From Sphingomonas sp. (GTDB taxonomy: Bacteria > Pseudomonadota > Alphaproteobacteria > Sphingomonadales > Sphingomonadaceae): a stretch of 32,699 nt of DNA. The stretch spans positions 1 to 32,699 of the forward strand of contig JACDEB010000008.1 of NCBI GenBank assembly GCA_013816595.1. Reading direction: 5' to 3'. Shown piece after piece: positions 1 through 32,699 of the stretch. Position 1 is the first letter of the stretch, and every line of letters starts with the position of its first letter. The notes beneath the pieces are model-generated. The model had not been told where the DNA came from, made no database searches, and worked only from the letters and a program-made list of their open reading frames with translations. The position numbers and the translations under genes are program-made.

Positions 1-34
1 CGCCAAGGTCGGAAAGGCTCTTCTTGTCGGCCAT
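1..34 (-). CDS. rpsI: 30S ribosomal protein S9, N-terminal start only (partial)
   Basis: Only the first eleven codons lie in the window, reading MADKKSLSDLG from an ATG at 34 on the minus strand. The 'SLSDLG' N-terminus fits the extended S9 proteins of sphingomonads. The gene sits one base after the rplM stop codon, and rplM-rpsI is a near-universal bacterial operon. The assignment therefore rests on the short N-terminus plus context. S9 is a small-subunit protein whose C-terminal tail reaches the P-site tRNA; that part is outside the window. Confidence 0.8.
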   Translation of the reverse strand, partial: MADKKSLSDLG

Positions 35-35
35 G

Positions 36-515
36 TTATGCACCCACCTTGTTCTTGCGGCTCATGCCGGCGACATCGAGATTTTGCGGATTTTGGCCAC
101 CGTGCGGGTGGTCGGTGCCATTGTAGAGGTGAAGCGCGCGCATCTGATCACGGCCAAGCGGGCCGCGTGGAATCATGCGTTCGATCGCTTTTTCAAGCAC
201 GCGCTCGGGAAAGCGGCCTTCGAGCACCTTGCCCGCGGTCGTTTCCTTGAGCCCGCCGGGAAAACCGGTGTGTTTGTAATAGATCTTGTTCTTGAGCTTG
301 TTGCCGGTGAAGCGGACCTTGTCGGCGTTGACGATTACGACATGATCGCCGCAGTCGACGTGCGGGGTATAGCTCGGCTTGTGCTTGCCGCGCAGGATGT
401 TGGCGACGATCGTTGCCAGGCGGCCGACGATGAGCCCGTCGGCATCGACCAGATGCCAGTTCTTTTCGACGTCCTGCGGCCGGATCGACTTGGTCGTCTT
501 CATCAGCGCCTTCAT
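36..515 (-). CDS. rplM: 50S ribosomal protein L13
   Basis: A 159-residue protein, the usual L13 length, if it starts at the ATG at 515 (MKALMKTT...). An in-frame ATG at 533 would add six residues, but AAGAGG lies about nine bases upstream of the 515 codon and no comparable Shine-Dalgarno precedes 533, so 515 is preferred. The sequence shows family features: WHLVDADG near the N-terminus, [18 protein letters not shown] in the centre, and the [12 protein letters not shown] stretch near the C-terminus. L13 is an early-assembling large-subunit protein. It is followed one base later by rpsI, so the two are certainly co-transcribed. Confidence 0.97.
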
Positions 516-575
516 GGGCGTAGACCTCTTCATGTGAATAAGAAAAGCGGCACCTGGTGGTACCGCCGTCGCGGC

Positions 576-604
576 CTAATTGCGGCAGAGGGGTAAAAAG
601 TCAA
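576..604 (-). promoter_or_regulatory. Probable rplM-rpsI promoter
   Basis: On the minus strand a TTGACT box (599-604) is followed by a 17-base spacer and AATTAG (576-581), in the only intergenic space upstream of rplM. It leaves a leader of roughly 55-60 bases before the 515 start. The -35 is close to the housekeeping consensus and the -10 is a weak match. Confidence 0.5.
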
Positions 605-702
605 GCATTCCGCGCGTTTCCTGACGGGTAAAATGCTACCCTGGCACTGTCGAAGCGCTTCAAACGCGGTTATGATGGCGGACCGCCGCGGGGGAGGGCC
701 TG

Positions 703-1464
703 ATGAATTTCGACACTGCAATGCTGCTTGCGCTGGTCGCCAGCTTTATCGGCTTCATGGCTATTGAGGCGCTGATCCCGTCGGGCCGCGCAATGCCCGC
801 GATCCGCCATTGGCGGCTGATCGGCATCGCCGCCTTCGCGGTGACCCTGGCGGTGTTCGTATATGCGCCGCTGTTCCTCGTCCCGTTGCTGCCGCCGATG
901 GCGCTGATCGACCTCAATCATTGGGGCAATTGGGCCGCGCTTCCGGTGTGGGTGCTGGGCACGTTCCTCAATTACTGGCTTCACCGGCTGATGCATTATT
1001 TCGACCTATTGTGGCGGGCGGGACATCAGCTTCATCACGGCGCTGCCCGGATCGATGTCGCCTCGGCAATGATGTTTCATCCGGTCGATGCGCTGATCCA
1101 GGGGGTGCTTGGCCCGCTGCTCGCCGCTGGTCTGTTCAATTCGACCCCTTATGCCGCGGCCTGGGCCGGGCTGTGGGGCTTTTGGGTCGGAGTCTATCAG
1201 CATTGGGACGTCCGCACGCCGGCCTGGACCGGCTGGTTCATCCAGCGGCCCGAAGCGCATATGCTTCACCATGAGCGCGCGGTCCACGCCCGCAATTTTG
1301 GCGACATGCCGCTATGGGATCGCCTGTTCGGGACCTACGGCGCGCCGGTTGAGCGCACCGTCGAACTGGGATTCGCGCCGGGCCGCGGGCGGCGCTGGCT
1401 GGCGATGGCGGCGTTCGTCGACGTCAATCGCGCCGAGGATGAAAAGGCCCGGATCAGCCTCTAG
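703..1464 (+). CDS. Fatty acid hydroxylase / sterol desaturase family membrane protein
   Basis: A 253-residue integral membrane protein with hydrophobic segments near residues 5-25, 38-64 and 78-93 and a further hydrophobic stretch at 131-168. It carries the histidine clusters of the di-iron fatty-acid-hydroxylase superfamily: HRLMH (94-98), HQLHH (108-112), QHWD (about 166-169) and HMLHH (186-190). Such enzymes use O2 and a di-iron centre to hydroxylate or desaturate lipid substrates at the membrane. The substrate cannot be read from the sequence; carotenoid, sphingolipid and sterol-like lipids are all possible. GGAGG five bases before the ATG supports the start. The gene ends three bases before the convergent cutA stop codon. 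Confidence 0.88.
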   Translation: MNFDTAMLLALVASFIGFMAIEALIPSGRAMPAIRHWRLIGIAAFAVTLAVFVYAPLFLVPLLPPMALIDLNHWGNWAALPVWVLGTFLNYWLHRLMHYFDLLWRAGHQLHHGAARIDVASAMMFHPVDALIQGVLGPLLAAGLFNSTPYAAAWAGLWGFWVGVYQHWDVRTPAWTGWFIQRPEAHMLHHERAVHARNFGDMPLWDRLFGTYGAPVERTVELGFAPGRGRRWLAMAAFVDVNRAEDEKARISL

Positions 1465-1467
1465 GCG

Positions 1468-1785
1468 TTAGCCCGCGACACTGTCTTCGACCCAGTGGGC
1501 GTAGCCGCGCAGGACCGGTTCGACTGGCCAGGCCTCGATGCACGGCACGTCATAGCTGTGGAGCTCGGCGATTCGGGCGATGAGGCGATCGGCGGCGGCG
1601 GCGGTTGTCTTGAACAAGGCTGCCGCCTCGAACTTTTGCTCGACCTTGCCTTGCCAGCGGTAGATGGAGCGGACAGCGCCGAGCGTGTTGACGCATGCGG
1701 CAAGGCGCTCCTCGACGACAACCCGGCCGATGCGTCGGCTCTCCATGATATTCGCGAAAACAACGTAAATGGTGACGACAGCCAT
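1468..1785 (-). CDS. cutA: CutA-family divalent cation tolerance protein
   Basis: A 105-residue protein, the normal size for CutA1. It has the N-terminal beta strand VTIYVVFANIMES, the conserved EERLAACVN segment (about residues 26-34), the YRWQGKVEQ strand (about 42-50) and the C-terminal HSYDVPCIEAWPV and YAHWV segments. CutA forms a very stable ferredoxin-fold trimer. Its link to copper tolerance is historical and its molecular role is still uncertain. It lies downstream of ctaA on the same strand with a 78-bp gap that holds degenerate repeat sequence, so co-transcription is possible but not shown. Confidence 0.92.
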   Translation of the reverse strand: MAVVTIYVVFANIMESRRIGRVVVEERLAACVNTLGAVRSIYRWQGKVEQKFEAAALFKTTAAAADRLIARIAELHSYDVPCIEAWPVEPVLRGYAHWVEDSVAG

Positions 1786-1795
1786 AGGATTCTTT

Positions 1796-1876
1796 CGTCC
1801 AGAGCGAAGTCGAAGGAGTGCACGTTCCTTGACGATTAGGCAAAAAACAGAGTTTCGACAGGCTCAGCGTGAGCGC
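1796..1876. repeat. Degenerate sphingomonad-type intergenic repeat pair
   Basis: Two short sequences lie between cutA and ctaA: 'AGCGAAGTCGAAGGA' around 1803-1817 and 'TTTCGACAGGCTCAGCGTGAGCG' spread over 1853-1875. They resemble the facing halves of a palindromic repeat common in sphingomonad intergenic DNA. The halves are no longer well complementary, so this looks like a decayed copy. The TGA stop codon of ctaA (1864-1866 on the plus strand) falls inside the right half. Confidence 0.4.
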
Positions 1877-2910
1877 GGTGGATGGCTTCCCACCACGTGC
1901 GCGCCCCATACCGTCGCGGCGAGGAGCAATGCGCCGGTCGCCTGGTGAAGCACCGCGAGCCACAAGGCGACCCCGCTCATGACGGTGGCGATGCCTAGCA
2001 CGATCTGGGCTCCGAACGCCGAATGGATGGCGATTGACGCGGCGCGCGCGCCTTCCGCCGCCTTCACCCGGCGCGCGAACAGCACCAGCGCCACCACCAC
2101 CGCCCACGCCCACCAGCGATGGAGAAAGTGGATCAGATAGGGGTCATGAGTGAGCGCGAAAATCGTGCCCCTGGACCAGTCGATGCCCGCCGGCACGAGC
2201 TGGCCGTTCATCAGCGGCCAGTCGCTGGCGACCGCACCGGCGCGGAACCCCGCGACCCACGCGCCGAGCATGAGCTGGACGAACAGCATCGCAAGGGTGA
2301 TCGCCGCCAGCCGGGTCAGCCGCGACGGGCGCGACTTCGGATCGCGGGCCAGCGCGCGCAAATCGAGCGCGGTCCACAGCAAAGCGGACATCAGGAACAG
2401 GGCCAGCAGCAGATGCGCCGACAGCCGATAGGGGCTGACCTCGGTGCGACCTTCAAGACCCGAGACGACCATCAGCCAGCCGACCAGCCCCTGCATCCCG
2501 CCGAGCACGAACAGGATCGCAAGGCGCGGCCCATATCCGCTAGGGATTTGCCGCTTCCATGCGAACCACAGCAAGGGCAAAGCGAACACCAGACCGACGA
2601 TCCGCCCGAGCAGACGGTGGATCCATTCCCAGAAGAAGATGAACTTGAACCCGTCCAGGGTCATTCCGGAGGCGGCGACGACTTCGCGATATTGGGGGGT
2701 CGCTTTGTACAGATCGAAAGCATGGTTCCAGTCGGACTGGGTGAGCGGCGGAATCGCCCCCGACAGCGGTTTCCACTGGGTGATGCTGAGCCCGCTTTCG
2801 GTCAATCGCGTGATTCCGCCGACAACGACCATCGCGAACACCATCAGCGCGACCACGAACAGGAGGTTGGCGATTGCGGCTGGGCGAGTCGCGCGAGTGG
2901 AGCTGATCAT
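1864..2910 (-). CDS. ctaA: Heme A synthase, COX15/CtaA type
   Basis: A 348-residue polytopic membrane protein that oxidises the C8 methyl group of heme O to the formyl group of heme A, the cofactor of aa3-type cytochrome oxidase. Diagnostic segments are GGITRLTESGLSITQWKP early in the protein (about 31-48), EWIHRLLGR (about 94-102), and HFLHRW plus LHQATGALLL in the C-terminal half. These histidines match heme ligands of the duplicated four-helix bundle. Length and motifs fit the alphaproteobacterial and mitochondrial COX15 group rather than the shorter Bacillus type. The C-terminal few residues and the stop codon are encoded in repeat-like sequence. It is divergent from the merC-like/zur pair. 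Confidence 0.95.
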   Translation of the reverse strand: MISSTRATRPAAIANLLFVVALMVFAMVVVGGITRLTESGLSITQWKPLSGAIPPLTQSDWNHAFDLYKATPQYREVVAASGMTLDGFKFIFFWEWIHRLLGRIVGLVFALPLLWFAWKRQIPSGYGPRLAILFVLGGMQGLVGWLMVVSGLEGRTEVSPYRLSAHLLLALFLMSALLWTALDLRALARDPKSRPSRLTRLAAITLAMLFVQLMLGAWVAGFRAGAVASDWPLMNGQLVPAGIDWSRGTIFALTHDPYLIHFLHRWWAWAVVVALVLFARRVKAAEGARAASIAIHSAFGAQIVLGIATVMSGVALWLAVLHQATGALLLAATVWGAHVVGSHPPRSR

Positions 2911-2971
2911 CGACCGCGCCTATGCCCGCGGGGAGGGGCTGGCGGCAAGAGGCGCCAAGCGCAGCGAAGTG

Positions 2972-3008
2972 AATGTTATGTTGTAACTTGACGCGAACCG
3001 GCCTATAT
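2972..3008 (+). promoter_or_regulatory. Promoter with overlapping Zur/Fur-like palindrome
   Basis: The palindrome GTTA-TGTTG-TAAC (2975-2987, flanked by A and T) overlaps a TTGTAA -35 box (2981-2986). A 16-base spacer leads to a CTATAT -10 box (3003-3008). The palindrome resembles the AT-rich GTTATNNNATAAC core of proteobacterial Zur sites. The second gene downstream is a Zur-like regulator, so autoregulation by zinc is the natural inference. The -10 sits only about ten bases before the GTG start, so the transcript would have almost no leader. Confidence 0.55.
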
Positions 3009-3018
3009 CGCGCGCATC

Positions 3019-3387
3019 GTGTCGCCATTCGCCATTCCGACCTCCCGGCTCGACCGCATCGCCATGGGCCTGTCCGGCCTGTGCCTGGTCCATTGTCTGG
3101 CCACGGCGGTGCTGTTTGGCCTGCTCGCTTCCGCCGGTGGACTGCTCGGCTCGCCGCTGGTCCACGAGGTCGGCCTCAGCATCGCAATGATTCTCGGCAG
3201 CATCGCGCTTGGCCGCGGGGTCATGGAACATGGTTTCATTCTGCCGAGCGCGATCGGCTCGCTCGGACTCGGCGTGATGGCCGGCGCACTGACCATGCCG
3301 CACGACGGCAATGAGCCTGTTTTCACGGTCGTCGGGGTGATGATCCTGGCGCTCGGCCATCGTCTCAACCGGATCGCCAACGACTAG
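3019..3387 (+). CDS. MerC-domain small membrane protein
   Basis: A 122-residue hydrophobic protein with about four membrane segments. It has the MerC-type signature in the first helix: C22, H25 and C26 in LCLVHCLA. MerC proteins were described as mercury importers; chromosomal homologues beside Fur/Zur regulators may handle other soft or transition metals. The GTG at 3019 gives the full first helix with a basic N-terminal flank, while an ATG at 3064 would begin at MGLSGLCLVHC. Neither has a convincing Shine-Dalgarno. The gene lies 48 bases upstream of the Zur-like gene and shares its probable zinc-responsive promoter. Zinc transport is inferred from context only. Confidence 0.78.
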   Translation: MSPFAIPTSRLDRIAMGLSGLCLVHCLATAVLFGLLASAGGLLGSPLVHEVGLSIAMILGSIALGRGVMEHGFILPSAIGSLGLGVMAGALTMPHDGNEPVFTVVGVMILALGHRLNRIAND

Positions 3388-3435
3388 CGGTTGGGATTCT
3401 CGGGACCCACGCTGGGTCCAACCGGAACAACGCAT

Positions 3436-3900
3436 ATGCCAGTACATGACCACCAGCTCCACGAAGGCGAATCGCTGCGCGAGGCGGCGCGCGAACGGCT
3501 GACCCGCCAAGGCGAGCAATGGACCGGAATGCGCGAGGCAGTGTTCGAGGCGCTCGCCGGGTTCGACAAGCCGGCATCCGCTTATGATATCGCCGAAGCG
3601 GTGTCCAAGGCGCAGGAACGGCGGGTCGCGGCCAATAGCGTCTATCGGATCCTCGATCTGTTCGTCGGCGCCAACTTGGCGCGCCGGGTCGAAAGCGCCA
3701 ATGCCTATGTCGCCAATTCCCATCCCGATTGCCTGCACGACTGCATCTTCCTGATTTGCGACAATTGCGGCCAGGCCATCCATATCGACAATGACCGGAT
3801 TACCGGCGGGGTCCGCGACGCCGCCAAGGACGCCGGTTTCACCGAGGCGCGGCCGGTGATCGAAGTGCGCGGCACCTGCGGCGATTGCGACACCGACTGA
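3436..3900 (+). CDS. Fur-family transcriptional regulator, Zur-like
   Basis: A 154-residue protein of the Fur superfamily. The N-terminal winged helix covers about residues 15-85 (TGMREAVFEAL, PASAYDIAEAV, ANSVYRILDLFV). The dimerisation and metal domain follows, with two CxxC pairs at 108-111 (CDNC) and 148-151 (CGDC) for structural zinc and a His/Cys-rich HPDCLHDC stretch at 96-103. The ESANAYVA and EVRGTCGDC segments resemble Zur more than Fur. The start at 3436 is chosen because the upstream in-frame TTG (3391) lacks support. It is probably co-transcribed with the MerC-like gene and probably autoregulated through the palindrome at 2975-2987. The metal is inferred from similarity; Fur or Mur function is not excluded. 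Confidence 0.85.
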   Translation: MPVHDHQLHEGESLREAARERLTRQGEQWTGMREAVFEALAGFDKPASAYDIAEAVSKAQERRVAANSVYRILDLFVGANLARRVESANAYVANSHPDCLHDCIFLICDNCGQAIHIDNDRITGGVRDAAKDAGFTEARPVIEVRGTCGDCDTD

Positions 3901-3947
3901 GCGCTTTTGGTGACAGCGCGCACACAAGCGCGTAAGGCGCGCGACTG

Positions 3948-5873
3948 ATGTCCGACCGCCCCGAAACCCCCTTGCTCGACACCGTGACCTTGCCCGCTGA
4001 CCTGCGCGCTCTGGACAAGGAACAATTGCCGCAATTCGCCGACGAACTGCGGGCCGAAATGATCTCGGCGGTATCGCAGTCGGGCGGTCATCTGGGGTCC
4101 GGACTCGGCGTGGTCGAACTCACCGTCGCGGTCCATTATGTGTTCGACACACCGAGCGACAAATTGATCTGGGACGTCGGCCACCAGGCCTATCCGCACA
4201 AGATCATCACCGGCCGCCGCGACCGCATCCGCACGCTCCGCCAAGGCGGCGGGCTGAGCGGCTTCACCCGCCGCGCGGAGAGCGAATACGACCCCTTTGG
4301 AGCGGCCCACAGTTCGACCTCGATCTCCGCAGCGCTCGGTTTTGCGATGGCCAATAAATTGGCGGGCGATCCGGGCCGCGCGATCGCGGTCATTGGCGAT
4401 GGCGCGATGAGCGCCGGAATGGCCTATGAAGCGATGAACAATGCGGAAGCCGCCGGCAACCGCCTGATCGTCATCCTCAACGATAATGACATGTCGATCG
4501 CGCCGCCGGTTGGAAGCCTGCGCAACTCGCTCGCGCGGCTGGTCAGTTCGAACAAATATCTGGCGCCGCGCGCGGTGGCGCAGAAGATCGCGCGGATGAT
4601 GCCGGATGCGCTCCACGACTGGGCGCGCAAGGCCGAGGAATATACCCGCGGCTGGATGACCGGCGGGACATTGTTCGAGGAATTGGGATTTTATTATGTC
4701 GGGCCGGTCGATGGTCATGATGTTCGGGCGCTGGTCGAAGTACTCGAAAATGTCCGCGACGCCGCCATCGGGCCGATGCTGGTCCATATCGTTACCCAAA
4801 AGGGCAAGGGCTACGGACCGGCCGAAATCAGCGCCGACAAATATCACGGCGTGGTCAAGTTCGACGTCGTCTCGGGCAAACAGGACAAGGGCCCCGGCGG
4901 CGGCCCGCCGGCCTATACCGCGGTGTTCGCAAAAGCGCTCGGCGACGAAATGGAGCGCGACGACAAAGTGGTCGCGATCACCGCCGCAATGCCCTCGGGC
5001 ACCGGGCTCGACAAGATTGGCGCCCGCTTTCCCGACCGGATGTTCGACGTCGGCATTGCCGAACAGCATGGGGTAACCTTCGCCGCCGGCCTGGCCGCCA
5101 ATGGCTATAAGCCGTTTTGCGCGATTTATTCGACCTTCCTCCAGCGCGCATACGATCAGGTCGTCCACGATGTCGCGATCCAGAATCTGCCGGTGCGCTT
5201 CGCGATGGACCGCGCTGGCCTGGTCGGCGCCGACGGCGCGACTCATGCCGGAAGCTTCGACCTCGCATACCTTTGCACTCTGCCCAATTTCACCGTCATG
5301 GCCGCGGCGGACGAGGTTGAATTGTGCCACATGGTCCACACCATGGCGGTCCATGATTCAGGACCGATCGCGGTCCGCTATCCGCGCGGAGAGGGGCGCG
5401 GGCTGGCGCTTCCGGATGTTCCGCAGCGTCTCGAAATCGGCAAGGGGCGGATCGTCCGCGAAGGCAAGAAAGTCGCCATATTGTCGCTTGGAACGCGTTT
5501 GGAGGAAGCTGAAAAAGCCGCCGATTTGCTCGAGGCCAAGGGGCTGTCGACGACGGTCGCGGACATGCGTTTCGCCAAGCCGCTCGACGTCGCGCTGATC
5601 CGCACACTGCTCGCGACCCACGACGTCGCGGTGACGGTCGAGGAAGCTTCGATCGGCGGGTTCGGAGCGCATGTCCTGACGCTCGCCAGCGACGAGGGAT
5701 TGATCGACGGTGGGCTCAAATTGCGCACTATGCGTCTGCCCGACCGCTTCCTCGAGCATGACAAGCCCGACCGGCAATATGACGAGGCCGGTTTGAACGC
5801 GCTGCAGATCGTCGAGACGGTGCTGAAGGCGCTGCGCATCAACAGCGCCGGCATCGAAGAGGTGCGGGCCTAG
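3948..5873 (+). CDS. dxs: 1-deoxy-D-xylulose-5-phosphate synthase
   Basis: A 641-residue thiamine-diphosphate enzyme that condenses pyruvate and glyceraldehyde 3-phosphate, the first step of the MEP isoprenoid pathway. The sequence shows GGHLGSGLG (46-54, His48), [10 protein letters not shown] (76-85, His79), the ThDP/magnesium motif GDGAMSAG (150-157) with the downstream NDNDMSI, and the pyrimidine-domain FDVGIAEQH. Length and domain order (PP, Pyr, transketolase C-terminal) are complete. Its TAG stop overlaps that of the convergent toxin-like gene in the tetranucleotide CTAG (5870-5873), leaving no room for an ordinary terminator. In sphingomonads Dxs feeds quinones, hopanoids and carotenoids. 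Confidence 0.98.
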
Positions 5874-6211
5874 TTCAGACCGAGGTGATTTCGAAGCTGT
5901 GCTTGAACGTCGCCGATTTGCGATTCGGAAAGACGGCCAAGCGGCTCGGCGGCCGCAGCTTCGAGCGTCGTCAGCTTGGCCGTGCGGATGACCGATGCGA
6001 TCGGCAATCCGACGGCCTGATGATCTGCGATCGAGATATCGCCAGGCCAGCGCGCGCGTTCGGCACTGGTGATCATCGCCACCCAAATCAGCAAGCCGTC
6101 GGGACCTATTGGTGTGTCGGTGACGACCAGTGCCGGGCGGTAGCGATGGACGTCGCGTTCGACGTGCGGAAAGGCGACGCGGACGACGGCGCCAAGCTTA
6201 AAGCGAGTCAT
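5870..6211 (-). CDS. PemK/MazF-family toxin-like protein
   Basis: A 113-residue protein with the PemK/MazF fold signature: an N-terminal [12 protein letters not shown] strand, the conserved RPALVVTD (about residues 25-32) and a second strand [10 protein letters not shown] (about 40-49), followed by a less conserved tail. MazF toxins are sequence-specific endoribonucleases. The gene overlaps the upstream AbrB-like gene by 14 bases, the usual arrangement of an antitoxin-toxin pair. Its stop codon overlaps that of dxs. The protein looks intact, but catalytic competence cannot be judged from sequence alone. Confidence 0.82.
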
Positions 6212-6407
6212 AGGCCTCGTCGAGCGTGTCGGACCATTCGCCGAAAGACGCGAAGGGCTTGTCGAACGGATCGCTGGCGCGGCGCAGGATCACTCGGTCC
6301 CCGTCAATCTCATAGGCGATCTCGTCGCCCGGCTTGATCCCGAGCGCCATTCGCACCGCACGCGGAATGGTGGTTTGCGCTTTGGCGGTGATGCGGCCAA
6401 TGATCAT
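6198..6407 (-). CDS. AbrB/MazE-like antitoxin
   Basis: A 69-residue protein from the ATG at 6407. It begins with a SpoVT/AbrB swapped-hairpin domain: MIIGRITAKAQTTIPRAVR, then LGIKPGDEIAYEIDGDRVIL. An acidic, aromatic C-terminal tail of about 25 residues ([15 protein letters not shown]) is the kind of segment that wraps the cognate MazF. Earlier in-frame starts up to 6449 would cross into the tlyA region and add a non-domain extension, so 6407 is preferred. It overlaps the toxin-like gene by 14 bases. It probably represses its own promoter in the 30-bp gap to tlyA. Confidence 0.84.
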   Translation of the reverse strand: MIIGRITAKAQTTIPRAVRMALGIKPGDEIAYEIDGDRVILRRASDPFDKPFASFGEWSDTLDEAYDSL

Positions 6408-6419
6408 AAGTAGAAATGT

Positions 6420-6432
6420 AAGGAAATTCCTT
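6420..6432. promoter_or_regulatory. Perfect palindrome, candidate antitoxin operator
   Basis: AAGGAA-A-TTCCTT is a perfect inverted repeat with 6-bp arms and one central base. It lies between the start of the AbrB-like antitoxin (6407, minus) and that of tlyA (6437, plus). AbrB/MazE antitoxins typically bind such a site to autoregulate. The plus-strand arm AAGGAA could also act as a distant Shine-Dalgarno for tlyA, so binding could affect both genes. Confidence 0.45.
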
Positions 6433-6436
6433 TCAA

Positions 6437-7186
6437 ATGACAAGCTCACCCGCGAAAATCCGCGCCGATCAATTGCTTGTTGCGCGCGGGCTTGCTGAGA
6501 GCCGGACCAAGGCTCAGGCGCTAATCATGGCGGGGCTGGTGTTCAGCGGTGAGCGCAAGCTGGCCAAGGCGGGGGAGCTGCTCGCGGACGACGCGGTCCT
6601 AGAGGTTCGCGGCAAGGACCATCCGTGGGTGTCGCGCGGGGGCGTGAAGCTCGACCATGGCCTCGCCCAGTTCGGGTTCGATGTCGCCGGCGCGGTCGCG
6701 CTCGATGTCGGCAGCTCGACCGGCGGGTTCACCGATGTCCTTCTGAGCCGCGGCGCGGCCAAGGTCTATGCCGTGGATTCGGGCACCAACCAGCTGGCGT
6801 GGAAATTGCGCCAGGACCCGCGCGTCGTGGTCCACGAACAGACCAATGCCCGCCATTTGACCGCCGCAATCATCCCCGATGCGATCGACATCATCGTCTG
6901 CGATGCGAGCTTCATTTCGCTCACCAAAGTGCTCGAGGCTGCGATCGGACTGGCGCGGCCGGGGGCGATGCTGGTGGCGCTGATCAAACCGCAGTTCGAG
7001 GCCGGGCGCGGCGAAGTCGGCAAGGGCGGGGTGGTGCGCGACCCCGCCATTCACGCCCGCGTTTGCGCCGCGGCCAAAGACTGGGTTGAATCGCACGGCT
7101 GGGGCGTGTTGGGGATTGTCCCAAGCCCGATCACCGGGCCCGAAGGCAATGTCGAATTCCTGCTTGGAGCGCGCAACCATGACTGA
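6437..7186 (+). CDS. tlyA: TlyA-family rRNA 2'-O-methyltransferase / hemolysin-like protein
   Basis: A 249-residue protein with an N-terminal S4 RNA-binding domain (about residues 6-65: RADQLLVARGLAESRTKAQ...) and a Rossmann methyltransferase domain. The SAM motif is ALDVGSSTGGFTDVLL (about 88-103), followed by YAVDSG, the VCDASFISL motif IV, and LIKPQFEAGR. In mycobacteria TlyA methylates C1409 of 16S rRNA and C1920 of 23S rRNA; many relatives are annotated as hemolysins. dxs and tlyA are neighbours in many bacteria, but here a toxin-antitoxin pair separates them. It overlaps tspO by eight bases. Confidence 0.93.
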   Translation: MTSSPAKIRADQLLVARGLAESRTKAQALIMAGLVFSGERKLAKAGELLADDAVLEVRGKDHPWVSRGGVKLDHGLAQFGFDVAGAVALDVGSSTGGFTDVLLSRGAAKVYAVDSGTNQLAWKLRQDPRVVVHEQTNARHLTAAIIPDAIDIIVCDASFISLTKVLEAAIGLARPGAMLVALIKPQFEAGRGEVGKGGVVRDPAIHARVCAAAKDWVESHGWGVLGIVPSPITGPEGNVEFLLGARNHD

Positions 7187-7700
7187 TCAAGGAACGCAGG
7201 TCCGCCCGTGGACGCGGATCGCATTGCTCACCGTCCCGGCGCTGATCCTGTTGGGATCGGCCAGCGGCTGGTTGAGCAATTCCGGCTACGGCAATGGCTG
7301 GTTCGATGCCTTGGTGAAGCCCGCCTTCATGCCGCCCGGCTGGCTGTTCGGCGTGGCGTGGACGATATTGTACGCGCTGATGGGCGCCGCGCTGGCGATG
7401 ATCCTGGCGCTTGCCCCATCGCCGCGGCGGCGCAATGCATTGGCGCTGTTCTTCGCTCAGCTGGCGCTCAATCTGGCCTGGTCGCCGATCTTTTTCGGGA
7501 TGCACGACATCAAGCTGGCGCAAGTCGTGATCTTCGCCATGGCGGCGATCGCCGCCGGTGCCGCCGGCCAATTCTTTCGCCTGCGCAGGGTGGCGGGATT
7601 GCTCCTCACTCCCTATCTGGGGTGGCTGGTGTTCGCGGCAGCGCTGAATGCCACGATTCTCAACCTCAATCCGGATGCGGGAACCTCGCTGTTCGGCTGA
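7179..7700 (+). CDS. tspO: TspO/MBR family tryptophan-rich sensory protein
   Basis: A 173-residue protein with five predicted membrane helices, the TspO/translocator-protein fold. Family features include FDALVKPAFMPPGWLFGVAW (about residues 42-61), LNLAWSPIFFG (about 100-110) and the last helix LTPYLGWLVFAAALNATI with the conserved N. TspO binds porphyrins and in Rhodobacter modulates photosynthesis genes in response to oxygen. The start at 7179 lies within the last codons of tlyA, giving an 8-base overlap typical of translational coupling. A longer open frame to 7086 would run inside tlyA and is rejected. Confidence 0.92.
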   Translation: MTDQGTQVRPWTRIALLTVPALILLGSASGWLSNSGYGNGWFDALVKPAFMPPGWLFGVAWTILYALMGAALAMILALAPSPRRRNALALFFAQLALNLAWSPIFFGMHDIKLAQVVIFAMAAIAAGAAGQFFRLRRVAGLLLTPYLGWLVFAAALNATILNLNPDAGTSLFG

Positions 7701-7712
7701 ATGGAGGCGATT

Positions 7713-8015
7713 ATGCAGTCCGAAAACAAGATGTTCGACGACTTGGTCAAGATGGTCAACGGGGTCGCCGGGACGATGGCCGGGATGGGCCGCGAGGCTG
7801 AATCCTCGTTGCGCGAGAAAATGCGCGACTGGGCGGGGGGAATGGATTTCGTCGGCCGCGACGAGTTCGAGGCGGTCAAAGCGATGGCGGCCGCGGCGCG
7901 CGACGATAATCAGGCGCTCAAGGCGCGCATCGTCGCGCTCGAAGCCAGGCTCAGCGGCGGTTCGGCGCCGGCGCCAAAAGCTTCGCCCAAGCCCAAGGCG
8001 AAACCGGGAGCCTGA
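7713..8015 (+). CDS. ubiK: Accessory factor UbiK family protein (BMFP domain)
   Basis: A 100-residue protein starting MQSENKMFDDLVKMVNG. The N-terminal helix and the segment DFVGRDEFEAVKAMAAAARD...NQALKARIVALEARL form the helical, coiled-coil BMFP/YqiC family. A proline/lysine/alanine tail follows (about residues 82-100). UbiK assists the ubiquinone biosynthesis complex in Proteobacteria, in the cytosol or at the membrane. GGAGG at 7703-7707 is five bases before the ATG at 7713. That favours this start over the ATG at 7701, which would place the Shine-Dalgarno inside the coding region. Confidence 0.85.
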   Translation: MQSENKMFDDLVKMVNGVAGTMAGMGREAESSLREKMRDWAGGMDFVGRDEFEAVKAMAAAARDDNQALKARIVALEARLSGGSAPAPKASPKPKAKPGA

Positions 8016-8068
8016 CCCTGGACGAAGAGGAACTGCAGGAGGAGCGCGAGGACGGCGCCCCGATCGAG

Positions 8069-8527
8069 GTGCTCGAGCAATATTTCGAGGCCAGGGGCTG
8101 GGCGTGCGAGCGCACCGGCGAGGGCGAGATCGTCGCCTCCGCCACCGGCAGCTGGGCGCAATATGAATTGCGCGGCGTGTGGCGGCCCGAAGACCAGGTG
8201 CTCCAGTTCCTGACCTTTCCCGACATCAAGGTCGGTCCCGAAAAGCGCAGCGCGATCCACGAGGCGCTGAGCCTGATCAACGAGCAATTGTGGCTCGGCC
8301 ATTTCGAACTGTGGTCGGGCAGCGGACTGATCGTGTTCCGCCATTCGACCATCCTCGACACCCGCAACGACGACGGACTTAGCCTCGAGCAGGCCGAAGC
8401 CATTTCCGAAGCCGCGGTCGAGGAATGCGAGCGTTTTTATCCCGTCTTCCAATTCGTTCTGTGGGGCGGCAAATCGCCCGGCGAAGCGATTGCAGCGGCG
8501 CTCATCGACACCCACGGCGAAGCTTAA
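8069..8527 (+). CDS. YbjN domain-containing protein
   Basis: A 152-residue protein from the GTG at 8069, matching the YbjN family: YFEARGWACERTGEGEI at the N-terminus, WAQYELRGVWRPED, LQFLTFPDIKV and a C-terminal helical part with FQFVLWGGKSP. YbjN proteins have a type III secretion-chaperone-like fold and poorly defined regulatory roles. The domain begins right at the GTG, and the same frame is open further upstream as an acidic stretch (DEEELQEEREDGAPIE), normal for family members. No ATG, GTG or TTG exists in that extension. A CTG at 8018, seven bases after GGGAG, is a possible start. The gene sits in the tspO-ubiK-proC run. Confidence 0.85.
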   Translation: MLEQYFEARGWACERTGEGEIVASATGSWAQYELRGVWRPEDQVLQFLTFPDIKVGPEKRSAIHEALSLINEQLWLGHFELWSGSGLIVFRHSTILDTRNDDGLSLEQAEAISEAAVEECERFYPVFQFVLWGGKSPGEAIAAALIDTHGEA

Positions 8528-8539
8528 AGGCGTATTGGC

Positions 8540-9388
8540 ATGACCGACCTTCCGCAATTTCCGTCACCGACGTGGTTCGTCGGCTGCGGCAACATGGGCC
8601 AGGCGATGATCAGCGGCTGGCGCTCGGCCGGAATCGATCTGTCGAACGCGGTCGTCATCCGCCCCAGTGGAACCGCGGTCGAGGGTGTCCGGACCGTCGC
8701 CAGCTTCGCCGATGCCGGACCTCAGCCCAAGCTCGTCATCCTTGCGGTCAAGCCGCAGAAACTGACCGAAGTGACCGCGCAATTGCGGCCCTGGCTGACG
8801 AGCAAGGCGGTGATTGTGTCGCTGCTTGCAGGCGTCGAACTGACGACGCTGCGCAAGCACTACCCAAAGGCCGCGGCGATCGTCAGGGCGATGCCCAATC
8901 TCGGGGTTTCGATCCGGCGCGGGGTGATCGCGCTTGCCAGCGACGACGCCGATGACGCGCTTCGGGTCCAGCTCTCAACCCTGCTCGCGCCACTGGGCTA
9001 CGCGCCGTGGATGATCGACGAGGCCAGGTTCGCGGCCGTTGGAGCGGTCGCTGGAGCCGGCCCCGCTTATGTCGCGCGCTTTGTCGCGGCGCTGACCAAG
9101 GCTGGGGAGAAGCGCGGATTGAGCAACGAAATTGCCTCGACCATCGCGCTCGAAACCGCGCTTGGAACGGCGTGGATGGCAGCGACGACCGGCGAGGATA
9201 TGGATTCGGTCGCTCGGCGCGTCGCTAGCCCCAATGGAACGACCGAGGCCGGGCTTGCGGTGCTCGACCGCGACCACGCCCTCGACGCTTTATTGGCATC
9301 GGCGATCGACGCCGCATCGCTGCGCGGCGGCGAACTGGCCGAAGAAGCCCGGTCCGCTTCGCTTGCTACCGACGCCCAGCTGTCCTAG
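8540..9388 (+). CDS. proC: Pyrroline-5-carboxylate reductase
   Basis: A 282-residue NAD(P)H-dependent enzyme that reduces 1-pyrroline-5-carboxylate to L-proline, the last step of proline synthesis. The Rossmann motif is FVGCGNMGQAM (about residues 13-23), and the ProC signatures LAVKPQ (about 73-78), RAMPNLGVSI (about 116-125) and GAGPAYV (about 172-178) follow. The C-terminal SPNGTTEAGL helix-turn (about 230-239) is the family's most conserved block. It begins 12 bases after ybjN and is followed 29 bases later by the aminotransferase gene, so it is probably part of one transcript from tlyA onward. Confidence 0.96.
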   Translation: MTDLPQFPSPTWFVGCGNMGQAMISGWRSAGIDLSNAVVIRPSGTAVEGVRTVASFADAGPQPKLVILAVKPQKLTEVTAQLRPWLTSKAVIVSLLAGVELTTLRKHYPKAAAIVRAMPNLGVSIRRGVIALASDDADDALRVQLSTLLAPLGYAPWMIDEARFAAVGAVAGAGPAYVARFVAALTKAGEKRGLSNEIASTIALETALGTAWMAATTGEDMDSVARRVASPNGTTEAGLAVLDRDHALDALLASAIDAASLRGGELAEEARSASLATDAQLS

Positions 9389-9417
9389 GCGCGAGCCGGG
9401 ACAGGAACAGGGACTTG

Positions 9418-10308
9418 ATGGCCGAACAACCACCATTTGACGATCGCGACGGCTTTATCTGGAAAGACGGCAAAATGCTGCCGTGGCGCGACGCCCAGGT
9501 CCATGTCCTGACCCACGCGCTTCATTATGCATCGTCGGTGTTCGAGGGCCAGCGCGCTTACAATGGCGAGATTTTCAAGCTCAACGAGCATAGCGAGCGC
9601 TTGCGGCGAAGCGCGTCCTTGCTTGGCTATGAGCTGCCGTGGAGCGTCGAGGAGATCAGCGCGGCGTGCCGCGACGTGCTTGCGGCCAATAATTTCACCG
9701 ATGCCTACATGCGCCCGGTGGCGTGGCGCGGCGCGGAATCGATTGGGGTCGCGCCCGGCAATACCAAGCCGCATCTGGCGATCGCGTCGTGGGAATGGGG
9801 CAAATATTACGATCCGCGCCATGCCGAGGCGGGCCTGAGGCTCGACATCGCGCCGTGGCGGCGGCCCGCGCCCTACACCGCGCCAACCCAATCCAAGGCC
9901 GCTGGCCTGTACATGATCTGCACCTTGTCGAAGCAGCATGCCGAGCAGCGCGGCTATAACGACGCCTTGATGTTCGACTGGCGCGGCAAGGTCGCCGAGG
10001 CGACCGGCGCCAACGTCTTTTTCGTCCGCGACGGGGAGCTTCACACCCCGACCCCGGATTGCTTCCTCGACGGCATCACCAGGCGCACCGTCATGGATTT
10101 GGCCAAGCGCCGGGGAATCGCGGTCAACCAGCGCGAAATCTGGCCCGAGGAGCTGGAGAGCTTCGAGCAGATGTTCCTCACCGGCACTGCGGTCGAAATC
10201 ACCCCGGTCCAGTCGGTCGGACCGTGGACGTTCGAGGTCGGCGAGATGTCCCGCCAGCTGGCCGCGGACTATGACGATCTAGTCAACGGCCGGATCGCCA
10301 ACGCTTAG
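9418..10308 (+). CDS. ilvE: Branched-chain amino acid aminotransferase
   Basis: A 296-residue fold-type IV PLP enzyme that transfers the amino group between glutamate and the 2-oxo acids of valine, leucine and isoleucine. The PLP lysine is K160 in TQSKAAGLYM. Other family blocks are HYASSVFEGQRAY, the YMRPVAWRG strand, EATGANVFFV and the FLTGTAVEITPV loop. The start at ATG 9418 has AGGGA four bases upstream; the TTG just before it is less likely. Some members act on D-amino acids or 4-amino-4-deoxychorismate, but the overall pattern favours IlvE. Its TAG stop overlaps the stop of the convergent gene. Confidence 0.92.
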   Translation: MAEQPPFDDRDGFIWKDGKMLPWRDAQVHVLTHALHYASSVFEGQRAYNGEIFKLNEHSERLRRSASLLGYELPWSVEEISAACRDVLAANNFTDAYMRPVAWRGAESIGVAPGNTKPHLAIASWEWGKYYDPRHAEAGLRLDIAPWRRPAPYTAPTQSKAAGLYMICTLSKQHAEQRGYNDALMFDWRGKVAEATGANVFFVRDGELHTPTPDCFLDGITRRTVMDLAKRRGIAVNQREIWPEELESFEQMFLTGTAVEITPVQSVGPWTFEVGEMSRQLAADYDDLVNGRIANA

Positions 10309-10640
10309 CTGAACATACCGAGGGAGAGCGGCTCGCTGGGCCCGAACCAGATGACATGGTTGGTGTGGTCGGCAAGGTCGTCGCCGGTGCTGGCGTGGGC
10401 GAAGACGGTGAGGCCGCCGCGATTGATCGCAAGCCATTGCGCGACGTCGCCGAAACGCTCGACCGGGACCGTGATCTGGACGCTTCCGCGCGGATGGGGC
10501 CCGACCGGACGGAGGTGAAAATGGCCGACGGGGAGGGGCCAACGCTCCGTCAGCGCCGCCGCAACGGCGCGGGCGTGGTCGACTTCGCCAGGGTCGTAAT
10601 AAAGGTGGGCGTGGAAGTCGCGGATGGGGGATTTGCTCAT
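10305..10640 (-). CDS. DOPA 4,5-dioxygenase family protein
   Basis: A 111-residue protein of the DOPA-dioxygenase-like family, found in plants and fungi (betalain pathway) and widely in Proteobacteria. It shows the conserved histidines in FHAHLYYDP (about residues 9-17), VGHFHLRPVGPHP (38-50) and HTNHVIWFG (92-100), which probably bind iron. The fungal enzyme cleaves the catechol ring of DOPA, but the bacterial substrate is generally unknown. The start at 10640 (MSKSPIRDF) begins right at the domain. Longer in-frame extensions to 11039 would run antisense through the tRNA and are rejected. The stop codon overlaps that of ilvE. Confidence 0.85.
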   Translation of the reverse strand: MSKSPIRDFHAHLYYDPGEVDHARAVAAALTERWPLPVGHFHLRPVGPHPRGSVQITVPVERFGDVAQWLAINRGGLTVFAHASTGDDLADHTNHVIWFGPSEPLSLGMFS

Positions 10641-10740
10641 CGACCCGATATAGTGGCGGCCATTCGCCAGCGCACCCCCTTCCAACTCCGGATTTGGCCG
10701 GTATAAGCCGCGCTTCTCCCGCATCCGTGGGGTCGCCTGC

Positions 10741-10815
10741 TGGGGCGTCGCCAAGTGGTAAGGCACCGGTTTTTGGTATCGGCATTCGCAGGTTCGAATC
10801 CTGCCGCCCCAGCCA
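10741..10815 (+). tRNA. tRNA-Gln (anticodon TTG)
   Basis: A 75-nt cloverleaf with encoded CCA. The acceptor stem TGGGGCG/CGCCCCA pairs fully, with G as discriminator. The anticodon arm is CCGGT-TTTTGGT-ATCGG with one G-U pair and anticodon TTG. The T arm contains GGTTCGAATCC. The sequence closely resembles bacterial tRNA-Gln. A TATAAG at 10702-10707 could be its -10 box; no U-rich terminator is visible downstream. Confidence 0.97.
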
Positions 10816-10923
10816 GCATCTGCAGTGAGTGTCCTGACGCCATCGATCCGGCACAGAACCAATCCGCTCCGAAATGGACGGATCGTTAAGAGCCGCGAAC
10901 CGCTCTCGAAGTAAGATCGGCGC

Positions 10924-11487
10924 ATGGCGAGCCTTGCCCCCAATGCACCACAACGCCCCCGCGAATGGCGCCGCCGAGTGTCGATTGCGGCACGCATCAA
11001 GCTTGGGACCGATTGGGCCGATGGCCACACCCTCAACATCTCGTCACGCGGAATGCTGCTTCATCACAGCCGCCCGATCGCCATCGGCAGCCAGATCGAA
11101 GTCCGCAACGACGGCCGGGCGGTGAGCGCGACGGTGGTGTGGCAGGACGGCTTTCGCGCCGGACTGACCTGCGCCCAGCGCATCGATTTGGGCGACTGGG
11201 TTTGCGGCATGGGAGGAGCAGGGCGGAGCCAAGAGCGGATCCGGCCCGGTCGCGGCGAGGGTCAATCGGCGGGCGGTTCGGCTCAGCCACGACCAATCGC
11301 GCGAACTGGCGCGCAAGCTGGAATTCATCGCCATCGTCGCCTTTGCAGCACTGATCGCGGTGTCGGTGGCGTCGCTTGCGGCATCGGTCCTGTTCCGGCC
11401 CTTCGCTGCAATCAGCGCGGCGCTCGGCAATTAGCCGGCCCGGCTGGTTTGCGCCGGTCGCGCAAATTCCCTTTCATCGCCGAGTAG
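10924..11487 (+). CDS. PilZ domain protein with apparent frameshift before a C-terminal membrane helix
   Basis: The first ~95 residues form a PilZ domain: REWRRRVSI, the NISSRGML motif (NxSxxG), IGSQIEVRND, and TVVWQDGFRAGLTC. After GMGG (about 11215) this frame becomes low-complexity Gly/Arg/Ala sequence running to 11487. The +1 frame from about 11205 instead reads a convincing protein tail, with SHDQSRELARKLEFIAIV followed by a hydrophobic helix, and stops at 11434. The natural product is probably a PilZ protein with a single C-terminal membrane anchor, interrupted by a one-base insertion or a sequencing error. PilZ domains bind c-di-GMP, and the RxxxR and NxSxxG elements are present. Confidence 0.72.
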   Translation: MASLAPNAPQRPREWRRRVSIAARIKLGTDWADGHTLNISSRGMLLHHSRPIAIGSQIEVRNDGRAVSATVVWQDGFRAGLTCAQRIDLGDWVCGMGGAGRSQERIRPGRGEGQSAGGSAQPRPIARTGAQAGIHRHRRLCSTDRGVGGVACGIGPVPALRCNQRGARQLAGPAGLRRSRKFPFIAE

Positions 11488-11525
11488 CGCCGCTATTGGG
11501 GTCTTGAGCGACGAAAGGGCCGGAC

Positions 11526-12680
11526 GTGAATCCGCTTTACGAACAGATGGCGACCAGCGTGTTCGAGCGCATGTCATTGCTTGCCGCCAAGCATGACGCG
11601 ATCAATCTGGGGCAGGGCTTCCCCGATTTCGGCTGGGCGGACGAGGTGCTCGAAGCCGCCGCCGCAGCGGTCGTCGAAGGGTCCAACCAATATGCGCCGT
11701 CGCGCGGAGTGCCGGCGCTGCGCCAGGCCGTCGCCGACCATTATCGCCGCCATTATGGAGCGGACGTCACGGCCGAGCAGGTGTGCGTCACCAGCGGCGC
11801 GACCGAAGCCCTTGGCGCGGCCATCCTCGCCACGGTCAGTCCGGGCGACGAAATCATCATCTTCACCCCGGCTTATGACAGCTACGCGCCGATGATCCGC
11901 CGCGCCGGCGGGGTGGTTCGCGAAATCGCGCTCAAGCCGCCGCATTGGCATATTGGCGAGGGGGCATTGCGCGCCGCGGTCGGGCCGAAGACCCGGGCGA
12001 TCATCTTCAACAATCCGCAAAATCCGACCGGCCGGCTGTTCGACCGAGGCGAACTCGCGACCGTTGCCAAAGTCGCGCGCGACCATGATCTGACCGTCAT
12101 CAGCGACGAGGTGTGGGAGCATATCGTCCTCGACGACGATGCCTTCATCCCGCTGGCAAGCCTGCCGGGGATGGCCGAACGGGTGATCAAGATCGGCTCG
12201 GCGGGGAAAATATTCTCGCTCACCGGGTGGAAGGTCGGGTGGATGGTCGCACCGCAAGCATTAGCCGGGACGATCGCCCGGGCGCACCAGTTCCTGACCT
12301 TCTGCACCGCGCCCAACCTCCAGGCCGCGGTCGCGTTCGGGCTCAACCAGGGCGATGGATGGATCAAACCGATGCGCGAACGCTTCGCCCGCGCCCGCGA
12401 CCGCATGACCGAGGGTCTGCGCGGTGCCGGCTTTGCCGTGCTCGACGCGCAATCGACCTATTTCCTGTGCGTCGATCTCGCCGCCTCGGGCATCGCGCTC
12501 GACGACGAAGCCTTTGCCGCTGTGGCGGTCGAGCAGGCGGGGGTGGCGGTGGTTCCGCTGTCGCCGTTCGCTGACCAGGACAAGCCGACCCACCTCATCC
12601 GCTTGTGCTTCGGCAAGAAGGACGAGACGATCGATCGCGGGGTCGCGGCAATGGCCCGCGCCAAGGCGCTTGCAGCTTGA
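11526..12680 (+). CDS. Class I/II PLP-dependent aminotransferase (YbdL / kynurenine aminotransferase-like)
   Basis: A 384-residue fold-type I aminotransferase. It has INLGQGFPDFGWAD at the N-terminus, SGATEAL, IIFNNPQNPTGR, the ISDEVWEH cofactor aspartate motif, the PLP lysine K228 in SAGKIFSLTGWKVGW, and a C-terminal HLIRLCFGK substrate-carboxylate arginine. The pattern matches the methionine/kynurenine/glutamine transaminase K branch that includes E. coli YbdL. A GTG start follows a GAAAGGG. The gene overlaps the aldehyde dehydrogenase by four bases (TTGA), so the two are translationally coupled and probably act in one amino-acid pathway. The substrate is not established. Confidence 0.88.
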   Translation: MNPLYEQMATSVFERMSLLAAKHDAINLGQGFPDFGWADEVLEAAAAAVVEGSNQYAPSRGVPALRQAVADHYRRHYGADVTAEQVCVTSGATEALGAAILATVSPGDEIIIFTPAYDSYAPMIRRAGGVVREIALKPPHWHIGEGALRAAVGPKTRAIIFNNPQNPTGRLFDRGELATVAKVARDHDLTVISDEVWEHIVLDDDAFIPLASLPGMAERVIKIGSAGKIFSLTGWKVGWMVAPQALAGTIARAHQFLTFCTAPNLQAAVAFGLNQGDGWIKPMRERFARARDRMTEGLRGAGFAVLDAQSTYFLCVDLAASGIALDDEAFAAVAVEQAGVAVVPLSPFADQDKPTHLIRLCFGKKDETIDRGVAAMARAKALAA

Positions 12681-14143
12681 ACCCGGCCGAGGAAGCGCGG
12701 GAGCTGCTCGCCAGGCTTGGCGTACAATCGGGCGGCGATCTGATCAGCGTGTCGCCGATCGACGGCCAGGAAATCGGCCGAGTCGCGACTGGCGATCCAG
12801 CGGCTGCGGCGGCCGCTGCGACGAGCGCCTTTGGGCACTGGCGCAGCGTCCCGGCGCCGCGCCGCGGTGAGCTGGTGCGGTTACTCGGCGAGGAATTGCG
12901 CGCGGCCAAGGAACCGCTCGCCCGGCTGGTCACGCTCGAAGCTGGCAAGATCGTTTCCGAAGGGCTGGGCGAGGTCCAGGAGATGATCGACATTTGCGAC
13001 TATGCGGTCGGCCTCTCCCGCCAGCTCTACGGCTTGACCATCGCCAGCGAGCGGCCTGAGCACCGGATGATGGAGCAATGGCACCCGCTCGGCCCGGTGC
13101 TGGTGATCAGCGCGTTCAATTTCCCGGTCGCGGTGTGGGCGTGGAATGCGGCGCTTGCGCTGGTCTGCGGCGACCCGGTGATGTGGAAGCCGAGCGAGAA
13201 GACGCCGCTGACCGCGGCTGCGGTGATGGCGCTGGCGAAGCGCGCCCTGGATCGCTTCGGCGACGCTCCTGACGGACTACTGCAATTGGTCCAGGGCGGG
13301 CGCGATATCGGCCAGCAACTGGTCGAGGACGAGCGCATAGCCTTGGTCTCGGCGACCGGTTCGACCGCGATGGGCCGCCTGGTCGGCCCGGCAGTGGCCA
13401 AGCGCTTCGGCCGCTCATTGCTCGAACTGGGCGGCAATAATGCGATGATCGTTGCGCCCAGCGCCGACCTTGAACTGGCGGCGCGCGCGATCCTGTTCTC
13501 CGCGGCCGGAACCGCCGGCCAGCGCTGCACCACATTGCGCCGGCTGATCGTCCACGACAGCATCGCCGACGCGCTGGTCCAACGTCTGCGGACATTGATC
13601 GCGGGAATCGCGGTCGGCGACCCGCGCGATCCGGCGACGCTGGTCGGGCCGCTGATCGACGAGGGTGCGCTGAATGCGATGCGCTTGGTGATCGGTGACC
13701 ATCTGCAAACCGTCGCTGCGGTCGCCGGCGGCCATTATGTCCGACCGGCATTGATCGAGGTCGAGGCGCAGGAGGGGCGGGTGCTCAAGGAGACGTTCGC
13801 GCCGATCCTCTATTTGCTGCGCTACAGCGATTTCGACCAGGCTATCGCGCTCAACAATGACGTTCCCCAGGGCCTGTCGTCGGCGATCTTCACGAATGAT
13901 CTGCGCGAGGCCGAGCGCTTTCTCTCCGCCGCTGGTTCCGATTGCGGCATCGTCAACGTCAATATCGGCACGTCGGGCGCTGAGATCGGCGGTGCGTTCG
14001 GGGGCGAGAAAGAAACCGGCGGCGGGCGCGAAAGCGGATCGGACTCGTGGCGGGCGTATATGCGCCGTCAGACCAACACCGTGAATTACGGGACCGCTTT
14101 ACCCCTGGCTCAGGGCGTTCGCTTCGATCTCGGCAGCGGCTGA
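12677..14143 (+). CDS. amaB: Aldehyde dehydrogenase, ALDH7 / piperideine-6-carboxylate dehydrogenase type
   Basis: A 488-residue NAD(P)-dependent aldehyde dehydrogenase of the ALDH7/antiquitin branch, which oxidises alpha-aminoadipate semialdehyde (in equilibrium with piperideine-6-carboxylate) in lysine breakdown. It shows ISAFNFPVAVWAWN and WKPSEKTPLT for NAD binding, catalytic base E250 in LLELGGNN, nucleophile C284 in GQRCTT, and the C-terminal NVNIGTSGAEIGGAFGG and SDSWRAYMRRQTNT blocks. A short stretch before the HYVRPAL strand seems trimmed relative to relatives. The TTG at 12677 overlaps the upstream TGA; longer frames run inside the aminotransferase. The 3' end overlaps the convergent EAL gene by 45 bases. 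Confidence 0.9.
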   Translation: MNPAEEARELLARLGVQSGGDLISVSPIDGQEIGRVATGDPAAAAAAATSAFGHWRSVPAPRRGELVRLLGEELRAAKEPLARLVTLEAGKIVSEGLGEVQEMIDICDYAVGLSRQLYGLTIASERPEHRMMEQWHPLGPVLVISAFNFPVAVWAWNAALALVCGDPVMWKPSEKTPLTAAAVMALAKRALDRFGDAPDGLLQLVQGGRDIGQQLVEDERIALVSATGSTAMGRLVGPAVAKRFGRSLLELGGNNAMIVAPSADLELAARAILFSAAGTAGQRCTTLRRLIVHDSIADALVQRLRTLIAGIAVGDPRDPATLVGPLIDEGALNAMRLVIGDHLQTVAAVAGGHYVRPALIEVEAQEGRVLKETFAPILYLLRYSDFDQAIALNNDVPQGLSSAIFTNDLREAERFLSAAGSDCGIVNVNIGTSGAEIGGAFGGEKETGGGRESGSDSWRAYMRRQTNTVNYGTALPLAQGVRFDLGSG

Positions 14144-14950
14144 GCGCGGGCTGTTGGCGAGTGCCGGCCAGCGGTGTTTGAATTCTTCGATCCACCCCGC
14201 CAACTGGTCGGGGGCGAGCGGAGCAGCGATCAGATAACCCTGGGCGAGGTCGCAGCCCATGGCCCGCAATGTTGTCAGCTGGGCGGCGTTCTCGACCCCT
14301 TCGGCCGTGGCGCTGAGGCCGAGCCCCTGGGCAAGGTCGATGATGGTCTTGACGATCAGCGCGGAATCCTTCGACTTTTCGACGTCGCCGACGAACGCGC
14401 GATCGATCTTGACCTCGGTGAAGGGCAGTCGGCGAAGCTGGAGCAGCGATGAATAGCCGGTCCCGAAATCGTCGATCGCAAGGCCGATGCCCTTGATCCT
14501 AAAGCGGGTCAGCGTGTCCATCAGCTTGATCAACGGCTGCGTCGCGCCTTCGGTAAGCTCGAGCATGATCCGGTTGGTGGGAACTCCGAGCGACCGGCAC
14601 AATCGCTCGACGAGGTCGGGAAAGTCGAGCCGCTGGAGGCTGATCGCGGAGATATTGAAGGCGATGTGGGTGTCGATGCCCGACTCGCGCCATGTTCGCC
14701 ATTGCTGGAGGATGGCGCCGAGCCCCCAGATGGTCAGTTCATCGATCCATCCATTGTCTTCGGCCAGTGCGACAAACCGTGACGGTTCGACCTTGCCCAT
14801 TTCGGAATCGTCCCAGCGGACGAGTGCCTCGACCCGCGACAGCGACCCATCGGCAAGCGCGATCGTCGGCTGGTAGGCCATGTATAATTGGTCGCGGGCA
14901 AGGGCCTGCTCGAACGCGCGCAGCAGATCGTCGTCGATCGACGTCTTCAT
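14099..14950 (-). CDS. EAL-domain c-di-GMP phosphodiesterase
   Basis: A 283-residue stand-alone EAL domain that hydrolyses cyclic di-GMP to pGpG. All core residues expected for activity are visible: EAL at 41-43, N99 in FNIS, E131 in ELTE, D160-D161 in the DDFGTGYSS loop, K181 in KIDRAFV, and E217 in ATAEGVE. There is no sensor domain and no membrane segment. A short acidic start and a ~25-residue C-terminal tail flank the domain. Its ATG overlaps the stop of the receiver gene (14947-14950), so the two proteins are co-translated and probably work as a split REC-EAL pair like RocR or VieA. Phosphorylation of the receiver may control the EAL enzyme. Confidence 0.95.
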   Translation of the reverse strand: MKTSIDDDLLRAFEQALARDQLYMAYQPTIALADGSLSRVEALVRWDDSEMGKVEPSRFVALAEDNGWIDELTIWGLGAILQQWRTWRESGIDTHIAFNISAISLQRLDFPDLVERLCRSLGVPTNRIMLELTEGATQPLIKLMDTLTRFRIKGIGLAIDDFGTGYSSLLQLRRLPFTEVKIDRAFVGDVEKSKDSALIVKTIIDLAQGLGLSATAEGVENAAQLTTLRAMGCDLAQGYLIAAPLAPDQLAGWIEEFKHRWPALANSPRSAAAEIEANALSQG

Positions 14951-15336
14951 GCCGCGAGGCTGATCCTGATCAGCGACAGGGTTTCTTCCAGGATGTCGGC
15001 GCGCATCGGTTTTTCGATCGGACCGGCCATCGTCAACCCCAGCGCCTGGCCGAGCCGGAAGGCGGAATCGAGCACCCGGCGATCGAACCCGCTGACGATC
15101 AGGACCGGCGAGCGAAAATCCTGCTCGGCGAGAAAGCGCAGCAACTCGACCCCGTCCATACCCGGCATGCCCAGATCAAGCGCCACCAGGGCCGGCCGTT
15201 CAGCTTCGAACCGAGCGCGGAATTGGGCGTCATTGGAGGTCACTTCAGTCGCAAACCCACTCTCGCGGGCAATGGTCGCGAGGAATTCGCCGAGCTTGGG
15301 CTCGTCATCGATTACCAGCAACCGCGGTTGCGGCAT
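14947..15336 (-). CDS. Single-domain response regulator (receiver only)
   Basis: A 129-residue receiver domain with no output domain. The acidic pocket (D10, D11 in VIDDE), the phosphoacceptor D54 (ALDLGMPGMDG), S82 in the T/S switch position and K109 in EKP are all present, so phosphorylation is expected. Its last codons overlap the EAL gene by four bases. The cognate kinase is not in the window. The 127-bp gap to the divergent double-PilZ start (15464) holds two TTAA-containing half-sites. Confidence 0.94.
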   Translation of the reverse strand: MPQPRLLVIDDEPKLGEFLATIARESGFATEVTSNDAQFRARFEAERPALVALDLGMPGMDGVELLRFLAEQDFRSPVLIVSGFDRRVLDSAFRLGQALGLTMAGPIEKPMRADILEETLSLIRISLAA

Positions 15337-15377
15337 TCGTCACACTCCCTGGTTGAACGGTCCGTCGAAGACCGCTC

Positions 15378-15405
15378 GTTAACTAAAAGAAACGCTCTTT
15401 TAACC
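15378..15405. promoter_or_regulatory. Possible CtrA half-sites between receiver and PilZ genes
   Basis: GTTAAC (15378-15383) and TTAACC (15400-15405) lie in the divergent intergenic region. Both resemble half of the CtrA motif TTAA-N7-TTAA, but their 16-bp separation is not the canonical spacing. This is a weak match in AT-rich intergenic DNA. Confidence 0.25.
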
Positions 15406-15463
15406 GGAATGTCCAACAATGTCCCTGGTTGGTGCATGTCGCGCCTCAATGGGGACGATTCGG

Positions 15464-16171
15464 ATGTTCGAAGCTTTGATCCGCCGGAAGAAGCCGAATT
15501 TTAGCGCTAGCGGGCCGGACTCGGCGTTCGAAACGACCACCGTGTCCCTCTCGACGGCGGTGCCAAGGCCGCTCGAGCGCCGCGACGACGAGCGCGTCTC
15601 GCCCCATTTGCGCAACGGCAAGATCATCGATGGCGAAGGCGCTGAGCAGCTAATCAAGGTCCGCAACATGTCGGCCGGCGGCCTGATGGCGATCGTTGGC
15701 CGATTGTATGAGGTCGGCGCGCAAGTCGAAATCGAGCTGTCGTCGCAGAAGATTCCGGCGACCGTGGTGTGGACGCGCGACGACACGATTGGGCTGAAGT
15801 TCGACCAGAATGTCGACCTCGGCGAGCTTCTAGCGGGGCGCAAGCCGCGCCACGGCTTTCGCGCCCGGCCGCCGCGGCTCGATATCCCGTGCAAGGCGTC
15901 GGTGCGGATCGGCAAGACCTATTACGGGGTCGACGTCCATGACATCTCACTCGGCGGCATGAAGGTCGAGCCGATCGAGGAATATTGCGTCGGCAAGAAG
16001 GTCATCGTGGTGGTCGAAAGCCTTCGCCCGGTGAAGGGCGAAGTGCGCTGGTACTCCGACCGCCGCGCCGGAATCGTGTTCGACCAGCCGCTCGAGTTCG
16101 ACCAATTATCCGAATGGGTCGGCAAACGGCTCGAACTTGCGAGCCTGAAGGCGTCTTACCAAACCAACTAG
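15464..16171 (+). CDS. Double PilZ-domain protein
   Basis: A 235-residue protein with two PilZ-like domains. The first (about residues 38-115) has both c-di-GMP binding elements, RDDER and NMSAGG. The second (about 128-215) has DISLGG, but its arginine motif is altered to RARPPR, so it may bind poorly or serve for dimerisation. There are no membrane segments. The start at 15464 (MFEALIRRKK) has a GGGGA about nine bases upstream and avoids a 15-residue extension to 15419 of doubtful value. It is divergent from the receiver-EAL pair, which lowers c-di-GMP, so it may be an effector of the same signal. Confidence 0.88.
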   Translation: MFEALIRRKKPNFSASGPDSAFETTTVSLSTAVPRPLERRDDERVSPHLRNGKIIDGEGAEQLIKVRNMSAGGLMAIVGRLYEVGAQVEIELSSQKIPATVVWTRDDTIGLKFDQNVDLGELLAGRKPRHGFRARPPRLDIPCKASVRIGKTYYGVDVHDISLGGMKVEPIEEYCVGKKVIVVVESLRPVKGEVRWYSDRRAGIVFDQPLEFDQLSEWVGKRLELASLKASYQTN

Positions 16172-16214
16172 GAGTCCTTATCTAATCGGCTCCTCAACAG
16201 GTTGGAGTGAGCCG

Positions 16215-16763
16215 ATGGCCGAACAAGTCGCAATTCTCGCCGGCGGGTGTTTCTGGTGCACCGAAGCGGTGTTCCTCGACGTCATCGGCGTAACCAAGGT
16301 CGAAAGCGGCTACATCGGCGGAGCGGTCGACAATCCGACTTACAAGCAGGTTTGCAGCGGCAACACCGGCCATGCCGAGGCGATCCGAATCACCTTCGAT
16401 CCCGACCGGCTGTCACTGGCCGACCTGCTCGACATCTTCTTCGCTACCCACGATCCGACCCAGCTCAACCGCCAAGGCAATGACGTCGGCACTCAATATC
16501 GCTCGGCGATTTTTCCGCTCGACGAGGCTCAAGCCGGTGAGGCGCGGGCAGCGATCGAACGCTCCAACGCGGACAATGGCGGGCGCGTGGTGACAACCAT
16601 CGAGCCTGCCGCCAAATGGTGGCCGGCGGAGGATTATCACCAGGATTATTGGGCCAGCGAAGGCCAGCGCAACCCTTATTGCATGGCGGTCATTCCGCCC
16701 AAGCTGCAGAAATTGCGCAAGAGCTTTCAGGCGCGGGCGAAAAGCGCTTCGGCTACCGCTTAA
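16215..16763 (+). CDS. msrA: Peptide-methionine (S)-S-oxide reductase
   Basis: A 182-residue MsrA that reduces methionine-S-sulfoxide in proteins and free methionine, using thioredoxin. The catalytic motif GGCFWCTE is at 10-17 with nucleophile C12. YKQVCSGNTGHAEA, DPTQLNRQGNDVGTQYRS and the EDYHQDYW block complete the active site. A cysteine near the C-terminus (NPYCMAV) may be the recycling cysteine. There is no signal peptide, so it is cytoplasmic. The stop codon overlaps that of the convergent Sua5 gene. Confidence 0.97.
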   Translation: MAEQVAILAGGCFWCTEAVFLDVIGVTKVESGYIGGAVDNPTYKQVCSGNTGHAEAIRITFDPDRLSLADLLDIFFATHDPTQLNRQGNDVGTQYRSAIFPLDEAQAGEARAAIERSNADNGGRVVTTIEPAAKWWPAEDYHQDYWASEGQRNPYCMAVIPPKLQKLRKSFQARAKSASATA

Positions 16764-17680
16764 CGTGCGGCGGCGGCGCGGCGCAGGCGGTCGTTGATCG
16801 CCTCGCCAAGACCGTCAGTGGGCACCGGCGCGACCGCGATCCGGGCCTGTGTCGATAGATCGGCGCGATGGAGCAAGTCGAACAGCCGCGCCGCGGCCTC
16901 GTTCAGGTCGCCGCTCGCGCTAAGGCTGGAATCGCCGGCAACGGCGCCAAATCCAATCAGATATTCGTCGGCTTGGGCAGTGGTGGCGCCGAGCCGCAGC
17001 GGCTTGGCCGGCGCATAATGGCTGGCGAGCATGCCCGGCGCCTCGATCATCCCGCCGCTCGCCAGCTGGGCGGGAATATTGAGCGGTCCCGGGCGAAGCA
17101 GACGCAGCCGCCCGCCGGTGGCGGCGACGATGGTCGATTCCAGCCCGCGCTCGCTCGGCCCGCCATCGATGATCAGCGGAATCCTGCCGCCAAGGCTGCG
17201 CTGGACATGGTCGGCGCGGGTCGGGCTGATCGATCCGCTGGCATTGGCGGAAGGGGCGGCGAGCGGCCGGCCGCAAGCGCGCAGCAGCGCCTGCATCGCC
17301 GGATGAGCGGGAATTCGAAGGCCGATCGTTCCGAGCCCGGCGGTGACCAGAGCAGCGATTGCTGTGCCGCCGCGCAACGGCATGACCAGGGTCAGCGGCC
17401 CCGGCCAATGAGCCAGTGCAAGCGCTCGCGCTTCGTCCGAAAACTCGGCCAGCGCTTCAGCCTCGGCAAGATCGGCAACATGGACGATCAGCGGGTTGAA
17501 GTTCGGCCGGCCCTTGGCGGCGTAGATTTTGGCGACCGCGTCGGCACTGGTGGCATCGGCGGCGAGGCCGTAAACGGTCTCGGTCGGCATCGCGACAATC
17601 TCGCCCGCAAGGATCAGGCGCGCGGCTTCGGCGATTGCCGGATCGTTGAACGGGAGGATTTTGGTAGTCGCGGGCGCCAT
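16760..17680 (-). CDS. L-threonylcarbamoyladenylate synthase, Sua5 type
   Basis: A 306-residue protein with an N-terminal YrdC/TsaC domain and a C-terminal Sua5 domain joined by a linker. It makes threonylcarbamoyl-AMP from threonine, bicarbonate and ATP for the universal t6A37 modification of ANN-decoding tRNAs. Visible motifs are PTETVYGLAADA (about 32-43), KGRPNFNPLIVHV (about 56-68), HWPGPLTLVM (about 91-100), RIPAHPAM (about 121-128), and AAPSANASGSISPT (about 140-153). The linker carries GMLASHYAPAKPL, the conserved Sua5 H-Y-x-P signature. The stop overlaps msrA's. Confidence 0.95.
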   Translation of the reverse strand: MAPATTKILPFNDPAIAEAARLILAGEIVAMPTETVYGLAADATSADAVAKIYAAKGRPNFNPLIVHVADLAEAEALAEFSDEARALALAHWPGPLTLVMPLRGGTAIAALVTAGLGTIGLRIPAHPAMQALLRACGRPLAAPSANASGSISPTRADHVQRSLGGRIPLIIDGGPSERGLESTIVAATGGRLRLLRPGPLNIPAQLASGGMIEAPGMLASHYAPAKPLRLGATTAQADEYLIGFGAVAGDSSLSASGDLNEAAARLFDLLHRADLSTQARIAVAPVPTDGLGEAINDRLRRAAAAR

Positions 17681-17743
17681 TGGCGTGGCGCTAGCCGATC
17701 AACCGCGCTGCGGAAAGTTCAGGCGCGAACTCAATGCCCGCGT

Positions 17744-18100
17744 TCAGGCGCGCTCGGTCTGAATGAGGACCGACGGATCGATACCCAGGCGGCGCATCCG
17801 GGCACGGATCTGGGGCAGTTCCTGGGTCATGAAGCGATCGCGCTCGCCGTCGCGAAGCCGTGCGCGGGCACCGGGCGCAACGAACATTCCGACCCCGCGC
17901 TTGACCACCACCAGCCCTTCGTCCTGAAAACCCTGATAGGCCTTGGCAACGGTCAGCGGGTTGGCCTGCTGATCGGCGGCCAATGCGCGGACCGACGGCA
18001 AGGGATCGCCATCCGCATATTCGCCGGCCAGAATGGCGTCGGCAATGACCTCGCGCAGGCGAACGTAAACGGGTTTCTCGTGGCCGGTCTTCAGCGTCAT
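17744..18100 (-). CDS. GntR-family transcriptional regulator (YtrA-like, short)
   Basis: A 118-residue regulator. The N-terminal winged helix (about residues 8-77) has YVRLREVIADAILAGEYADGD and LPSVRALAADQQANPLTVAKAY, followed by GMFVAPGAR. A C-terminal helical region of only ~40 residues follows, as in the YtrA subgroup, which lacks a large effector domain. YtrA-type regulators often control transporter genes, but no transporter gene is attached here. Its promoter is apparently leaderless and overlaps a palindrome, so autorepression is likely. It lies 43 bases downstream of the nitroreductase gene on the same strand but has its own promoter. Confidence 0.9.
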   Translation of the reverse strand: MTLKTGHEKPVYVRLREVIADAILAGEYADGDPLPSVRALAADQQANPLTVAKAYQGFQDEGLVVVKRGVGMFVAPGARARLRDGERDRFMTQELPQIRARMRRLGIDPSVLIQTERA

Positions 18101-18134
18101 GCTGTCATAATACAGCTAATCGCACCAAATTCAA
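18101..18134 (-). promoter_or_regulatory. Leaderless promoter with GntR operator palindrome
   Basis: On the minus strand TTGAAT (18129-18134), a 16-base spacer and TATTAT (18107-18112) are followed by six bases and then the ATG at 18100. Transcription should therefore begin at or very near the start codon. The inverted repeat GCTGT-N6-ACAGC (18101-18116) covers the -10 box and the start region, a good position for autorepression by the encoded GntR protein. Confidence 0.6.
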
Positions 18135-18143
18135 ACTCAATCT

Positions 18144-18731
18144 TCACATTTCCGGGACTTGCCATGGTTTCCATAGTGTCGCGAGCGGAGCGCGCGGGCG
18201 TTCTTCTAGCGCACGTCCGGGAGTTCCGATGAAAATGAATCCGGCGATCCGTTCGCCCGGGCCGCAGAACGCCGCGCGGACGCGTTCGGAATAGGCTTGC
18301 CACCCGGTCAGCCAGCCCGCGACAAAACCCAGTGCGTGGGCCGCGATGAGGATGTTCATACCCGCGGCGCCGGCCGACAGTTCCTGTTCCCACAGCGGAA
18401 TTTTGTGATCTGGTACGGGCGCGGAAATGAGCACGATCAGCGCTTCGCCCTGGCGTGCGAATTCCGCTGCTTTGTCGTGTTTCGCTTGAGGCGCATCGGG
18501 ATCATCCTCGGCCAGCGCCGTGCGAAGCAACTGCGCCAGCGCATCGCGCTGGTCGGCGGCGATTGTCACGAATCGCCACGGGAACAGCTTGCCGTGATCG
18601 GGCGTGCGGGCGCCGATGGTGAGGATTTCCTCCAGCTCGGCCGGGGTCGGGCCGGGCGCGACCATCTCACGCGGGCGGCCCGAGCGGCGGGTTCGGAGGA
18701 GCGACAGTAAGGATTTGCGGTCGTTGAGCAT
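18144..18731 (-). CDS. Nitroreductase family protein (YdjA-like)
   Basis: A 195-residue FMN-dependent oxidoreductase of the nitroreductase superfamily. Features are an N-terminal LLRTRRSGRPREM FMN-phosphate contact, ARTPDHGKLFPWRFVTI in the YdjA style, a central amphipathic helix, GAAGMNILIAAHALGFVAGWLTGW, and a C-terminal GFIFIGTPGRALEERPR. Short YdjA-type proteins use FMN and NAD(P)H, but natural substrates are rarely known. The gene is divergent from the peptide transporter and upstream of gntR. Confidence 0.91.
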   Translation of the reverse strand: MLNDRKSLLSLLRTRRSGRPREMVAPGPTPAELEEILTIGARTPDHGKLFPWRFVTIAADQRDALAQLLRTALAEDDPDAPQAKHDKAAEFARQGEALIVLISAPVPDHKIPLWEQELSAGAAGMNILIAAHALGFVAGWLTGWQAYSERVRAAFCGPGERIAGFIFIGTPGRALEERPRAPLATLWKPWQVPEM

Positions 18732-18850
18732 CGCTCAGCGCAATAGCGGCGGTTGTGCAACTTTACACCGCCCCCGTTGGCGTTAGTGTCCGCGGCGTAG
18801 GAGAGGAGGCCGCAGCGATCGCTCGCGGCCGGGCCAAGGAGACATTGAAT

Positions 18851-20860
18851 ATGGTCGACACACCGACCGCGGATAATCCGCGCGAGCCGGATATCAGCCA
18901 CGAAAACCCCGCCGGCAGCGGCACCTGGTTCGGTCATCCGCGCCAGCTCAAGCGGCTGTTCACGACCGAGATGTGGGAGCGGTTCGGCTATTACGGAATG
19001 CGGGCGATCCTTACGCTCTACCTCGTCAATCACTTCCTCTTTAGCGATTCCGCGGCGACCGGCCTCTACGGCGGGTTCACTGCTTTGGTCTATCTGACGC
19101 CGTTGGTCGGCGGGCTGATCGCCGACCAGTATCTCGGCTCCAAACGATCGGTGAAGTTCGGCGCGATCGTCATGAGCCTGGGCTATCTCATCCTCTGTTT
19201 CGGGGGTGAGAGCGCAAAGCCGTTCGCGACCATCGAGGGCCAGCGCTACGATGTCAGCGTCGAGGGCACCGGCGACGCGCAGCAGCGCTATATCGTCGAC
19301 GGCCAGGACAAGCTGCTGATCAAGGGCAATGACGACAAATCGGTGTCGTTGATGGCTGCGGACGGAAGCGAGGCGCGCCATCTCGCCCCCAATGCCTTCA
19401 AGGCCGATGCCGAGCGCAACTCGCTCATGGTCCTGATCCTGTTGCTTGGCTTGTCGATGGTGACCATCGGCAACGGTTTCTTCAAGCCCAATATCTCGAC
19501 CATCGTTGGATCACTTTACGACGACGGGGATCGCCGGCGTGATGCCGGATTCACCATTTTTTACATGGGCATCAACCTCGGTTCGCTGATCTCGCAATTC
19601 TTCTGCCCGTTGCTTGCCGCGTCGGTCGGATGGTGGGCGGGCTTTGGCCTGGCCGCGATCGGCATGGCGTGCAGCTGGGCCTTGTTCCAGTTCGATGGCG
19701 GGCGCCTCAACGGCTATGGCGAGCGCCCGGCCAAGGCCCGCAGCGATCGCGACTGGATGTTTTACGGTGGTGCTCTGGCGTTCGTGCCGGTGGTCATCTT
19801 CCTGTTCTGGAACCTGATGAATTACGTTGCTCCGCCCGCCGGATCTGGCGTGCTCGGCTACGTATTGTCACTGCCGATCATGGGCAAGATCCTGTTCTTC
19901 ACCTTCCTTGTCAGCGTCCCCGCGATTCTGGTGTGGTCGTGGCTGAAGGGGACCAAGGCCGAGTTCCAGATGATGGTCGCGGCGATGGTCCTGATCGTCT
20001 TCAACGTCGTGTTCTGGACCTTGTTCGAGCAGGCCGGATCGTCGCTGACCCTGTTCGCCGAGCGCAACACGGTGCTGGAAATCGGCTGGACCGCGCCGCT
20101 GTTCGCAATGTTCCGGTCTGCCGCCATCAGTTACTATCTGTTCTTCGGGGCGGTGATCGGTGCGATCGCATGGCTCGCTTTCTGGTTTTTTGCCTGGGGC
20201 GAAGATGCCAAGACTCGGCGGACGATGGCGATCGCTACTATCGTAGTCGCGGTAGCGGCGCTGATCGGCATGCACTTCGCGCGCTTGGGCGGCTTTGGCA
20301 GCGAAGCGGTTTACGTCATGCCTGCCGGACAGACGCAAATCTTCAACGCTCTGTTCATCGTCATGCTGGCGCCGATTTTCAGCCTGCTGTGGAACATGCT
20401 CGCCGCGCGCGGGCTGGAACCGTCGATCCCGATCAAGTTCGGGCTTGCGCTGATGGGCGTCGGGGCCGGCTTCCTGTTCCTCGTCTGGGGCGCCAAGTTC
20501 GCGGTCAATTATCAGGTCGGGCTGGCGTGGCTTGCCGGGCTCTATTTGATCCATTCGATCGCCGAACTGTGCATCTCGCCGGTCGGCCTCAGCATGATCA
20601 CCAAGCTGTCGATCGCGCGCATCGTCGGCATGATGATGGGCGTCTGGTTCCTGTCGATTTCGGTCGCGCAATATGTTGCCGGCGCGGTTGCTCAGGTGGC
20701 CAGTGTCGAGACGGTCGGCGGCCAGGTCACCAACCTCAAGGTCAGCCTCGAAACCTATCTCGGCGTCTTCACCCTGATTGGCTGGATCGCGATCGGATTT
20801 GGCGCTGCTCTGCTGGTGTTGAGCTGGCCGCTCAAGAGGTTGATGCATGGAGTCAAATAA
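18851..20860 (+). CDS. Proton-dependent peptide transporter (POT/PTR2 family MFS)
   Basis: A 669-residue inner-membrane protein that imports di- and tripeptides with protons. The ExxERFxYYG motif is present as EMWERFGYYG in helix 1, with GNGFFKPNIS and the PTR2 signature FYMGINLGSL further on. After helix 3 (about residue 120) there is an unusual ~70-residue polar segment rich in strands and charged residues, predicted to face the periplasm, before helix 4. The start at 18851 has AAGGAG about eight bases upstream; an open frame back to 18755 lacks support. The next gene overlaps its end by 14 bases, making an uptake-plus-hydrolase operon plausible. Confidence 0.94.
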   Translation: MVDTPTADNPREPDISHENPAGSGTWFGHPRQLKRLFTTEMWERFGYYGMRAILTLYLVNHFLFSDSAATGLYGGFTALVYLTPLVGGLIADQYLGSKRSVKFGAIVMSLGYLILCFGGESAKPFATIEGQRYDVSVEGTGDAQQRYIVDGQDKLLIKGNDDKSVSLMAADGSEARHLAPNAFKADAERNSLMVLILLLGLSMVTIGNGFFKPNISTIVGSLYDDGDRRRDAGFTIFYMGINLGSLISQFFCPLLAASVGWWAGFGLAAIGMACSWALFQFDGGRLNGYGERPAKARSDRDWMFYGGALAFVPVVIFLFWNLMNYVAPPAGSGVLGYVLSLPIMGKILFFTFLVSVPAILVWSWLKGTKAEFQMMVAAMVLIVFNVVFWTLFEQAGSSLTLFAERNTVLEIGWTAPLFAMFRSAAISYYLFFGAVIGAIAWLAFWFFAWGEDAKTRRTMAIATIVVAVAALIGMHFARLGGFGSEAVYVMPAGQTQIFNALFIVMLAPIFSLLWNMLAARGLEPSIPIKFGLALMGVGAGFLFLVWGAKFAVNYQVGLAWLAGLYLIHSIAELCISPVGLSMITKLSIARIVGMMMGVWFLSISVAQYVAGAVAQVASVETVGGQVTNLKVSLETYLGVFTLIGWIAIGFGAALLVLSWPLKRLMHGVK

Positions 20861-22241
20861 AGGACTGATCCTGCTGGCGACCGCCGCCGCGCTGCTTCCG
20901 GGCTGCGCGGCGCTGGCGCCCAAGCCGGCGGCGGCGGTGCGGGTCAACGAGAATCCCTATCCTTCGACCTACGAGCGCTACCCCGGCGCTCTGACAATCA
21001 TTCGCCACGCGACCGTATTCGATGGCGACGGGCAGCGGATTAACGATGGAACTGTGGTGTTCGGCGATGGCGTGATCAAGGCCATTGGCGGCGCCGGTCT
21101 CGCGTCGCCGGCGGGAGCGATCGAGGTCGACGGCACCGGCAAATGGGTTACTCCGGGGATCATCGACATCCACAGCCACCTTGGCGATTACCCCTCGCCG
21201 GGCGTGGAATCCATGTCCGACGGCAATGAAGCGACCTCGCCGGCGCGGCCCGAAGTGTGGGCCGAACATAGCGTGTGGCCTCAGGACCCGGGCTTTTCCC
21301 GAGCGCTGATCAACGGCGGCATTACCACGCTCCAGGTCCTTCCGGGATCGGCCAATTTGTTCGGCGGGCGCTCGGTCGTGCTCAAGAATGTGCCGGCGCG
21401 GACCGCCCAGGGGATGAAGTTTCCCGGCGCTCCTTACGGTCTCAAAATGGCGTGCGGCGAAAACCCCAAGCGGGTCTATGGCTCGAAGGGCAATATGCCC
21501 CAGACCCGGATGGGCAATATCGCTTATGCCCGCGGCGTCTGGATCAAGGCCCAGCAGTACAAGCGCAAATGGGATAAATATTATCGCATCGGCGGCGAAA
21601 TGCCCGAGCGCGACCTCGCCAATGAAACGTTGATGGGCGTTCTCAACGGCCAGATCCTGGTCCACAACCATTGCTATCGCGCCGACGAAATGGCGCAGAT
21701 GATCGATATGGCCAAGGAGTTTGGCTACAAGATCTCAACCTTCCACCACGCCGTCGAATCGTACAAAATCGCCGACATCCTCGCGCGTGAGGGAATTTGC
21801 TCGGCGATGTGGGCCGACTGGTACGGCTTCAAGATGGAAAGCTATGACGCGGTGAAGGAAAATATCCCGCTGGTTCACAATGCCGGCGCCTGCGCGATCG
21901 TCCATAGCGACGACCCTAACGGTATCCAGCGGCTCAATCAGGAAGCCGCGAAGGCGCTTGCCGACGGCCGCCGCGCGGGCATCAACGTATCCGACGAAGT
22001 GGCGTGGGAATGGCTCAGCCGAAACCCCGCCAAGGCGCTTGGAATTCTCGACAAGACCGGAACGCTGACGGCTGGAAAGATGGCCGATGTGGTGATGTGG
22101 AACGGCAATCCGTACAGCGATTATACGCGCCCCGAACGGGTGTGGATCGACGGTGCCGCGATGTACGATGCCAATCATCCGGGCAAGCGGCCGGTGAGCG
22201 ATTTCGAACTCGGCCAACCGGGCGAAGGGGATGTGAAGTGA
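20847..22241 (+). CDS. Amidohydrolase-family lipoprotein
   Basis: A 464-residue metal-dependent hydrolase. A signal peptide ends in a lipobox (LLPGC, Cys20), so the protein should be lipidated and held at the membrane outside the cytoplasm. The amidohydrolase core has the HxH metal motif in GIIDIHSHLG, further histidines in LVHNHCYRADE and STFHHAVES, and the catalytic aspartate in IVHSDDPNG. All ligands for an active binuclear or mononuclear site are therefore present. The family includes imidazolonepropionase- and prolidase-like enzymes. With the peptide transporter just upstream (14-base overlap), a peptide or cyclic amide substrate is plausible but unproven. Confidence 0.9.
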   Translation: MESNKGLILLATAAALLPGCAALAPKPAAAVRVNENPYPSTYERYPGALTIIRHATVFDGDGQRINDGTVVFGDGVIKAIGGAGLASPAGAIEVDGTGKWVTPGIIDIHSHLGDYPSPGVESMSDGNEATSPARPEVWAEHSVWPQDPGFSRALINGGITTLQVLPGSANLFGGRSVVLKNVPARTAQGMKFPGAPYGLKMACGENPKRVYGSKGNMPQTRMGNIAYARGVWIKAQQYKRKWDKYYRIGGEMPERDLANETLMGVLNGQILVHNHCYRADEMAQMIDMAKEFGYKISTFHHAVESYKIADILAREGICSAMWADWYGFKMESYDAVKENIPLVHNAGACAIVHSDDPNGIQRLNQEAAKALADGRRAGINVSDEVAWEWLSRNPAKALGILDKTGTLTAGKMADVVMWNGNPYSDYTRPERVWIDGAAMYDANHPGKRPVSDFELGQPGEGDVK

Positions 22242-22253
22242 CGGCCCCGACAG

Positions 22254-22353
22254 GCCGTCATCCCGGACTTGATCCGGGATCCAGCAACTCGAGGGTCTCA
22301 ATGATCGGCAAGCGCTTGCGTTCATGGATCCCAGCCTTCGCTGGGATGACGGC
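22254..22353. repeat. 100-bp cruciform repeat element inside the start of a gene
   Basis: Perfect 11-bp terminal inverted repeats GCCGTCATCCC (22254-22264) and GGGATGACGGC (22343-22353) bound the element. Inside are two hairpins (CCCGGACTTGATCCGGG and TCCCAGCCTTCGCTGGGA) and a complementary pair GGGATCCA/TGGATCCC (22276-22283, 22325-22332). The ends match a repeat type common in alphaproteobacterial intergenic DNA. Here the element contains the ATG and most of the signal-peptide codons of the downstream gene. Confidence 0.85.
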
Positions 22354-23698
22354 GATGCTGGCATTCCCCGCCGCAGCCCAGACCTTTGCCATCTCCGGCG
22401 GCACGGTCGCGCTTGGCGATGGCTCGGCGCCGATCCGCGACGGCATGGTTATTGTCCGCGACGGCCGCATCGTCGCCGCCGGCGATATCCGGATGAAGTT
22501 ACCGGCCGGAACATTGGTCATCGACGCCACCGGCAAATGGGTCACGCCGGGCATTGTCGCGGGCTTTTCGCGGCTCGGCCTGGCGGAGGTTGATCTGTCG
22601 GCCGAGGGCAGCGACGACACCAGCGCCAACGGTCCGTTCAGCGCGGCGATCGACGTTGTTCCATCGGTCAATCCGCTGACCACCGCGATCGCCGTCAACC
22701 GCGCCGACGGGGTTACGCGCGCGCTGGTCGCGCCAGCGGCGGCGCGCAGCATCTTCGCCGGCCAGGGCGCGGTCATCGACACCGGCGCTGACATGGATCC
22801 GATCACCGCGGCGCGGAAATTCCAGTTCGTCGAGCTGGGCGAGACCGGCGCCGACAAGGCCGGCGGATCGCGCTCCTCGGCCCATGCCTTGTTCCGCAAC
22901 GCATTGCGTGAAGCCGCCGAGCTGAGCCGCTACGCGCCGTCGATATCGTCGTCGCGCACCGGCCCGCCAGTCGAACGGCCCGGCAACCCCAATGAATCGC
23001 GTCTGATGGGCCGCAATGCGCAGCGCAGCGACGACGTCCTGCTGACCCGGTTCGATGCCGCGGCGCTGGTCCCGGTGCTCCAGGGGCGGCAATATCTCCT
23101 CGTCCACGTCGAGCGCGCCAGCGACATCCTCGCGGTGCTCGACCTCAAGCGCGATTTTCCGGCGCTGAGGCTGGTGCTCGTCGGCGCCACCGAGGGCTGG
23201 ACCGTGGCCGATCGAATCGCCCGCGCCGGAGTTCCGGTGATCGCCTCGGCGGTCAACGATCTGCCGGCCTCGTTCGAACAATTGGCCGCGACCCAGTCGA
23301 ATGTCGGGCGGATGGTCAATGCCGGGGTCAAGGTCGCGATCGGGATGATCGACGATACCGACACCCGCAACCAGTTCGTCGAACGCCAATATGCGGGCAA
23401 CCTCGTCGGCCTGTCGCGATTGCCCGGGAACACCGGGGTAAGCTGGGGCGAGGCGCTGGCGATGATCACCTCGCGCCCGGCCGAAGCGATTGGCATGGGC
23501 GGCGAAATCGGCAGCCTCGCCAAGGGCCGCCGCGCCGACATCGTCATCTGGTCGGACGACCCGCTGGAGGCATCGAGCGCGGCCGAGCAGGTGTTCATCG
23601 ACGGCATCCGCCAGCCGCTCGACAATCACCAGACCAAATTGCGCGATCGTTACCGCTATTTGCCCCGCCGCGACGTGCCGGAGGCGTACCGGCATTGA
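22301..23698 (+). CDS. Exported amidohydrolase-like protein, probable pseudoenzyme
   Basis: A 465-residue amidohydrolase-fold protein from the ATG at 22301. A signal peptide (MIGKRLR, then a hydrophobic stretch, cleavage after FPAAA) sends it to the periplasm. The fold is clear (GTVALGDGSAPIRDGMVIV, ATGKWVTPGIV, GSLAKGRRADIVIWSDDPL). The HxH metal motif, however, is replaced by VAGFSRLG, the usual EHGTEG histidine by VGATEG, and the HxD aspartate region by GMIDDTD. Catalysis by the standard mechanism is therefore unlikely. A GTG at 22238, which overlaps the upstream stop and follows GAAGGGG, is an alternative start giving 21 more residues. It may partner the upstream active enzyme. Confidence 0.85.
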   Translation: MIGKRLRSWIPAFAGMTAMLAFPAAAQTFAISGGTVALGDGSAPIRDGMVIVRDGRIVAAGDIRMKLPAGTLVIDATGKWVTPGIVAGFSRLGLAEVDLSAEGSDDTSANGPFSAAIDVVPSVNPLTTAIAVNRADGVTRALVAPAAARSIFAGQGAVIDTGADMDPITAARKFQFVELGETGADKAGGSRSSAHALFRNALREAAELSRYAPSISSSRTGPPVERPGNPNESRLMGRNAQRSDDVLLTRFDAAALVPVLQGRQYLLVHVERASDILAVLDLKRDFPALRLVLVGATEGWTVADRIARAGVPVIASAVNDLPASFEQLAATQSNVGRMVNAGVKVAIGMIDDTDTRNQFVERQYAGNLVGLSRLPGNTGVSWGEALAMITSRPAEAIGMGGEIGSLAKGRRADIVIWSDDPLEASSAAEQVFIDGIRQPLDNHQTKLRDRYRYLPRRDVPEAYRH

Positions 23699-23732
23699 CG
23701 CGCGCGGGGTGCGCTCGCGATAAGCTCCAATC

Positions 23733-25070
23733 ATGACACGGAAATTCTTCGGCACTGACGGGATTCGCGGGACCACCAATAGCGAGCCGCTGACTGCCGC
23801 CACCGCGCTTCGCGTTGGAATGGCGGCGGGGACGCATTTCCTGCGCGGCGATCACCGCCACCGGGTGGTCATCGGCAAGGATACGCGCCTCAGCGGCTAC
23901 ATGATGGAATCGGCGATGGTCGCGGGTTTTACCAGTGTCGGCATGGACGTCGTCATGGTTGGGCCGATGCCGACCCCGGCGGTGGCGATGCTGACCAAAT
24001 CGATGCGCGCGGACCTGGGCGTGATGATTTCTGCCAGTCACAACCAGTTTTTCGACAATGGCATCAAATTGTTCGGACCCGACGGGTTCAAATTGAGCGA
24101 CGAAGACGAGCAGTCGATCGAGGCCTTGCTGACCGCAACGCCGAAGCTCGCTCGGCCGGAATTGATTGGCCGCGCCCGGCGCATCGACGATGCTCGCGGC
24201 CGCTACGTCCATTATGCCAAATCGACATTCCCCGATCACCTTCGGCTCGATGGGCTGAAAATCGCGGTCGATTGCGCCAATGGCGCCGCCTATCACGTCG
24301 CTCCCGACGCCTTGTGGGAATTGGGCGCCGAAGTGGTCGCGCTCGGGGTCGAACCCAATGGCATCAACATCAACGCCCAATGCGGATCGACTTATCCCGA
24401 AGCGCTTCAGCAAGCGGTGGTCGTGGGCGGCGCCGACATCGGGCTTGCGCTCGACGGCGATGCCGACCGGCTGATCGTGTGCGACGAGCACGGTCAGCTG
24501 GTCGATGGCGATCAGCTGATGGCGCTGATCGCGCTTGGCCTTCACCGGCGCGGGGAATTGAAGGGCGGAGCAGTGATCGCGACCGTCATGTCCAACCTCG
24601 GTCTCGAACGCAAATTGGCGGACAGCGGCATAGCGCTGAAGCGGACCAAGGTCGGCGACCGCCATGTGCTCGCGGAAATGCGCGACAGCGGCTGCAATGT
24701 CGGCGGCGAACAATCGGGGCACATCATCCTGAGCGACCATTCGACCACCGGCGACGGGCTGGTGGCGGGCCTCCAGGTGCTTGCCGCACTGGTCGAGGAT
24801 CAGCGTCCGGCGAGCGCATTGCTGCGCCAGTTCGAACCGGTCCCGCAATTGCTCAAGAACGTCCGTTTCAACGGCGGCTCACCGCTCCGCGATGACAGCG
24901 TCAAGGCGCGGATCGCCGCCGCCGAGGCCGAACTTGAAGGCCGCGGCCGGCTGGTGATCCGCAAATCGGGCACCGAGCCGCTGATCCGGGTCATGGCCGA
25001 AGGCGACGACGCAGCTCAGGTCGAGCGGCTGGTCGACGATATCTGCGCGGCGGTGCAGTCGGCGGCGTGA
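23733..25070 (+). CDS. glmM: Phosphoglucosamine mutase
   Basis: A 445-residue enzyme that interconverts glucosamine-6-phosphate and glucosamine-1-phosphate, feeding UDP-GlcNAc for peptidoglycan and LPS. The N-terminus FFGTDGIRG, the phosphoserine S102 in ISASHN, the magnesium loop LDGDADR (240-246), GGEQSGHII and the phosphate-binding [12 protein letters not shown] near the C-terminus are all intact. The length is standard. It starts 34 bases after the amidohydrolase-like gene and precedes the thiD-VOC fusion by 37 bases. Confidence 0.98.
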
Positions 25071-25107
25071 ACACTTTGTTCGCATTTGTCTGTCAAACGA
25101 CGATGCT

Positions 25108-26340
25108 ATGCACATGGAGAATTTCGCCCCCCAGGGCCGGTCGAAGGCGGGTCAGGTGACGCCGACGGCTCGGATCCTGATTATCGCCGGCTCCGACAGC
25201 GGGGGCGGCGCGGGCGTGCAGGCGGACATTAAGACCATCACCATGCTTGGCGGCCATGCCATGACAGCGGTTACCGCGATCACTGCGCAGAACACGCTTG
25301 GAGTTACCGCGGTCCACCCGGTGCCGGCTGAAATCATCCTCGCCCAGATCGACGCGGTGGTCGCGGATATTGGAGTCGACGCGGTCAAGATCGGGATGAT
25401 CGGAAGCGCCTTTGCCGCCGAGCAAGTCGCGGCCCGGCTCGAGCAGTTGCGCGCCGAGCAGCCGGGTTTGCCGATCGTGTTCGATCCCGTGATGGTCGCG
25501 ACCAGTGGTGCCTCGCTCGCCGACGACGCGACCGTCGCCGCCTTCGGCCGGCTGATGAGCGTCGCAACCATCGCAACGCCCAATCTGCCCGAACTCCAGC
25601 GCCTGACCTCGGAGGAAGATCCGGTGTCCGCGGCGCTTCATCTGGTTGGGCAATATGGTTGCGCGGTGTTGATCAAGGGTGGGCATGACGAGGGCGACGC
25701 GCTCGCCGACGCGCTCATCGAAACCGACAATATGACCAGTTGGCAGGGGCAGCGCATCGTCACCGACGATACCCATGGCACCGGCTGTACATTGGCCAGC
25801 GCGATCGCCTTGTTTCTCGCCCAGGGCAATGGCCCGGCGCAGGCCGTCGCCCGGGCCCGCGAATTCGTCCGCATCGCGCTCCACGACCGGCCCGGTCTGG
25901 GGCAGGGGGCGGGGCCGATCGGCCAGGCCAACGTCCGGCTCGACGTCGGCGCCGGCCCGCGCCTCAATCAGGTCACCATCACCGGCAGCGATTATGCCCG
26001 CTCGGTCGATTTTTACCGCCGGCTTGGCCTCAAGCAGATCGTCGACAGCCCCGACAATGGCTATGCCCGGTTCGAATCCGCTGGCGGAGCGACGTTCTCC
26101 GTCCAGATCGATCCCGAGGAGAAAATCCAGGCGACGACCGCGATCTATTTCGAATGCGACGACCTCGACGAGCGGGTGGAGCGGCTGGCGCGGAGCGGAA
26201 TCGCGTTCGAACATGGACCGCGCAACCAGCCGTGGATGTGGTGCGAGGCGCGCCTTCGCGACCCCGATGGCAATATCATTTTCTTCTACCACGCCGGCGA
26301 AGCGCGCCGCTTCCCCCCGTGGCGAGTGGAAAAAAACTAA
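25108..26340 (+). CDS. thiD: ThiD (HMP/HMP-P kinase) fused to a VOC-fold domain
   Basis: A 410-residue two-domain protein. Residues about 20-275 form a complete ThiD ribokinase-fold kinase, which phosphorylates hydroxymethylpyrimidine (phosphate) for thiamine synthesis: GSDSGGGAGVQADIKT (28-43), VFDPVMVATSG, IKGGHDEGD, and the anion hole DDTHGTGCT (220-228). After a short linker, about 286-405 is a VOC (glyoxalase/bleomycin-resistance superfamily) domain with the paired ARSVDFYRRLGL and DPDGNIIFFYH motifs. The usual first metal histidine is Gln (LNQVTI) and the usual Glu after DPDGN is Phe, so a metal site seems incomplete. GTG 25156 is an alternative start closer to the domain. Confidence 0.9.
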   Translation: MHMENFAPQGRSKAGQVTPTARILIIAGSDSGGGAGVQADIKTITMLGGHAMTAVTAITAQNTLGVTAVHPVPAEIILAQIDAVVADIGVDAVKIGMIGSAFAAEQVAARLEQLRAEQPGLPIVFDPVMVATSGASLADDATVAAFGRLMSVATIATPNLPELQRLTSEEDPVSAALHLVGQYGCAVLIKGGHDEGDALADALIETDNMTSWQGQRIVTDDTHGTGCTLASAIALFLAQGNGPAQAVARAREFVRIALHDRPGLGQGAGPIGQANVRLDVGAGPRLNQVTITGSDYARSVDFYRRLGLKQIVDSPDNGYARFESAGGATFSVQIDPEEKIQATTAIYFECDDLDERVERLARSGIAFEHGPRNQPWMWCEARLRDPDGNIIFFYHAGEARRFPPWRVEKN

Positions 26341-26342
26341 GC

Positions 26343-26415
26343 TCGTCATTGCGAGGCTCCGAAGGAGCCGTGGCAATCCAGTGACTTGACTGCCGCGCTG
26401 CGCTCGCAATGACGA
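26343..26415. repeat. Palindromic repeat, TCGTCATTGCGAG type
   Basis: Terminal inverted repeats TCGTCATTGCGAG (26343-26355) and CTCGCAATGACGA (26403-26415) flank a core with GGCTCC-GAA-GGAGCC. This repeat type is dispersed in many alphaproteobacterial genomes. It starts just after the thiD-VOC stop codon and could act as a bidirectional transcript-stabilising hairpin. Confidence 0.85.
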
Positions 26416-26460
26416 ATTTGTGGATAAGCAGGCGCGCACCCACTCAGGCATTAGAATCTG

Positions 26461-26486
26461 GGTTCCCGCTTGCGCGGGAATGACGA
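26461..26486. repeat. Hairpin repeat, TTCCCGC-TTGC-GCGGGAA type
   Basis: A 7-bp stem (26463-26469 with 26474-26480) and a 4-base loop are followed by TGACGA. This resembles one half of a known sphingomonad dispersed repeat. It sits 11 bases before the rnhB start and may influence its translation or act as a weak terminator. Confidence 0.7.
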
Positions 26487-26496
26487 ATAAGGGGGC

Positions 26497-27189
26497 ATGC
26501 CACGGCACTGCTCCTTCAAGCTCGAGATCGGCTTTCCCGAGCCCTTGGCCGGGGTCGACGAAGCGGGTTGCGCACCGCTTGCCGGGCCGGTCGTCGCGGC
26601 GGCGGTGATCCTCAACCGCTCGAGCTTTCCGCGCGGTATCGACGACAGCAAGACCCTGCCGCTGGCCAAGCGCGAGGCACTTTACGGCCGGATCGTGCAA
26701 TGCGCCGCCTGGGGCGTCGGCTCGGCTAGCGTCGAGGAAATCGACACCATCAACATTTATTGGGCGCGGATGCTGGCGATGAGCCGGGCGGTCGAGGCGC
26801 TTGGGCTCGAACCCGCCTGGGTGCTGGTCGATGGCAATGCCTGTCCGCGCTGGCAGCGGCCGTCGAAGGCGATCGTCGGCGGCGATTCCAAATGCCGCTC
26901 GATCGCCGCGGCCTCGATCGTCGCCAAGGTTACCCGCGACCGGCTGATGGCCGATCTGGCGGGCGAATTCCCAGGCTATGGCTGGGAGACCAACCGCGGC
27001 TATCCGACCGCTCATCATCGCCGCGCTTTGGGCGAGCTCGGGCTCACCCCGCACCATCGCCGGAGCTTCGGGCCGGTGCGCGCGATCGTCGTGCGATTGG
27101 CCCAAAGCGAACTCGCTTTGAGCGAAAATGAGCGAGGCGAGTCCTCGGCGCCACACCACCACGGATTGAGTCCGCTCACCGCGATCTGA
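26497..27189 (+). CDS. rnhB: Ribonuclease HII
   Basis: A 230-residue enzyme that nicks RNA-DNA hybrids at embedded ribonucleotides. The catalytic acids are visible in GVDEAGCAPLAGPV (DEAG near residues 21-24), VDGN (about 111-114) and the conserved D in KVTRDRLM. GGDSKCRSIAAASIVAKV and the GYGWETNRGYPT loop complete the family pattern. The last ~30 residues (after VRAIVVRLAQ) look non-conserved and are encoded in the GANTC-rich sequence that leads to ccrM. rnhB next to ccrM is a conserved alphaproteobacterial arrangement. Confidence 0.95.
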   Translation: MPRHCSFKLEIGFPEPLAGVDEAGCAPLAGPVVAAAVILNRSSFPRGIDDSKTLPLAKREALYGRIVQCAAWGVGSASVEEIDTINIYWARMLAMSRAVEALGLEPAWVLVDGNACPRWQRPSKAIVGGDSKCRSIAAASIVAKVTRDRLMADLAGEFPGYGWETNRGYPTAHHRRALGELGLTPHHRRSFGPVRAIVVRLAQSELALSENERGESSAPHHHGLSPLTAI

Positions 27190-27290
27190 CTCAACATCTT
27201 GTGGTTGGGCCGATTCGGACTCCTATTGTTCCGAGCGCTTCGAAAGCGCCGTTAACCCTTTGAATGTTGACCGCGAGTCCGCACTGACTC
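27139..27290 (+). promoter_or_regulatory. ccrM control region with seven GANTC sites
   Basis: GANTC occurs at 27139-27143, 27168-27172, 27188-27192, 27212-27216, 27218-27222, 27275-27279 and 27286-27290. TTGTGG (27199-27204) and CTATTG (27223-27228), 18 bases apart, form a possible promoter with two GANTC sites in its spacer. TTAACC (27252-27257) is a CtrA-like half-site. Methylation-sensitive autoregulation, as known for Caulobacter ccrM and GcrA promoters, is the natural reading. Confidence 0.65.
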
Positions 27291-27336
27291 ACCCTCTCGT
27301 GCCCGGTTCAACGGGGCCAAGTTCAGGGGGGGCTGA

Positions 27337-28479
<1,143 letters not shown>

Positions 28480-28488
28480 CGCGAAGCG

Positions 28489-29559
28489 ATGCGCAAACTC
28501 CTCCGCCCGACCGCATTCGTCGACGCGCCGTTCGGTCATGACGGCCAGGTCGCTCGCCTCGCCGGCGGAATGAGCTGGTTCAGCGCGGTCGAAATCCTGA
28601 CCGTGGACGGCCATGTCCGGACCAGCGCTCAGTTGGTTGCGGTCGCGGATATCGAGGACCAGCTCGACGACGACATGGCGCGGCAATGGGCGGCACTGAC
28701 CGGGCCTCGCGCTCCGCTTCAGCTTGGCCAGCGCACCATCCGGCTCGAACAGCCGCAGGTCATGGCCATCCTCAATGTCACTCCGGACAGCTTCTCCGAC
28801 GGCGGGCGATTCACCTCTGCCGCCGCTGCTGCCGACGCTGGCGCGGGAATGTCGGCTCAAGGCGCAGCGATCGTCGATGTCGGCGGAGAATCAACCCGCC
28901 CCGGCGCCGCAACGGTGTGGGAAGGCGACGAGATCGAGCGCATCCTCCCGGTCATCCAGCTATTGGCCGCCGGCGGTACCGCGGTCTCGGTCGATACGCG
29001 TAAGGCCGATGTCATGACCGCGGCGCTCGGGGCCGGGGCGCAATTGATCAACGACGTGTCGGCTTTGACCTATGACGAACGGTCGCTTGCGGTGGCCGCG
29101 GCGGCTGGCGTTCCGGTAGTCCTCATGCATCACCAGGGCGAGCCGCAGGCGATGCAGGACGATCCGCGCTATGACGATGTGCTGGTCGAAATTTACCAGT
29201 GGCTGGAGGAGCGCATCGCGGCGGCGACCACGGCGGGGATCGAGCGCAACAATTTGCTCGTCGATCCCGGCTTTGGTTTCGGCAAATCGGTCGCCCATAA
29301 TCTCGAGCTGATGAACGGCCTCGCGCTGTTTCATTCGCTTGGCTGCCCGATCGTCCTCGGCGCCAGCCGCAAGCGCACCATTGGCGCACTGTCCAACGAA
29401 GCCCCGCCCGACCAGCGGCTGGGCGGAAGCATCGCCTTTGCGCTCAAGGCGGCGGAGCAGGGCGTCCAGATCCTGCGCGTCCACGATGTCCCATCGACGG
29501 TGCAGGCTCTGCGCATCTGGCGCAGACTTCGCGACCAAGCGCTAACGCCGCGGCTGTAG
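28489..29559 (+). CDS. folP: Dihydropteroate synthase with N-terminal extension
   Basis: A 356-residue protein whose C-terminal ~265 residues form a complete dihydropteroate synthase, condensing p-aminobenzoate with dihydropterin pyrophosphate. Motifs are LNVTPDSFSDGG (about 94-105), VGGESTRPGA (about 129-138), INDVSAL, LVDPGFGFGKS and GASRKR. About 85 residues precede the catalytic barrel and show no motif I know. The gene begins nine bases after ccrM, so the two are probably one transcript, linking folate synthesis to the cell-cycle-regulated methyltransferase promoter. Confidence 0.95.
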   Translation: MRKLLRPTAFVDAPFGHDGQVARLAGGMSWFSAVEILTVDGHVRTSAQLVAVADIEDQLDDDMARQWAALTGPRAPLQLGQRTIRLEQPQVMAILNVTPDSFSDGGRFTSAAAAADAGAGMSAQGAAIVDVGGESTRPGAATVWEGDEIERILPVIQLLAAGGTAVSVDTRKADVMTAALGAGAQLINDVSALTYDERSLAVAAAAGVPVVLMHHQGEPQAMQDDPRYDDVLVEIYQWLEERIAAATTAGIERNNLLVDPGFGFGKSVAHNLELMNGLALFHSLGCPIVLGASRKRTIGALSNEAPPDQRLGGSIAFALKAAEQGVQILRVHDVPSTVQALRIWRRLRDQALTPRL

Positions 29560-29649
29560 CGGAATTTCCGACATTCCGGCCAATTGGTATAACGCCCGTT
29601 CATCTTCGCAAGCGCTTTGCCATCACGCTGCCTGTTGCAACGAGGGTGC

Positions 29650-30231
29650 ATGAACAACGTCTCCTTGCTCGAGCGAACACAGCGGTTTGCGCCTCCGGTT
29701 GAGCGGCCCCGCGCAAAGGATTTCGTTCGCGACCTCGGTTACCAGATCGGCGGATTGCCAGTCGCGGTACGTGGCGCCTTCACCCGCGAGACGTCGCCCG
29801 AGGCGGTCATCCGGAGGGCCTATGCCAAGCGCTACTGGCGTCCGCGCAACGCAGCCGAACTCGTCCGCCTTGGACTTGCACTGGTCACCTGGCCAATCGT
29901 CGTGGTCGCGCTTGAAATCATGTTTCTGGTCAAAAACGGCGCCGCTGCCGCCCGCCAGTCGGGCCGGCCGCTGGTCCGCCAGACGATCGACCAGCTAAAA
30001 TTCTATCTCTGCACCGGCGTGCTTCCGCCGTGGTATTACATTTTCGAGCTTCATCGCGGACCTGAATACAATCAGGCGCGCGATTTCATCTATCGCTGGG
30101 AAGCAAGGGCGGGGTGTTGCGAATGCTCAAGGAAGGCTCGCGAACGCCGATCTCCGAGCTCAGCAACAAGGCCGTTTTCGCGCAATATTGCTCGGCGTCC
30201 GCCATTCGCAGTCCACAACTGCTCGCGGTGA
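29650..30231 (+). CDS. N-terminal fragment of a frameshifted ATP-grasp protein
   Basis: A 193-residue frame from the ATG at 29650, preceded by GAGGGTGC. Residues 1-150 look like real protein: FVRDLGYQIGG, a hydrophobic segment (about 78-97), and LKFYLCTGVLPPWYYIFELH, ending in ARDFIYRWE. From about 30105 the frame turns into Cys/Arg/Ser-rich noise. The expected continuation, KGGVLRMLKEGS, lies in the -1 frame. The N-terminal part is typical of the sugar-transfer-associated ATP-grasp family, so one base appears to be missing near 30101-30113. The functional unit would be 29650-30980. Confidence 0.72.
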   Translation: MNNVSLLERTQRFAPPVERPRAKDFVRDLGYQIGGLPVAVRGAFTRETSPEAVIRRAYAKRYWRPRNAAELVRLGLALVTWPIVVVALEIMFLVKNGAAAARQSGRPLVRQTIDQLKFYLCTGVLPPWYYIFELHRGPEYNQARDFIYRWEARAGCCECSRKARERRSPSSATRPFSRNIARRPPFAVHNCSR

Positions 30232-30980
30232 TCGATGGTGGGCGCACCGATCGATTGGTCGATCCGCTGGGGTTCGAGCGCGACCTGTTCGTCAAACCGG
30301 TGTTCGGACGCGGCGGGAAAGGGGCCCAACGCTGGGATTTCAGCGGCGGCCGGTACCGGTCTCTGTCGGGTTTGGATCTTAACGCGAACCAGTTGTTCGA
30401 ACGCCTCGAAAGCCAATCGCACAAGGCCGCATTGCTGATCCAGCCGCGCCTATTCAACCATCCGGCGCTCAATCCCCTGAACAATGGCGCGCTGTCAACG
30501 ATCCGAATGTTGACCTGCATCGACGAACGCGGCGAACCGGAGTTGGTCGGCGCCGCAATGCGCATGGCGATTGGCAGCAACCGGACGGTCGATAACCTCC
30601 ACTCGGGCGGAATCGCGACCGCGGTGGACCTTGATTCAGGACGACTTGGTCAGGCCAGCAATCTTGGCGCGGCCAACAGCATCGGCTGGATCGACCACCA
30701 CCCCGACAGTGGCGCACTGATCGCTGGCTTCCCGGTGCCGATGTGGAATGAAACCTGCGCCTTCGCGGTCGCGACGCACCGCAAATTCGCGGACCGGGTT
30801 CTGGTTGGCTGGGACGTCGCTGTCACGCCCGACGGGCCGGTGCTAGTGGAGGGCAATGGAGCGCCCGATCTCGACATCATGCAACGGTTCGCGCGCAAGG
30901 GCTTGATGGCGGCGCGCTGTGGGATATTGCTGGCCTTCCATTTGTCGCAGCTCGACCTCGAATCCCTGCCGTTTTTCTAG
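30114..30980 (+). CDS. C-terminal part of sugar-transfer-associated ATP-grasp protein
   Basis: A 288-residue frame that completes the upstream fragment. It begins VLRMLKEGSRTPISEL and continues as an ATP-grasp domain: DLFVKPVFGRGGKGA (nucleotide-binding lysine and Gly-rich loop), a central ALLIQPRLFNHPAL strand, RMAIGSNRTVDNLHSGG, and the metal-binding EGNGAPDLDIMQRF near the C-terminus. Proteins of this family are linked to polysaccharide or peptide-conjugate assembly, joining a carboxylate to an amine or sugar. The active-site residues remain, so the domain itself is not decayed. Only the reading frame between the two halves is broken. Confidence 0.8.
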   Translation: MLRMLKEGSRTPISELSNKAVFAQYCSASAIRSPQLLAVIDGGRTDRLVDPLGFERDLFVKPVFGRGGKGAQRWDFSGGRYRSLSGLDLNANQLFERLESQSHKAALLIQPRLFNHPALNPLNNGALSTIRMLTCIDERGEPELVGAAMRMAIGSNRTVDNLHSGGIATAVDLDSGRLGQASNLGAANSIGWIDHHPDSGALIAGFPVPMWNETCAFAVATHRKFADRVLVGWDVAVTPDGPVLVEGNGAPDLDIMQRFARKGLMAARCGILLAFHLSQLDLESLPFF

Positions 30981-30992
30981 GAGGTCGGGCGT

Positions 30993-31736
30993 TTATCTGA
31001 GCGCGACGATAATCGGTCCCAAATCGGTGAAATCGTCCATTCGGCCGTTGGCGGGGTCCCATAGGGAACTGACCGAACCGTCGAAATAAAGTGCGTCGCG
31101 GACATGGAGTTGGTCGCGGAAAAACCGTGCCATCTTGCCGAGCGAAACCGGGTCCTCGGTGATCACGAACAGCGGCTTGCCGCGGGGATCGATCCCGACC
31201 GCGTTGCGCATATTGTGACTTTCGCCGTCGGCGTCGAATTTCGGGTGAATCTGGCCGCCAAGGATCAGCATCGGACCGGATTGCGTCGCCAGAATTATGT
31301 CGGAGGATGTGCGGAAGCGGCTGCTTTCGACGATTTGCGCCCGTCCGTCCTGGCGCACCATAAACACGCCATTCGGCTTTAAATGGAAATTGCCGCCGCC
31401 GTCGCGCAGGTTGATGGCGTGGACCGGCTTGCGATCGACAATCGCCAGCCCGATCGGCCGTCCGTCGAGCCCGAACATCCCTGCATTCATGGCGAAGGCG
31501 ACGGCGGAATCGCCCAGGCCGAGATCTTTGAAACGGCGCCTGGGGGACTGTTTGCGGTCCGCTGCGAACAGCTTCAGCGTGGCCCCCGCGGGCGGCGAAC
31601 AGACGATAAATCCCGCATTTTCGAAGCGCTGGTGAGCGCATTGCGAAACCGGCGCCTGGGGGCTGTCGCCGCGCGCGCAGGCGGCGAGCAGGAACGCCAG
31701 CATCAGGCAGGAGCGGAACACGGACCTCACACTCAC
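30993..31736 (-). CDS. Phosphodiester glycosidase family lipoprotein (NAGPA-like)
   Basis: A 247-residue exported protein. The signal peptide ends in a lipobox (FLLAAC), so it should be lipidated. The mature part matches the phosphodiester glycosidase (former DUF2233) family: FAMNAGMFGLDGRPIGL (about residues 81-97), a GGGNFHLKPNGVF segment, ILATQSGPMLILGG and DALYFDGSVSSLW near the C-terminus. The mammalian relative removes GlcNAc from a phosphodiester on lysosomal enzymes; bacterial targets are mostly unknown. GTG 31736 gives a basic n-region and is preferred over ATG 31703. It converges on the ATP-grasp gene; both could act on envelope glycoconjugates, but that is only inference. Confidence 0.87.
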   Translation of the reverse strand: MSVRSVFRSCLMLAFLLAACARGDSPQAPVSQCAHQRFENAGFIVCSPPAGATLKLFAADRKQSPRRRFKDLGLGDSAVAFAMNAGMFGLDGRPIGLAIVDRKPVHAINLRDGGGNFHLKPNGVFMVRQDGRAQIVESSRFRTSSDIILATQSGPMLILGGQIHPKFDADGESHNMRNAVGIDPRGKPLFVITEDPVSLGKMARFFRDQLHVRDALYFDGSVSSLWDPANGRMDDFTDLGPIIVALR

Positions 31737-31769
31737 TGGCTAGCGCCAGCGAGGCCCGGCTGTCGATGC

Positions 31770-32534
31770 TTAGTCGGCGCCGTGTCGGGCGAGGAAATCC
31801 ATCACCTCATTGCGTTCGTCCGACGGAATATCGGATTTGGTCGGTTGTGGGCCCGGCGAGACCGTCGCCAGATTGGCCGGCGACCAGTCGATTCGTCCGT
31901 CGAGGTAGAGCTCTTCGAGCCGTTCCTTGAGTTGGGAGCAGTCCCAGCTGTCGTCGAAGCCGAAGCGACGGCTGCTGAAATCGTCCGCGGCGAAGCGCTG
32001 GCCGAGCGTGTCGACCATCTGCGCGGCGCGCTGGAATTGCGGATCTTCGGGCGTTTCTTCATCGCCCCAAGGGAAGAAATCGTCGGTCGCACCGGTCAGC
32101 CTGAAAATCCCGGTTGCGACGCCGATGTCGATATCCGGCTGGGCGACGAGGAACTGGAGCACGCGCAAATCATGCTCCCAGTTCCAGTTCTGGGCGACGA
32201 AGTTGCGGGCCTCGGGCGACTTGGTCGACAACCAGCCGACGGCTTCTTCCCAGTCCATCGGTGGTTCCGCAGGACTGTCGGGATCATCGCCTTCGCCGTC
32301 CATCTGATCGCGAAGCTCCTCCTCTTCATGCGCCAGGCGTTGAGCGCGAGTCTGAGCCGCGGCTTCGGCGGCCGCTGCCTCGGCGGCGTCCTGAAGCGCG
32401 CGTTCCTCGGCGGCGCGGGCGAGTTCCTCGTCGCGGAATTGCGCCGCGGAAAAGGATCTGCGGCGGACGTTTTCCACCGCGTCAGAAGCGATTTCTACCT
32501 CGGGGGCGGGACGAAAGCGGGCCAGGAAATTCAT
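31770..32534 (-). CDS. Acidic protein of unknown function, possible DUF4274-like core
   Basis: A 254-residue soluble protein starting MNFLARFRP, with GGAG six bases before the ATG. Residues about 25-85 are Ala/Glu/Arg-rich and predicted coiled coil. A central region reads FVAQNWNWEHDLRVLQFLV...DIDIGVATGIFRL, which resembles the DUF4274 pattern of an Asn-Trp-Asp start, a hydrophobic helix and an Asp-Ala-Thr-Ala helix. The end is acidic. No catalytic motif is recognised and no signal peptide is present. It follows the NtrC-type gene on the same strand with a 24-base gap, so the two may be co-transcribed. Confidence 0.72.
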   Translation of the reverse strand: MNFLARFRPAPEVEIASDAVENVRRRSFSAAQFRDEELARAAEERALQDAAEAAAAEAAAQTRAQRLAHEEEELRDQMDGEGDDPDSPAEPPMDWEEAVGWLSTKSPEARNFVAQNWNWEHDLRVLQFLVAQPDIDIGVATGIFRLTGATDDFFPWGDEETPEDPQFQRAAQMVDTLGQRFAADDFSSRRFGFDDSWDCSQLKERLEELYLDGRIDWSPANLATVSPGPQPTKSDIPSDERNEVMDFLARHGAD

Positions 32535-32558
32535 CACTTACTCCATGTTCAATCGGGG

Positions 32559-32699
32559 TCAGGCCGCGGTGTCGATGCCAAGATCGCCGAGCTTGCGGTA
32601 AAGGGTCGAGCGGCCGATCCCGAGCCGCCGCGCGACTTCGGTCATGCGGCCGCGATAATGGCCGAGGGCGAGGCGGATGATGTCGGACTCAATGTCGTC
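32559..32699 (-). CDS. NtrC-family sigma-54 regulator, C-terminal Fis-type HTH (partial)
   Basis: The last 46 codons of a gene that continues beyond the window. They encode a Fis-like helix-turn-helix: IRLALGHYRGRMTEVARRLG, then IGRSTLYRKL, ending LGIDTAA. This is the DNA-binding end of sigma-54-dependent response regulators such as NtrC, NtrX or PrsR. The AAA+ and receiver parts are not visible, so the exact member cannot be named. Confidence 0.9.
   Translation of the reverse strand, partial: DDIESDIIRLALGHYRGRMTEVARRLGIGRSTLYRKLGDLGIDTAA

Follow-up and report, generated by a model that had tools for sequence, protein, structure and literature searches.

The timing of ccrM expression is known mostly from Caulobacter, where CtrA drives the gene and where the GANTC sites of the ccrM promoter lie in the transcribed leader, and the locus considered here raises the question of what might time it where a full CtrA site is lacking. 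The window, which is the entire stretch of 32,699 nucleotides analysed (Sphingomonas sp., assembly GCA_013816595.1, contig JACDEB010000008.1), carries downstream of rnhB a gene whose product is, by profile and by PDB match, CcrM: its score against the curated NF050803 profile (NCBIfam) is below the cut-off of 830 bits, and the E value against the CcrM of PDB entry 6pbd is 5e-157. As the earlier note had read from the letters, seven GANTC sites are crowded into the end of rnhB and the gap up to ccrM (Table 1), two of them inside rnhB and a third at its end.

Table 1. Coordinates of the features in and around the GANTC cluster upstream of ccrM.
Feature	Positions	Strand	Remarks
rnhB (RNase HII)	26497-27189	+	C-terminal tail runs into the array; Pfam domain ends at residue 192 of 230
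GANTC 1 (GAGTCC), outer left, inside rnhB	27139-27143		aligned in 59/59 genus loci; GAGTC 59/59
NrdR-like box 1, CCACCACGGATTGAGT	27156-27171		score 12.1 with the nrdA-promoter matrix
GANTC 2, inner edge of box 1	27168-27172		begins on conserved G13; 54/59 genus loci; GAGTC 54/54
GANTC 3, inner edge of box 2	27188-27192		ends on conserved C4; overlaps the rnhB stop codon; 53/59 genus loci; GACTC 53/53
NrdR-like box 2, ACTCAACATCTTGTGG	27189-27204		17 bp after box 1; score 18.3; only exact copy in the assembly
GANTC 4	27212-27216		rare in the genus: aligned column in fewer than 4 of 59 loci
GANTC 5 (GGACTC), outer right	27218-27222		mirror of GANTC 1; 33/59 genus loci; middle base variable
CtrA-like half site TTAACC	27252-27257	+	15 bp before the -35
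Inferred -35 hexamer TTGACC	27267-27272	+	sequence reading; TTGA[C/A] plus two GANTC in 55/59 genus loci
GANTC 6, promoter spacer	27275-27279		54/59 genus loci; all four middle bases found
GANTC 7, ends on the first base of the -10	27286-27290		59/59 genus loci; offset 19 in 55/55 genus loci with the two-site layout
Inferred -10 hexamer CACCCT (weak)	27290-27295	+	17 bp after the -35; sequence reading, not mapped
ccrM, GANTC adenine methyltransferase	27343-28479	+	NF050803 E 9e-188, 623 bits; Pfam N6_N4_Mtase and RAMA

The background against which this cluster stands is even thinner than the one site per 300 bp assumed in the earlier note. We have counted 671 GANTC in 307,111 bases, or one per 458 bp (20 contig stretches of the same genome plus the window, about 16% of an assembly of 1.9 Mb that is 83% complete), and the suspicion that the cluster is unusually dense is borne out: it is the only 152-bp stretch with seven sites in these 307 kb, the runners-up having four. 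Chance, or the general enrichment of GANTC between genes, which averages more than 1.5-fold in Alphaproteobacteria with CcrM according to a passage of PMC3973325, could in principle produce such crowding. The Poisson expectation of a seven-site cluster in 1.9 Mb is only about 0.005, and the roughly 6- to 20-fold enrichment upstream of ccrM described below, together with two sites held at conserved places in 59/59 genus loci, leaves this explanation a practically negligible probability; as the source of the cluster it is refuted by the background counts and the conservation. In the window as a whole (1-32699) there are 86 GANTC against 173 expected from shuffles, indicating that the word is generally under-represented.

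The number of GANTC sites upstream of ccrM is conserved as well. In sets of loci that lean toward those most similar to the window, and whose kinship means that the counts cannot be treated as independent, the 300 bp in front of the conserved ccrM core (Leu27) hold on average 7.05 sites in the genus (59 loci; at least four sites in 58/59), 5.90 in the rest of the family (80 loci; at least four in 72/80), 5.86 in the other families of the order (28 loci; at least four in 28/28) and 3.56 in the rest of the class (48 loci; at least three in 35, at least four in 21, none in 4). Elsewhere in the same loci the local background is 0.29-0.61 GANTC per 300 bp, hence the enrichment by group given above. 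The 79 named loci (Caulobacterales, Rhodobacterales and others) average 2.72 sites versus 0.48 in the background, 41 of them having at least three and several none. The genus set comprises 61 genomes minus one with no full ccrM match (G016) and one at a contig edge (G005), a second partial ccrM match in G027 not being counted; the family set is 80 of the 126 same-family genomes outside the genus, the 46 excluded including the least similar; the order set is 28 of 57 other-family genomes; the class set is 48 of 94 genomes, with 45 in the single-box and 28 in the pair test presented below; and 79/80 named loci were used, the remaining one (L358) starting inside the gene. The site count in relatives had been set beforehand as a test that could refute the importance of the cluster, and in every group it proved to be far above background.

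Such numbers are what would be expected of a pure methylation-state sensor, in which all of the GANTC sites count methylation and ccrM is switched off once they are fully methylated, NrdR having no part in it. The spacing of the sites near multiples of ten bp (best period in the genus 9.75 bp, power 3.8 versus a null mean of 1.27) favors this as well, as does the statement, in a passage of PMC2217572, that Caulobacter ccrM is transcribed only from hemimethylated DNA. An exact 10.5-bp phasing is not supported: genus and family share a best period of 9.75 bp, the rest of the order has one of 14 bp, and the class shows no periodicity power above the largest null value. The identity of the individual sites weighs on the other side, and it is best considered beginning with the promoter.

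The two sites nearest to ccrM start at offsets 8 and 19 from the inferred -35 in the arrangement TTGACC-N17-CACCCT. The earlier description of two sites within the spacer of a plausible promoter is right in outline, but the second site spans the last four spacer bases and extends onto the -10, which is itself poor; a consensus sigma-70 scan found no promoter here. Defined as TTGA[C/A] followed by one GANTC at 6-10 and one at 15-21, the same two-site layout is found in 49/80 family, 21/28 order and 22/48 class loci in addition to the genus loci of Table 1, and the offset of the second site is 19 in 140/147 of all the loci with the layout and 20 in the other 7. It occurs in 0/210 control stretches 1-1.3 kb upstream, those stretches being poor in GANTC. 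Between the inferred -10 and ccrM the window has no GANTC, the transcription start itself being unmapped. With the Caulobacter ccrM promoter it shares the presence of GANTC before ccrM, the proposal of a self-methylation feedback and, at most in part, CtrA. The part in question is the half site TTAACC: TTAAC[CT] is present at -15 in 30/59 genus loci and anywhere in 80 bp in 31/59, compared with 0/57 controls. The full CtrA site TTAA-N7-TTAA is absent from the promoter of the window, where TTAACCCTTTGAATG at 27252 fits in its first half only. By eye, the order loci L083-L090 and L159-L178, from other families, often have GATTC, an A-rich stretch and sometimes GAATC right before the -35, an upstream layout different from that of the window's family.

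GcrA contacts sigma-70, and this genome encodes a gcrA homologue (PF07750, two stretches over the cut-off; in 14 control genomes the same search also matches one archaeon, beside Caulobacter). The binding of GcrA depends on GANTC methylation, as the title of PMC3667746 has it, and Caulobacter start sites with a GANTC between -10 and -35 form a timing class of their own (passage in PMC4287350). With spacer GANTC at fixed places, a weak -10 and gcrA in the genome, the ccrM promoter resembles the GcrA/CcrM-type promoters, differing from them in its pair of sites, of which the second borders on the -10, and in that the role of GcrA is predicted. We infer that GcrA acts at this promoter. Control by DnaA was considered and set aside: a DnaA-like box is found within 200 bp in 26/80 family loci, but in only 1/59 genus loci, and none was read in the window, for which reason we do not regard it as part of the feature. 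In several family loci, for example L064, L076, L181 and L182, such a box (TGTGGATAA) lies close behind the ccrM -10.

Two kinds of GANTC can be distinguished by the behavior of their middle base. In the genus the first promoter site is GAGTC in 34 loci, GACTC in 15, GAATC in 5 and GATTC in 1, and the second is GACTC in 46, GATTC in 6 and GAATC in 3, whereas three of the upstream sites have a single fixed middle base (Table 1). Conservation thus concerns mainly the GANTC pattern at the promoter pair, and the exact word at the three upstream sites. At the promoter, where position is fixed and the middle base varies, the picture agrees with selection for a GANTC that can be methylated, of the kind seen in GcrA/CcrM promoters, and the supposition that these two sites act like methylation sites has gained by it. 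A simple split into two kinds is weakened by two observations. GAGTC, common at the first promoter site, is absent from the second in all 147 loci scored across the groups, so the middle base there is not wholly free. Moreover, the outer right site of the upstream group varies in the genus (offsets 62-63: GACTC 23, GATTC 10, GAGTC 3), which is a point in favor of the pure sensor, and its nearest counterpart in the family (offsets 50-51) is GACTC in 40/40. Nevertheless, a mere methylation target has no need of a fixed middle base such as the other three upstream sites possess, and the stretches flanking these three are conserved too; a pure sensor therefore appears quite improbable. In 28/59 genus loci there is an additional GANTC 9 bp after the first site that the window lacks, and in many of the relatives shown the outer right site is followed by a word close to CTTTCGTTCTC (27223-27232 of the window).

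What the fixed upstream sites adjoin is an inverted repeat, visible in the genus alignment as ACCAC..TTGAGTC / GACTCAACATCTTGTGGT, that has the form of a pair of NrdR boxes. Similar words stand as paired boxes before the ribonucleotide reductase genes of this genome and of its relatives, the second box reading ACTCAACAACTAGTGT in the genome's own nrdA promoter where ccrM has ACTCAACATCTTGTGG. We have employed a matrix of 22 boxes from 11 nrdA promoters, all of the genus and chosen with the guidance of the NrdR consensus, to score pairs 31-33 bp apart. The ccrM pair (27156-27204) scores 30.3, the training promoters themselves score 24.6-32.3, and among 2013 overlapping background windows the 99.9th percentile is 14.7 and the maximum 14.9. 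The 99.9th percentile is exceeded in 59/59 genus and 68/80 family loci and in none of the controls taken from the same loci at -1300..-1000 (0/137) and -900..-600 (0/137), of which 2/137 and 9/137, respectively, exceed the 99th. A third and unclean control, the ccrM coding stretch at +30..330, has 35/131 loci above the 99th percentile and 0 above the 99.9th, these loci being related copies of one sequence. Measured from start to start, the spacing that scores best is 33 bp in 111/139 loci, and the controls show no such preference. A mismatch search of the whole assembly placed the nrdA box among eleven 3-mismatch places, compared with 5 hits for a reversed control pattern; a single box is thus not specific on its own, and the pair is.

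The genome also encodes the corresponding protein (TIGR00244, E 2e-49, above the cut-off), as do 87/96 genomes sampled over the class; before nrdR itself, no box pair above background was found in 12 genus loci. A passage of PMC9110341 locates the specificity pairs of the NrdR-DNA structure at positions 9, 18, 40 and 49 of its 57-bp fragment, which has 5-bp flanks, and we have taken these to be positions 4 and 13 of each 16-bp box. Both boxes retain the corresponding C4 and G13 in 59/59 genus pairs and in 67/69 family pairs, the number of family pairs here being 69 (rather than 68) from a slightly longer search stretch. The ccrM pair is thus like those of the ribonucleotide reductase promoters in having two 16-bp boxes with the contact pairs kept, about three helix turns apart. 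It is unlike them in preceding a methyltransferase gene, in its GANTC inner edges, in its spacer of 17 bp as opposed to 15-16 bp at the nrdA promoters here, and in its position. With regard to the spacer, 15-17 bp permits NrdR repression in vivo according to a passage of PMC12051234, so that the 17 bp found here lie at the limit of what works. With regard to position, NrdR boxes often overlap the promoter (passages in PMC12176259 and PMC9110341), whereas at ccrM they end 62 bp upstream of the inferred -35 and, by eye, no convincing promoter overlaps them.

The boxes and the GANTC sites are interlocked. The sites at 27139, 27168, 27188 and 27218 make up a mirror-symmetric 29-20-30 bp array around the inverted repeat, the outer two being mirrored about nearly the same centre as the box pair; the inner two occupy mirror places on the boxes, and both are present in 50/59 genus loci. 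In the 11 nrdA promoters no GANTC overlaps a box (0/11). Given that the inner sites start or end on G13 and C4, CcrM would methylate adenines just beside the base pairs that NrdR is expected to read. It could be objected that some other dyad-binding protein reads GAGTCC at the inverted repeat and that the likeness to NrdR boxes is a coincidence of motif shape, since the outer sites and the 29-20-30 bp symmetry reach past the boxes and the boxes stand 33 bp apart, 1-2 bp more than at nrdA. This seems unlikely to us in view of scores equal to those of the nrdA boxes, of four NrdR contact pairs kept in every genus locus, and of canonical single boxes (such as ACACAATATCTTGTGT) before ccrM in some loci of other orders. 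The middle base fixed at three of the four array sites and the placement of the inner GANTC on NrdR-read bases are better explained by a protein-binding word than by methylation alone. The proposal that the whole cluster is a methylation-state sensor controlling its own methyltransferase consequently stands in part: the cluster is real and conserved, and its promoter pair is methylation-like, but the upstream sites are not simply extra sensors, with the middle base fixed at three of four and with two of them edging an NrdR-like inverted repeat.

Part of this array lies within a gene. Box 1 starts inside rnhB in 36/58 genus loci and past its stop in 22/58, and where it is wholly inside rnhB it is found in two frames (14 and 12 genus loci). 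A pair that lies in rnhB or past its stop, and in more than one frame, suggests that it is the DNA rather than the protein that is conserved, and the earlier idea of an RnhB tail retained for its regulatory DNA thus finds support. In loci taken as Rhodobacterales (L333-L367) the rnhB frame is readable in 15/22, and all 15, which are related to each other, have one NrdR-like box in the last codons; the leucine codon is TTG in the box in 15/15, and the adjacent residues differ between some of the loci.

Outside the Sphingomonadaceae the evidence for a box pair is weaker. At the level of the order, matching words such as GCACTAAAGCTTGTGG fall in conserved rnhB codons, and for this reason the pair matches there (23/28 above the 99th percentile) have been discounted. 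The pair test in the class places 15/28 loci above the 99th percentile and 10/28 above the 99.9th, and some of these pairs lie within rnhB codons. Single boxes reach a score of 13 in 8/45 class loci versus 2/90 controls (Mann-Whitney p 1e-7 over all scores) and, counted only from the rnhB stop (minus 20 bp) onward, a score of 15 in 3/34; canonical ones such as ACACAATATCTTGTGT recur before ccrM in some other-order loci. Parvibaculum sedimenti (L329), by its name a member of another order, has a pair with a score of 24.7 and a 31-bp spacing; a GANTC lies on each inner edge, that of box 1 placed as in the window and that of box 2 shifted by 2 bp. Caulobacter vibrioides has no comparable pair (best scores 9.7 in L289 and 3.8 in L290; L289 carries 4 GANTC within 300 bp upstream of the match). 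The ccrM promoter of the window therefore differs from that of Caulobacter not only in the GANTC between its -35 and -10 and in its lack of a full CtrA site, but also in the GANTC within an NrdR-like pair.

Considered together, these features make it fairly likely that the ~150 bp form a compact ccrM control region of two parts, a GANTC-spacer promoter and, upstream of it, a candidate NrdR box pair. The first would be a sigma-70 promoter with a good -35, a weak -10 and a 17-bp spacer holding two GANTC, so that transcription may respond to the methylation of these two, with GcrA as the most likely mediator. The second, about 60 bp upstream, would be the box pair with its GANTC inner edges and two symmetric flanking GANTC. 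Judged from the sequence, ccrM probably belongs to the NrdR regulon, and CcrM would methylate the candidate boxes at their edges. NrdR with dATP and ATP binds DNA, as when DNA synthesis falls, and represses (passage in PMC9110341). At ccrM the dATP/ATP form, prevailing when there is little DNA synthesis, would bind and keep expression low; in S phase, with dATP consumed, NrdR would leave and CcrM would be made along with ribonucleotide reductase. The promoter GANTC pair would add a dependence on methylation state. Considering the distance between the boxes and the -35, NrdR could repress only by looping or spreading, or if an unmapped promoter lay close to the boxes, and it might perhaps activate instead of repressing. 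Because the methylated adenines would adjoin the base pairs read by NrdR, a link between the two signals could arise either from hemimethylation after passage of the fork or from occlusion of the sites by NrdR. For MucR and CtrA, a passage of PMC5172544 reports that a protein can keep CcrM away from GANTC sites, and NrdR might do so here; the likeness is that the site of a DNA-binding protein overlaps GANTC, and the difference that here the protein would be a putative NrdR, that the promoter is that of ccrM itself and that the occlusion is proposed by analogy. More speculatively, and with doubt prevailing, ccrM could be an ancestral member of the NrdR regulon in the Alphaproteobacteria, part of a feedback loop linking nucleotide supply, replication and methylation, whose place in Caulobacter has since been taken by CtrA.

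Control of ccrM by methylation has been stated before for Caulobacter (passages of PMC2217572 and, as "most probably", of PMC3973325). In passages of PMC2877005, some Alphaproteobacteria are described as having no CtrA sites before ccrM, and Brilli et al. (2010) count GANTC upstream of cell-cycle genes, those passages drawing no conclusion on control. With respect to NrdR, we found no paper placing ccrM under its control in the open-access literature, with subscription papers, supplements and regulon databases outside the search. PMC10483419 mentions NrdR, CcrM and GANTC, and passages of it draw no link between NrdR and CcrM; the word "methyltransferase" is absent from the main text of Leyn et al. 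(2016) on NrdR regulons; and a passage of PMC12176259 cites work in Acinetobacter according to which NrdR may interact with a DNA adenine methyltransferase other than CcrM. The novelty of NrdR control of ccrM is accordingly provisional. An NrdR-like pair that is conserved and interwoven with methylation sites, together with a GANTC-spacer promoter, the latter recurring through the class, would be a testable answer to the question of how CcrM is timed without CtrA sites: CcrM would be made when dNTPs are consumed and its promoter is newly hemimethylated, the marking of DNA would be tied to its synthesis through the sensing of DNA building blocks by NrdR, and the reach of NrdR would extend beyond the ribonucleotide reductase genes.

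Finally, the region before rnhB contains dispersed repeats (26344-26425 and 26464-26485 of the window), of which CGTCATTGCGAG is present in 9 copies, on both strands, and TCCCGCTTGCGCGGGAATGACG in 2 copies in the 307 kb sampled. They follow an ORF of 410 amino acids (25108-26340) that combines a phosphomethylpyrimidine kinase domain (residues 30-271) with a glyoxalase-type domain (residues 285-391).
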